DNA of 64,000 bases. Source: Telopea speciosissima. Its lineage: Eukaryota > Streptophyta > Magnoliopsida > Proteales > Proteaceae. Under the pieces are notes generated by a model. The model did not search any database. It was not told the origin of the DNA and saw only the letters and a list, made by a program, of their open reading frames with translations. The stretch lies in NCBI RefSeq assembly GCF_018873765.1, contig NW_025317472.1, positions 1-64,000 of the forward strand. Direction: 5' to 3'. Made by a program: the position numbers and the translations under genes. Below, in pieces: positions 1 to 64,000 of the stretch (its first letter is position 1; every line of letters begins with the position of its first letter).

Positions 1-3000
1 TGTTTACTAAAAATAGGAGATAGAGATCTGTTGGTAAAACTAATTTAGAGTAAATATCGGCCTCTTGGATTCTCTAAACCAACAGAATGAGACCAAATCT
101 AGTTGAAAGTACTAAAATTCCTTGAAACAACTTCCAGGCGGAATAAATTTTCCAATTCTTATCCGGTTCACTATTATAATGATACGTTTTGAAGATTGAA
201 GATAAAGATCTTTAGGTGAAACTTATTTAGAGGGAATATTGGCCCAGTTCTTGGATTCTCTAGACTGACAGAATGAGACCAAATCTAACCGAAAGTAACA
301 AAATTGCTTGAGCCAACTTCCGAGCGGAATAAATTTTCTCATACTCATCCGTATTGCAATTATAATGATACGTTTTCGAAAATAGGAGATAAAAATCTTT
401 AGGTGAAACTGATTTAGAGGTAATATCAGCCCAGTTCTGGGATTCTCTGGAACAACAGAATGAGACCAAATCTAGCTGAAAGTACAAAAATTCTTTGAGC
501 CAACTTCCAGGCGGATTAACTTTGCACGTACTTGTCGGGTTCGCTATTAATATAATAATATGTTTATGAAAATTGGAGATAGAGATCTGTGGGAAAACTA
601 ATTTAGAGGAAATATCGGCCCAGTTCTTGGATTCTCTGGACCAACAGAATGAGACCCAATCAAACAAAAAGTACTAAAAGTGGCCAACTTCCGGACAGAA
701 TAACTTTCCCCATACTCGTTTGGTTAGCCCTTATAATATATATTTTGAAAATGGGAGAAAGATCAGTAGGTAAAACTAATTTAGAGGAAATATCACCTAA
801 GTTGTTGGACTCTCGGGACCGAAAGAATGAGACCCAATCCAGCAGAAAGTACATAAATTCCTTGAGCAAACTTCCGGGCAGAATAAAATTGCCCATACTC
901 ATCCGGTTCGCAATTATAATGATATGTATTTGTAAAAGGGAGATAGAGATCTGTAGGTGAAACTGATTTAAAGGTAATATCAGCCCAGTTCTTGGACACT
1001 CTGGACCGACAGAATGAGACCCAATCCAACAGAATGTACTAAAATTCTTAGGGCCAAAATCCGGGCAGAATAACTTAGCCCATACTCGTCCGATTAACCA
1101 TTATAATGTGTTTAAAAAATGGGAGATAGTGATTTGTAGGTGAAACTAATTTATAGGAAATATCGGAAGGATCTTGGATTCTCTGGACCAACAGAATGAG
1201 ACCCAATCAAGCTGAAATTTCTAAAATTCTATGGCCCCAACTTCCGAGCGGAATAACTTTGTCCATACTCGGCCGGTTAGCTATTAAAAGATACATTTCG
1301 GAAAAATGAGATAGAGATCTGTAGCTGAAACTGATTTAGAGGAAATATCGGCCCAGGTCTTGGACTGTCTGGACTGACAGAATGAGACCCAATCTAGCAT
1401 AGAGTATACAAATATTCCTTTAGCCAACTTCCAGGCGGAATTAATTTGCCCATACTCGTCCGGTTCGCCATTATAATGATTTTTTTTTGGAAAAAGGAGA
1501 AAGAGATTTGTAGCTGAAACTGATTTAGAGGAAATATTAGTCCAGTTCTTGGATTCTCTAAACCGACAGAATGAGACCAAATCTAGTTGAAAGTACTAAA
1601 ATTCCTTGAAACAACTTCCAGGCAGAATAAATTTTCCCATACTTATCCAGTTCGCAATTATAATGGGAGATAAAGATCTTTAGGTGAAACTGGGAGATAA
1701 AGATCTTTAGGTGAAACTGATTTAGAGGCAATATTGGCCCAGTTTTTGGATTCTCTGGACTGACAGAATGAGACCAAATCTAGCCGAAAGTATTAAAATT
1801 CCTTGAACCAACTTCTAGGTGGAATAAATTTTCTCATACTCATCCGTATTGCAATTATAATGATATCTTTTCGAAAAATGGGAGATCAAAATCTTTAGGT
1901 GAAACTGATTTAGAGGTAATATCGGTCCATTCTTGGATTCACTAAACCGACAGAATGAGACCAAATCTAGCTAAAAGTACTAAAATTCCTTGAGCCAACT
2001 TCCGGGCAGATTAACTATGCACATACTTGTCGGGTTCGATATTATAATAATATATTTACGAAAATGGGAAATAGAGATCACTAATTTAGAGGAAATATCG
2101 GTCCAGTTCTTAGATTTTTTAGTCCGACAGAATGAGACCCAATACAACAGAAAGTGTTAAAATTCTTAGGGCCAACTTCCGGGAGGAATAACTTTGCCCC
2201 TACTCGCCCGGTTAGCCATTATAATATGTATTTTGAAAATGAGAGAAGGATCAATAGGTAAACCTCATTTAAAGGAAATATCGGCTCAGTTCTTGGATTC
2301 TCGGGACCGAAAGAATGAGACCCAATCAAGTGGAAAGTACATAAATTTCTTGAGCAAACTTCCGAGGGGAATAAAGTTGCCCGTACTCGTCCAGTTCGCA
2401 ATTATAATGTTATGTATTTGGAAAACAGAGACAGAGATTTGTAGGTGAAACTGATTTAGAGGTAATATCAGCCCAGTTCTTTGATACTTTGGACCGACAG
2501 AATGAGACCCAATCCAGTAGATTGTACAAAAATTCTTAGGGCCAACATCCGGGCAGAATAACTTAGCCCAAACTCGTCCGTTTAGCCATTATAATATGTG
2601 TTTCAAAAATGGGAGATAGTGTTTTGTAGGTGAAACTAATTTATAGGAATTATTGGCCCAGATCTTGGAATCTCTGCACCGACAGAATGAGACCCAATCC
2701 AGTTGAAATTACTAAAATTCCATTGGCCAACTTGTGGGCAGAATAACTTTGCCTATACTCGTTCGGTTAGCCATTATAATGATATGTTTACGGGCGGAAT
2801 AACATTTCCCATACTAGTTAAATTGGAGATAGAGATCTGTAGGTGAAACTAATTTAGAGGTAATATTGGCCGAGTTCTTTGATTCTCTGGACCGATAGAA
2901 TGTGACCCATTCTAGCTGAAAGTACTAAAATCCTTTATCAAACTTCCGAGAGGATTAACTTTGCTCATACTTGTCCAGTTCGCTATAATAATAATATGTT

Positions 3001-4194
3001 TACGGAAATTAGAGATAGAGATCTGTAGATGAAACTAATTTAGAGAAGAAAACGGCCCAGTTCTTGGATTCTCTGGACCGACATAATGAGACCCAATCTA
3101 GCAAAAAGACTAAAATTCTTAGGGCCAACTTCCGAGCGGAATAACTTTGCTCATACTAGTCCGGCTAGGAATTGCAATATGTGTTTCGAAAATGGAAAAT
3201 AGAGATCTATAGGTGAAACTAATTTAGAGGAAATATCGGCCTAGTTCTTAGATCCCCTTAGACCAACAGAATGAGACCCAATCCGGCAGAAAGTAAGAAA
3301 ATTCCTTGAGCCAACGTCCGGGCGGAATAACTTTTCGCATACTCGTCTGGTTCGATATTATAATAATATGTTTACGAAAATGGGTGATAGAGATCTGTAA
3401 TGGAACCTATTTAGAGGAAATTTCGGCCCAGTTCTTAGATTCTAAGGACCGAAAGAATGAGACCCAATCTAGCTGAAAGTACTAAAATTCTTAGTGCCAA
3501 TTTCCGGGCGGAATAACTTTGCCCATACTCGTCCGGTTAGGCATTATAATATGTGTTTCGAAAAAGGAAAATAGAGATCTATAGGTGAAACTAATTTAGA
3601 GGAAATATCGGACCAGTTCTTGGATTCTCTGGACTGACAAAATGAGACCTAATCTAGCAGAAAATACTAAAATTTCTTGATCCAACTTCTGGGTAGAATA
3701 ATTTTGCCCGTACTCGTCCAGTTCACCATTAAAATGATATGTTTTCAGAAATGGGAGATAGAGATATGTAGGTGAAACTGAATTAAAGGAAATATCAGCC
3801 CAGTTTTTGGATTCTCTAGACCAACAGATGAGACCCAATCTAGCTGAAAGTACTAAAATTTAATAAGCCAACTTCCGGGTGGAATAACTTTGCCCATACT
3901 CGTCCGGTTCGCCATTAAATATTATGTTTTCGGAAAAGAGAGATAGAGATCTGTAGGTGAAACTGATTTAGAGGAAATATCAGCCCAATTCATGGATTCT
4001 CTAGACCGACAGAATGAGACATAATCTAACTGAAAGTACTAAAACTCTTAGGGCGAATTTCCTGGGGGAATAACTTTTTCCATACTCGTCCGGTTTCGCT
4101 ATAATAAAAATATGTTTACGGAAATGGGAGAGTGATCTATAGTTGAAACTGATTTAGAGGATATATCAACCCAGTTCTTGGCTTCTCTGGAGCA
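1..4194. repeat. Satellite array, ~185 bp monomer, about 22 copies
   Basis: A tandem array begins before the window and ends near 4194 in a truncated monomer. Successive starts of the TTTAGAGG landmark lie at 44, 226, 413, 602, 780, 967, 1150, 1335 and 1524, a spacing of 178-189 bp. Each unit carries recognisable blocks such as CAGAATGAGACC, CTAAAATTC and CATACTCGTCCGG. Monomers are diverged from each other, but blocks about 1,490 bp apart match better (see findings), a higher-order arrangement of eight monomers. A 20-bp local duplication sits at about 1690-1710. The length is typical of plant centromeric or heterochromatic satellites; the location on the chromosome is inference. Open frames inside it are by-products of the repeat. 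Confidence 0.93.
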
Positions 4195-4696
4195 GTTATT
4201 TTTTATTAAATAAAATTGAGTTCATATAATATATTAATATTTATCTATTATGACTCATCTGAGTAGGAGTGTCAAATGGTAGGTCTCAGTCGGGCTTTAA
4301 CCAATCATACACAGCTGATCCCTAATAATTACGCCTGTCGGTCAGTTAACAGGCGTAATCGGTCTTGGCTTGCTGTAACTCATGTAAAGTGATAGAGAGA
4401 AAAGAGAGAGAACACGAGGTTACCTAAAATGAAAGGACATGAAAACCGTAAAAAAATGAATCAGGTTCCAAGTGATGACATACCTGATTGTAGACTTGTA
4501 GTGGATCAACATGTCTGATAAATGCTCCACCCCCAGTACTTAATTGGTTGGGGTATAAGCTGCTGAGACTAACAATTGTGATAAGTGAGCCTAATTTTGG
4601 ATGGATCATCCAAACCAAGTTAGCAACAACTCTTGCAACAACATCAGAATATGTGTAAAGCTTTGATACTAATAAAGCAACGCTCGCCATTGTCAC
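4195..4696. other. Spacer with one unidentified exon-like ORF (minus strand, 4424-4696)
   Basis: The first 230 bases are AT-rich and show no gene. A minus-strand frame of 90 codons (4424-4696) contains hydrophobic stretches and ends near a possible GTATGT splice donor at about 4485. I do not recognise the product. It may be a gene fragment or part of the neighbouring retroelement remnant. Confidence 0.3.
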
Positions 4697-5095
4697 AGAT
4701 GGTCATACGACCGGCTATGATGTATGGTGCGGAATGTTGGGCAGTTAAGAATAACATATAGATAAATTCAGTGTAGCGGACATGAGGATGTTGAGATGGA
4801 TGAGTGTAAAAACTAGGAAGGATAAAGTTAGGACTGATCATATTAGAACAGGTTTGGAAATAGCTCCGATACATGATAAGCTACGAGAAAGTCATTTGAT
4901 GTGGCATAGCCATGTGGCCCATGTTCAACGGAGGCCTTTAGATGCTCCAGTACGGAGGAGTGATTTGATTCAAATTGAAGGAACTAAAAGAACCAGGGGC
5001 AGACCTAAAATGACCTTAGGAGAAGTGGTGAGGAAAGACATGCATAGTTTGAGAACTCGTCTGGAACAGTCATCTAGACCAGGTGGAGATTCTTG
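4697..5095 (+). pseudogene. LINE (RTE-type) reverse transcriptase, C-terminal remnant
   Basis: The plus strand encodes the end of a non-LTR reverse transcriptase of the RTE type common in plants: RPAMMYGAECWAVKN, then VADMRMLRWM, then a DKLRESHLMWHSHV-like block, then QRRPLDAPVRRSD and TRGRPKMTLGEVVRKD. In the intact family this stretch follows the RT domain and ends the ORF. An in-frame stop at about 4756 and a shift before the longest open piece (4782-5096) show that it is dead. The endonuclease and RT core are absent, so this is a 5'-truncated copy. Family assignment rests on these motifs only. Confidence 0.8.
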
Positions 5096-5098
5096 AGA

Positions 5099-5715
5099 TT
5101 TGGGTGAGATCTCGGCGAGACATTGCATTATTTTTTTATTTTTTTATTTTTTTGTTTCGGAAACTTCTAGGGAAGCTTGTTTTAGGCTTAATAAACATTT
5201 AAATCTTCAAATTGATTAAAAAAAAAAACCAATTCGGTGTTTTGGATTTGCACCCTTGGTGGGCAGTAAAGGTCAAACCCTTAATGGAATATTGCCTATT
5301 CTACACATTGTTTGAATGATATGAGACATAATTGGCAAGTAAAACAAGCAAATTATGGAATAATGGATGAAGACACATAATATTGAATAATTATTTAAGA
5401 AATATTTAAGGACTCAAAGTAAAAAATACAAAGTACAATGAACAATGCATATTAAATAGACACCCAAGTACAAATAGTATTATACTATGAATCTATGACT
5501 ACTGGGGAGGTCGAGATTCTTGAAATATTTGAAATTTCTCTGAGATTCTCAAAATATTCAAAATTTCAGTCGACTTATTTGAAACTGTGCATGTTTTTGT
5601 ATCTTGTATGTCATCTTGTCTAGAGGAGCTCGAGATTCTCGAGATATTCGAGATCTCACCGAGATTTCGGCGAACTTTTGAACTATGATTACTGGAGGAG
5701 ATCACTGACAGTTAG
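5099..5715. repeat. Dispersed repeat with GAGATTTCG-rich ends, copy 1
   Basis: The stretch is bounded by GAGAT/CTCGAGAT-rich, partly palindromic ends (5093-5130 and 5510-5670). Its middle shares order and wording with 24880-25330: phrases such as TTTTAGGCT...AAACA, GGTGTTTTGGA and ACACATTGTTT recur in the same order. No coding capacity was seen. It is probably a non-autonomous DNA element or LTR remnant; the class is unknown. Confidence 0.55.
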
Positions 5716-5774
5716 ATGAAAGATACTAAAAGCTCCAATTTACATGTCAAACAAAACAAGTATGCAAATATACA

Positions 5775-5844
5775 CAGACAGAGTTGCATGAGGAACAAAA
5801 GTATAAACGATAACAGACGAGTTTGCACGAGGAACAAAAGTATA
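5775..5844. repeat. 39-bp direct duplication
   Basis: Two imperfect copies of CAGAC..AGTTGCATGAGGAACAAAAG lie head to tail (5775-5813 and 5814-5844), within what would be intron or 3' flank of the BAG6-like fragment. Confidence 0.7.
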
Positions 5845-5881
5845 TCATTATGGACATTGGTTAAGAAAGTACAGTACATAC

Positions 5882-7349
5882 AGCAAGTGCAGACGTAGCA
5901 TGACCACTGAGAAGTTGTGCTTGTCGAACAACAATAGCTAATGCTTCGGGAGTTGGCAATCCCCTCGTATCAGATGGTACCTCCACTCTCAATGGATCTC
6001 CAACATAGGAAGGTGAAAGATTTGATTGATATCCTGCATAAATCATAGCAAGATAAGATTAAAAAATAAACAAGTATTCATAATTATATCATCCTAACTG
6101 GGTAAAACATTTGAAAGTTTCACCATTGAGTGATAATGCCTGCTCCATGCGGTTCATAAACTCACAAAGAGTGATCAAAGAATCAGGAATTGGCTGAAAG
6201 ACAGAAAACCCATAGAAAGAATTAGAAGAAGCCATTGAGAAGGTAAAAGAAACATGAGGGGAGAATGGATACTACCATACGAAGTGAAGGAAGAGGTAAG
6301 GGGCCCCCTGTCATAGGGAATTGCAAAGATTGAGGTAGAGATGGGAATGAGTGATTCAAAGATGTCTGCATAGGAGGGACTTGATTTCTTGTCTGGCTCC
6401 TGGCACCTATAGTATTTGTTTCGTCTGTTTCAACACCTTGGGAGGCCTGACCAGAAGCATCGGACTAAAGAAATACAAATAGCAACATTAGAATTAGGCT
6501 GGACATAAGTGAACGTACAGCCTCTGAGAAGAGAAAGAGAAGGGAGGAGGAGTTACTCACTGGTATATTGGGCAGCACATTGTTAGTACCAGCAGTGAGA
6601 GTCTGGTTCCCAAGTCCAATAGAGCTCAGCACTGCCCCAACAATCTAAAAGTGAAGCAATAAATCAGAACCATACAGTATTCTCTTGCAGATTGATGAGC
6701 ATAAGCCCACCAATAATGACATTCAGCATTAAGTGTAGCTCAGACACAAGAAGGTCACCAACCAACCAAAAACCCAAAAGAGCATACCCAAGTAAGGTCA
6801 GGAACAACCCCATCACCTTGGGCCCCAAGATTGAAGGTTCCGAGAACTACACTATGTGAGACTTGTCCAACCCGGTTACGTGGAGCACCAGCATTGGCAT
6901 CATTTACTGAAAAACAAAATAAAATGTCCTAAATAAAAGCCAAGCTATTAATATCACATGCTATGCATTTGATATTCAGTATCTGTAAAGGAAGAATTAA
7001 TACCATGAATGTCACTATTCCCATTGGTTTTTCCAGAGCCTGTTCCAGGGGAAGGCTGTGACTGGGCAGGCTGTCTTGCTACTAAATGCAGTGTGTGCCC
7101 ATTTTCCAGGTCTATGTGTGGTCAAGGAACATTATATAATAAACAGTAAACTCTCTCTCTCTCGCTCTCTCTCTCATATTAAATTATGTCTAGTCACAAA
7201 GTCATTACATGCATATAAAATAATAGGATACGGTACTCAGAGAGGAGGTGATCATACATTAAGACCTTTCCCCTAAAAATTAGTCGTTGCTGCTCAACTG
7301 GGACACCAATTGCATTTGCTATTTTCTCCTTGAACAATGGAACAGATAT
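5882..7349 (-). pseudogene. BAG6/Scythe-like ubiquitin-domain gene, internal fragment (7 exons)
   Basis: Seven minus-strand exons join in one frame with GT/AG borders: 7232-7349, 7004-7111, 6788-6906, 6561-6644, 6276-6464, 6124-6193 and 5882-6033, about 280 codons. The first two give the second half of a ubiquitin-like fold (VPLFKEKIANAIGVPVEQQR, RLIFRGKV, LLSEY joined to HLENGHTLHLV). The rest match the proline/glutamine-rich body of plant BAG6-like proteins (PIPDSLITLCEFMNRMEQAL; DTRGLPTPEALA). In that family the ubiquitin-like domain recruits chaperone or proteasome partners in the cytosol or nucleus. I found neither the first exon with the domain start nor the exons after LSGHATSALA, so both ends are missing. 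The frame itself is undamaged, so a still-transcribed partial gene is possible. The neighbour upstream is a truncated aconitase in the same orientation. Confidence 0.72.
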
Positions 7350-8057
7350 CTGAAAATGTTCAAAATAAAAACATGTCAAATTTAGGCATAAACCATCTAC
7401 AATGGACTACATTTCGTTGTTAGAAGAACAAATCTGCTGAATTAATGAGAAATACTTACTCAAATAGAATAAATCACGAAATTTATTATTGTTTAACAAA
7501 ATACCCCTATCTATTTTATAGTCCACATGTCATTGATAGCATAAGATGATGGAGGACAATTTGATAGCATGTGCATAATAGAAGACACGCTATAAAAAAA
7601 CCATAGAAAATTGGACAACGAGAGAGATAGAGGACTGTTAACCTTAACAGTGGTAGGACATGACCATCAAAGAACCATTGGAAGAGAATCGTTCTCTTAA
7701 CCATTAGACCACAATCGTTCTCTTAACCATTAGACCACAATTCTTTCCATAATGTAAAAGAAGAAAAAGAAAACAGAAACAGGAGGACGGCGATGGAAGA
7801 ACTAGAAGGACAAAAGAAGCCAAAAGAAGAAAAAAAACAGAGTAGGAGAAAGAATGTCAAAACATACCTGAAGAACATGTTCGCAGCGAACAGCAGCAGC
7901 AGAAGCGGCATCCGCTTCGGCATCGGCAGCAGCAACCAGTTCCTTCCCTTCTTTCTCTTCGCTGCCAGTGAGAAGTGGGACATGCAGCAGCAGCAGCACC
8001 ATAAGAAAACATCCATATCCGTAACGCCGAAATATCTGGAGTTCAAAATAAAAATAA
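7350..8057. other. Spacer between the two gene fragments
   Basis: No BAG6-like first exon is visible here. A minus-strand stretch rich in Ala/Asp/Glu (about 7868-7990) ends at a good GTATGT donor and could be an exon of unknown origin. The plus-strand frame over it is Ser/Gln-rich low complexity. At 7689-7742 a 27-bp unit (ATCGTTCTCTTAACCATTAG...) is duplicated in tandem; on the minus strand it reads TGGTCTAATGGTTAAGAG, weakly like a tRNA-derived A box. Confidence 0.4.
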
Positions 8058-8209
8058 GGGTAAAGGCTGGGCACGCCGGGACTGTGCCCAGCCTGAGTCT
8101 GTGTCTCTCCCGTCCCCTAAGGAAATGACCCCCCTACCCTCCCCATCCCACCCTCTCCATTGGGCACAGCCGCTAGCTCCAGGAAAGCCAGCGTGCCCAA
8201 CCCTCTCCC
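8058..8209. mobile_element. MULE-type foldback MITE (152 bp), 9-bp TSD
   Basis: The element runs from GGGTAAAGGCTGGGCACGC to its imperfect inverse ending GCGTGCCCAACCCTCTCCC. It is flanked by a perfect 9-bp duplication TAAAAATAA (8049-8057 and 8210-8218). The core reads AAATGACCCCCCTACCC. Terminal GGG/CCC and 9-bp duplication are Mutator-superfamily traits. Confidence 0.88.
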
Positions 8210-8551
8210 TAAAAATAAACTATGATTATAAGGCAAATATTAGGTAGAAAAGAGAATGCACAGGAAGTACGATAAGATATAAAAGAATCAAGATGGCTCT
8301 CTCAGAGTTTCCATATTGACTGCAAATTTCAAGTTCAGAGCAAGTATCAGTGGCCGAACAATGTGGTATCCCATAAGAGTTCCTCTATCATAGTATGCAC
8401 ATGCATCCAAGTTTCCAAATGCAATGATTTGCTTTCTTTTCTTTGGAAGAATACGCCAAGCTTGGATTTCCCCATGACTATTGTTATAAGTACTAGCATT
8501 TCTTTAGACAATACAAATTACCAGATTCCATTGACAATTTTCTTACTATAC

Positions 8552-10795
8552 CTGGCCAAGCATTGCTGCCTCTGCTTCAATTCCTCCAACGCCCCATCCA
8601 GCATCTCCTAACCCATCGATCATAGTTGTATGGGAATCAGTTCCAACCATACTATCAGGGTACAGCAGGCTATCAGTGTTGAATACAACCCGAGATCAAG
8701 GTATTCCAGGTTAACCTGAGTTTCAATAGTAATTTACTCAGTACATAAATATAAAAAATGATAACATTAGTGTGAGTAACACAAGCCCATTTGAAGATTT
8801 CATATATTCTACTTATCAATTGAGAGAAGGAATATTTAGAGACAGAATCAAGGAAGGAATTATGTAGATCTGAAATCTAAAGGTAGAACCCATGTCCCGG
8901 AATATTGCTATTTCTGATGATAGTAACTCCCTAACCTGATGCACGATACCAGAGCCTGGAGGAACAACAAACATGTTGTGAAAAGCAGTAGATCCCCATT
9001 TAAGAAAAGCAAAGCTCTCCTTGTTCCTCTGGAATTCAAGATCCATATTTGCCTTCACTGCATTTTCTGATCTTGCTACATCCATCTGAACAGAATGATC
9101 AACAACAAGATCCACTGGGACCTGCATAAAATATCAATTTTTAGAAGAAAGTTAGGAAACCTTCCCCCAAAGGAAAGAAAATATATAATAGAAATACAAG
9201 AATAACAGGAATACATCTTACACTCAAAATATTAAATGCAGAAAAAGGTCATCTAGAGAAAAAGCACATTAAAATAAAGTGGAATGAGTGACACAGAATC
9301 AAATATATGCTCTATAATGTTACCTAGAAAGAAGAACAGAAGTAGTTCATCGAAGGCCACTTCAGTAATTATTAGTTCCTCACTGTTTTCATGATGGGGA
9401 AGATTTTGGATATCCAACCCTGAAGAACTTACAAGGAATAAATATTGTAATGAAAAGGAAAAATATCACCACCTACCAAGGGGTTAATCTTGCTAGAATC
9501 ACTGCCAAGCTTGTTCATAGCATCCCTCATGCAAGCAAGGTCCACCACAATTGGTACACCAGTAAAATCCTAACCAACAAATGTAGGTCATAAAATTTGG
9601 CAGAAATGTAATAAATTAAAACTACTGTGCAATTACATCTTCAAAAAACAAAACTACTACATAATTAGCGTAACGATAAACACCTGCAGGAGAACACGGG
9701 CAGGCTTGAAAGGAATCTCGACTTGTTTGGGAGAAGTATTCTCCCAATCAATAATCTTCTCAACATCTTCCTTGGTGACTTGGAAGTTGTCACAGTTACG
9801 GATTGCCGATTCAAGAAGGATCCTGACGGAGTACGGCAACTTATCTATGATGCACACAATGTAAAGATGAGTGGATTTCTAAGAGATTGTGATTTTGGGA
9901 ACCTGATAACAATATAAAAATTCAGAGTATTTCAAACTTCAAATCCGAGATAGGCTCATAAAATAGAAGGTCTCCTTCAATGCTGAAGAGAAACGGGAAC
10001 TCATGAGGGGAAACAAGAAAAAAGGAACGTCATGAAGTCCAAGACCAACCTAAAGGATGACAAAATATATAATTTGCACATAGGAGCAGAAGAACAAAGG
10101 GGAGCAGCGATAATGCCACTTACCGATCCTTGGATCATTCAGAGCAGGTAGGCTATAGTACTTTCCAAACTCGCCACCCCCAGAAGATTTCCCTTGAAAG
10201 TATTCTCAGCAACTGATCCAACACATATTCACAAACAGAACTCAATCAATTATGTCGATCTCTGGAACAGTATTAACTCGAGAATCTAACCATCTATACA
10301 AATCGTCTTTCTCTAGTAATACGCTGAGTTGGATTAGTTAATCCAACAATTTAAGTTGTTCTCTCAATACATAAAAAGCATAAATCAGGGATGAATATTC
10401 ATAAAAGAACTCTCATCAACCAAGGCACATTTGTAATCCATCTGGTCCGATTTCAAAACACTACTCAGAAATTAAAGCAAATATCTCCAGGAAGAACGAA
10501 ACAGGTCTGCGTCGAAAGTCGTACCCATAGTAGCGATCTTGCGCTGAAAGCGTTCAATCACAGGAGCAGCAGTCCTGGTCTGAGCCCTAAGACTAGCAGG
10601 AGACCTCCAATCGACACCGTGGCTCCAGCGAGGAACCGAGGATCGGATGGAACGGATAGCAGTGGAGAAGCAAATGATCGGGCTTTGATGAGAGAAGGAG
10701 AGGAGGAGCGAGGAAGAGGAGAAGTTAAGGGTTCTAGAGATGGAAGGCAAGGATAAGGATGATAAGAAACGAACCCTAGAAGCTCTGAGCAGCAC
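8552..10795 (-). pseudogene. ACO: Aconitate hydratase, mitochondrial type, 5' part only
   Basis: Six minus-strand exons encode the start of a plant aconitase (citrate to isocitrate, TCA cycle): 10525-10795, 10124-10212, 9684-9844, 9477-9569, 8936-9121 and 8552-8715. Exon 1 is Ser/Arg-rich like a mitochondrial presequence and reaches APVIERFQRKIATM. Next come [39 protein letters not shown], a [18 protein letters not shown] exon, [16 protein letters not shown] and [16 protein letters not shown]. The last is followed by a good GTATAG donor but no further exon, so the Fe-S cysteines and the rest of the roughly 900-residue enzyme are missing. Exon 2 is short, joining [10 protein letters not shown] without the usual linker. 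Exon 6 has a 2-nt TC insertion after VNLEYL that shifts the frame. Both the truncation and the shift mark it as a pseudogene. Confidence 0.88.
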
Positions 10796-11237
10796 CGCTG
10801 ACGAAGAAGCGGTTATATACAGTCGCGGAATGCTTACCTGTGAGTGATCGTGTGAGAGAAAGCGAAAGAAAGAGGGGGGAAAGAGAAAAAGGAAAGTTGA
10901 TTTGAAATAGAGAAGAAAAAACGGTTAAATATCTAGAGTTTGTTGCGTCAAAGACACGCAATCTGTAGTAACGGTCCGAATTCGCGTCCATTAAAGTAAG
11001 GCGGCACTTACCAAAAAACAAATAAGGCTGTTTGTGTTTTTAATTTTTTTTTTTTTTTTTTTTTGGGTAAAAGTAAACCGGTTAATCACCACGCGGTATT
11101 TTACAGAATTCTTGCCGAGCCAAAAGGAATTTAAATTGGAAATCGATATCATTGAATTGAGTCATAGAATTTATATTTTTTTTACAACAAAAAAAAAAAT
11201 TCCTAGAAACCCCCAGAATCGGTATGCAATAAGCCAA
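10796..11237. other. Spacer upstream of the aconitase fragment
   Basis: Pyrimidine-rich on the minus strand near the aconitase start (10850-10920), as in a plant 5' UTR or promoter, then a T tract (11047-11064). No gene or clear promoter element was identified. Confidence 0.5.
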
Positions 11238-11246
11238 TAACTTATA

Positions 11247-12737
11247 GGGAAATTTTCATTGACATTCCTTCCGATAGCCCGTTAAATTAATGCCATTCAA
11301 CTAAGGGGCCAAAATATCAATTTTTGCCCCAAAACTAACCGGGTTAATTGAGTTGAATGAAAATGACTAAGCTACCTTTTACACTAAAAACATAAGAAAC
11401 TCTGCCCCTCTCTATTTTTTACCCAAAAAAAAAAAACCCTTCAAACAAAGCTATAAAACGAATTATTTGGAGTAGAGGCCGAACCCCTTAGATCGACGCC
11501 GCTGCAAGTCTGATAATAGTCCGTTGTAAAACGAATTGTTTGTAGCTTTCAGAAATTGATTTTGTCATTAATTGGCCTTGGAGGTAGATTAGGGTTTCAA
11601 ACCCAGATGAGCAATGGCTTCCAAAGGTCTTCTGCTGGATTAGGGTTCAAACCCAGATGAACAATGGCTTCCAGTGTGAAATTGGAACTGAAGAAGATGA
11701 CTGAAGAGCTGGATTTGTCCGATGTGAGGCGGGGGAGACTGGAGAGAATGGTGGCGGGGTTGCAGCGGAGCGAGAGAAGTAACTGGCATTCTTTTGTTGC
11801 TTCACTGCTCTCATCTCACCTCTTCTCGGTGTAGGCGGTATCAAGGGCTTCTCTGGCGAGGCCATCGGGCCCAATTTCGGGAAAAAGAGAAGGATTCATG
11901 GCCTTTGCTAGGGAAGCAAATCAGACGGCTGATCTGGTCGATCTATACTCCATTGCGTCAAATCGCCGGCAGACGTCTGAGATCTTCATTGTTTCCTCCT
12001 TCGTCCTTTTATTTTTTTTTTCCAAATTTAGGGCTTGGATCACACAAAGGTGTGACACCCTTGTCCCAACTTTGAAAGAGAATGGATAAGAGGTTGGGGT
12101 TTTTCAAAGTCTACCCAGTGCCAGAACAGCCAAGATGATAAGAATGAGATGTTAATTAAACTTAAAACTGGAAACCCAGTTTGGATTTTGGTTTATGATG
12201 GTGGGTTTTGGTTGGATCTTTGGGATTCAATTCTTTGTTTTCAAAAATTATGAGAAAATTAAACTTCTCTGTCCAGTGTCTTAAAAAAAACCACATTTTT
12301 ATGGGAGAGGTTTTAAGGTATGCGAAAGGGAGAAGAAGAAGAAGAAGCAAGGAGAGAATAGGATAGAATGGAAAGGGAAAGTGCACCTATGTATGGGGTT
12401 GGATTGCTGAGAGCATGGTGGGGCAGGGGAGACTGGAGAGGGTGGTGGGGGGTTGTAGGGATGGAAGAATAAGAGCGAGAGATGGAGGGCTGAGGTGGTG
12501 GTGGTGCTGGCGGTGGCGGTGGCGACGGCAAAAAATAGCAGAAGGAGAAGAAGGAAAGAAGAAGAAATAAAAACAATGGCAAAATTGTCTTTACAAAAAA
12601 CCTAACATGTTGACATCATTAATTAACAGTTAAAAGGCTTTTTCCCTTAGTTTTTGGGCCAAACTTGATATTTTGGCCCTTAGTGGGGTGGCATTAATTT
12701 AACGGGCTATCGGAGGGGGTGTCGATGAAAATTTCCC
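11247..12737. mobile_element. Mutator-like element (Pack-MULE candidate), perfect 9-bp TSD
   Basis: A 1,491-bp element starts GGGAAATTTTCAT and ends with the inverse, ATGAAAATTTCCC. The terminal inverted repeats run about 93 bp and share the block GATAGCCCGTTAAATTAATG. The flanks are a perfect 9-bp duplication TAACTTATA (11238-11246 and 12738-12746). No transposase frame is present. The interior resembles genic DNA: two near copies of AAACCCAGATGA.CAATGGCTTCC (about 11599 and 11649), a plus-strand reading MASSVKLELKKMTEELDLSD from 11663, and GC-rich exon-like sequence to about 11980. I do not recognise the source gene. A non-autonomous MULE carrying host sequence is the best reading. Confidence 0.9.
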
Positions 12738-12879
12738 TAACTTATAACATTCCCAACTTATCCCCAAACAAGGAGGATTAACATAACCACATAAACATAC
12801 AAATTGACTATTATTATGTACTCCCCTCTACATTACCATGGGCATTAGGTGTTTGAAAATAAGTCTGGATCCTTTAGAA

Positions 12880-13009
12880 ACCATAAAGGGCATACTCAGT
12901 GCAAGGTACAGAGCCTTACCCCTACTTACGTAGAGAGGTCGTTTCCTAATTTGAACCCGTGACCACTTGGTCACAATTGAGCCACCTTACCGTTGCACCA
13001 AAGCCCGCC
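12880..13009 (-). mobile_element. tRNA-derived SINE (Au-like), 15-bp TSD
   Basis: Read on the minus strand it begins GGCGGGCTTTGGTGCAACGG and has A-box-like (TTGGTGCAACGGTAAGG) and B-box-like (GGTTCAAATTAG) pol III motifs. It is flanked by a perfect 15-bp duplication CTGGATCCTTTAGAA (12865-12879 and 13010-13024). The head matches the plant Au SINE family as I know it. It lies beside a copia remnant. Confidence 0.85.
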
Positions 13010-13650
13010 CTGGATCCTTTAGAAGTGATGTTTTCAAGAAATATTGGGTAGCAATTACCGCACTAGAAGTAGCTCCAAGAAGCAAAATTTGACTAGTTGA
13101 TTTAACAATATCATGGCTAGTTCCCATTATAAGCATGTCATCCACATATAAAATTATAAACACACATTTGTTATGGTGAAATTTAATATACAAACATCTA
13201 TCAGAATCATTTACATGAAAACCATTTGAGATTAGGACATTGTCAAATTTTTCATGCCATTGTTTTGGTATTATTTTAAGTCATACGAAGAACGAATAAG
13301 CTTTCAAATCTTATGTTCTCCACCTGGAACAACATATCCTTTTGGTTGTTTGATTTAGATTTCTTCCTCTAGGTCTTCATTTAGGAAACTGTCTTTACAT
13401 CCACTTGATGTATAACAATCTTGTACATCGATTCAACAGCAATCAGTAGCCTAATAATTGTTATTCTAGCAACAGGAAAAAAAGTATCAAAATAGTCTAT
13501 ATCCTCTATTCTACCTGAATCCTTTGAGAACTAGTCTAGCTTTGAATTTGTCAAGAGATCCATTAGGTTTGAATTTCTTTATGAAGATCCACTTTCTATC
13601 AAGAACCTTAGTCCCTGGAAGAAGGTTAACTAACTCCCGTGTGTAATTAA
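13010..13650 (-). pseudogene. Ty1/copia reverse transcriptase remnant
   Basis: The minus strand reads, in pieces and with stops, RKWIFIKKFKPNGSLDKFKA (about 13600), then QPKGYVVPGGEHKI (about 13320), then KCVFIILYVDDMLIMG with the YVDD catalytic motif (about 13150). This is the order found in copia RT. The N-terminal part has several frameshifts. No LTR is recognisable nearby, so the element is an old fragment. Confidence 0.8.
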
Positions 13651-13664
13651 CAATGATGGAGTCT

Positions 13665-13800
13665 AATTTTTTATTTTTTATTTTTGGTCGGAAAGGAATT
13701 TACTGAATAAAAGAGTCATGTGAATGAACAGCCTGTAGCTGTAGACAAATAACAAAGGTCATGAAAGCACAAAATGGAACACGTCCAACCTGTTAGACAC
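13665..13800 (-). pseudogene. LINE 3' tail remnant
   Basis: The sequence from GGTCGGAAAGGAATTTACTG to about 13800 matches 33310-33420, where the minus strand still reads as the end of a LINE RNase H domain plus 3' UTR. This copy is shorter and more decayed. Confidence 0.5.
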
Positions 13801-14931
13801 ATGTGTAGATACCACAGTCCGAATCCTGGTGGGAATCGATTTTCGCTTGGTTTGTTGGTGAAGAAAGGAGTGTCGTATGACATGAGGGTTTGAGAATGGC
13901 ATCGAATCTTGACGTATCAACATAGGGGTTGGGGTCATGCTTCATAAATTAAAATAAATGGAGTTGCCACCTAGCCCCATCCGGGGTGAGCGCAAAAGGT
14001 TGTTACGAAAAACAACGCCCAGAGTTGCGATTTGCAGAAGAAAACGAAAACAGAGAGAGAATAATCAACACACAACACAGAGATTTACGTGGTTCACCTC
14101 CAAAATGGAAGCTACGTCCACGGCCGAGCAGTAGAACAGGTTTCACTATTTCTTTAAAATGTTACAAACCCTCATAACCCTATATCAAAGAAATAAGAAC
14201 AATATGTAGGAAAACCCTAACCCCAGAAAGTACACAAATGCCCCTGGCCCAAAAAATGCCAAAAAACCTGGGCCAGACCAAAACATAACACATGGCTCAA
14301 AAGTACTCATTTCGAAGATCTCGACGAGCCCGACACAACTCCAAGCCGTTGGCATGGATCCCAGCCATTTTTTGGCATTCCGATATCGTTTCGAGGCCGA
14401 AACGGCCCTCCGAAGGTCTCAACCGCGCTTTCTGGGCCAAATCAGGCTTCACCAACAACAAGGGCTACGTGATTCCATATGGTTTGGCCAGAAATTGTGG
14501 ATAAGTGGTCAGGTTATAAGTGTGGGAAGCTATTAGCACCCCATCTCGCCTGGTTAAACCAATTTTTCTATTAGATTCTAAATTTATAAGATTTTCCCAT
14601 AATAACACGTCTTATACCAGCATGCAAGGTTAAATTATGATGCATCAAACATTAAAAAAAAACAGAATCATTTACTATGTACATTAAAGTGAACTACTTT
14701 AATGGTCTACATTATATTAAATAGAGGATGATATGAAAATATACATTTACTTAAAAAGTGGAAAAGGCAAAATGTTCAGTTGCTTTTGTATCTATGTCCG
14801 TATCCGTTTAGCACTAACCGAATCCATCCAAAAGCTAATCGGATGTGGATGTGGATACGGATATAACACTATCCGAGCCGAATCCAATCCGTTTGCAGCC
14901 CTAGATGGAGGATCCAGCCTAGTCAAAACAG

Positions 14932-14962
<31 letters not shown>

Positions 14963-15736
14963 CAACCATGAAATATCATAATCTTTCTATTAAATTTTTT
15001 TCAAATTTTATTAAATAGAAGAAAAAAAAAAAAATTTCTTGTTCTTCCCTATTTCTCAATGATTTTGGCAAAACCAATCGTCAACACATGAATATTTCAT
15101 GTTCTTAATCCCAAAGTAGCATTCTCCAATCCTTCACATGCGATGTGATTTGGTGCGATAACTATGATGTTGATGGAAAGGAGCTGTGACTATACGTGAT
15201 CCCTCAAGAACTTGGTATTCACCCCAATCTACCAAATGAGCATCCAAAAATAAAATTCGTTCAAGATTTACTTGTGAGAGTTATCAATCAGGTTACCTCA
15301 ATGAAGATAAAACACAAAATATAAAATAGAGTTTAAAAAAAAAAAACAAAAGGGGTCAAGATTCAGGTTGCACAAATTTGTGATGTAAAGAACATCAAAA
15401 CAATAGAACACTGACAAACAAAGGTGGATCCATGTGATAGAAAACTCACACATCTTATTAATTAAATTTTAACTCCAAACAAGGAGGGGAAGACTGTTAA
15501 AATTAAATTCAATTTGACAAATAAATTACAAAAATACATGAATATTTTATAATGAAATAACATCTTGTACTATATGGAGTTTTTTAACCCCTTGTCATGC
15601 TTCTCTTAGACTGAAATATAATGGATGACATAGGCATGGGATGATCTATTATATGAACTCACTTGCACACATTCAAATTCTACTACATAGCAAGTAAATT
15701 CGATCATGCTACATGAATAATATCACAAAACATTAT
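13800..15736. other. Gene-free stretch with repeat debris
   Basis: At 14040-14140 it contains GAGATTTACGTGGTTCACC and CTACGTCCACGGCC, wording common in plant LTR elements (family not determined). At about 14790-14905 an ATCCGTTTAGCACTA/CCGAATCC repeat matches the hAT-like MITE at 53020-53275. A (TA)n tract lies at 14934-14962. From about 15050 on, the DNA is colinear with 30350-30750, 33720-33800 and 43590-44280 (segmental duplication). Confidence 0.6.
14934..14962. repeat. (TA)n microsatellite
   Basis: About 14 AT units in an AT-rich spacer. Confidence 0.95.
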
Positions 15737-15745
15737 TACATTTAA

Positions 15746-15885
15746 GGGGTGATGTTCTCTGCCTGGGAGCGCAAGCTGCACCTAGACACATGGGGTGGAA
15801 CGGGCACGTCATCTCGATCATTCAGGGGGCCGGCTGGTCATTTCGTCCACCCCCATGTGTCTCCCAGTGCAGAGAACATTTTCCC
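15746..15885. mobile_element. MULE-type foldback MITE, site shared with 44274-44428
   Basis: Stem arms GATGTTCTCTGCCTGGGAG and the inverse of CTCCCAGTGCAGAGAACATT enclose CACATGGGG/CCCCATGTG and a core that on the minus strand reads GACGAAATGACCAGCCGGCC. The flanks TACATTTAA (15737-15745) and TAAATTTAT (15886-15894) agree at 7 of 9 positions. The segmental copy at 44265 carries a related element at the same base. Confidence 0.8.
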
Positions 15886-15894
15886 TAAATTTAT

Positions 15895-16568
15895 ATTCCC
15901 CCCCCCCCCAAAAAAAAGAAAAAAAAAGAAAAAAGAATTTAGTAACCACTAGTCCTCCATGTACTGACCTTTTCCACTTAGAATCAGGTTTTAGTTATCA
16001 GTACGCATATTGGTCACAGCTACCAATATTTATATGCATCATTAGAATCAGTTCATATCAGTCCAATTTGAGATTAAAAACAAAAAATCCATTTTTTGTC
16101 TATATTCGCCTATCCAATCAGTGGTATATTAGTATCAGACTCTGGCGATACAAATATGTATCAAGTCAAATTATATCGATACTTAGAACAATGCTTCGAA
16201 TTTTAGCCCTTAAGCCTCCCCCCTCCCCCCCCCCCCCGCCCCCCCAAAAAAAGGATATATTTGGCATTCCAATAATTTGATTAGATAGATCCATGTAGAT
16301 TCACAACTTATCAAATTCCATAAAAAAAATCAATCACATGACCATTGAGTATCAGACATTTTTTTTTGCACCAATGAGATGTTGCCTAAAATTGACTCAT
16401 CAGTTGAATCACATTTTTTTGTTTTGGGTGCAAGAATCAAATGGTAATTAATATGTAATGTGATATACAAAAGATGTCGAAGGGTGCCCAGCTGCCTATA
16501 GGCATTTTTTTGTTTAGAGGGGGGGGGGGGAGTTGTTGATTTTCATTTATTTTGCTTGTTTGAAGTTA
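15895..16568. other. Spacer with C/A-rich homopolymer runs
   Basis: No gene. Runs of C followed by A lie at about 15900-15930 and 16217-16250, and a G run at 16519-16530. The 161-codon plus-strand frame here runs through these tracts and is not credible. Confidence 0.5.
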
Positions 16569-16718
16569 GGGAGATAGAACGCTAACTGGTGCTATGTGTG
16601 GGCATGTATCTGCACCCAGACAAAGCCCGGTGCAACAAGAGGGGTCCGGCGATCTTTTCGAGCCAAGCTATGTTCGGGCAGGGAGGTACATGCAGCACCT
16701 GCTAGCGTTCCTTTTCCC
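16569..16718. mobile_element. MULE-type foldback MITE (150 bp)
   Basis: It starts GGGAGATAGAACGCTAACTGG and ends with the imperfect inverse CTAGCGTTCCTTTTCCC. The flanks TTGAAGTTA (16560-16568) and TTGAAGTTG (16719-16727) agree at 8 of 9 positions. The stem differs from other members of the superfamily. Confidence 0.82.
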
Positions 16719-16933
16719 TTGAAGTTGTTATTCCTAATCCTATAAATGAACCTACTCTCTTTTTCCCTCCCTCGGAAGTTGACTTGTTCTCAACATTACA
16801 TTACCTGAAGAAAAAAAAAGTAGCTTTATTACTAACTGTTTGAAGCTGCACAGACAAGGTAAGGATGTGAAAGCATCTTAATGATCAAGAAACTGACGTC
16901 CCTTCCCTCCCCCCCCCCCCCCTTCCTTCCCAT

Positions 16934-17175
16934 CTAAGGGGATAAAAATACTCTGCAATGCTTAATCTTGCGGTGCCATAGCATTTCGGGTCTACTAGCT
17001 TGACACGTGTACGATACTTCATCCAATGGTGTGAGCTCAAGCAGAAAGAAAAAAATAATAACTGGGTCTACTCGAGCTCACACTGTTGGATGAAGCATCT
17101 TCCACATGTCAAGCTCAGAGACCCGAACTGCAAAGGCACAACAAGATTAAGCACTGCAGAGGATTTTTATCCCCT
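16934..17175. mobile_element. Long-hairpin foldback element A
   Basis: The two arms of about 100 bp are near-perfect inverses: GGGGATAAAAATACTCTGCA and CTTGACACGTGTACGAT on the left against TGCAGAGGATTTTTATCCCC and CTTCCACATGTCAAG on the right. It includes CATCCAATGGTGTGAGCTC and its inverse. The transcript would fold into a long hairpin. No target duplication was found. Confidence 0.8.
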
Positions 17176-17189
17176 AAAGTAAGGTTCTT

Positions 17190-17405
17190 GAGGATTAAAA
17201 TCCTTTGCAGTGCACTGCAGTTCAGGTTTGGGAGCTCGACACGTGGAAGATGCGACATCCAACGGTGCGAGCTCGATTGGCCCAGTTTTTTTTCTTTCTC
17301 TTCGAGCTTGACACTGTTGGATGTCGCATCTTCAACGTGTCAAACTCTCAAGCCCAAATTGCAGTGCACCGCAAGATCGGTGCACTGCAGAGGATTTTTT
17401 TTCCT
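17190..17405. mobile_element. Long-hairpin foldback element B
   Basis: A second hairpin of the same family lies 15 bp downstream of element A. The arms share GACACGTGGAAGATGCGACA and CATCCAACGGTGCGAGCTCGA with their inverses, and the ends are GGATTAAAATCC/GGATTTTTTTTCC. A and B are relatives rather than exact copies. Confidence 0.78.
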
Positions 17406-18692
17406 TTTGAACAGCCCATTTAGAGAAACTTCTTTTACAGCTGGAAAAATGTTTTGCAATCCAATGAAAAATTGATGCATAACCACAACTAAATGAATCA
17501 ACTTAAATTGTGGGGGGAGGGGAGAGGGAGGAACCCTAAAAGTCATACCATTGTTTACAAAACATCATCCAGTGTCTCTTGAATGTTGATAGGGTAAGGT
17601 TTTCTTGTGCCGCCCGTTAAGAGAAGCTTCTCTTACAGAGAAGGGGAAAGGTTGGGTTCTGTAATCCAATGAAAAATACATACATAAACACAACTACATG
17701 ATTCAACTTTGGTAACCCACCCCCTAAAAAAAATCAGTCACTGTTTACATCAACCATATACTATGGATTCTCCAAATTGAGTAATGCTCAAGGGTGGGCA
17801 AGATCACTGATTGTAAGATTTCCGACTAGGCAATATAACATAATAGAGCTCTTCAAATCCACACCAAAAAATAAAAAAAAAATCCCTCAAAAACAACAAA
17901 CTTATACTATGGTTTTAAGCAGTGGGGTTATTTTAAAATTCACTAGAAACAAAAAAAAAAAAGGCAATGAATGGGTTTACATAGATATAATGATCTATTT
18001 AGATCTTTTTCCCTATTTTCTTCAGGATAGAATGTGTGCTTCAATCCCATGACAGGCAGGTGTGTGGCCAAAACTGAATCTTCAGTAACAAAACTGCTAT
18101 ATTCCTCCTACACTTTAATAGCTACATGTTGAGGACCAAACACATCATTTTTGGCTTCTTTTTTTTTTCATGACAAAGCATCATAAAAATTTCTCATACA
18201 ACTCATAATAAGCAGCCATGATAACATAAAAGGACAAGCTTATTTGTACATAAATCTCAATCAAAGTGGTAAAAAACAAATTTCGGTACTTGTCAGTACC
18301 CTAGTTCCCCATGGCAAACAATTTATTTTCACCTTTAAGTTCAGAGTAAACCAAAGTTGAGCATTATTGAACCAATGACACAACAGATGCACGCAAAACA
18401 TCATCATATTAAATTCTGGGGTTGAATACATATAGAAGTACCAAGCTTACTGAAGTTAAGATATCCCAGTGGACAATAGCAAAAGGTTAATTCAAACATA
18501 CACAAATCAACACCGGTTTCAAAAGCAACAATTTAACTCTGTTGCCATACCTTAAATAAATCAGATTCAGAGATAATGAGTTGTATTAGAGAAATATAGA
18601 AAACAAGGAAACATTAAAAACATTAAGATTCATATTGAATTTCAAATATTTAATAGTTTCCTTCGACTGACTTCCTCAGATCCGAATCCTAG
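17406..18692. other. Spacer with a local duplication
   Basis: Sequence at about 17408-17510 (AGAGAAACTTCTTTTACAG...AATCCAATGAAAAATT) is repeated imperfectly at about 17610-17715. No coding signal is seen; the rest, to the mTERF pseudogene, is AT-rich. Confidence 0.5.
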
Positions 18693-19799
18693 TTATGGCA
18701 GACCAATCTTCCTTTTCTCTTCGTACTTGGTTACAAACTTCTCCAATAATGACTTATCACTCTTTATCAACACAGTTCTGGTACTATGATCTCTCTCCAC
18801 TAGACCTTTCAATTGCAAAACTCGAACAGCTGAACACCTTGGGATAACTCTCTTCTCCAAGCTAAACCCGAGAATTTTTGAGTTCCTCATAATATCTGCC
18901 GATTCCCAACCCATTTTTTTAACAAAGAAATCCATATGGCTCATAATCTTCTTTTCATACAGTGTCATAGACCAAGGATACCTCCTCAATGCCATGAGAA
19001 TCTTTTTCTCAGAAAAGCCCCACCTTTGATAAGCCTCCAATTTCTGCTTCCATGTCGATTTGTTCATTGATGCAAATCCATGGAGAGCAATAATAAACAA
19101 GTATTTTGAAAGATCGAAACACATTTGCTGAATATCCTTTAGTCTCTGTTTGAACCGGTCATTTTTATATGTCATTGTTCTGGGATAGCTAGTTAGTGAA
19201 GTCACAATATTTGACACAGGTACTCCATTTTTTCTCAAGATTGCCATATTTTGAGCCACATTCTGTATATTACAATTGATGTAACAAGCCTGACGCTTTA
19301 GGTCGATAACAATATTCTCCACAGTCCCAACTCCCAACTAGCCTCTTGAATAAATGATTTTGTTTTCTAATCTAGTGAACAAAACCCTCCTATCTTTAGT
19401 GAGGAGTTTGGCAATGTTAGAGCTCGAAACGCCAAACGAATGGAAGAACTCAAGTTTAGGGAGCAAGTTCTTTGTAGGACTGGCAACGAGAAATGATGGA
19501 CAATTTCTAATGAGATTGGAAACCTATGCTTTGGTGAATCCGTGGTTTCTGAAGAGGGTAATAACCAAGTCTGGTCTATCAGAGAATTCAAAACCAACCT
19601 TCTTGGACGCAGAGATGACTACTGCAGGTGATGAGAGCCCACATGAGCTGATGAGGTAAGAGACCACGGAAGTCTCATTTCTTGAGGCTTTTGAGGAGTT
19701 GCATTTGAGAGATGAATGGTTTTGCACAAAACCCAGTTGTGCAGTTGATTCTCTTACAGTTCTCCCAATTGGGACTCTTTTGAAGAGGAAGCTAAACAT
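18693..19799 (-). pseudogene. mTERF family gene, copy 1 (two in-frame stops)
   Basis: From ATG at 19799 the minus strand encodes an mTERF protein closely like the intact copy at 27426-28628: MFSFLFKRVPIGRTVRESTA, an FRNHGFTKA stretch, NLLPKLEFFHSFGVSSSNIA, VAQNMAILRKNGVPVSNIV, WGFSEKKILMALRRYPWSM and MDFFVKKMGWESADI. A TAG replaces the expected Gln after FTKA. A second TAG follows a short deletion after ENKIIYS, where the other copies read PAFNF.KSLVGT. Near the C-terminus a deletion removes the EVPQLLDLYKGNIS block and the frame ends early. The family binds organellar nucleic acid, but this copy cannot make a full protein. A Ty1/copia element lies about 220 bp upstream of its start. Confidence 0.9.
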
Positions 19800-20017
19800 T
19801 CAGAAATGTACTGAAAGCGCAATTAGTTCTGACCTGGAACTTACGGAGGTGTCTTCCAATAGGGTGGCTTCTGTTTCCATTGCTTTCATCTGCTCTACAT
19901 TAATTTATTAGGAAGTATACAGAATTAGTAAAGGACTGTCTTGGAGAGACCCGATCTCTTCCGGTGCTTGTCTCATTACCGCTTCCTGTTAGCTAGTCAA
20001 TTCAAAGTTCTGTTATC
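19800..20017. other. 5' flank of mTERF copy 1
   Basis: This flank is shared with the other mTERF copies: GGAACTTACGGAGGTGTC and CTTTCATCTGCTCT recur at 28660-28740, 40999-41055, 48238-48300 and 52738-52805. On the gene strand a GTAAGT sits at the same place in every copy, a possible 5' UTR splice donor. Confidence 0.5.
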
Positions 20018-20022
20018 CTCAC

Positions 20023-20216
20023 TGTTAGAGATATAACGTAGTGGTTAACAGTGTTTGTTAAGTTATGGCCACTTGGCATAACTGTCTTAGAAATGCAAGT
20101 GTGTGCACGTGGAAATGGTTATGTGTTTGTTGTGTGTAACTGCTTCAAAGTGATTATAAATAAAGGATAATCCCAAGACTGAGGTCAAGGGGAATTGACT
20201 CTTTTCAATTCTAACT
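20023..20216 (+). repeat. 5' LTR of the copia element
   Basis: It starts TGTTAGAGATATAACG and ends TTTTCAATTCTAACT. It contains TATAAATAAAGG (about 20155), a likely TATA/poly(A) region. Confidence 0.95.
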
Positions 20217-20230
20217 TGGTATCTCAGAGC
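20217..20230 (+). other. Primer-binding site of the copia element
   Basis: TGGTATCTCAGAGC directly follows the 5' LTR, like the initiator-tRNA-Met complementary site TGGTATCAGAGC of plant copia elements, with a small insertion. Confidence 0.85.
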
Positions 20231-20281
20231 AAGTCGTTCCTGGTTCTCCTTTTTTTTCGTTTCTTGAAAGTTCTTCTCGCC

Positions 20282-23200
20282 ATGGTGTCTCCGTCCTCAA
20301 CCTCAGATCTATCATCTGCTGCTTCGCCTGAATCTTCTCTTTCCTTCTCCAACATTCACCATTTTCTCTCTATCAAGCTTTCCTCTTCCAACTATGTTGT
20401 CTGGCGTTCACAGTTTCTTCCTCTTCTCCGCAGCTCGGGGTTGTTAGGGTTTGTAGATGGTTCTTCACAATGTCCACCGGAATTTGTGATTTCTCCCACA
20501 TCAGACTCTCCAGTTGTGAATCCTGCCTTTCTCACATAGCAGAAGCAAGATCAGCTACTCTTAAGCTGGATTTATCCTCTTTAACGGAGAGTGTGCATTC
20601 TCAAGTTGTTGGTCTTGAGACATCCTTTGAGGTCTGGTCCACTCTTGCCTCAGCGTACGCTTCACACTCGCAAGCTCGGGTAATGCAATTGAGAATGAAT
20701 TTGCACAGCATCAAGAAAGGATCAGATTCTATGGCTGACTACCTTCTGCGTATCAAACGCATTGCGGATGAACTCGCACTAGTTTCAAAACCAGTATCTG
20801 ATGAAGATCTGGTTCTTTTCACTCTTGGAGGTCTTGGGTCTGATTTTTCATCGTTTGTCACTTCTGTGACGACTCGTGAGTCTTCGGTTAAGATGAAAGA
20901 TCTTCATGGATTATTGATCAGTGAAGAGATTCGAAATGTTGCTGTTCTTCAAGATCTCACAAACTCCTCTGCTCATGTCGCCAGTGCTACTCCAGGGGTT
21001 GATTCCTCTGCTTCTTCCCCTGCTGCAACAAAAGACCGTTCCCCGGTGTCACGGCAGATCGACTCTCCTTCAAATCGATACAGTCGTGGTGGCTATCGGG
21101 GGGCACGTGATCGAGATCGTGGTCGCGGTTATCGCAGCACTGGAGGCTATCGCGGTAGCTTTGATAGAGGATCTCGTGGTGATTACAACTCTGGCCGATA
21201 TCCTTCTACTTGCCAGATTTGCAATAAAATGGGTCACTCTGCAAAGTTTTGCTACCAGCGATTCACCACAGATCCACCCCAAGCTAACTTCACTGGCTTC
21301 CAAGGTAATCATCAGGCATGGTATCCAGACACCGGAGCTACGCATCATATTACTCCTGACATGAGCACTGTTCAATCGTCTAGTGATTACAATTGAGCTG
21401 ATTCTGTTCGCATAGGCAACGGCACAGGTCTGCCCATCCAACATCTTGGATTTTCTAGTTTTACTGCTGGTTCTAAAAACTTTCGGCTAAACAACATTCT
21501 TCATGTTCCCAAAATGACACATAATTTGCTTTCAGTTCGTCAATTTGCTAAAGATAACTCTTGTTATTTTGAATTTCATTCAAATTTCTTTTGCATCAAG
21601 GATCGTTGCTCGGGGAGTATTCTGCTAACCGGACCAATCAGTGATGGCTTGTATCAGCTTCGTCTTCCAGTACCTGTTGTTTCGTCTTCCTCTGAGTTAG
21701 ATTCTTCTCCAGTCAGTTACTCGGCTGTTAAGACCTCTGAGGCAATGTGGCACAAGCGCCTTGGTCATGCGTCAAATACTGTTGTGCGCAAAGTTCTTTC
21801 CACTCACAGTCTTCCTTTTATTTCTTGAAACAACAATCAGTTTGCAGCCACTGTCAATTGGGTAAGGCACACAAGCTGCCGTTTAGAGCATCTACTACTT
21901 GTACCACTGGTCCTCTCCAATTGATATTTTCTGATCTTTTTGGTCCAGCGCCTTTGTTGTCTGTAGAAGGCTATCGCTATTATGTAGTGTTTGTTGATGA
22001 CTTCACTAGATTTTCTTGGTTGTATTTTCTAACAAATAAGTCCGATGCTCTCACTGCTTTTCAAACGTTTAAAGCACTAGTTGAAAATCAATTTGGGTGT
22101 TCCATTAAGAATTTCCAGTCGGACTGGGGAGGTGAATACCGTGGTTTCTCCCAATTTTTGTCAAAATGTGGGATTGCTCATAGGTTATCCTGTCCACATA
22201 CTTCTGAGCAAAATGGGACTGTTGAGAGGAAACATAGGCATATTGTTGAGATGGGGTTATCTCTTCTTGCACACTGTGGTTTGTCTACGCATTTTTGGAG
22301 CCATGCTTTTGGAACAGGTATGTTATTAATCGACTTCCAACTGTGGTGCTTGGGTTCGCCTCACCCTTCTTTAAACTCTATGGTTATCATCCGGATTACA
22401 ATTTTTCCGAGACCTTTGGGTGTGCGTGTTATCCCTTACTTCGGCCGTATAATCGCCACAAGATGGATTACAGATCAGTTAGATGCTTATTTGTTGGTTA
22501 CAGTCCAAATCATAAAGGCTACAAATGTTTCAATCCTTACACAAGAAAGATCATTATATCTCGGCATGTAGTGTTTGATGAAAACACTTTTCCAAAATAT
22601 TCTCCTTCAGCTATGGTTGTTTCACCTTCAGATTCGAATGTGTGGCCATCTTTTCCACCTCTGTTTGGATATCAACATAACACACACCACTCGACTTCAC
22701 AGGGTGTTTTAAACTCTCCAGTTTTATCACCACTTTCAGAGGCGCATGAGGAGTCCAATTCTGGTTCTGTTCAACCTGTGAATAAGGATTTAGTGGGTCA
22801 AGCCCATGATGATTTGTCATCACTCTCAAACAGTGTGTCGTCCATCCCAGCGGAGCCCATTGTACCCGCTGGCTCACTGGTGCCCAATTCTGGGCGAACT
22901 CACCCTATGGTCACTAGAGCCCAAGATGGAACACGTATTGTAAAGGTGCCTCGCAGCTTTTAGGCCACTAAGCATCCCTTCTCAATGGCTTTACTAGCCT
23001 CTACTTCGCCTATTGTTGAACCTACATGTTATACACAGGCGTCTAAGTCAGCTGAGTGGCGTAATGCGATGGATGTAGAGTACAATGCTCTCATTTCGAA
23101 TGGGACTTGGTCTCTTGTACCACCACCTCCACATTGACATATTATTGGATGCAAGTGGATTTTCAGGGTCAAATACAAATCTGATGGTACTGTTGATCGT

Positions 23201-24580
23201 TATAAGGCCCGTTTAGTAGCAAATGGATACACTCAAGAACATGGGTTGGATTATTCTAAAACATTCAGCCCAGTAGTTAAGCGTACTACTATTTGCATTG
23301 TATTATCTCTTGCGGTTTCTCACGGTTGGCTTCTACGCCAATTAGATGTAACCAATGCATTTTTACACGGGTATCTCACCGAAGACATTTATATGGTCCA
23401 ACCACCTGGTTATAAGGACACCCATTTTCCAAATCATGTTTGCAAACTTCAGCGTTCCTTGTATGGGCTGAAATAGGCCCCACAGGCCTGGTTTCAAAGG
23501 CTGAGTACTCACTTGTTACAATTGGGATTTGTTGGGTCCAAGATGGATACATCCTTGTTCATCCAACACTCATCCACAGGGCCTATCTATATTCTCATAT
23601 ATGTGGATGACATCATTGTCACGGGCCCTTCCTCTGCAGCCATTCAACACCTACTGGACGATTTGGCAAATGAATTTGCCATCAAGGATCTTGGCACAGC
23701 CCGTTATTTCTTGGGCATTGAACTGATTCCAAATTCGGATGGGCTGTTACTCTCTCAACAGAAGTATGTCTATGGGCTTCTTCAAAAGGCTAATATGCTA
23801 GGAGCAAAGCCCATCGCCACTCCAATGGCATCTTCTTCATCTCTTTCTCGCCATTCAGGAAAATTGCTACAAGATCCAACAGAGTATTGAAGCCTGGTTG
23901 GAGCGTTGCAATATGCTACGCTCACTCGTTCAGATATCTCATACCCGGTCAACAAGCTTTGCCAATTTCTAGCAACACCTACAGATGAACATTGGCTAGC
24001 TGCAAAGAGGGTGCTTCGGCATTTAAAGGGTACAATCCTACATGGCCTGCAGCTGTTTCGATCTCCATCACTATCATTAACGGGTTTTACGGATGCTGAT
24101 TGGGCCAGCTGCCCAGACGATAGAAAATCCACTGGTGGGTACTTAATATTTCTTGGCTCTAATCTTGTTTCTTGGCAGTCTCGCAAGCAATCGACTGTAG
24201 CTCGTTCAAGCACAGAGAGTGAGTATAAGGCCTTGGCCTTGGCCACTACAGAGGTTACTTGGATCCGATCGCTTCTCACTGAGTTACGGGTCACTTTATC
24301 ATCTCCACCAACTCTATGGTGTGACAATATCAGTGCTACTTTTCTCACGGCAAATCCAGTGTTCCATGCTCGTACGAAACACATTGAAATTGATTATCAT
24401 TATGTACGTGATTTGGTCGCAAAGAATGCTTTGAGAGTTCGTTTCGTGTCGACGGTTGATCAGCTGGCTGATATTTTAACAAAAGGGCTCTCCTCAGCTC
24501 GGTTTGCTCATTTACGGTCCAAACTCAATCTTCGCTCAGGTAGCTTGAGTTTGCAGGGGGGTGTTAGAGATATAACGTAG
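20282..24580 (+). pseudogene. copia gag-pol polyprotein, disabled
   Basis: Translation starts at ATG 20282 (MVSPSSTSDLSS). Gag contains the FEVWSTLASAYASHSQARV region and a CX2CX4HX4C zinc knuckle (CQICNKMGHSAKFC, about 21210). Protease shows WYPDTGATHHI. The GAG-pre-integrase block reads MWHKRLGHAS. Integrase has VCSHCQLGKAH, then Asp in VDDFTRFSW, Asp in QSDWGGEY and Glu in EQNGTVERKHRH, so the DDE triad is present. RT has [11 protein letters not shown] and YILIYVDDIIVTG. RNase H has FTDADWASCPDDRKSTGGY, and the end reads VDQLADILTKGL. Stops lie at 20537, 21394, 22961, 23135, 23474 and 23888. Frame changes fall near 20578, 21820 and 22318. Known relatives make one polyprotein; this copy cannot. 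Confidence 0.95.
24553..24561 (+). other. Polypurine tract of the copia element
   Basis: GCAGGGGGG lies immediately before the 3' LTR, where plus-strand priming starts in this class. Confidence 0.85.
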
Positions 24581-24755
24581 TGGTTAACAGTGTTTGTTAA
24601 GTTATGGCCACTTGGCATAACTGTCTTAGAAATGCACGTGTGTGCACGTGGAAATGGTTATGTGTTTGTTGTGTGTAACTACTTCTAAGTGATTATAAAT
24701 AAAGGATAATCCCAAGACTGAGGTAAAGGGGAATTGACTCTTTTCAATTGTAACT
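24562..24755 (+). repeat. 3' LTR of the copia element
   Basis: Same length as the 5' LTR; five substitutions are visible, for example GCACGTG against GCAAGTG and TTCTAAG against TTCAAAG. Confidence 0.95.
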
Positions 24756-24839
24756 CTCACTGTAGTGAGTTCTGTTCCCTATTGCTAGTACTCATCCCTC
24801 TGATTTTCTTTTTTTATTTGTTCTGCTTCTACATGGCAT

Positions 24840-25690
24840 CTGATGTTTCAGTCCTAAGCATAGTTCGAAAACTTGTTTTGTTTCGGTGTTTCAGGCTTAC
24901 CGAAATATCCAAAATATCCAAAATTTCAGATATTTCGGCCAAAATTTTGCAATTTTCTGGTATGTTTCGGTAGGTCATTTCGGTGGGTTTTAGGCCAAGT
25001 TAAGGCCTTAAACTTCATGGAAACCCTATTTTAGGCTATATAAACACATTTAAATGTTCAAATTGTAAAAATAGTCACCCAAAGTGGTGTTTTGGACCAT
25101 TGATTGGCAATGTATGGTCGAACCCTAATGTATAACTTAGTTAATTATACATACACATTGTTTAAGACTTTAAGTTCTAGAGGACATAATAAATTAATGA
25201 TTAATAAACAATTTAAACAAGTAAATTGACTTGGAAGTTGGAAACATAAAGTGAATGACTCATAAGTCATAACTTAAGTCATAATATTTAGTACATTAAG
25301 TCAATAACAAGTTAACAACTTAAGCAGTTTGAATCTTGTGTTCTCCAAGTGGTTCCGACGTAGATTCGAAGGTCGGTACACAAATCAACAAAAAGAGTTT
25401 GAAGAATGAAGAAAACAGAAGAAACAAACCACAAAAGAGCAGCCTTGTTAGTCTCGGTCGAAATTTCGATCGAGACTAATGAGTTTTTGCCTTTTGTACT
25501 AGGTGTTTTGAAAAGAAAAATATCTCGATATCTCGCGAGATATGTACCAATATCTCGACATAATCGAAATCTCGACCGAGATTTGGTATTTTTTTGATTC
25601 GAGGCACCATTTCGTTTCGCCCTAGTCAAGATTTTCGAAATATTCGAAATCTCGACCAAGATTTCGCGAGATTTAGTACTATTACTCCTA
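24840..25690. repeat. Dispersed repeat with TTTCGG/CGAGAT-rich ends, copy 2
   Basis: The left end is dense in CCGAAATATCC, AAATTTCAGATATTTCGGCC and similar; the right end has TCGATCGAGACTAATG, ATATCTCGCGAGATATG and GATTTCGCGAGATTT. The middle is colinear with 5160-5340. The ends are partly self-complementary. Probably a non-autonomous element; no coding capacity. Confidence 0.6.
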
Positions 25691-25830
25691 AGTACAGAGA
25701 ACAAAATGGAAATAGAAATTGTACAAATAGGAAAATTTTATATTAACTAAGCAAACATGGTTCTTTGAAATGAATTATATAACTTAAGGTCTTACAAGAA
25801 CAAGATCTTGGATTATTCTATTTCTTATAC

Positions 25831-26275
25831 AAATGTCTAGCCATCTTCTAGAGATGAGATATGGGATTTATTGTGTCACATAACAAATTCACTCAACAAG
25901 GATCATTCCACACACACACACACACACAAAACAGCATAGAAATGTCTAACCATCTTCTAGAGATGAGATATGGGATTTATTGTATCACATAACAAATTCA
26001 CTCAACAAGGATCATTCTATGCACGTGCGTACACACACACACAACAAATTCTAGAGATGATATATGGGATTTATTGTATCACATAACAAATTCACTCAGC
26101 AAGGATCATTCTACGCTCGCACACACAAAAAAAAAACTGCTTAGAAATGTCTAGTCATCTTCTAGAGATCAGATATGGGATTTATTGTATCACATAACAA
26201 ACTCACTCAACAAGGATTAAAAAAAAACAGCATCATTCTACGCGAACACACACACAGCCACAAAAAAAAAGCATA
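25831..26275. repeat. Minisatellite, four ~110-bp units with (CA)n
   Basis: Units begin AATGTCTAG(C/A)CATCTTCTAG and continue GGGATTTATTGT.TCACATAAC, ACTCAACAAGGATCATTC, then a CA-rich tail. Starts are at 25831, 25941, about 26041 (head lost) and about 26144. The segmental copies at 38020-38065 and 60580-60620 have only part of a unit, so the expansion is specific to this copy. Confidence 0.85.
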
Positions 26276-27425
26276 CAATACACACCTAACACAACAATCA
26301 TTCATCATACAATTAGTTTCCTTCTCCCTTTTCCTTTATCCAGGGAAATTTTTTTCTGCATTTCCATGAAAAGACAAAGGCGTAATTTTATTGTTATTTT
26401 CAGTGGCACAAGAAACTCATCAAGCGATCGAAAGGAACTTTTCCTCATTTGTTTGGAAGAGAACTCTGAAAACCACTAAGTAGAGCAGTCAACTGATTGA
26501 TACTGATTAGAGCCATCCTAAACATGGTCCATGTATTTCCAAATAGAGGTAACCATGCTCAGTGATTTTAAGACATTCCACCAGTCTATAGCAATTGGTC
26601 CATTCAAATCCAGAATAATAAAATCTCCCTCAGAAAAGGAACTAAAATCAATGGTTTCAAATAGAAGACATGTTAAGATTATTTCTATAAATTTATTGAA
26701 AGGAAAAAGCTTTGAATGGATATAATCATCCTTTTAGGTCTTCTCATAATTATAGGATATACTGCTTTTCAAAGTTCAATTCAATAACAAGCATTTTTAT
26801 AAACGAAACAGCATCAAATTTCAGTAATAAAGGCACTACAGCTTCAGCACCACAAGTTTAGAACCAAATACACCAAAGGGAGGTATTCTTTTTTCATTCT
26901 CTTTTTTTAACAGCTATACAAATCAGCATAACCAATTTATCAAATCATTGACATTAAGCAGCCTTTTTAATGAAAGAGAACTTATCAATACACATAAATG
27001 CATAGAAAGTGACATCCTAAAACCAATTTTACAAATTTAATGCCCCAAGAATCCAATTTTACAAAAATTTTACTTGTTATTCACCTTCTAAAGTGTTGAG
27101 TAAATTAAAGTTACACTATAAATCTGGGACTAGTCCCTACTCAAGTAACCACATGCACCAGAATGACTAGACAACAGATAGGTGCCTTCCTGCTGAGCTC
27201 AAAACAGTCCACCCAAGGCATAGGAGCTGAACAGTCAAGTTCCTAGAGACCGATACTGATAATTTTGTGCCTGGGGCTTCAAGACCAACCAACAACAACC
27301 CACTCACCCCCCCCCCCCTCCACAAAAAAAATAAATAAATAAAAATTTGAGGCTTGTGTACGGTCTCCATACAGACCTTGAGGCTTCAAGCTCACAAAGA
27401 AACATTAAGATCCATTCATTGAATT
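26276..27425. repeat. Segmental flank (3' side) of mTERF copy 2
   Basis: About 1.1 kb is colinear with 38060-39128, 46020-47059, 49850-50514 and 60600-61707. Shared landmarks are CAAGCATTT.TATAA.CGAAAC, AACCAAATACACCAAAGG, ACATAAATGCATAGAAAGTG and GACTAG.CAACAGATA. No coding signal is seen; part is probably the mTERF 3' UTR. Confidence 0.85.
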
Positions 27426-28628
27426 TCAAAAATTTGAGCATTGTACAATGGGTTCTTTCCACACTTCCTCAATTCTATATCCTAGTCCTAGCAGACTAAT
27501 ATTCCCTTTGTATAGATCCAAGAGTTGAGGAACTTCTTTCTCATAGTTGGTCACAAACTTCTCCAAGAAATACTTCTCACTTTTTGTCAACAGATGTCCC
27601 ATTTTAAGATCTTCCTTAACCAGACCTTTCAATCTCAATACTCGTAAAACTGAACAGCTTGGAAGAATCCTCTTCTCCAAGCTAAGTCCAACAAGTAGCG
27701 GGTGTGTGATGATAACTTCCCGTTCCCAACCCATTTTGTCAACAAAGAAATCTAAATGGCTCTTTATATTCTTCTCAGACAGTTTCATGAAAAAAGCGTA
27801 CCTCCTAAATGCCAAGAGAATCTCATCCTCAGAAAAACCCCACCTTCGATAGGCCTCCAATTTGTGCTTCCATGTCGATTTTGTCATTGATGTAAACACA
27901 GATAGAGCACTTATAAACGTGTACTTTGAAAGGTTGAAATCCATTTGCTTAATCTCCTCAACCATCTGTTTGACCATATCATTTTTAGGTGTCAACGTTG
28001 AGGGATAGTAAGTTAGTAAACTCACGATAATAGACTCCGGTACTCCATTTTCTCTCAAGATTGCAATATTTCGAGCCACAGTCGGTATATCACAATTGAA
28101 GAAACGAGCTTCACGTTTTAGACCAATAACAACATTCTCCAGAGTCCCAACTAAACTCTTCCAGAAATTAAAAGCAGGGATAATTTTGTTTTCTAAGCTA
28201 CGGAACAAGAACTTTGAATCTTTGCAGAGGATTTTGGTAATGATAGGGCTCGAAACGCCCAACGAATGTAAGAACTCAAGTTTAGGCAGAAGCGTCTTTG
28301 TAGGGCTGGACACGAGCAACAATGGGCACTTTCTAATGAGACTGGAAATTTGGGCATCGGTGAATCCATGGTTTCTGAAAAGGGTAAGAACCGAGTCTGG
28401 TACGTCAGAGGATTCAAAACCAACCTTCTTCGATGCAGAAAGGGCGGCTGCGGGTGAGAGCCCACATGAGCTGATGAAGTAAGAGACAACGAAAGGATTC
28501 TGATTTCTTGAGGCATTTGAGGAGATGTATTTGAGAGACAAAGGGTTTTGTAGAAAACCCAGTTGGGTAGTTGAATCTCTTATTAAGGTTCTCCCGATTG
28601 GGACTCTTTTGAAGAGGAAACTAAACAT
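27426..28628 (-). CDS. mTERF family protein, 400 aa, the only intact copy
   Basis: One uninterrupted 400-codon frame starts at ATG 28628; the other copies share this start and N-terminus, which supports it. Residues 1-45 (MFSFLFKRVPIGRTLIRDST onward) are basic, Ser-rich and nearly free of acidic residues, as in a mitochondrial targeting peptide. From about residue 80 the ~30-residue mTERF helical repeats follow: FRNHGFTDAQISSLIRKCP (about 85), LPKLEFLHSLGVSSPIITKI (about 118), VARNIAILRENGVPESIIV (about 195), KLEAYRRWGFSEDEILLAF (about 270) and LDFFVDKMGWEREVII (about 305). The family binds organellar DNA or RNA in transcription, splicing or translation; no target can be named. The length is normal for plant mTERFs. 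It has no coding intron. It is the only one of six tandem copies without a disabling change, but expression is untested. Confidence 0.93.
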   Translation of the reverse strand: MFSFLFKRVPIGRTLIRDSTTQLGFLQNPLSLKYISSNASRNQNPFVVSYFISSCGLSPAAALSASKKVGFESSDVPDSVLTLFRNHGFTDAQISSLIRKCPLLLVSSPTKTLLPKLEFLHSLGVSSPIITKILCKDSKFLFRSLENKIIPAFNFWKSLVGTLENVVIGLKREARFFNCDIPTVARNIAILRENGVPESIIVSLLTYYPSTLTPKNDMVKQMVEEIKQMDFNLSKYTFISALSVFTSMTKSTWKHKLEAYRRWGFSEDEILLAFRRYAFFMKLSEKNIKSHLDFFVDKMGWEREVIITHPLLVGLSLEKRILPSCSVLRVLRLKGLVKEDLKMGHLLTKSEKYFLEKFVTNYEKEVPQLLDLYKGNISLLGLGYRIEEVWKEPIVQCSNF

Positions 28629-29073
28629 TCGGAAATGTAACTAAAATCGCAATTAGTCCTGACTAGGAACTTACGGAGGGGTCTTCCGAGAGCGCGGCTT
28701 CAGTTTCCATTGCTTTCATCTGCTCTGCGACTTGAAACCAAAGTTCTCGAAAGGTGAAAGCTACTTCTGGGCTAGAGAGTGAAAATCCTCCAAGTAGATT
28801 TTAGGATGCGTATTCATTACTAGTACTCCCCTTCAATTATCCTATATTTACTGATGCTGACTACTTTTATACTTTTACCTCTTTTTCTCCCTGGCAGATT
28901 CCTAAACTTTGTTTTGATACTTCCAACATTTTTTAGGTCGTTCATCAAAAAAAAAAAAAATTTTTTTAGGTCTTTTTTTGGTTTTTTTTTCTTTTCCGTT
29001 TATGGTTTATTTAAAAAAAAAATTCATTACTATAAATCATTTCGATCAAAATATGAAAATCATTTGATAAATA
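28629..29073. other. 5' flank of mTERF copy 2 and T-rich spacer
   Basis: 28629-28800 matches the 5' flanks of the other mTERF copies (CTTACGGAGGGGTCTTCC; CAAAGTTCTCGAAAGGTG). Beyond 28850 the DNA is T/A-rich with homopolymer runs. No gene. Confidence 0.55.
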
Positions 29074-29082
29074 ATAAACATA

Positions 29083-29220
29083 GGGAGAATGTTCTCTCTG
29101 TCAGGGGCGCACGCTGCGCCCAGACACATGGGGGTGGGTGCAATGACCACCCTGCCCCTCTCAGTGGCAAACCCATGAGTCTGGGAGCAGCCTACGCTGC
29201 GGCACAGAGAACATGGACCC
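29083..29220. mobile_element. MULE-type foldback MITE (138 bp), perfect 9-bp TSD
   Basis: It starts GGGAGAATGTTCTCTCTGTC and ends with the imperfect inverse GGCACAGAGAACATGGACCC. The core reads GCAATGACCACCCTGCCCC. The flanks are a perfect ATAAACATA duplication (29074-29082 and 29221-29229). Confidence 0.9.
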
Positions 29221-29229
29221 ATAAACATA

Positions 29230-31252
29230 ATAGAGTATAGAATGAAAAACCATTTTGTAACTATCAATACATAACTAATTTTTATGACATATTTGACAAA
29301 ATGACCCATATATAGTTTTAATGGTAGGTGAAGAGATTCCTCTTTCACCAATCTTCTTTCCCAAATCAACTCAAAACAATAACAGTGGGTATGGGATTCT
29401 TGTTCTTCTTCGACCTCGATGTTGCAAGTCTCCTTCTGATTTCTTGCTTTTTTTAATCCTTCTTCCTCATCTTTTCTTCTGTCTTTTGTTATTGCCAATT
29501 TCACAGACACCCCTGGAATTTTGGCCTAATTACAGAGACACCCAAGAACTTTCAAAAGCCTTGTTTGTCGAAACTTGGTCAATTGGTTTGTGCCTTGATT
29601 GTCAAAACTTGGGCTTAGGCTTGTACAATTGTACTCGTGTCTCACAATCATGGATCAAGAATTAGGTCGGAACCTATCGAAACCATTGAAATATCTCAGT
29701 TTCGCAGGTTTTCGAGACGAGTTAGAGGTGGATTTTTAAAAGTGTAACGTTTCGACCAGGTATCGGTGGTTTCGACCATGTTTTGGTCGAAATATGGTTG
29801 AACCACCTTGAACCAGGCCTATATAATACCTCGTCTCGATCGAGAAGGCATATCTCGACTTGGTTTTGACAGAAACCCCTTCAACTCGGTGGTTTTGACA
29901 GAAACCCCTCCAACCAAGCTTTCCCCATGAATGGGAAAAAGTACTCGATTTTGACCTAGTTTCGGTTGGTTTTGACCAAAACTCGGTTTCAGCCAGGTTG
30001 AAACCCGAGTTCTTGATCCTTGCTCACAATTGAGTGCCCAGTCGAGGCACCCCCTTTCCTCTCCCTCTTGGATTCCATCAAACGCTCAATCCCCCTTCGG
30101 GCCACCATAGTGATGGACCTACCTTTGGCACCAAAAAAAAATCCTCATATCGTTGTCCTCTTTTTCATGTGCTAAGTTTCGGATACTTCAACTTAGGAGA
30201 GAAGAAAAAAAAAAAAAAAATTTGTGTCACATATTTCGCCATAGCTAAAAGGAAAAAGGTTTTCTATATTAAAAAAAAGGCAAGATTATGCTAACTGATC
30301 GTATAGCTCCTACACCAACATGATAGCCAATGAAAGTGCACACAAAGGCATTGGTTTGGATGCAATTTTCGATTTCACTGGGGGTCGAGATTCAAGTTGC
30401 AAAGATTTTTGACATGAGGCTTATAAAAAAAAAACAATTAACATTGGAAAACATGGTTGGATCCATGTGGCAGAAAACCACATCTATCTAATTGATCAAA
30501 TTTTCACTCCAAACAAGTAAGGAAAATCTATTAAAATTGCTTTCAAATACAAAAATGCAAATACATTCTCTTATAATGAAATAATAACTTTGTAACTTAT
30601 GACACTTTTTGACTCCTTGTCATGCTTCTCTTAGACTCAAACTTGGTGAATAAGATGGGCATGGGACGATCTATTACACATTCAAATTCAATTACATGAC
30701 AAGTAAACTTGACCATATTACATGAGTAATATCACAAAGCATTTTCACACTTAAAATTTTCCCAAAAAGAGAGAGCTGTCCAATTTCTCCCATGTAGAGT
30801 TTGGACGATTATGTAAGCCACTTCCACCATTGGGTAGCCTCACACATAAACCACTTCACCGATTAGATAACCTCACACATCAAATTAATGGTTTATCTGA
30901 ACCATACGGCCTCTATATATTGATCTTTTCACTTAAAAATATGTAACCATTAATTTCATACAAAAGATGACTATGTGGATTCACCCCATTAATTTCATAC
31001 CAAAACTCAATCACATTGCCCATGGAGTATAGATTTTTTTTGAGCTAATCAAATGTCAGCATGAAATTGACTCGTAAATTGTGCAGTGTGGTCATTAATA
31101 TGCAATGTGATGGATAAAAGATTTCTAAGGGTGTCATGCTTAGCTTTTTTTTTGAGAGGGGGGTAGTTTATTTTATTTTTTATTTATTTACTTGTTAGAA
31201 GGCATTTTTTCTAATCCTATAAATAAACATATTCTATTTACCAAAAAATAAA
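29230..31252. other. Gene-free stretch with dispersed repeats
   Basis: 29650-30025 is a TTTCGACC/GGTTTTGACC-rich repeat, related in wording to the TTTCGG/CGAGAT repeats at 5.1 and 24.9 kb and ending near GAGTTCTTGATCC. 30360-30770 is colinear with 15340-15750 and 43590-44280. At the place where those copies carry a foldback MITE, this copy reads CACTTAAAATTTTCCC, keeping only a few bases like the right end of the element. No gene was found; the 29321-29665 frame has no recognisable content. Confidence 0.55.
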
Positions 31253-32827
31253 GGGTTATTTTCAAATGCCCCCCTGAAAATGGTCGAACTTGCAGTTGCC
31301 CTCCTAAACTTTTACTAATTCTACGTGCACCTTGCTTTCCAAACTAAGTACCATTATAGTCCCTCCCGTTAGACAGAGACATTATGTTCTAACGTCTGAC
31401 ATTTTTTGTACATGGTTAGACCATTCTGTCCTTGATAGAGTGAAACGACAAAAATGCCTTTACTTTAAAAAAAAAAAAAAAACCTGCAATCCATCTTCCC
31501 CAAATCGTTTGGGGAAGATGAGTTGCAGGTATCCTTCAACCCCCATTTTCCTTCCTTCTTCGATTTCGATTTCTTTCAATCTTCCTTTTCTTCTTCTTCC
31601 CTGTGTTCTCTCGCTACTTCTGCCATCTTCCTTTTCTTCTTCTTCTTCCCTGTGTTCTCTCGCTGCTTCTTCCCTTGTGGCAAGCTTTTATTTGCTTATA
31701 GCAGTATAAAACAAAGGAAAGAGACATTTTTTCTGAGTCACCGTCGCCTAAGATGAAACAACAAGATGGGAGAAGAAGTGCTAGTCAGCTACGACAGCCG
31801 AGAGGAGTCGGTTGAACACTTAGAGAAGAACCCTCTGGTTAACGCTTTGAATACCCTATCCTCTTTCAGTTACTTTTCTAAATTATGTTTCATGAATTCC
31901 TTTTCTTTTTCCCCCTTATTTGATTGCTTGATTAATGATTTTGATTTGATTGTGGGATTCGTATTTTACTAATAGGTTTGTTGCAGGTTCTATTGATCTG
32001 AGCTTTTTGATTTTCTTTTAGTGGGTGTTTATGTGTGGCTCTGACTGGCTTTGCCTTATCTTCTTTATTGGTCTTTTCAGTGAATCTAGAACAGAAGAAA
32101 ACACGAATAAAATAAGGATAAATGCAAGTGTCTCCTCCTCCCCTCCAGATCTGATGTTTCTGAAATTAAATAATCAAATCAGATAAACAGTAGAAACTTC
32201 TTCTTTTCATTAAAATTTCGTTTTCATTATCACAATCTATTCAATAATTGTGCCAGAGCACCATCACTTCTCCAAATTAATTCGATTCGCAAATCCTATC
32301 AGATCCGGGAAAATGAATTTTAATGAATGGTTTTGGTTTCAAGAAGAGTCCTCACATACGCTATCCATGCCGAATTTGGTTTGATTATAATTGATCGAAG
32401 AAAAAATATCCATATAGACGATTCCAAGAGAGAAGAGATAGCTAGGGTTGCATCCTAGGAGAAGCAACGAGAGAACACAAGGAAGAAGAAGAAGAAAAGG
32501 AAGATGGGAGAAGTAGCAAGAGAACACAGGGCAGAAGAAGAAAAGGAAGATTGGAAGAAATCACAGAAGGAAGGAAAATAGGGGTTGCAGGTTTTTTTAT
32601 TTTTTAAAATAAGGATATTTTTGTCATTCCACTCTATCAAGGGCAGAATGGTCTAACCACGTACAAAAAATGTCAGACGTTAGAAGATAACGTCTCTGTC
32701 TAATGGGACTATGGGAGGGACTATAGTGGTACTTAGTTTGGAAAGCAGGGGTGCACATAGAATTAATGAAAGTTCAGGGGGTAATTGTAAGTTCAGCCAT
32801 TTTCAGTAGGGCATTTGGAAATAACCC
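31253..32827. mobile_element. Long-TIR Mutator-like element, ~420-bp TIRs
   Basis: The left end GGGTTATTTTCAAATGCCC... is mirrored by ...GGGCATTTGGAAATAACCC at the right. The inverted repeats are imperfect but continue for about 420 bp. They include TTTCCAAACTAAGTACCA, TAGTCCCTCCC, TCTAACGTCTGACATTTTTT and a (TTCTTC)-rich block up to about 31672 and 32450. No clean target duplication was seen, and there is no transposase. The centre (31690-32400) includes an ATG at 31766 opening a 68-codon frame (MGEEVLVSYDSREESVEHLE) that looks genic but is unidentified. The left arm holds a private hairpin, ATCTTCCCC/GGGGAAGAT (31490-31520). Confidence 0.85.
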
Positions 32828-32995
32828 TTGAAAATATAAACCAAAAAGATGTCTCCATATGGGCCGGGCCTTTCTTTTTGCCACATGGCAACTCAACTAG
32901 CAGCATAATCTGAGATTTTTGTGAATAATTTGGAAAAATAAAAGATCCTTGTGACAATAATAATTTACTTTTAAATAAAAACAAACCTGGGAAAA
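32828..32995. other. Segment colinear with 62120-62360
   Basis: Contains GGGCC.TT.TTTTTGCCACATGGC, AACTCAACTAGCA and TCTGAG in the same order as the region that holds the U2-derived insert. Here that insert is absent (empty site at about 32880-32915). Confidence 0.7.
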
Positions 32996-33175
32996 TATCT
33001 CTACTTGGTGCCGGTGGTGTTTCACTGTTTCCTACGCGCTACACCCCCTCTTACGTGATACCATAAGATGACACCTTTGCCCCTGGGTAGATACTCAGGT
33101 GTGCTCACCTATTAGCTCAGACGCTTGTGTAGAGACCATGCGACCAAGTATAGATCTTTTGTCCTATAACAAATA
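32996..33175. mobile_element. Degenerate foldback MITE of the MULE-type group
   Basis: The left part CTACTTGGTGCCGGTGGTG is echoed by the inverse of the right part, TACTTGGTCGCATGGTCTC. The core reads AGATGACACCTTTGCCCC, as in the dated members. No target duplication could be fixed. Confidence 0.5.
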
Positions 33176-33309
33176 AACTAAATAACATATAGGATGGGAG
33201 GGGGAAAGGAAAAAATTTCCTAGAAAATATGTTGGTTGACAAATCCATATTTTAGGCATGCAATGCTATAAAATATCAAATAATAGAGCAATACAATGTT
33301 TAATTATAA

Positions 33310-33640
33310 TTTTTTTATTGAATAAAAGAGCCATGTGAATAGTCTATAGCTTTAGATAAATTGAGGTCATGAAGCCACGGAATGGAATACAGCCAATTTG
33401 TCATATACATGATAGATAGGGCCTTCCGAGTCAGGGTATTTGCTATAACATTTTGAGCCCGTAGAATACACTAGATGAAAAACGAAATCAAAACAAAAGA
33501 AGTAGAGAGGTGCTTCAGATTATCAATAATAGCTGTTACATTTAGTAGTGGGATCCTGTGCGGTTCAAGAATGTAGAAGACGACTTACTTGCTATCCGAT
33601 TCAACTTAAAGTCTGTTGTACGGTTGTACCCGTGAAACAT
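33310..33640 (-). pseudogene. LINE RNase H tail and 3' UTR remnant
   Basis: The minus strand reads FYILEPHRIPLL, then RAQNVIANTLTRKALSIMYM, which fits the end of the RNase H domain in plant L1-type LINEs (R..N..A..L.+.AL), followed by a short 3' UTR that reappears at 13665-13800. Stops are present. Confidence 0.6.
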
Positions 33641-34438
33641 CATCAACTAATTTAACCATAAAATATCATGTTCTTTCTATAATATATTTTTTTTCAAATT
33701 TTAGTAAGTATTAAAAATGGGGAGGGGGAATCAAAATTTTCTAGTTCTTCTCTATTTCAAAATGAATTTGGCAAACAAGTCATCAAACAAATGAAGTAAT
33801 CAACTACACTTATAGTTTTAAGATTTAAACACCATATTCATCCAATATAAACCGACATAAACATTGAAAGGGAGAATCGAGATTTACCTCACACAGCACA
33901 AAAACTCTCTATATCTCCCAAGCCAAACGTTTATGGTCAATTTGAACGCTATGGGTTTTGTAGATTGAAAAAACAAAACCCTCCTCCCGAAGTATATATG
34001 ATACTATGCCCTACACAAATTGCTGAGAAGTCTCAAACATGTAAGTCACAGGTTTGTGTTGGGTATTTAAGTTGCAAGGGAAATTGTTATATTTCTAGGT
34101 AAAAATCATGTTAAGGGGGGGGACAAAGTTTGTATGTATTCTATCATGTATCATGTAGACAGATGATATGTTGGATATGGAGTACATAGTATAAATTAGT
34201 TATGTGTCAAATTTTAGAGTCTAATTCAAATACCCCCTTTTTATTGGCATACATCTTGTCTATGTTCATGCATGTGTACCAATACTCTAGACATTAGTAT
34301 GCACTCTCCCAATCTTGAGTGAGAAAAAACAATTCATATTAAAAAAAACATAAAAATACATGGCTCAGATGTGCCTTCTGATTTTCAAAAACATCACCTT
34401 CCATTCTTACAAGGATAACTACTAAAAAAACTCGAGAA
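33641..34438. other. Gene-free stretch
   Basis: 33660-33800 resembles 15000-15080 (segmental). The rest is AT-rich; I see no gene, RNA or repeat structure in it. Confidence 0.45.
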
Positions 34439-34561
34439 GGGATCAGGTTCACGTACGAGAACGCGTACAGATGGAATCACCCCAGGTGGGACCCACATGG
34501 TGAATTCCATCTGTAAGCCTATGAGGCGTTCTTGTACATTCCCATGTAAGAACCTAATCCC
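34439..34561. mobile_element. Foldback MITE (GGGATCAGGTT type)
   Basis: Arms GGGATCAGGTTCACGTACGA and ACAGATGGAATCACC pair with GAATTCCATCTGT and GTAAGAACCTAATCCC. The neighbouring bases AACTCGAGA and AACTCAAAA agree at 7 of 9 if the left end is taken one base further out. Confidence 0.65.
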
Positions 34562-34751
34562 AACTCAAAAAATTCTAGGTGAAAGCAATATAAAAAGGGA
34601 AAAAATTATTCTCACAACCCACTTTCATAAGCTTATCAAAAGTGACCCTACCTAATGTGTCGAACGATGGCACAACAGCACTGCAGTGCACAGCAGCGGA
34701 TAAAGGTCCTCTCGTCTCACGACAATTTAAACAGCATTGAGAACCTGAGTG

Positions 34752-34947
34752 CAAGGTTTTAAAAGTTGGAATCGGTCCATGCCACTAGAATTGGTCTGTG
34801 TCATTGGAATCGGTTTCAAAAACCCTTGAATCGGCCCTTAAATCGGTTGTATTGGATCAGTCAGAGTTGGGGTCGATCACAACTCTCGATCGATTCCAAA
34901 CCAAATCGGCTTAACCAGCGACCCAATTACCAATTCTTGAAACTATG
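34752..34947. mobile_element. hAT-like MITE (CAAGGTTT type), copy 1
   Basis: It starts CAAGGTTTTAAAAGTTGG and ends with the inverse-like TTCTTGAAACTATG. The interior is rich in AATCGGT/ACCGATT words. It is paralogous to 41224-41419 and 48435-48626. Flanks CCTGAGTG and CATGAGAC are a decayed 8-bp duplication. Confidence 0.65.
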
Positions 34948-35019
34948 CATGAGACTCTAATTTTATGAAGTTTCAACCCAAACACAAATGTAGAGACATT
35001 AAAGAATGAAGAAAAAGAA

Positions 35020-35200
35020 AATAACAAAAAGAAAAAAACACAGCCCGGTGCCCAATTAGGAGACGCATGGGAGCATCCATTGGGAGGTGGGATTTTTTAT
35101 TTTGCAGGGGAGCAGGCGGTCCATCTAGGGGGAGCTCTGTTTGTCACAGACTATACACGACCAAACAACGTTTATTTCCCCTAAAAAATTTACATTGCAA
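35020..35200. mobile_element. Degenerate foldback MITE, paralogue of 41645-41830
   Basis: Shares GCCCAATTAGGA, GCATCCATTGGG and GGGGGAGCTCT with 41690-41790. The minus strand reads GATGGACCGCCTGCTCCCC, similar to the core of the MULE-type foldbacks. Confidence 0.45.
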
Positions 35201-35276
35201 ACATGTGTGGTATCATTTGATGAAAAAATCTCACAACCAGGTTTTAAAAAACAATAAAATTGGAAAATCTCAAAAG

Positions 35277-35279
<3 letters not shown>

Positions 35280-35307
<28 letters not shown>
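35280..35307. repeat. (TC)n microsatellite
   Basis: About 14 TC units. Confidence 0.95.
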
Positions 35308-35464
35308 TTATATATATTGCTCGTCAAATGGGCTTGGAGATTTGTGACGCAGCTAGATCCGGCATGGGCTAGGCATAGTTGAGCTAAGTTTCTTCCGCGG
35401 GGGCAGTTCTTCACGTCCATAAGCATTCTTTGCTTTATGTTTCATCCATTTTTCATATATATAT

Positions 35465-35652
35465 GGGAGAAAAAATACCACTTGGTCGCGCGTTTGGATG
35501 TGTACCTGTGCCTAGACACAGTCAGACATGAAATGACCAACACACCCTTGCCTTTCCATAGGGGCGGGCCAATCATTTGGCGTCCGGCTGCGTCTGGGCG
35601 CAGTAATACGTCCAGACACACGACCAAATGCACGTGTGGACAAAAATATGTA

Positions 35653-35655
<3 letters not shown>
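35465..35655. mobile_element. MULE-type foldback MITE with TTGGTCG stems
   Basis: Left arm CTTGGTCGCGCGTTTGGATG and TGCCTAGACACAG pair with TGCGTCTGGGCGCA and CCAGACACACGACCAAATG. Core reads GAAATGACCAACACACCC. The outer right end is not clear. Confidence 0.65.

Positions 35656-35694
<39 letters not shown>
35653..35694. repeat. (TG)n(AG)n microsatellite
   Basis: About 10 TG units followed by about 11 GA units. Confidence 0.95.
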
Positions 35695-35695
<1 letters not shown>

Positions 35696-36182
35696 CAAGG
35701 GACGTAAGAGAATCATGGGGGGAAGGAAACAGAAACTGGTTAAAATATATATGTTGAATCCATAGTTGGAAAACCAGGTTTTGATTCGGACGAGTTACCC
35801 GAGTCGAGTCAAAATATCATAAAACCTGATCAAGAGTCATGTAGACTCACCAGGATTAGAGAACGACCAAACTCGCTCCTGGTCAGTTTGCATTTTCCAA
35901 GAATCGGTAATTATGTCCGAGTCAAGAAAAAACCAACGAGTTGTATCATTTATCTCTCTCCTATCGATCTTGCCAAAATTGAAGATTGTTCTAAATCTAG
36001 ATTTCTAGACAGATTAACCAAAAGGAAGCCATCACTTTCACTTCAATTACTAAATCTATCAAAAAAAAAACCCATAAATAGTGGATCTTTAGCTACAGTT
36101 CAAGCAACACCTAATTGTTAAGGGGGGAAAATTAAATTAAGTGCAAATGTCTTGTTGAGTGTTAATAAATCTTGAAATGCTA

Positions 36183-36354
36183 GAGGGCAGGCCTTGGTGC
36201 AACAATAAGGTTGATCTATTGTGACCCCTTTATTGTGACCAAGGGGTCACAGGTTCAAGTTGCGAAAGCAAGGGTAAGGGGTAAGGTTGCATACATTATA
36301 ATCATCTCCAGACCCGTAGTGGCAGAAGCCTCATGCATAGAGTACACCCTTTTT
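36183..36354 (+). mobile_element. tRNA-derived SINE (Au-like), ~20-bp TSD
   Basis: It has CAGGCCTTGGTGCAACAATA (A-box region) and CACAGGTTCAAGTTGCG (B-box region) and ends in a T run. The flanks TTAATAAATCTTGAAATGCT (36162 on) and TTAATAAATCATGAATGCTA (36355-36374) are an imperfect duplication. Same head as the minus-strand SINE at 12880. Confidence 0.85.
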
Positions 36355-36374
36355 TTAATAAATCATGAATGCTA

Positions 36375-37790
36375 ACCCTTCTTCACAGGTTTCCCCATGG
36401 ATTTCTCCAACAAACAATGAAGACAGGTGTGACCTATGTGAGACAAAGGAATCGAAAGAGGAAAAGGACCGCAAGAGGGAAGGATGGGAGGGAGAGACTT
36501 GGGGGAGGCAATGGATCTCTTTCTCTCTCTTAGGTTGTGTACTTGATTTCTAGATAAATCTAAAACAGGGAAGACAAAAACATCATTTTTACATTCTAAA
36601 ATACCTAAAATGACCCATTGAAGATGCTTGTGATTGTTGGAAAAGGAATTTTAGAGGTGCACTATTCTCCTCTCCTCTCCCATACTCTTTAAAGTATTTC
36701 AGAGTTATCTATTCAGTTAAAAAATTATGTGATTACATCTGTTCTATAAAATCCAGCTCATATATTCTATACGTAATAAGATAATTTCTCACAGAAAAAA
36801 ACCTGAGTTTCATAACAAAACTGTTCTTGCCAATAGGATCTCAGTCTAGAGCATGTTGATGTGTAAACTTAAGTAATTTGATCATGTCTACGAAAATAGC
36901 GCGGCAGATCACCTTCTCTATTGATTCCTAGAGACCTACGTTAATTATAATTTTGAACAGAGACATGAACAACTATTTATTACATTCAATAGAATAACTT
37001 AATTTTTGTCCAATGTTGTCCTTCCAAAACTCAACGGAAGGTTTGCATTGACCTTGGAAACTTGCAAGTTGTTTTCTAAATCTAAAAACAAATAGAGAAA
37101 TAAACTGTGTCCAGATTTTCTCCAGAGTTTAGTAGCATGTTTTTATTCTTTTTTTTTTTAATATCCAAAATTCTAAGAATTAAATTTTAACTGGTCCGGA
37201 TGGCAGTTGAGGTTTCTAATTAACATGCTATAAAGGATAACAAACTACACCAATATTGTTCTTTGCATGAACTTTTGATTTGCTTAATTGTCTAACAATT
37301 ATATTTTACCATTTGGAAATAACAATCAGCAGCAAAAAATAAGTTTCTTATGATTTACCATCAGAACCTGCAGCCTAAACAGTTATTAGCTTCAACTTCA
37401 CAAAAGACATGATTGGTAATGATACAAGGTGTCACAAGGAAATAATCAATTACTTTGTGTTAATTGTTTCAGGGACACTCCAACCATCCCCATTAACATA
37501 TAGCTACAATGGCTAGATAAAAATACAACAAAATTCCCCAAAAACTGGGTACAGATGCTTGAAAACAAAATGGTAACCATGTCTTTCACCTTAGTCGCAA
37601 TGATATGAAGAATCAAAAAGGTGTTGAGTGCGGTGTAGAAGAGGATAGCCAAGGTAAAATGTTGTTCCAAAGACCCCCCCCAACCCGAAACGAAAAATCT
37701 CACCCCTGTTGGATGCCCCTGCACACACTCTCATTAGCCCCCACATTGATGCAGAGGCCACTCAGCCTGGTAGCAATCTCCTCTACATGA
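36375..37790. other. Gene-free stretch
   Basis: AT-rich with no recognisable gene. 37640-37790 (CCAACCCGAAACGAAAAATC, ACATTGATGCAGAGG) is paralogous to 43700-43820. Confidence 0.5.
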
Positions 37791-39128
37791 ATGATTGTCT
37801 TGTTCTCTATCTAGCATTCAGAGAAACTCAACTTGATCATCATCAATATAATTTGTTAGAGAAGATTCAGAATAAGGGGCTTGTCTTGTTCTCTATCTAA
37901 AGTTCATGCTAGCACAGCTTGTCAGATCAGTTCTTGTAGTAAAGTTGCTATTTCTTGAATTCAGTTTTATATTCAATTTGCAGTTGCACCAAGCATCATC
38001 CCCAGCTCATAGAAATTGGTTGTTTTCACTCAACAAAGATCATTCTACACACACACACACAACAATGATTCATCATTCAATTAGGTTCCTCTCCTCCCCC
38101 CTTTTCCTTTATCTAGGGAGAAAATTTTCTGCATTTCCATCAAAGGCAAATGTATAGTTTTACTGTTATTTCAAGTGGCACAAAAAACTATCATCAAACA
38201 CATCGAAAGGAAAATGTCCCCATTTGTTTGGCATGAAACTCTGAGAAACACCATTAAGTAGAGCAGTTAATTGATGATACGAATTAGAACCATCCAGCAT
38301 GACAGCATATGGTCCATATATTCCCAAATTGTAGTAATCAAGCTCAGTGATTTTAAGACATTCCATCTGTCTATGGCAGTAGGTCCATTCAGGTCCAGAA
38401 TAATAAATCTCCCTACAAAAGTAACTTAAATCTATGGTTTCAAACAGCAGGTATGTTAGATAAACTCTATAAAATCATTAAAAGGAAAAAGGTTTTGAAT
38501 AGATATAATCATCCTTTTAGGTATTCTCACATTTATAGGTTATATTGCTTTTCAAAATTCAATTCAATAACAAGCATTTGTATAACCGAAACTGCACCAA
38601 TTTTCACTACTAAAGACACTGCAGCTTCAACACCACAAGTTTAGAACCAAATACACCAAAGGAAGGTTTTCTTTTTTCCTTCTCTTTTTCTTACCAAATA
38701 TACAAATCAGCATATAACCAATTTATCAAGTCATTGACACTAAGCAACCTTTTAATAAAAGAAAACCTATCAATACACATAAATGCATAGAAAGTGACAT
38801 CATATAACAAATATTGCAAATTTAATACCCCAAGAATCCAATTTTACATAAATTTTACTTTCTATTGACCTAGGTTTTGAGTAAATTGAAATTAAACTGT
38901 AAATCCGGTACTAGCCTCTACTCAAGTAACCACACGCACCATAATGACTAGGCAACAGATAAGTGCCTTCCTGCTGAGCATAAAACAGTTTACCGGAAGC
39001 ATAAGAGCTGGACAGTCAAGTTCCTAGAAACCCATACTGAATCATTGACCTTAATTGTTGGTATACAGTCTCCATAGACCTTGAGACTTCAAACTTCAAA
39101 AGAAATATTTAGATCTATTTGTAAAATT
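37791..39128. repeat. Segmental flank (3' side) of mTERF copy 3
   Basis: Nearly identical to 45838-47059 over most of its length (GATTGTCTTGTTCTCTATC, AGATTCAGAATAAGGGGC, CAGCTTGTCAGATCAGTTCT), apart from a short block at about 38020-38090 that is missing from copy 4. Confidence 0.88.
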
Positions 39129-40978
39129 TCAAAATTTTGGGCATTTTACAGTAGGTTTTTTCCACACTTCCTCAGTTCCATATCCTAATTCTAGCAGACT
39201 AATATTCCCTTTGTATAAATCCAAGAGTTGAGGAACTTCTTTCTCAAATTTTGTCACAAACTTCTCCAAAAAAAGCTTCACTTTTTTCAACAAATATCCC
39301 ATTTGACGATCTTTCTTCATCAGACCTTTCAATATCAATCATAGTTGTCATGGCGTCGCCATGGCGCCGCCATGGCGTCCTGGCGTTGGGAGAGGGGGCA
39401 TATCGAGCTACGCCATGGTGGATGTCAATATATCGTTCGATATGGCTTCCATGGCGACGCCATGGCGTCGCCATGGACGCCATACCACGATATGTTGGCA
39501 TATCGGTCGATATTTGTACATATAAAAGTTAGATTAAAATTTTTTTTTTAAACCATTTAATAGCTTAGATGCTTTGCTCCAAATCACATACACTAAAGAA
39601 AGACTATTGCTATCAAGCTTTCAGAAACAAAGTTAGCCTATCATTTGATTTTTACTATTGCTTTCAATTATTTGATAGGTTAATCTATATTTTCAATTTT
39701 TCATACTTTCATATACACTAATGGATATTAGTTACACTTTCATGAATTAAACCATAGTGGCATAGTATATTAGTAGTAGTGTAGTACACTTTCATGTTGA
39801 TTTTGATGTTATAGGACATATATTATAGCATACTAAATGACATTAAAAATACAGAAAATAAAAAATTAAACATGGTCGACATGCTCGCCATGGCAACGCC
39901 ATGGCGGGCGACATGTCGATATATCGACGTGACACCCTTCCACCGACTTGGATCGCCGTGACGCCGTGACAACTATGATATCAATACTCGAAAAACTGAA
40001 CACCTTGGAAGAATTCTCTTCTCCAAGCTAAGCCCAAGAATGTCCGGGTACGTGAAGATAACTGCCCGTTCCCAACCCATTTTGTTAAGAAAGAAATCCA
40101 TGTCTCATTATCCTCTTCTCAGACAGTGCCATAAAATTTTGGGTACCTCCTAAATGCCATGAGAATCTCATTCTCAGAAAAACCCCAACTTCTAATTTCT
40201 GCTTCCATGTCAATTTGTTGATTGATGTTAACACTTGGAGAGCACGCATAAACATGTATTGTGAATGGTTGAAACCCATTAGCTTAATCTCCTCAACTAT
40301 CTGTTTGAAGCGATCATTTTTAGGTGTCATCGATCTGGGACAGGATGTTAGTAAACGCACGATATTAGACTCCGGCACTCCATTTTCTCTCAAGATTGCA
40401 ATATTTCGACTCACAATCTTTATACCACAACTGATGAGACCAGAAAAACGATTTAGACCAATAACAACATTCTCCACAGTCCCAACTAAACTTTTCGAGA
40501 AATTAAAAGCAGGGATGATTTGGTTTTTTAAGCTAGAAAACAAAAGCCATGGGTCTTTGCAGAGTATTTTGGCGAGTTTAGGGCTCGAAACACCCTGGGA
40601 ATGGAAGAACTCAAGTTTAGGCAGAAGGGTCTTTGTAGGACTGGATACGAGCAATGATGGACACTTTCCAACGAGAGTGGAAATCTGGGCTTCGGTGAAT
40701 CCATGGTTTCTGAAGAGGGTTAGAACTGAGTCTGGTCTATCAGAGGATTCAAAATCAACCTTCTCGGATGCAGAAATGGCGGCTGCTGGTGATAGGCCAC
40801 ATGAGCTGATGAGGTAAGAGACAACGAAAGAGTTCTGATTTCTTGAGATTTTTGAGAAGTATTTGAAAGATGAAGTGTTTTGCAGAAAACACAGTTGGGT
40901 TGTCGAATCTCTTACCGTTCTCCCAATTGGGACTCTTTTGAAGAGGAAACTAAACATTTGGAAATTTACTAAAAACAA
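39129..40978 (-). pseudogene. mTERF family gene, copy 3 (hAT insert, frameshifts)
   Basis: From ATG 40978 (MFLVNFQMFSFLFKR) the minus strand encodes about two thirds of the protein: FRNHGFTEAQISTLVGKCPS, LPKLEFFHSQGVSSPKLAKI, VENVVIGLN, VSRNIAILRENGVPESNIV and INKLTWKQKLE. A deletion then removes the AYRSW block and shifts frame. A second 2-nt deletion at the IMRHGFLS site, shared with copies 4 and 5, shifts it again. A 638-bp hAT-like element (39340-39977) splits the gene in the VLI..RCSV region. The C-terminal piece, 39129-39338, still reads LDLYKGNISLLELGYGTEEV. The closest relative is copy 4. Confidence 0.92.
39340..39977. mobile_element. hAT-like MITE in mTERF copy 3, perfect 8-bp TSD
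   Basis: It begins CATAGTTGTCATGGCGTC and ends GACGCCGTGACAACTATG. It is flanked by ATATCAAT on both sides (39332-39339 and 39978-39985). The uninterrupted sequence is at 47278-47290 in copy 4, which proves the insertion. Subterminal DNA is packed with CCATGGCG/CGCCATGG palindromes (39350-39480 and 39885-39910). The middle is AT-rich with no frame. Confidence 0.93.
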
Positions 40979-41223
40979 CTACTTCCGAATTCTTATTACG
41001 AACTTACAGGGTTTTTCGAGAGCGCGGTTTCTGTTTCTAATTCCTTTAATCGGCTCTGCAACTTGAGACCAAAATTCTCGAAGTATGAACGCCGCCTACG
41101 GACTAGAGAGTAAAAATCCACGAAACCCTTTTGGCAACTGGCGCTTTTAGGAGAAGCTGCAGGTCCGTTTGGTAATGAATACTTTTTGATATTGGAGTTC
41201 AAACAGCACAGAGAGCTTGAGTG

Positions 41224-41419
41224 CAAGGTTTTAAAAGTCGGAATCGGTCCGAGCCACCGGAATTAGTCCCTGTCATTGGAATCGGTTTCAAAAACCCTAG
41301 AATCGACCCTTGAATCGATTGGATTGGATTGGCCAGAGTTGAGGTCGATCACGAATCATGATCGATTCCGAACCAAATCGGCTTAACCAGCAATCCGATT
41401 TCCAATTCTTGAAACCATG
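41224..41419. mobile_element. hAT-like MITE (CAAGGTTT type), copy 2
   Basis: It starts CAAGGTTTTAAAAGTCGG and ends AATTCTTGAAACCATG. Flanks CTTGAGTG (41216-41223) and CATGAGTG (41420-41427) agree at 7 of 8 positions. Confidence 0.8.
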
Positions 41420-41492
41420 CATGAGTGTCTAGTTTTATGAAGTTTCAGCCCAAACACAATTGTGAGAGACATAGAAGCTTGAAGAAAAAAAA

Positions 41493-41630
41493 GGGGGCGC
41501 TCTTCTCTGTGCCGCAGCGCAGGCTACGCCTAGGCACATGGGGGTGGATGTAATGACCATCCTGCCCCCCTAAGTGGCAGGCCCATGTGCTTGGGCACAA
41601 CCTACGCTGTGGCACATAGAATATTCTCCC
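41493..41630. mobile_element. MULE-type foldback MITE
   Basis: Left arm CTCTTCTCTGTGCCGCAGCG and AGGCACATGGG pair with CCCATGTGCTTGGGC and CGCTGTGGCACATAGAATA. Core reads GTAATGACCATCCTGCCCC. It is the nearest relative of 29083-29220; the target duplication is obscured by an A run. Confidence 0.8.
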
Positions 41631-41644
41631 AAAAAACTAGTAAC

Positions 41645-41830
41645 AAAAAGGAAAGAATACTGCCCGGTCACTAGTCCTTGCAGCAGCACGAGAGGGCCCA
41701 ATTAGGATACCTGTGGGGGCATCCATTGGGGGGATTTTTCATTTTTTAAGGGGGCGGGCCGTCCTTTTGGGGGAGCTCTATTTGGACACAGGCAGGCTAT
41801 ACGACCAAGCAACGTTTTTTTACCCTAAAA
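41645..41830. mobile_element. Degenerate foldback MITE, paralogue of 35020-35200
   Basis: Right arm ACGACCAAGCAACG with left part CTGCCCGGTCACTAG. The minus-strand core reads AAGGACGGCCCGCCCCC. Confidence 0.45.
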
Positions 41831-41949
41831 ATATTACATTGCAAACATGTGTGCATGAGTGTAGGATTAATTTCAGGTAAGGTCTTACCAAAAAAAATAA
41901 TTTCAGGCAGGGTACCTAAAGTGTGGAATTTTACATTTGGGGTACATCA

Positions 41950-42965
41950 TATTTCTTTTTTTTGGTGAATAAACTTTATTAACGTTGGAAAAACATTCCA
42001 GACAAGTCAGAGAACAAAGAGAGGGAAATACAAGGGGGGGGGGGGGGGGGAGTATCCAGCTAATACATCAAAGACTGAGTGGAGGCACCTAAAGAGGCAA
42101 GACAATCAACCACAGCATTAGCTTCCCAAAAGGAGTGAACATACGAGAGTTGGGTGAAGGATAGACTTATGGCTCGACAATTTGCTATGATATGAGCGAT
42201 CTTCCAAGGCATTGCAGTTGCAGCTCCAGTAAAAAACTGGATAATCGTCAGATTATCGCTCTCAATGATTAAACATGGGAAACCCCTTTGCAGTGCAATA
42301 GTCAACGCAGTACGAACAGCCAGCGCCACAGCTACAAGAGCATAATTTTTACCAATTCCCTGCGAGAAGGCACAGATAAAGGAGGCATCATGTGACCTGC
42401 AGACTCCCCCAATACCTGCAATACCAGGATTGCCCCTGCTAGCTCCGTCTACATTGAATTTTACACTGGGGAATGAAGGCGGGATCCAGCGAATGCTCCT
42501 GATGTTTCTGCAAGGAGGAGAGGAATAGTTCTGCAGTAGTTCTCGCGCTTGAGAAATGGCTCTGAGCATGATAGTGCGTGGATTAAAAGTGATTTGCCTG
42601 AACAGGAGATCCCAATAAGCCTTCCAAATAAACCAGAAAAGGCTACAAAACAGAGATGCCTTGAGGTTCTCATCCCTTCCATGAGAGTTGGAAATTGCTG
42701 AAGCAGTTAAAATACCCGACTGGATATCTTGATTGGTGAAGAAGTGAGTCAGTCCTACACTCTGCCATATAGCTTTAATGACTGGACAATTGAAGAAAAG
42801 ATGGGAAGCCGTTACCACTACATCTTGACATAAAGAGCAGATAGGGTTGAGCCCAAAGCCGCGAGCATTGAGGAGATCTGGAAGAGGGAGTTTTGCATGT
42901 AACATTTTCTAGATGAGGTGGTGGATCTTTGGGATAGTAGGAAGATGCCATAACTTCAACCATAT
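41950..42965 (-). pseudogene. LINE ORF2 C-terminus (zinc-binding region and RNase H)
   Basis: The minus strand has a long frame (42060-42905) with the plant L1-type ORF2 tail: MLHAKLPLPDLLNARGF, then CSLCQDVVVTASHLFFNCPV (zf-RVT type Cys/His), then an RNase H domain with VKFNVDGASRGNPG (first Asp) and LIIESDNLTIIQF (later Asp), then FWEANAVVDCLASLG. The usual Glu position in ALVAVALAVRTAL is hydrophobic, so catalysis is doubtful. Upstream the frame continues as HLPTIPKIHHLI, then a TAG where Trp is expected. The 5' part of the element is missing. A G run (42037-42051) lies just inside its 3' side. Confidence 0.88.
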
Positions 42966-43589
42966 ATTATATTTGAAGTACGTCACATTTCACCAATGTT
43001 ATGTTTGATGTTTCTTTTTTTTTTATTTTTTATAATTCCAATTTACCCTTGGTCTCTTCTCTGATGATATAGGGAATGGAGAAAGAGGTAGGGGAGGAAG
43101 GAGGTAGGTGAGGGGGAGAGACAGAACAGGAGAGGGAGGGCATATTACAAGTTCCCGAAAGTGGGGGATGAAAAACAGAGGAGGTTGGAGTGAGGTTTCA
43201 GGACATGGTGGGGGTGGGGGAGGAAGAACATAGGGGGTTGGGCGTGGTTGGTGAGAGGGGGATGTGGCGGGGTTGATGAATAGGTAGGGGAGGGGTGGCA
43301 ATGGGGTAGGGCAAGAGTTTGACAAGAAGGAAGCAAGGGAAGGATTGCAGAGTGGGGGAGAAGGCAGGGTCGGGAAGTAGGGGCGGGAGAGGGAGGGATA
43401 TTGGGACAGAGGGCATGGGGAGATGGGGGAGGGCAAGGAAGCAAGGGGTGGTGCTGAGTTGTGGGGTAGGGAGGGGTTAGGGGCGGAAAAACAGAAGCAA
43501 AAAAAGATAGGGCTAGGGTGGTTGCGTAGTGAAGGGGAGGGGGTGGGAGCGCACAATCGCTACATGGGGTTTTTGCTTTAGAAAAAACG
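42966..43589. repeat. Polypurine-rich low-complexity tract
   Basis: 43070-43560 is almost continuous G/A on the plus strand (GGGGAGG, GGTAGG, GGGGTTGG...). The complementary strand gives long Pro/Ser/Leu frames that are composition artefacts. Many G3-4 runs could form G-quadruplexes. Origin unknown. Confidence 0.75.
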
Positions 43590-43955
43590 AGTAGAGATTT
43601 AGGTTGCAAAGATTTGTGACATGAGGCATATCAAGAAAAGGAGAAAGAAGACTATCAGGTTGTGTGGAGCCCATGCCTACACAAGAAGGGAGAAATAATT
43701 TCCCCACCCCCCTCCAAACCCGAAATGAAAAATCTCACATCTGTTGGGTGCCCCTACACACGCTCTCGTTAGCCTCCACATTGATGCAGGAGCACTTAGC
43801 CTGGCAGCAATCTCTTCCCATAAAAAACTGTAGCATTGACAAACATAAGGGGATCAAATTTTTAACTAAAAAAAGTAGGGGATGTTTGTTAAAATTAAAT
43901 TCAAATTGACCAAAAAATTACAAAAATACTAGAATCTTTTATAATGAAATAGCAT
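43590..43955. repeat. Segmental copy of 15340-15580 / 30380-30590
   Basis: Shares AGATT.AGGTTGCA.A.ATTT, AAAATTAAATTCAAATTGAC and TATAATGAAATA with those regions, with a 43700-43820 stretch shared instead with 37640-37790. Confidence 0.7.
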
Positions 43956-43964
43956 CCTCGTAAT

Positions 43965-44129
43965 GGCAGAGGGATAGGCACACTGCCTATCTGCCCGTGT
44001 ACGGTAAGCTAGCGGGCTACACCCACTGGGGGCACGGGACAGGCATGGGGTAATTTCAAAAAAGGGGAGAGAGAGAGAGAGAGAGAATACTCGCTTACGA
44101 TAGACAGTTGGTGTGCCCAACCTTTTCTC
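43965..44129. mobile_element. MULE-type foldback MITE, empty sites in two copies
   Basis: Starts GGCAGAGGGATAGGCACAC; its inverse-like end is GGTGTGCCCAACCTTTTCTC. Flanks CCTCGTAAT (43956-43964) and CCTTGTAAT (44130-44138) agree at 8 of 9. The uninterrupted site is at about 15573 (ACATCTTGTACTATATGG) and about 30588. A (GA)n tract lies at 44066-44085. Confidence 0.78.
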
Positions 44130-44273
44130 CCTTGTAATATATGGCATCTTTTACCCCTTTCCCATGCTTCTCTTAGACTGAAATTTAATGGATTCTATGG
44201 GCTTGGGCTGATCTACAATATGAACCCACTTGACCATGATACATTGCATATCACAAAGCATTATTACATTTAA

Positions 44274-44428
44274 GTGTGGCCCTTGCGTCAACACGGAGGC
44301 CAATAGGGGCACGTGCGGAAGCATAAATTGGTGTAGGATTTCCACCTTTCATGGGAGTGGAATAGTCATTTCGTCCAATATTGTGTCTAGGAGTAAGAGA
44401 CACACTCTACGACAGAGTCCTTTTCCCC
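44274..44428. mobile_element. MULE-type element at the same site as 15746-15885, perfect TSD
   Basis: Flanked by a perfect TACATTTAA duplication (44265-44273 and 44429-44437). The core GTCATTTCGTCC is shared with 15746-15885, but the arms are different and no longer pair with each other. Confidence 0.75.
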
Positions 44429-44439
44429 TACATTTAAAT

Positions 44440-45170
44440 CCCTTTCACCCCCTCCCCCCCCTAAAAAAAATTTATCTACACAATAAAGAGAAATATCTAC
44501 ACGACTAACCTATTTCTGCTATACGGACTTTAAAGAGTGCATAAGCCAATTCCACCATTCGATTCCGTTGGATTGGGAAGAGAATCTTGGGAAACCCAAA
44601 CCCAAGGCCACCAGAGACAAAAACGACAAGGACAATGTTTTCTTTCGACTTTGATTTCAATGGCAGGGTCTACAATAGAGAATGAGGTTGGGTGCACAGG
44701 GTATTGACGATTATGGAGATGGAGCAGGGGCGTTGGTGGTCGGGTTCAGTAGGGAGAGAGATGTGATGGGCAGGGGAAGGGGGGAGCCGAAGCTGGTAAG
44801 GGAAGGTAGAGTGACAGTGAGAGCCGAAGGAGAGTGGGGGCAGAGGGGCCGGAGACAGAAAGGATGGAGATAGGGATACGTAGAAAGAGGAAGGGTAGAG
44901 GGAGAGAAGGAATTACAAAACATGGCCACTTAAAATAAGAATGAGAAAAAATGGTTAATTGATTGTTGTAACCACCTTGGTTACAAACAGATTAACCCTT
45001 CTTTAAAATCGAACTCCAACAACTAAAGTTCTTTCTCAACTCTTTGAAGTATCATATATATTTCTTTCTGGTTTTTTTCTTTGTTTTTTTTGGCAGCTGA
45101 CGAAGGTTTTTTTTTTTGGTTACAAAAATCTTGCATTTCTTTTTTTGAATGCGGGTGATGAAGATGATGA
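44440..45170. other. Gene-free stretch
   Basis: 44690-44910 is G/A-rich, like 43070-43560. No gene seen. Confidence 0.45.
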
Positions 45171-45199
45171 AAAGGTTTATGACTTATCTTCCATTACAA

Positions 45200-45394
45200 C
45201 ACCAAAAAAAAAAAAAATGTGACTCGATGCACAATGATTTTCATCAGACAAGACACAGAGAAGATGGAGATCTCCTTGAAGTTGCAAGTGAAGTTACAAA
45301 TATAAATACCATGTTAATTGCTAGCACTGTCAAATGGAAGCTGCAAATACATATTGGAAACCCTGGAAATTTCATAGCCTTTATGAAAAACTGA
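45200..45394 (+). pseudogene. Exon-like fragment of an unidentified gene, copy A
   Basis: The plus strand reads EDGDLLEVASEVTNINTMLI, AST, then WKLQIHIGNPGNFIAFMKN and a stop. The paralogue at 60183-60395 is longer and reads LLDVASEIRNINTMLIASTV. Relative to that copy, about 30 nt are missing in the middle. I do not recognise the protein. It may be a terminal exon carried along with the mTERF segment. Confidence 0.45.
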
Positions 45395-45837
45395 CTTTTT
45401 TATGAGGTTTTGCTAGCTGACAGTGACACCCTTACTATGATCTGATAATGTTTCAGTTATGATATTGACAGGCAATGTATACTAATTATAATTTATTTGT
45501 TTTTTTCTTCTCCAATCCTGATCATGTGCCCCCCATGTGTATATGTGAAGCCCATCATACCTCGTGATTTTATCTCTCTGCATTTGAAAAGTCTTGACTC
45601 TTGAACGGAGATTGCAATTGCATCCATAAGCTTGTTAATCTGATAAGAGTATAGACATGTAGCCCAAATATGATCAAGTGAGCAGTATATGCACAAAATG
45701 AGCGTGGAGGACGAAGCTTTGAAGTTAATGGTTGATTATGGATTTCCTATTTTGCATCACAAGTTAGTGAGAGCAAAAAACAGTTTGGATCTGCCAATGC
45801 AAATTAAAAAACAGTGTGGTTTGCAGCCTTTCTACAA

Positions 45838-47059
45838 GAATGATTGTCTTGTTCTTTATCTAGCTTTCAAGAAACTCATCTTGATCATCAACAATATTAT
45901 TTGTTAAAGAAGATTCAGAATAAGGGGCTTGTCTTGTTCTCTATCTAAAGTTCATGCTAGCACAGCTTGTCAGATCAGTTCTGGTAGTAGTTGCTATTTC
46001 TTGAATTCAGTTTTATATTCAATTTGCAGTCGCACCAAGCATCATCCCCAGCTCATAGGGAGAAAATTTTCTGCATTTCCATCAAAGGCAAATGTATAGT
46101 TTTACTGTTATTTCAAGTGGCACAAAAAACTATCATCAAACACATCTTAAGGAAAATCCCCCAATTTGTTTGGCACGAAACTCTGAGAAACACTATTAAG
46201 TAGAGCAGTTGATTGATGATACAAATTAGAACCATCCTGCACGACAGTATATGGTCCATAGATTCCAAAATTGTGGTCATCAAGCTCAGTGATTTTAAAA
46301 CATTCCATCTGTCTACAGCAGTAGGTCCATTCAGGTCCAGAATAGTAAATCTCACTACAAAAAGTAACTTAAATCTATGGTTTCAAACAGCAGGTATGTA
46401 AGATAAACTCTATAAAATTCATTAAAAGGAAAAGGTTTTGAATAGATATAATCATCCTTTTAGGTATTCTCACATTTATGGGATATACTGTTTTTCAAAG
46501 TTCAATTCAATAACAAGCATTTGTATAACCGAAACTGCACCAATTTTCACTACTAAAGACACTGCAGCTTCAACACCACAAGTTTAGAACCAAATACACC
46601 AAAGGAAGGTTTTCTTTCTTCCTTCTCTTTTTCTTACCAAATATACAAATCAGCATATAACCAATTTATCAAGTCATTGACACTAAGCAGCCTTTAAATA
46701 AAAGAAAACCTATCAATACACATAAATGCATAGAAAGTGACATCACATAACAAATATTGCAAATTTAATGCTCTAAGAATCCAATTTTACATAAATTTTA
46801 CTTTCTATTCACCAAGGTTTTGAGTAGATTGAAATTAAACTGTAAATCTGGTACTAGCCTCTACTCAAGTAACCATATGCACCAGGATGACTAGGCAACA
46901 GATAAGTGCCTTCCTGCTGAGCATAAAACAGTTTACCTGAAGCATAAGAGCTGGACAGTCAAGTTCCTTGAAACCCATATAGAATCATTGACCTTAATTG
47001 TTGGTATACAGCCTCCATATAGACCTTGAGGCTTCATACTCGCAAAGAAATATTTAGAT
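45838..47059. repeat. Segmental flank (3' side) of mTERF copy 4
   Basis: Colinear with 37791-39128 and, from about 46500, with 26760-27420, 49870-50514 and 61080-61707. No coding signal. Confidence 0.85.
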
Positions 47060-48216
47060 CTATTTGTCAAATTTAAAAAATTTGGGCATTTTACCAGTAG
47101 GTTCTTTCCACACTTCCTCAGTTCCATATCCTAGTTCTAGCAGACTAATATTCCCTTTGTATAAATCCAAGAGTTGAGGAACTTCTTTCTCATATTTTGT
47201 CACAAACGTCTCCAAGAAAAGCTTCTCACTTTCTTTCAATAGATATCCCATTTGACGATCTTTCTTCATCAGACCTTTCAATATCAATACTCGAAAAACT
47301 GAACACCTATTTTGTTAAGAAAGAAATCTATGTCTCATTATCCTCTTCTCAGACAGCGCCATAAAATTTGGGTACCTCCTAAATGCCATGAGAATCTCAT
47401 TCTCAGAAAAACCCCAACTTCTATAAGCCTCCAATTTCTGCTTCCATGTCAATTTGTTGATTAATGTTAACACTTGGAGAGCACGCATAAATTTGTATTG
47501 TGAATGGTTGAAACCCATTAGCTTAATCTCCTCAACTATCTGTTTGAAACGATCATTTTTAGGTGTAATCGATCTGGGACAGGATATTAGTAAACGCACA
47601 ATATTAGACTCCGGCACTCCATTTTCTCTCAAGATTGCAATATTTCGACTCACAATCTTTATACCACAACTGATGAGACCAGAAAAACGATTTAGACCAA
47701 TAACAACATTCTCCACAGTCCCAACTAAACTTTTCGAGAAATTAAAAGCAGGGATGATTTGGTTTTCTAAGCTAGAAAACAAAAGCCATGGGTCTTTGCA
47801 GTTTATTTTGGCGAGTTTAGGGCTCGAAACACCTGGGAATGGAAGAACTCAAATTTAGGCAGAAGGGTCTTTGGAGGACTGGATACGAGCAATGATGGAC
47901 ACTTTCCAGCGAGAGTGGAAATCTGGGCTTCGGTGAATCCATGGTTTCTGAAGAGGGTTAGAACTGAGTCTGGTCTATCAGAGGATTCAAAATCAACCTT
48001 CTCGGATGCAGAAATGGCGGCTGCGGGTGATAGGCCACATGAGCTGATGAGGTAAGAGACAACGAAAGAGTTTTGATTTCTTGAGATTTTTGAGAAGTAT
48101 TTGAAAGATGAAGTGTTTTGCTGAAAACACAGTTGGGTTGTTGAATCTCTTACCGTTCTCCCAATTGGGACTCTTTTGAAGAGGAAACTAAACATTTGAA
48201 AATTTACTAAAAACAA
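47060..48216 (-). pseudogene. mTERF family gene, copy 4
   Basis: The minus strand starts at ATG 48216 with the same MFLVNFQMFSFLFKR as copy 3. Relative to copy 3 a C is lost in GGGCTCGAAACACC(C)TGGG (about 47830), which shifts frame after FFHSQV. The body continues in another frame (47782-47315: SLENQIIPAFNFSKSLVGTV, INKLTWKQKLEAYRSWGFSE). It has the 2-nt deletion shared with copies 3 and 5, and then an 82-bp deletion removes the GWERAVI...EKRILPR region (near 47310). The tail reads LDLYKGNISLLELGYGTEEV. It is not functional as an mTERF. Confidence 0.92.
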
Positions 48217-48434
48217 CTACTTCCGAATTCTGATTACGAACTTACAGGGTTTTTCGAGAGCGCGGTTTCTGTTTCCAATTCCTTTCATCGGCTCTGCAAC
48301 TTGAGACCAAAGTTCTCGAAGTGTGAACGCTGCGAGTAAAAATCCACGAAACCCTTTTGGCAACTGACGCTTTTAAGAGAAGCTGAAGGACCGTTTGGTG
48401 ATGAATACAATTCATATGACACAGAGACTGAGTG

Positions 48435-48626
48435 CAAGGATTTAAAAGTCGGAATCGGTCCGTCACTCCGTCCCACCGGAATTGGTCCTTGCCATTGGAA
48501 TCGGTTTAAAAAACCCTTGAATCGGTTGTATTGGATCGTCCAGAGTTTGGGTCGATCACGACTCACGATTGATTCCGAACCAAATCGGCTTAACCAGGGA
48601 TCCAATTACCAATTCTTGAAACCATG
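48435..48626. mobile_element. hAT-like MITE (CAAGGTTT type), copy 3
   Basis: Paralogous to 34752-34947 and 41224-41419. Left flank ACTGAGTG, right flank CATGAGTC. Confidence 0.7.
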
Positions 48627-48903
48627 CATGAGTCTCTAGTTTTACAATTTGGATCCTTTATGGCACATGTTGCACAGACACAAGGACGTACACAATGATC
48701 GTCTTACCTCTACCTAAACGCCTTGCCTGAGTGAGGGTAAAGCGGTCTTTGCATACGACCCTATGTCATACACGCAGTGGCCAGGACCTTCCGAGGTAAA
48801 GAATTGGCTAATGAAGTGCTTCCCTAGGAGCAAAAACAAAAACAAAATTACCCCTAGAAATCCATGACACCTTTAACAACTGGCACTTTGGAGAACCTGC
48901 AGG

Positions 48904-49147
48904 CATGGTTTGTGATCTCAGTATCGGCTGGATCAGGATTGGATCGACCGATACGAATCTGGATCACCCAAACTCGGGCAAATATGACACTTTTGTCTTA
49001 TTTTCTTATAAAAAAAATTAAATTTTTTTCATTTTTAACCCTATCCGTACAGCTGGATCGGATCGGATCGGTATCGGAATCGATCTCGACCAATACCGAT
49101 CCAATCCAACCAAAATTGGCCGATCTGATCCGATACCTCAAACCATG
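48904..49147. mobile_element. hAT-like MITE with CCTGCAGG duplication (244 bp)
   Basis: It starts CATGGTTTGTGATCTCAGTA and ends CGATACCTCAAACCATG. It is flanked by the 8-bp palindrome CCTGCAGG on each side (48896-48903 and 49148-49155). The uninterrupted site is at 62064-62080 (GAACCTGCAGGTCCGTTT) and near 41153. The interior is GATCGG/CCGATC-rich around an AT centre. Confidence 0.88.
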
Positions 49148-49155
49148 CCTGCAGG

Positions 49156-50514
49156 TCTGTTTTTAATTCAGGGTTTCAAATTATTCCGATTTCTAGCATT
49201 TTGAGACTCCCCGATTTCTGCTGTTTCAGACCGATTATGCATTATTCAGCGACTCCTGGTTTTAAAACCCTAGCTTTTATGAATCCATGTCTGAATTGTT
49301 GGAGCTTATAAACTAGAAGACGTCTCGATGGACCACCTATGGACCTTAACTTTTTGCCACATTTCCAAGTTCCAACCCAAATACATTTGGCAGGATAGAT
49401 TAAATTTTTTTTTTACCGACAATAGCAGGATAAATTAAATTTAAAAACAGCTTACGAAAATAATTTTTCAGAATAACTTTGCATTTGTAGAAATGAATTA
49501 TGGTGGTGCAGTGACAAGATCACAAGACTTCTCCAAGGCCTCCAAGAAGCAATGTTTGAGGCATTATGAAGCAAAAGATCGGACCTTCTACATGCCCCCA
49601 ACCCTGTGACAGCTTCATGGGCATGGAAATCTATTGTGAATGTTTGTCCCTCTTCTTCAAGTTGTGCTGAGGATCCTCCATGACATGGCAGCAGACAACC
49701 TTCAATACTATAGATTCTTATTGAACAATAAATCTCCTAGTCCCGCCAATATTCGCTAAGTAGACTCAAACATTTTTTTTAAACTCAGACTATAATTGTT
49801 CTACACCCAAAAACCCAATTATTAATTATCCAAATAGGTTCCTCCCCTACCCGTTTTCCTGATATAATCATCCTTTTAGGTCTCCTTACATTTATAGGAT
49901 ATACTGCTTTTCAAAGTTCAATTCAATAACAAGCATCTGTATAACCGAAACTCCATAAATTTTCAATACTAAAAACCCTACAACTTCAGCACTACAAGTT
50001 TAGAATCAAATATACCAAAGGAAGGTTTTTTTTTCTTTTTCCTCCACTCTTTCTTACCAGTTATACAAATCAGCACAACCAATTTATCAAATCATTAACA
50101 CAGCTTTTTTAATAAAAGAAAACTTATCGATACAAATAAATTCATAGAAAGTAACATCCTATTAACTAATTTTGCAAATTAATGCCCCAAGAAACCAATT
50201 TTACATAAATTTTACTTGTTATACACCTAATGTCGAGTAAATTGAAGTTAAAACTGCAAATCTGGGACTAGCCTCTACTCAAGTAATCACACTCACCAGA
50301 ATGACTAGGCAACAGATAAGTGTCTTCCTGCTGAGCTCAAAACAGTTCAACTGAAGCATAAGAGCTGGACAGTAAATTTCCTAGAAACACATATTGAATC
50401 ATTGACCTTAATGGTTGCACAAAAAAAGAGTTATATATAGGCTCGTATACAGTCTCCATATAGACATTGAGGCTTCAAGGTCACAAAGAAGCAATTAGAT
50501 CTGTTTGTCAAGTT
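49156..50514. other. Spacer, then segmental flank of mTERF copy 5
   Basis: 49156-49850 has no recognisable gene. 49865-50514 is colinear with the 3' flanks of the other mTERF copies (TATAATCATCCTTTTAGGTC, AAAACAGTTCAACTGAAGCA). Confidence 0.65.
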
Positions 50515-52692
50515 TCAAAGATTTGGGCATTTTACAATAGGTTCTTTCCACACTTCCTCAGTTCCATATCCTAGTCCTAGCAGATTAATATTTCCTTTGA
50601 ATAATTCCAAGAGATGAGGAACTTCTTTCTCATATTTGGTCACAAACTTCTTCAAGAAATACTTATCATTTTTTGTCAACAGATGTGCCAATTTAAGATC
50701 TTCCTTCACCAGACCTTTCACTATCAATACTCGTAAAACTGAACACCATGGAAGAATCCTCTTCTCCAAGCTAAACCCAAGAAGTTGCGGGTATGTGATG
50801 ATAACTGCCCTTTCCCAACCCATTTTGTTATGAAAGAAATCCATGTCTCATTATCCTCTTCTCAGACAGTGCCACAAAATAAGGGTACTTTCTAAATGCC
50901 ATGAGAATCTCATTCTCAAAAAAACCCCACCTTCTATAAGCCTCCAATTTCAGCTTCCATGTCAATCTGTTCACTGATGTAAATACAAACAGAGCACGCA
51001 AAAACATGTGTTTTGAAAGGTTGAAACCCATTTGCTTAATCTCCTCAAGTATCTGTTTGAACCGATCATTTTTTGGCATCATGGTGCTGGGAAAGTTAAT
51101 TAGTAAAATCACGATTTCAGACTCGGGCACTCCATTTTCTCTCAAGATTGCAATATTTCGAGACACAATCTGTATGCCACACCTGATGAGACGAGGTTCA
51201 CGTTTTAGACCAAGAACAACATTCTCCACAATCCCAACTAAACTTTTCAAGAAATTAAAAGCAGGGATGATTTGGTTTTCTAAGCTACTGGACAAGACCC
51301 TTGGCTCTTTACAGAGGATTTTGGTGATGTTAGGACTGGAAACACCCTGGGAATGGAAAAACTCAAGTTTAGGCAGAAGATTCTTTGTAGGACTGGATAC
51401 GAGCACTGATGGGAACCTTCCAATGATACTGGAAATTTGGGTGTCGGTGAATCCATGGTTTCTGAAGAGGGTAAGAACCGAATCTGGTCTATCAGAGGAT
51501 TCAAAACCAACCTTCTTGGATGCAGAAATGGCGACTCGGGTGATAGGCTACAGGAGCTGATTGTAAAACAAAGCCATCATATTCAGGCCCAAGGCCGTGG
51601 AGAAGACTAAGAACCATTTGGCTATCAGAGATGGGCTGAGCAGCTGCGGCCAGATGTGCTGCAATTGTCTTCGCTTTTTGAACATATTCAGCCACAGAGA
51701 AAGTGCTCTTTTTTATACGGGCCTGAGAGTAGGAGAAGTGCTTCTCAAGCGCCATCCATACTTCATGAGAAGTATCCAAACCAACAACCAGGGAGAAGAC
51801 CGAATCGGTGAGAGTAGAGAGTAAACAACAGAGCAACATCTGATCTTGCTGCTGCCATGTGATATACTCAGGGTTGGGTTGCGGTTGAGGTGTAGCAGCA
51901 GGGTCAGTGGCATTCACAGTCGCAGCGAGGGTTGGAGAGGGACACGGAAACAAGCCATCGACATACTTGAGATAGTCATGAAGCCGGAATAATGGCAGAA
52001 ACTGAGCATGCCATAAGAGATAGTTGGTTTGGTCCAACTTGATCTGCAGAATATGTGATATGTTTCCTCCAAAACCAAATCTGCAGAATATGTGGAGTGG
52101 GGGTCCAACTTGATCTGCAGAATATGTGATATGTTTCCTCCAAAACCAAAGGGAGTAGAGGCCGAGATCACAGCAGGTGTGGTTGTGAGCGACGAAGATG
52201 GAGAGGTTGCCAAGGCAGAAACGTGAAAAGGAAGGGAGAAAAATCTGGATCGAACTGCTAAAACTTTAGCAGGCTGCTGATACCATGTAAAGTTTGAGAT
52301 GAACTTGAATTCCTTAGTACCGAATTGGTATGTGAGGCTGTGTATTTATATTGTATTTACAAGAGTTTTACATTCAGATGTAACTTGAGGGTCACTCGAG
52401 ATTAGATAAGGATAAGAGCCGTTGCTACAGTTTAGGACTTAGTTAAAGATAATCCTTGAGAGGAATGATCGGTTGAGGACTCTTCTTGTGACTTGGAAGA
52501 GTTATTTTGAGGAGTTACACTTTCACTGATGAGGTAAGAGACAACGAAAGGGTTCTGATTTCTTGAGGGTTTTGAGGAGAAGTAATAATTGAAAGATGAA
52601 GAAGGGTTTGGCAGAAAACCCAGATGGGTTGTTGAAGCTCTTATTACAACAGTTCTCCCGATCGGGACTCTTTTGAAGAACAAACTAAACAT
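50515..52692 (-). pseudogene. mTERF family gene, copy 5 (split by a copia derivative)
   Basis: The minus strand starts at ATG 52692 (MFSLFFKRVPIGRTVVIRAS) and runs to FVVSYLIS, where a 964-bp copia derivative (51562-52525) is inserted. After it a 1-nt loss shifts the SSCSLSP region. The body then reads PKLEFFHSQGVSSPNITKIL, ENVVLGLKREPRLIRCG and LEAYRRWGFFENEILMAFRK. The 2-nt deletion shared with copies 3 and 4 falls at IMRHGFLS. The last part, 50515-50844, is open: NKMGWERAVIITYPQLLGFS to GLGYGTEEVWKEPI. Apart from the insert and two small deletions it is close to full length. Confidence 0.92.
51562..52525 (-). mobile_element. copia derivative: 5' LTR plus gag only, 5-bp TSD
   Basis: Read on the minus strand it starts TGAAAGTGTAACTCC. 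A 240-bp LTR (52286-52525) ends ACTTTACA and is followed by the primer-binding site TGGTATCAGCAGCC. Gag follows: MDQTNYLLWHAQFLPLFRLH, EVWMALEKHFSYSQARIKKS and LLHGLGPEYDGFVLQ, with an internal ~73-bp tandem duplication (52042-52155). It stops abruptly at TTTTACA. Flanks are a perfect ATCAG duplication (plus strand CTGAT at 51557-51561 and 52526-52530). Everything after gag, including the 3' LTR except perhaps its last six bases, is missing. Confidence 0.9.
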
Positions 52693-53011
52693 TCGGAAAT
52701 TTTATTAAAAGCGCAATTAGTGCCGACTTATGACTACGAACTTACAGGTTCTTTCGAGAGTGCGGCTGTTGTTTCCACTTTCCATTGCTTTCATCTGCTC
52801 TGCAACTTGAGACCAAAGTTCTCGAAGTGTAAATGCTACCTACGGACTGGAGAGTAAAAAAAAATCCACGAAGCCCTTTTGGCAACTAGAGATATAGGAG
52901 AAGCTGCAGATCCATTTGGTGATGAATACAATTCATATGATCGGACTTAATTAGGTTCCACATAGGCCTTACTTCTCGTCTCATGGCAATTCACTTCAAC
53001 AACATTAAAAG
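52693..53011. other. 5' flank of mTERF copy 5
   Basis: Shares CGAACTTACAGG, TTCATCTGCTCTGCAACTTG and AGAAGCTGCAGATCC with the flanks of copies 3 and 4. Confidence 0.6.
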
Positions 53012-53019
53012 CCTGAGAG

Positions 53020-53275
53020 TAGGGATGTAAATGAATAGCCGAAATCCGTTTTCGTATCTGTTTAGCACTATCCGAATCCGTCCGAAAGCTAAACGGATAG
53101 ATACGGATAGGCTATAGCTATCCAAAAAGCTATATTTACATGTAAATGGATAAAATATCCGATCTATATTCGCGTCCGTATCCGTTTAGCACTATCCGAA
53201 TCCATCCAAAAGCTAATCGGATGCGGATACAGATATAGCACTATCCGAGCCGAATCCGATCCGTTTACATCCCTA
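53020..53275. mobile_element. hAT-like MITE (TAGGGATGTAAA type), 8-bp TSD
   Basis: It starts TAGGGATGTAAATG and ends GTTTACATCCCTA. The interior repeats ATCCGTTTAGCACTATCCGA and inverse-like words. Flanks CCTGAGAG (53012-53019) and CTTGAGAG (53276-53283) agree at 7 of 8. A truncated CAAGGTTT-type MITE starts at 53284, immediately after the duplication. Confidence 0.85.
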
Positions 53276-53283
53276 CTTGAGAG

Positions 53284-53361
53284 CAAGGTTTTAAAATTCG
53301 GAATTAGTCTGTGCCATTGGAATTGGTCCGTAACTGGAATTGGTTTCAAAAACCCTAGAAG
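53284..53361. mobile_element. CAAGGTTT-type hAT-like MITE, truncated
   Basis: CAAGGTTTTAAAATTCGG to about AAAACCCTAGAAG matches the first 80 bp of 41224-41419; the rest is lost. Confidence 0.65.
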
Positions 53362-53389
53362 TAAAAATTTTTAGTGATTCTAGGATTTT

Positions 53390-53529
53390 TATTTTTTTTG
53401 GAAAAATTTCACGCAAATCCCCTGAGTTATGACTAATGTACACTTTCACTTGTGAGGTTTAGAAAATTTCACGTGCCTCCCATACTTTCCAAACGAAGTA
53501 ATAAAAATACCCATTCCGTTAATTGTAGA
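53390..53529. repeat. Solo MULE-like terminal repeat
   Basis: GGAAAAATTTCACGCAAATC, TCACGTGCCTCCCATACTTT and CCAAACGAAGTAATAAAAAT resemble the long-TIR element at 31253 (TTTCCAAACTAAGTA). No matching inverse was found nearby. It abuts the end of the LINE RNase H sequence. Confidence 0.4.
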
Positions 53530-54085
53530 AAAACTCACATTCTTGAAAGCTCAACCTGGTACCTTTGATGTCGTGAAGCACAATCGACAATTCTGTTGGT
53601 GGTTGTAGAGAATCGCTCCCAAGGAAGCGAATGAGAGATTGGCAATCCGAGTACACACGATCAAGCATCAAATTCCAGCAGCTCTAGCCTTATGCATACC
53701 AAGTTTCAAAGCTAAAGCCTCACCAACAATGACTGAAGTTGGGAACAAATGATCCGTTGCTATCCATCCAATCGAAGCTTGCTCATCTAACATAAAGCAA
53801 CCTAGTCCCATGGCACACGGCCTAGTGGAGAAAGCTGCATCGGAAAATACTTGACATTTCCTAGAATGCTGATGTATATGTGAAGGAGGTATTTGAATCT
53901 GATCTGGTGCCTGAGTTAAAAACAAAGAACTCAAAACAGAACCAACTGTTAATTTAGCACTAATTAGCCATATGTGGACTGGAGGGTTATGTCTTCTATA
54001 GATTGCAGCATTTCTTCTCTTCCAATTTTCCCATATGTGATCGAAGAGTTTTCTTTCCGTCTCGTTTTGCTCTAATGAGGTAACG

Positions 54086-55250
54086 TTTCAGGAACCCTTT
54101 ATCTCCTTCCGTCTTGCCCTCTCCCATCGCCGCCGATTGAGTACTGCTAGCATTAGATGGGTTAAATTGTTAAGTGGCGACTGCAGTGGCTGCCTCATCT
54201 CTCTCGCGTCTGAGCTCTGGCTGCCTCATCACTGTTTGGATTTGTTGTGCTGCCTGAAACCTTTATTTTGGAAAATCTGGTTTATCCTGGTTTCTCGAAC
54301 GAAACCCCTTCTCTAAGTTTTTCTCTACCGTTTTTTCTCCGCCATTTGTGCCTGTTATTTCTCCGCCGTTTGTGCATGTTTATTTCACCGCCATTTGTGC
54401 GTGTAATCCTTCTCTCCTTCTTTGCACCGTCCACCAAGATCCTTGGCACCGCCGATACAATGCCGACAACGATGATGACGAACCCACCCCCACTTTCACG
54501 GATCATCATCGCCCCACCTTTCATAATGCTTCACCATCCCTGAAGCTCCCCGTTCTACCTTATCCAGCCTCAGTTCAGTGGCTGGTTATGGTTTTTAGCC
54601 ACCGAACCGAGGGGCTTCCAAACAAGGGAGGTTTTTCCATTTTCCTTGTTTGTATATTTGCAGGTGTTAGTGATCCGGGTGCTGGTGGCACCGAGATTAT
54701 CGTCGGCTCCAATGCCCCAACCGCCGTTCACCTTCACCATACCTTTCCTGTTGCCGAACGAAGCTCTACCGGCCTATCCAGCAGATCCTTGCAGTTCTGT
54801 TCGTAAGTAGGTTGTGGCAACGTTTCTGGTGGCCCTTTTGCAGTCGATCGAAGCTCCACTCGTCCATCCAACAGACCTTTGTCGATCCAGCAAGTCTGTT
54901 TGAAAGTAGGCATTGTGGTAGTGTATCGGCATGCGTGAACAGTTTGGCGTTGGTTTGCTCAGCACATATGGCCCCCCCCTCTTTTGGCACATTTGTGTTT
55001 ACGCTTAATTTTAGCTGTATCTACTGCTTTTTCTCTAGGGAAGTGGTTGTAAACCATCCCCTAGCTTGGATGACCCAGTCAATGGCATGTGAGACTGAGT
55101 TAATTTTCACTCCTTGTTTTTGGATACCATATATCCATACCTTGTGTTTATCATGCTCTCTATCTGTCTTATGTATTTTGTTTTCCTTTGTTTGGCATTG
55201 GGCGCGCTTGAATGAATAGCCTTCTTTTCTACCCAAAAAAAAAAAAAAAA
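54086..55250 (+). other. Poly(A)-tailed insert of unknown origin inside the LINE
   Basis: About 1.16 kb of plus-oriented sequence separates the zf-RVT and RNase H parts of the LINE and ends in a 16-A tract (55235-55250). It is GC-richer than its surroundings. Around 54341-54410 a ~27-bp unit with CCGCCATTTGTGC occurs three times. At about 54760 and 54850 a ~90-bp unit (GAAGCTC.AC..G.CCATCCA) is repeated. No long credible frame. A retroposed transcript is the simplest idea; no target duplication was found, and about 30 bp of LINE seem lost at the joint. Confidence 0.5.
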
Positions 55251-57192
55251 CAACATAGCATAGATAGAAAAACATTGTTGTTGCTCCTTACGGGGTAGGC
55301 CAGGCTGTTGTCCCCAACATAAAAACCATTCAAATACACTCCTAGTGGGGTTACTCCTTGATCTCATGGTAACAGGGAAGGCAAACCACGCCTGCTGTGC
55401 TATCGGGCATTCAAAAAGAGCGTGTTCTACTGTTTTAGCAGCTCCATCACATAATGGACACGTCTCTCAGATGATTATATTTCTCTTTTGCAAATTCTTG
55501 AAAACAGCTATCACATCAATACAACATTTCCACAAGAAAACCTGAACTTTAGGTGGAATTTTTTAATTCCATATTACTTTCCACACCTGTTTGGGAATGA
55601 TGTAGGCCTTTACTGCTGAATGTGATTGATATGGAGTTTGGGATGAACCAAGTCGATAGGTAGACTTGACAGAAAAGATACCTTTAGAATTTGGGCCCCA
55701 GCATAACTTATCAGCCCCTCCTTCAGTGCTGATGGAAATTTTGAGTATACATCCTACTTCTTCATAAGAGACCAGCTTTAAAAGCTTTGATATATTCCAT
55801 CTACCAGGGTAGCTAATAAGGTCTGCCACCACCCTTTCATCACAATTATCTGGCTTACTAGAGAGGATCTTATACCCTTTAATATAGGGTACCCAAGGGT
55901 CATCCCAAATGCTAACTGACCGGCCATCTCCAATTACCCACAACAATCCCTTTTCCAACAGCTCTCTTCCTTGGAGGATACTTCTCTAGGCCCAAAACTG
56001 ATTAGTGGCCAGAAGCTTCCAAGAAATTCCCAAAAGGGAAATAAATGCTCTTCACAAGCTGCGCCCACATTGAATCACTCTTTGTGATCAAACACCATCC
56101 TAATTTTGCCATTAGAGCCATATTCTGTATTTTAAAATCACAAAGTCCCAATCCACCATCTAACTTGGGAATACATAAACATTCCCAACTAGCCCAGTGC
56201 ACCTTCCTCTCCTTTCCTTTCTGACCCCACTAGAAACTACATACTGCTTTGTTAAGGTCTTCAAGAGTACTATTTGGAAGCTTCAAATAGTACTCTTGAA
56301 GACCTTGCAATAGATTTAATGAGTACCTCTCTTCCTGCAGGAGATAACGGCTTCTCCTTCCACCCAGTCACCCTACTAATGGTTCTGTCTTTTACTTCTT
56401 GAAAGGCCTCTTTTTTAGATCTCCCTTTTTCAGAGGGCAGCCCCAAATATCTCTCCGGTTTCCTCAAACTCCTTATACCCACCATTCTAGCATATATTCT
56501 CATAAGTCTAACCGGAGTATTTACCCTAAAACTTGCAACTGACTTTTGCAGATTAATTGCTTGACCTGAGGCTGCACAATAGGGTATGCAATAGGCTTTT
56601 AAGAGTCTGTACAGAACTGTGAGTTGCCTCCATGAAAATCACAGAGTCATCAGCAAAAAGGGAATGGGTAATCTGTGGGCTATATCTTCAGACTTTAATC
56701 CCTTGTAACATGCCTTCATTGACAGCTCCATCAATAAGGGAGGACAAACATTCTGTGCAAAGAATAAAAAGGGCTAGTGAGAGAGGATCGCCTTGTTGCA
56801 ACCCCCTAGAAGGAGTAAAGGTGTTCTTTTCTGCACTCCGTTTATCAGAAACGAGTAGGAGACTGGTAACACATTTCATAAGCAATTTAACCCATCTGTC
56901 ACACACACCCAACTTCCTAAGGACTCCTTCCAAGAAGCTCCACTCCAATCTATCATATGCCTTTCTCATATCTAACTTGAAAGAGGCCAAATACCTTCTT
57001 CCACCCCTTTTATTCTTCATATGGTGGTGCAATTCATGTGTAATTAGAATATTGTCAGAAATCCTTCTACCCTCTACAAATGTTGTTTGCCCTGGAGAGA
57101 CACATTTTTCTTAACCTCTAAGCAAAAACTTTTGAAAAAATCCAATACACAACATTGCAGAGGCTTATAGGCTTGTATTGATCAATTAATAC

Positions 57193-59305
57193 TGTTAGGA
57201 ATGGTTGTATTGTATCAGGGGTATATGTGTAAATATCCCCTTGTATTATTTTCTTATTTTTTGTCATTTGTATAAGGCCAAGGGCCTAGGTGTAATTTAC
57301 TATTCTTTTCAATATAAGCATGTTAGTCTCTAGGTTAGAGACATAACACTTGAACACCAAAACCGTGGCTGCTCTCTTCTCTTTCTTCTCTTCTCCTTCT
57401 TCAACCTAAAATCTATCATGGTATCAAAGCTGTTTGCTCCTAGAGTTTGAAGGTGATCGAAGATTGTTTGGAAGGTGAAGAACAATCTCTGTGAAGGAAA
57501 ATAGCATACCTTCTCAGACCTGTTTCTCTCTTGTCTGCAGTCCAAATACTAAGCAACCAAGTGCTCTAGTTTCGTGTGGAGGTCTTGTTTCTTCTCATTA
57601 TGGCCTCCCACATCTCTTGGAAGCACCCAAGGAGTAGAAGGGAATCTCGGCCAGGCTGTTCTGCCTCTGTTTTCCGCCAGCTGCAGTGTTTATTGGCTCT
57701 TGTTGCTTCAATAGGTTCTTGTTTGACCAGTTTCTTTAGTCTATTTGAATCGTTTTTTGGTAAGGAACAATACTCATCCTTACTCCGTGGTTGTTTGATC
57801 AGTTTTTAGGGATTTAAAGGCCTATTTTCAGGCTCTTTATCTCTGTTTTTCCTCGTTTTCTATTGATGTATTTGTGGGACTGTTGTTGTGGTTGAGATAT
57901 TTGTTATTTGGGCCTATCAAGTGTTTGATTAAAGGTCAAAATGGGTGACAAAGATGCTGTAACACCCCTGCCTCTTGTAGACACAGCCCAAACAGCCCTA
58001 GTTCATCCTTCCTCCTTTGAGAGTCCCAATATCCAACTCCCTATTGCCAAACTTGAGAACCACAACTATTTGGATTGGTCTCGGTCCATGAAATTGATTC
58101 TCCGGTGTAGGGGAAAGATGGGTTACAACAATGGTAGTATACAGGCCCCTCTTTCGACTGAGCAAGGGTATCCCAAGTGGGACTCTGAGAATTCCCTGGT
58201 GATGGCCTGGCTTCTTTTCTCCATGAAGCCTGAGATTGGAAGAAGATTTATGGGCTAGGAGACTGCCAAGGACATTTGGGATAGTGTGGCCCGTATTTTT
58301 GATCGGGTTGGGGACTCTACTAAGGTGTACCAACTTCTCCAACAGATTGTCAGCTTGCGCCAGGGTGAGAGAAGTATCTCTGAATACTATAGCCTTGTTG
58401 TAGGCCTGTGGGAAGAGTATGACCATTATAGAGATCTCCAGTTATGCCCTGCTGATGAGGTCAAGGTGCATCGGTTGTTTGAGAGAGAGAGGGTCTTATT
58501 TCCTCTTTGAGGTCTTAATGCTGATTTTTAGCCTCTTAGGGTGCAAATCCTTGGCCGTCCAAGTCTTCCCTCAGTGGAGGAGGTGTGTGGATATCTACAG
58601 AGTGAGGAGACCCGTAGGGGTGCTATGGGGACTGCCCCCACTATTGAGCACTCTGCACTTGTTTCTTCCATCTCTCAGGACTCCACCAAGGGGGCCGATA
58701 AGGGAGTTGCTAAGGGAGCTGTGAAGGGTCGATTCCTATGTGACCATTGTGGCAAGAATGGGCATACTAAGGATTTTTGTTGGGATCTCCATGGGAAGCC
58801 CCCTGCTGGTTCATCTGGAGGGCGAGGACAGCGGAAGAAAGGGCCTAAGGCTCATGTTGGAGTTGTTGAATCTGATGAATCCTCTCTTTCCAAGGAGGAC
58901 ATTGCTGCATTTCGCCAGATTGTGGCTCATTTGGATGGTTCCTCTGCCACTTCCTCAAGTTCCTCTGCCACCGGTTCTTCCATGCACCGCAGGCTTCCTC
59001 CTCCGGCCTCACCTCTTGGGTCATTGACTCGGGTGCCACAGATTATATTGGTAGGTCACGGCTATATAATTCCTATTCTCATTTGTTCCGGGAAAGATAA
59101 GGTAAAAATTGCTGATGGTACCTTCTCTTCTATTTCTGGTAAGGGAGATATCCAGGTTGCACCTTTTTTACCCTTGAAGTCTGTTTTTCATGTTCCCAAT
59201 ATAAGCATGTTAGTCTCTAGGTTAGAGACATAACACTTGAACACCAAAACCGTGGCTGCTCTCTTCTCTTTCTTCTCTTCTCCTTCTTCAACCTAAAATC
59301 TATCA
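57193..59305 (+). mobile_element. copia derivative nested in the LINE; pol deleted
   Basis: A 226-bp 5' LTR (57193-57418: TGTTAGGAATGG to AAATCTATCA) is followed by the primer-binding site TGGTATCAAAGC. Then comes gag-protease, and then only the last ~108 bp of the 3' LTR (from about 59198, AATATAAGCATG). Flanks AATAC (57188-57192) and GATAC (59306-59310) agree at 4 of 5. Removing the element and one duplication restores the LINE frame (KGKKAV joined to LIDQYKPISL). RT, integrase and RNase H are absent. Confidence 0.92.
57941..59197 (+). pseudogene. copia gag and start of protease, disabled
   Basis: ATG 57941 opens MGDKDAVTPLPLVDTAQTAL, then KLENHNYLDWSRSMKLILRC, WDSVARIFDRVGDSTKVYQL and a CX2CX4HX4C knuckle (CDHCGKNGHTKDFC, about 58739). 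The protease motif SWVIDSGATDYI is in another frame (about 59015). A stop at 58256, stops at about 58508 and 58529 and a frame change near 58990 disable it. The coding ends at FHVPN, fused to LTR sequence. Confidence 0.9.
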
Positions 59306-60182
59306 GATACGGCCTTTTTTCCTTTAGGTATGAGCAATAGATGAGTATGGTTCAGATTCTTTAATAAGAATCCAGATTCAAAAAATGCTCTCATACATCC
59401 TTCCCAACAATATCCCAAGAACTTTGAAAGAATATAGGAGGCATCCCATCGAGGCCCTGGAGCTTTTAGGGGCTTCACATCAAGGCTGCTGTTGTAATCT
59501 CTTCATCAGTGAGTGGCAAACATAACTCATTATTCATCTCCAGTGATATTTTAGAGGGGATGAATCGCAAAGCATGCTCCATATTCTGGACCCCTTCTGA
59601 GTTGTAAAGACTTAGAAAAAAATCATTTATCTCCCAATCAATATCCTTTTCATTCTCTAACCATAATCCCCCTCTTGACTTCAATTTAATTATTTTATTT
59701 CTACTCCGGCATTGTAGAGTGGTAGCATGAAAGAATTTCGTGTTTCTATCGCCACATTGACTCCACTGCACTCTAGATTTTTTAAGCCATGTCATCTCCT
59801 GCTGGGCTAGACACTGTTGTAGCTTTACCTGGGCTGCATGTTCTTCTTTTGCTAATGATGGTGACCATTCCCTTTTCTGAATATTCCTTAGTGACTCAAG
59901 ACATGACTGCACCTCTTCATCAATGTTTGTTACTGCTGTACCTTTCCACACTGCTAGTTCAGCTCTAACTGCTTGCACCTTCTTGTGAACTTTGCACATT
60001 TCTGAGCCTCGTACTATTGTGTTCCAAGCTTTACTAATTGTTTCCTTGCATCCTGGGATGTCACACCATCTAGCTTCAAAATAGCTTCTTTCCTGTTTAT
60101 GACTTATCTGCCATTACAAAAAATAAAAAATAAAAAAAAATCGACACCTAGTGTAATCATTTATACCCTGCTTCCCATACAG

Positions 60183-60395
60183 GAAAAAGATCCAGACTTG
60201 AGGAACAATGAGTTTTCATCAGACAAAAACATAGAAGATGGAGATCTCCTTGATGTTGCAAGTGAAATTAGAAATATAAATACCATGTTAATTGCTAGCA
60301 CTGTCAAAGGGAGGGTGCAAATTTTATCCTCCTTGAAAAACAGAGCAAATACATATTGGAAACCCTGGAAATCTCATAGCCTTTTTGAAAACTGA
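60183..60395 (+). pseudogene. Exon-like fragment of an unidentified gene, copy B
   Basis: A CTTCCCATACAG acceptor is followed by an open stretch EKDPDLRNNEFSSDKNIEDG, DLLDVASEIRNINTMLIAST, VKGRVQILSSLKNRANTYWK, PWKSHSLFEN and a stop. A decayed copy lies at 45200-45394. It looks like a last exon. No other exon was found near it and I cannot name the gene. Confidence 0.5.
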
Positions 60396-60539
60396 CTTTT
60401 TGATGATGTTTTGCTAACTAACACCCTTACTATGATCTCTCTCAAGGTAAGGAAAGATTTGGAGGAGAGAGAGTTGAAAAAAATGCAAGTAGTTCTGGTG
60501 GTACTTGCTTTTTGTTGAATTCAGATTTATTTTCAATTT

Positions 60540-61707
60540 GCAGTTGCACCAAGCATCATTTCCAGCTCATAGAAATTGGTCGTTTTCACTCAACAAACAC
60601 CATTCTACACACACACAACAATAATTCATCATCATTCAATTAGGTTCCTCCCCTCCCCCCTTTTCCTTTATCTAGGGAGAAAATTTTCTGCATTTCCATC
60701 AAAGGCAAATGTATAGTTTTACTGTTATTTCAAGTGGCACAAAAAACCTATCATCAAACACATCGAAAGGAAAATTTCCCTATTTGTTTGGCATGAAACT
60801 CTGAGAAATACTATTAAGTAGAGCAGTTAATTGATGATACGAATTAGAACCATCCAGCACGGAAGCACATGGTCCATATATTCTCAAAAAGTGGTAACCA
60901 AATTCAGTGATTTTAAGATATTCCACCTGTCTACAGCAGTTGGTCCATTCAAGTCTAGACTATTAAAATCTCCCTACAGAAAGTAACTTAAATCTATGGT
61001 TTCAAATAGTAGATATATTAGATAAATTCTATAAAATTCATTAAAAAAAAAGAGGCTTTGAATAGATATAATCATCCTTTTAGGTCTTCTCACATTTATA
61101 GGATATACTGCTTTTCAATATTCAATTCTATAACAAGCATTTGTATAACCGAAACTGCACCAATTTTCACTACTATAGACACTGCAGCTTCAAGACCACA
61201 AGTTTAGAACCAAATACACCAAAGGTTGGTTTTCTTTTTCCTTCTCTTTTCTTACAAATTATACAAATCAGCATAACCAATTTATCTGATGATTGAAACT
61301 AAGCAGCCTTTTTAAGAAAAGAAAACCTATCGATACACATAAATGCATAGAAAGCGACATCATATAACAAAATTTGCAAATTTAATGCCTCAAGAATCCA
61401 ATTTTACTTTCTATTCACCTTCTAAGGTTTTGTGTAAATTGAAATTAAACTGTAAATCTGGTACTAGCCTCTACTCAAGTAACCATATGCACCAAAATGA
61501 CTAGGCAACAGACAAGTGCCTTCCTGCTGAGCATAAAACAGTTCACCTGAAGCATAAAAGCTGGACAGTCAAGTTCCTAGAAACCCATATTGAATCATTG
61601 ACCTTAATTATTGGTATACAGTCTCCATATAGACCTTAAGTCTTCAAATTCACAAAGAAATATTCAGATCTATTTGTCAAATTTCAAACATTTGTGCATT
61701 TTACAGT
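60540..61707. repeat. Segmental flank (3' side) of mTERF copy 6
   Basis: Colinear with 37980-39120 and 46020-47050 (GCACCAAGCATCAT.CCAGCT, AACCAAATACACCAAAGG, CAAGTGCCTTCCTGCTGAGC). Confidence 0.85.
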
Positions 61708-61712
61708 AGGTT

Positions 61713-63254
61713 TGATGCAGATTTATCACCAAATTAGGCTTCTTTTATTAGGAATAAGTCTAGGGTTGGGATATATATATATATGTTGGGCCTTTGATCC
61801 CAAGGGTTTTCTATGTAATAGGCCACTTTAATGAGCCTAAACTAGGGGTATATAGGTTGCATACGGGATTAGCCCAATACTTAGTTTATTTTTATGTTTT
61901 TTAATTGTTGAACCGGTTCAAATTAATTGCATCCAATTGGTTCAATTTAAGTGATCATGTGACTTGGTTAAGTGGTCATGTGACAACTTAAGTGGTCATG
62001 TGATGTAAAGTTGGGCTGGATTAGGACTCTATAAGTCCAGCCACGAAGCCTCAAAGTTGGAGAACCTGCAGGTCCGTTTGGTAATGAGAAGTCATGCGAT
62101 TCGACTTCTTGGAAGTCCAGACCAAAAGATCTCTCCATGGGACCGTAATTATATTTCACCTAGTGTGCAGGGAATGTTCACGTACATAAATAACTCAGCC
62201 GTTCAGATGGAATCATGGGCCTTATTTTTTGCCACATGGCAATTCAACTAGCATTTTTTTTTTTTATGAAAGTGTAATCACACAAACTAGCATTTGATCT
62301 TAGCCAAAAGACCGAGGAAAGGTACTGACAATTCAACTAGCACTGATAGTCTGAGTGATGCAGGTTCATCCTAGAAATTGGCTTATTTCTTTAGAAATAG
62401 GCCTAGGATTGGGTAATATACATGTTGGGCCTTTGTTCCCAAGGGTTTTCTATGTATTGGGCCACTTTAATGAGCCTAAACTAGGGGTACATAGGTTGCA
62501 TACGGGATTAGCCTAATACTTAGTTTATTTTTATGTTTTTTAAATTGAACCGGTTTAAATTGGTTGTATCCAATTGGTTCAATTTAAGTGATCATATGAC
62601 TTCGTTAAGTGGTCATGTGATATAAGTTGGGCTGGATTAGGACTCTATAAGTCCAGCCATGTTTTGAGTTTATTTCCTTTAGTATTCTAGTTTCCTAGTC
62701 AGTTTAAGTTACCTAATAGGTTAGGGATAGGGTTAGGCCATTCATTTTTAGTGTCTAAGTTTATTTTTGAGTCTTCTATATAAGTTTGTAAGGGAGGCCA
62801 GCATTACATACGAATTTTGATTAATAAAAACTCAGCTTTATACTTGTTGCCTTTGTTGTTGCCTTTGCTCCATCGTGAGTGTGCCTTGTGAGTAATATCA
62901 AGGTGAAGGGATTGGTGGATCTCCAATCGACTCCTTGCATCGTGAAGATCGGGAGGGCTGCTACTTATCTCCTTGCATCTTGTAGATCGGGAGACCCCAT
63001 TGTTCATCTTCAAAGCTGCTGCCATTGAAGATCTCTTCAAATCCAGTAAGTTTGAATCTGAACTTTGTTTAAACCTTCTTCTTCTCACTCTTACCCTAAC
63101 TAGGATTCCTCCATAACTTTAAATCTGTCCATTAGTTTCAAACCAAACTTTCAGCATACATCCCTTACATCATTATTGACACTCGATCCAAGTTTCATCA
63201 AACCCCCACCACCCTAAACCCTAGAATCCCCTACTCCTACCTAGGACTACATTA
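61713..63254. mobile_element. LTR-element remnant with host DNA between its two LTRs
   Basis: An AGGTT duplication (61708-61712 and 63255-63259) bounds a composite in the 3' end of mTERF copy 6. It holds a truncated LTR (61713-62042, TGATGCAGATTTATC to AAGTCCAGCC), then 314 bp that match mTERF-flank DNA rather than retroelement (62043-62355), then a longer related LTR (62356-63254, TGATGCAGGTTCATCC to GGACTACATTA). The two LTR heads are similar over ~300 bp (GGGTTTTCTATGTA, TAATGAGCCTAAACTAGGGG). No gag or pol is present. Confidence 0.75.
62254..62328 (-). ncRNA. U2 snRNA 5'-end chimera, retroposed (pseudogene)
   Basis: On the minus strand: TCAGTACCTTTCCTCGGTCT, TTTGGCTAAGATCAAATGC, then a non-U2 stretch TAGTTTGTGTGATTACACTT, then CAT and a 12-A tail. 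The first ~38 bases match the conserved 5' end of U2 snRNA (ACCTTTCTCGGCCTTTTGGC, TAAGATCAA). A perfect 14-bp duplication CAATTCAACTAGCA flanks it (62240-62253 and 62329-62342). It cannot work as U2, lacking the branch-point-binding region and Sm site. Confidence 0.9.
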
Positions 63255-63259
63255 AGGTT

Positions 63260-64000
63260 CTTTCCACACGTCCTCAGTTCCATATCCTAGTTCTAGTAGA
63301 CTAATATTCCCTTTGTATAAATCCAAAATTTGAGGAACTTCTTTCTCATATTTTGTCACAAACTTCTCCAAGAAAAGCTTCTCACTTTCTTTCAACTAAT
63401 ATTCCATTTTAAGACCTTTCTTCACCAGACCTTTCAATATCAATACTCGAAGAACTGAACACCTTGGAATAATTCTCTTCTCCGAGCTAAGCCCAAGAAT
63501 TTGCGGGTACTTGATGATAACTGCCCGTTCCCAACCCATTTTGTTAACAAAGAAATCCGTATGATTCAATATCCTCTTCTCAAACTGTGCCATGAAATAA
63601 GGGTACCTCCTAAATGCCATAAGAATCTCATTCTCAGAAAAACCCCACCTTCGATAAGCCTTCAATTTCAGCTTCCATGTCGATTTGTTCATAGTGGTAA
63701 ACACATACAGAGCAAGCATACACTGGTATTTTGAAAAGTTGAAACCCATTTGCTTAACCTCCTCAACTATCTTTTTGAAATGACCATATTTAGGTGTCAT
63801 CGTGGTGGGATAGGAAATTAGTAAACTCACGATTTTCTCTCAAGATTGCAATATTTTGAGCCACATTCTGTATATCACAAGCGATGAGACGGGAATGACG
63901 ATTTAGACCGATAAAATTCTCCAGTCCCAACTAAACTCCTTAAAAAATTAGAAGTAGGGATGATTTTGTTTTCTAAGCTAGAAAACAAAAAACTTGGGTC
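63260..64000 (-). pseudogene. mTERF family gene, copy 6 (runs off the window)
   Basis: The minus strand carries the C-terminal two thirds: VFTTMNKSTWKLKLKAYRRW, GFSENEILMAFRRYPYFMAQ, DFFVNKMGWERAVIIKYPQI, SVLRVLILKGLVKKGL. A stop (TAA at about 63396) interrupts KMEY before LKESEKLFLEKF. Upstream, about 20 nt are lost between SLLIS-YPTTM and the ILRENG region (near 63833). The 2-nt deletion seen in copies 3-5 is absent. The 3' end is separated from its usual flank by the LTR composite. The N-terminus lies beyond 64000. Confidence 0.88.

What the first reader, a model, noticed from the sequence alone, without database searches (positions are those of the whole stretch)
62240..62342. U2 snRNA chimera with poly(A) tail and perfect 14-bp duplication
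A 75-bp minus-strand insert begins with the conserved 5' end of U2 snRNA, continues with ~28 bases that are not U2, and ends in 12 A. CAATTCAACTAGCA is perfectly repeated on both sides. The paralogous segment at about 32880-32915 (CATGGCAACTCAACTAGCAG) lacks it, giving an empty site. This is the structure of a LINE-mobilised chimera made by template switching, known for U6/L1 and other snRNA chimeras in mammals; I know of no common plant example. It could also be a young snRNA-derived SINE.
Basis: partly seen in the sequence, partly recalled or inferred. Interest (0 to 1): 0.82.

Follow-up and report, generated by a model that had tools for sequence, protein, structure and literature searches.

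The report
U2 snRNA pseudogene split by SINE
What looked like a one-step fusion of a splicing RNA with a jumping element in a plant genome is most likely two ordinary insertions stacked at one spot: a shortened copy of U2 RNA, then the tail end of a dispersed short retroelement.

Summary
In detail: U2 5' end, foreign bases, 12 A, 14-bp perfect flanking repeats, and an empty related site at 32866-32914. The tail is the 3' end of a dispersed SINE-like family, not diverged U2. A pattern across the joint (up to 3 mismatches, no gaps) finds 8 places in the 823-Mb assembly, all at the same site: one insertion copied by duplication, not a SINE family. Two features argue against a one-step template switch. 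First, the first 8 bases of the target duplication (TGCTAGTT; 11 with three A) recur exactly between U2 and tail. Second, U2 stops at nt 34, as in two independent tailless U2 retrocopies of this genome. Best reading: a tailless U2 retrocopy (17-bp duplication), then a severely 5'-truncated SINE copy inserted into its 3' duplication. Each part is a known kind; tailless U2 copies are reported from maize. No U2-only intermediate was found, so a one-step switch with one extra base is not excluded. A more novel lead is the SINE itself: its consensus carries a plant snRNA-type USE and TATA at Pol III-like spacing, and some insertions are multimers.

The parts
62326..62342 (-). 5' copy of the outer (first) target duplication, TGCTAGTTGAATTGTCA here (one mismatch to the 3' copy; perfect in L006, L007, L008)
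62291..62325 (-). U2 snRNA nt 1-34 (35 bases with one extra C, present in the 8-copy consensus); reads AATG at nt 31-34 like the U2 gene variant L037
62285..62295 (-). AAATGCTAGTT: target-site start (TGCTAGTT) repeated between U2 and SINE tail; 5' copy of the inner (second) duplication; overlaps the last 5 bases of the U2 part
62266..62284 (-). 3' end of a dispersed SINE-like family, TGTGTGATTACACTTTCAT (the match extends 3 bases further, to 62287, as GTT shared with the duplication)
62254..62265 (-). A-tail of the SINE copy, 12 A
62246..62256 (-). 3' copy of the inner duplication AAATGCTAGTT (its AAA overlaps the A-tail)
62237..62253 (-). 3' copy of the outer target duplication TGCTAGTTGAATTGCCA
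62041..63191 (+). stretch shared with the 7 other copies that carry the same insertion (92-96% identical; begins at 62044-62045 in the two C11 copies), i.e. duplicated DNA around the insertion
   Evidence: one search finds 8 full copies of the left flank
32866..32914 (+). related empty site: one copy of the target, no insert

Best explanation
Two successive LINE-type retro-insertions at one site. Step 1 (inferred): a LINE-encoded endonuclease and reverse transcriptase nicked the target, and the primer annealed inside U2 RNA, at or next to the UAGU of the branch-point recognition region. It copied U2 from nt 34 back to nt 1, leaving a tailless U2 retrocopy flanked by a 17-bp duplication. Step 2 (inferred): a polyadenylated RNA of the genome's SINE-like family was copied for only about 19 to 22 nt plus A-tail and inserted 8 bases into the 3' duplication of the U2 copy, making a second, nested 8 to 11-bp duplication (AAATGCTAGTT). 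If there were two insertions, their order follows from the sequence: only an uninterrupted target could give the 17-bp copy beside U2. Step 3 (shown): the finished composite exists 8 times with its surrounding DNA. No function is proposed; it is a retro-insertion relic.
For: The inner copy of the target start is exact. TGCTAGTT has a background of 5 in 522,954 strand-positions, and AAATGCTAGTT 0 (20 loci plus the window to 62000). U2 with the A32 variant of gene L037 plus target plus SINE consensus gives the joint without any unexplained base. Of 18 U2-head sites read (of 29 found), two are clear U2 copies ending at nt 34 directly against perfect duplications: L050 (16 bp, TAGAAACGAATCTCTA) and L038 (18 bp, TAGCATGAATCCTATAGG, with 21 extra bases 5' of U2). 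Both targets begin with TAG, as U2 continues. The SINE-like family makes comparably severe truncations with duplications, e.g. L014 (33 bases between the called repeats) and L028 (40).
Against: No copy with U2 alone was found: all 8 full left-flank copies found carry both parts. The inner repeat was noticed after the fact; allowing for any of the 75 places in the insert, its chance rises to just under 1e-3 (my estimate's frequency). UAGU in U2 and TAGTTTGTG in some SINE copies overlap, so a direct switch needs only one extra base. An insertion landing within 17 bp of a rare U2 copy is itself improbable. The extra C inside the U2 part is explained by no model here (a mutation before the duplications is assumed). 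The nt-34 end is not the rule: other truncated U2 heads read here stop near nt 39 (L042), 51 (L047) and 62 (L045), without a clear duplication.
Confidence: 0.83

Rival explanations
1. One-step chimera: reverse transcriptase started on the A-tail of SINE RNA, copied 21 to 25 nt, and switched to U2 RNA at a TAGT overlap, then copied U2 to its 5' end; one 17-bp duplication flanks the product.
For: The 17-bp duplication flanks the whole; both parts have the same orientation; U2 variant AATGTAGT and SINE variant TAGTTTGTG (seen in L017 and L023) share TAGT; snRNA/LINE chimeras are well known in mammals (PMC13174262 sections 10 and 17) and RNA/SINE/LINE chimeras in Magnaporthe (PMC2104539 abstract).
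Against: Needs one non-templated C with the rarer SINE variant, three bases with the consensus, and the resulting 8-mer must by chance equal the first 8 bases of the target (background about 1e-5). The U2 endpoint coincides with that of two SINE-free tailless copies.
Confidence: 0.11
2. One complex event: during a single target-primed reaction both RNAs were used, with the target sequence itself copied between them.
For: Explains the target copy at the joint and the joint presence in the 8 copies.
Against: I know of no described intermediate that gives this order simply; two separate insertions give it without extra assumptions.
Confidence: 0.04
3. A young U2-headed SINE family (U2 head plus this tail).
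For: The tail family is dispersed.
Against: Pattern across the joint with up to 3 mismatches: 8 sites in 823 Mb, all the same insertion site; the 32 other scored hits cover only query positions 53-101, the tail side. Copies with gaps at the joint would be missed.
Confidence: 0.01
4. The tail is diverged U2.
For: The SINE consensus aligns weakly with U2 (CCTTTTGG and a few more; shuffle p 0.035 for the U2 gene, 0.007 for its first 60 nt).
Against: The tail 23-mer is found intact at most of the 25 SINE tails of the 20 loci fetched; Rfam does not list U2 for a full SINE copy (L021) up to E 10.
Confidence: 0.01

Closest known systems
Tailless retropseudogenes (therian mammals, green anole, 8 U2 cases in Zea mays; Noll et al. 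2015, PMC5322556, passages and section 16 seen)
   Same: 3'-truncated U2 from nt 1, no A-tail at the break, flanking duplications, target resembling the U2 sequence at the break; the break stretch is taken as single-stranded from general knowledge
   Different: Here a SINE fragment was later inserted into the 3' duplication; target complementarity is only about 3 to 4 bases and not A-rich (my reading)
snRNA/LINE-1 chimeras (U6/L1, U2/L1 and others; PMC13174262, sections 10 and 17 seen)
   Same: snRNA head, retroelement 3' end with A-tail, flanking duplication, same orientation
   Different: SINE-like 3' end in place of LINE; target sequence between the parts; U2 is 3'-truncated
Magnaporthe WEIRD/Mg-SINE/MGL chimeras (PMC2104539, abstract seen)
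   Same: small RNA joined to a SINE part; 14-bp repeats in the tripartite case
   Different: there the fusion is recurrent (33 bipartite elements plus one tripartite); here one site only
Truncated copies of a dispersed plant SINE-like family (unnamed here)
   Same: 3' end sequence, A-tail, duplication
   Different: only 19 to 22 nt of the element are present

Membership tests
Tailless retropseudogene (U2 part) | Copy starts at nt 1 of the source RNA | tested here: met
   L007/L008 begin ATACC directly after the duplication
Tailless retropseudogene (U2 part) | 3'-truncated, no A-tail; break abuts the target duplication | tested here: met
   U2 to nt 34 (ATG), overlapping TGCTAGTT by 2 bases; depends on reading TGCTAGTT as target
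Tailless retropseudogene (U2 part) | Flanking target duplication of about 8-30 bp | tested here: met
   17 bp
Tailless retropseudogene (U2 part) | Recurrent break at a defined position | tested here: inconclusive
   L038 and L050 end at the same nt 34 with duplications (2 of 18 sites read); L042, L047 and L045 stop near nt 39, 51 and 62 without clear duplications
Tailless retropseudogene (U2 part) | Mobilised by an L1-type LINE | not tested
   no LINE searched in this genome
SINE copy (tail part) | 3' end of a multi-copy family with A-tail | tested here: met
SINE copy (tail part) | Own target duplication | tested here: met
   AAATGCTAGTT at 62285-62295 and 62246-62256; its AAA overlaps the A-tail, so 8 bp are certain
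SINE copy (tail part) | Internal A and B boxes | not tested
   A/B boxes not scanned; copies show USE and TATA
LINE-mobilised template-switch chimera | Two RNA copies joined directly | tested here: inconclusive
   8 bases of target sequence stand between them; a direct joint remains possible only with one extra base and a chance match
LINE-mobilised template-switch chimera | Parts arrived together | tested here: inconclusive
   8 of 8 copies found carry both, but they share one insertion site
snRNA-derived SINE family | Many copies with different duplications | tested here: not met

The most novel reading that the evidence does not exclude
The tail comes from a new kind of plant SINE that carries a U6-type external promoter (USE plus TATA at Pol III spacing). 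It keeps that promoter through retrotransposition because its RNAs or cDNAs are joined end to end, giving duplication-flanked multimers. Under this reading an element driven like an snRNA gene shares a nuclear reverse-transcription pool with U2, and the window joint could be a true U2/SINE switch.
Probability: 0.25. Interest if true: 0.68.

Novelty: new member of a known kind. Interest (0 to 1): 0.36.

Why it matters
It is a clean example of how two nested retro-insertions can imitate a template-switch chimera, and of a test that separates them: look for target sequence at the joint. It adds the window copy, L038 and L050 to the eight maize U2 cases reported in PMC5322556, these three breaking at the branch-point recognition region. 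The parent SINE with an snRNA-type promoter would be the more surprising thing if its transcription were shown.

Tried and rejected
LINE 3' end as source of the tail: 20 of the 32 tail-only places listed were fetched. They show a short element with USE and TATA, or shorter pieces of it, upstream of the tail (L026 is unclear beyond a few bases); LINE ORFs were not searched for. U2-headed SINE family: rejected. SINE derived from U2: weak alignment only, no U2 in Rfam for the one SINE copy tested. Known name for the SINE: the titles and abstract starts listed by paper searches named no plant SINE with a USE; this is no proof of novelty. PMC10886601 (passages) covers tRNA and 5S sequences in TRIMs and has no hit for 'snRNA' or 'upstream sequence element'. 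More empty sites, a count of the SINE and U6 genes as a spacing yardstick did not complete; the U2 genes were used instead.

Full report
Observation. The insert at 62254-62328 on the minus strand and its 14-bp perfect flanking repeats are as described. Eight copies in the 823-Mb host assembly share the same insert and flanks. Their alignment extends the duplication to 17 bp, TGCTAGTTGAATTGCCA, perfect on both sides in L006, L007 and L008 (3 of 8), and shows U2 beginning exactly at nt 1 (ATACC) in L007 and L008. A related sequence at 32866-32914 holds one copy of the target and no insert (50 bp, 86%, E 3.6e-10).

What the parts are. The head is plant U2: 29 sites with up to 3 mismatches in the genome, 8 of them exact over 31 nt, none in the reversed-pattern control. 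Of five loci tested for a promoter, L036, L037 and L039 show a USE or near-USE and TATA at 33, 34 and 34 bases spacing; L044 and L048 were fetched with too little upstream DNA to tell. L037 reads AATG at nt 31-34, as the insert does. The tail is the 3' end of a dispersed short element. In one search (40 of 328 first-look candidates scored) 32 further hits cover only the tail side, query positions 53-101. I fetched 20 of those 32; they hold 25 tails within 3 edits, attached to a unit of about 130 bases or to shorter pieces of it. By the automatic search, 18 of 25 tails have a candidate duplication; I regard three of these (L021 at 9557, L024, L026) as spurious, leaving 15 of 25.

One site, not a family. 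A pattern across the joint with up to 3 mismatches finds 8 places and no others; copies with gaps there would be missed. All 8 are at the same target site. The seven other copies share a stretch of about 1.15 kb with the window at 92-96%. Two lie on C11 120 kb apart, six on small contigs, the window's included. The left flank was found 8 times in full, each time beside the insert. So this is one insertion followed by duplication of the region.

One step or two. Reading the minus strand: duplication, U2 nt 1-34 ending GATCAAATG, then C, TAGTT, then TGTGTGATTACACTTTCAT, 12 A, duplication. The bases TGCTAGTT between U2 and the SINE tail are the first 8 bases of the duplication, and with AAA 11 bases repeat exactly (62285-62295, 62246-62256). 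In 20 loci plus the window to 62000 TGCTAGTT occurs 5 times in 522,954 strand-positions, AAATGCTAGTT not at all. Under a direct switch the joint needs one extra C if the SINE template had the TAG variant seen in L017 and L023, three extra bases with the consensus, and then agrees with the target by chance. Under two insertions nothing is left over at the joint. If there were two, U2 came first: the 17-bp copy next to the U2 5' end can only come from an uninterrupted target.

Independent support. Of 18 U2-head sites read (11 of 29 were not), L050 is U2 nt 1-34 between perfect 16-bp repeats, and L038 is U2 nt 1-34 between 18-bp repeats with 21 extra bases at the 5' side (lengths read from its printed sequences). 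In both the target begins with TAG, which is also how U2 continues (nt 35-37, the branch-point recognition region; numbering from the sequence, function from general knowledge). The window target begins TGCTAGT against U2 TGTAGT. This is the picture of internal priming described as tailless retropseudogenes in PMC5322556 (passages and section 16 seen), which also reports eight U2 cases in Zea mays. Not all truncated heads fit: L042, L047 and L045 stop near nt 39, 51 and 62 with no duplication found, and L043, L049 and L052 show only 8 to 10-base repeats that may be chance. L040 is different again: U2 nt 1-31 plus 21 other bases between 10-bp repeats, a possible real joint of two RNAs or a diverged case.

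Against this reading: no U2-only intermediate was found in this assembly; the inner repeat was noticed after the fact; and the extra C within U2 is unexplained. A one-step switch therefore keeps about one chance in ten.

The parent SINE. The 12-copy consensus carries GTCCCACATCG, a perfect plant USE (consensus RTCCCACATCG in PMC9845283, passage), and TATAT. Of 11 units that have a USE-like element, a TATA[AT] and a tail, 7 have the USE exact and 7 have 26 bases between USE and TATA; 2 have 24, one 19, one 13. Units without such a TATA, such as L021 near 8001, fall out of this count. Three of the host's U2 genes show 33-34, and plant Pol III genes have these elements one helical turn closer than Pol II ones (PMC9845283). 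Five insertions (L010, L015, L019, L025, L027) hold more than one unit between one pair of duplications, the first truncated (in L010 only a remnant of the tail) and the later ones longer. The inserts of L012 and L027 begin within about 10 bases of the start expected some 30 bases after TATA (my count). These are sequence facts; transcription is inferred, and A and B boxes were not scanned.

Verdict. Most likely a composite of two known kinds of retro-insertion.

Noticed in passing
L009-L028, e.g. L021 near 9464-9590, L025 near 9783-9900: SINE-like family with a plant snRNA USE (GTCCCACATCG exact in 7 of 11 units) and TATA at 26 bases spacing (7 of 11), against 33-34 in three of the host's U2 genes; a possible U6-type promoter carried by a retroelement.
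   Followed up: partly
L010, L015, L019, L025, L027: Insertions of more than one head-to-tail SINE unit between one pair of target duplications, first unit 5'-truncated: end-to-end template jumping or read-through of tandem copies.
   Followed up: partly
L040: U2 nt 1-31 followed by 21 non-U2 bases and flanked by 10-bp repeats: candidate for a genuine two-RNA joint.
   Followed up: no
L041 and L046: Two loci share a diverged double U2-like stretch in the same context, so a repeat seems to contain U2-like pieces.
   Followed up: no
L039: U2 gene copy with USE and TATA whose body is interrupted after about nt 60 by an insert starting AAGGGG and ending CCCTT, MITE-like.
   Followed up: no
window 18.7-64 kb, several segments: Paralogous gene segments (near 18.7-19.4, 26-28, 38-40.5, 46-48, 50-51 and 60.5-64 kb); the ORFs look like mTERF proteins by recall, no family search was run.
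   Followed up: no
window 61713-62043 and 62356-62659: Direct repeats of about 300 bases (83% identical); the 62356-62480 part is very high copy in the genome (2174 first-look candidates, 40 scored) and ends 14 bases from the insertion site.
   Followed up: no
window 62165-62214: Short high-copy piece in the left flank; at some places elsewhere it lies close together in both orientations, MITE-like.
   Followed up: no
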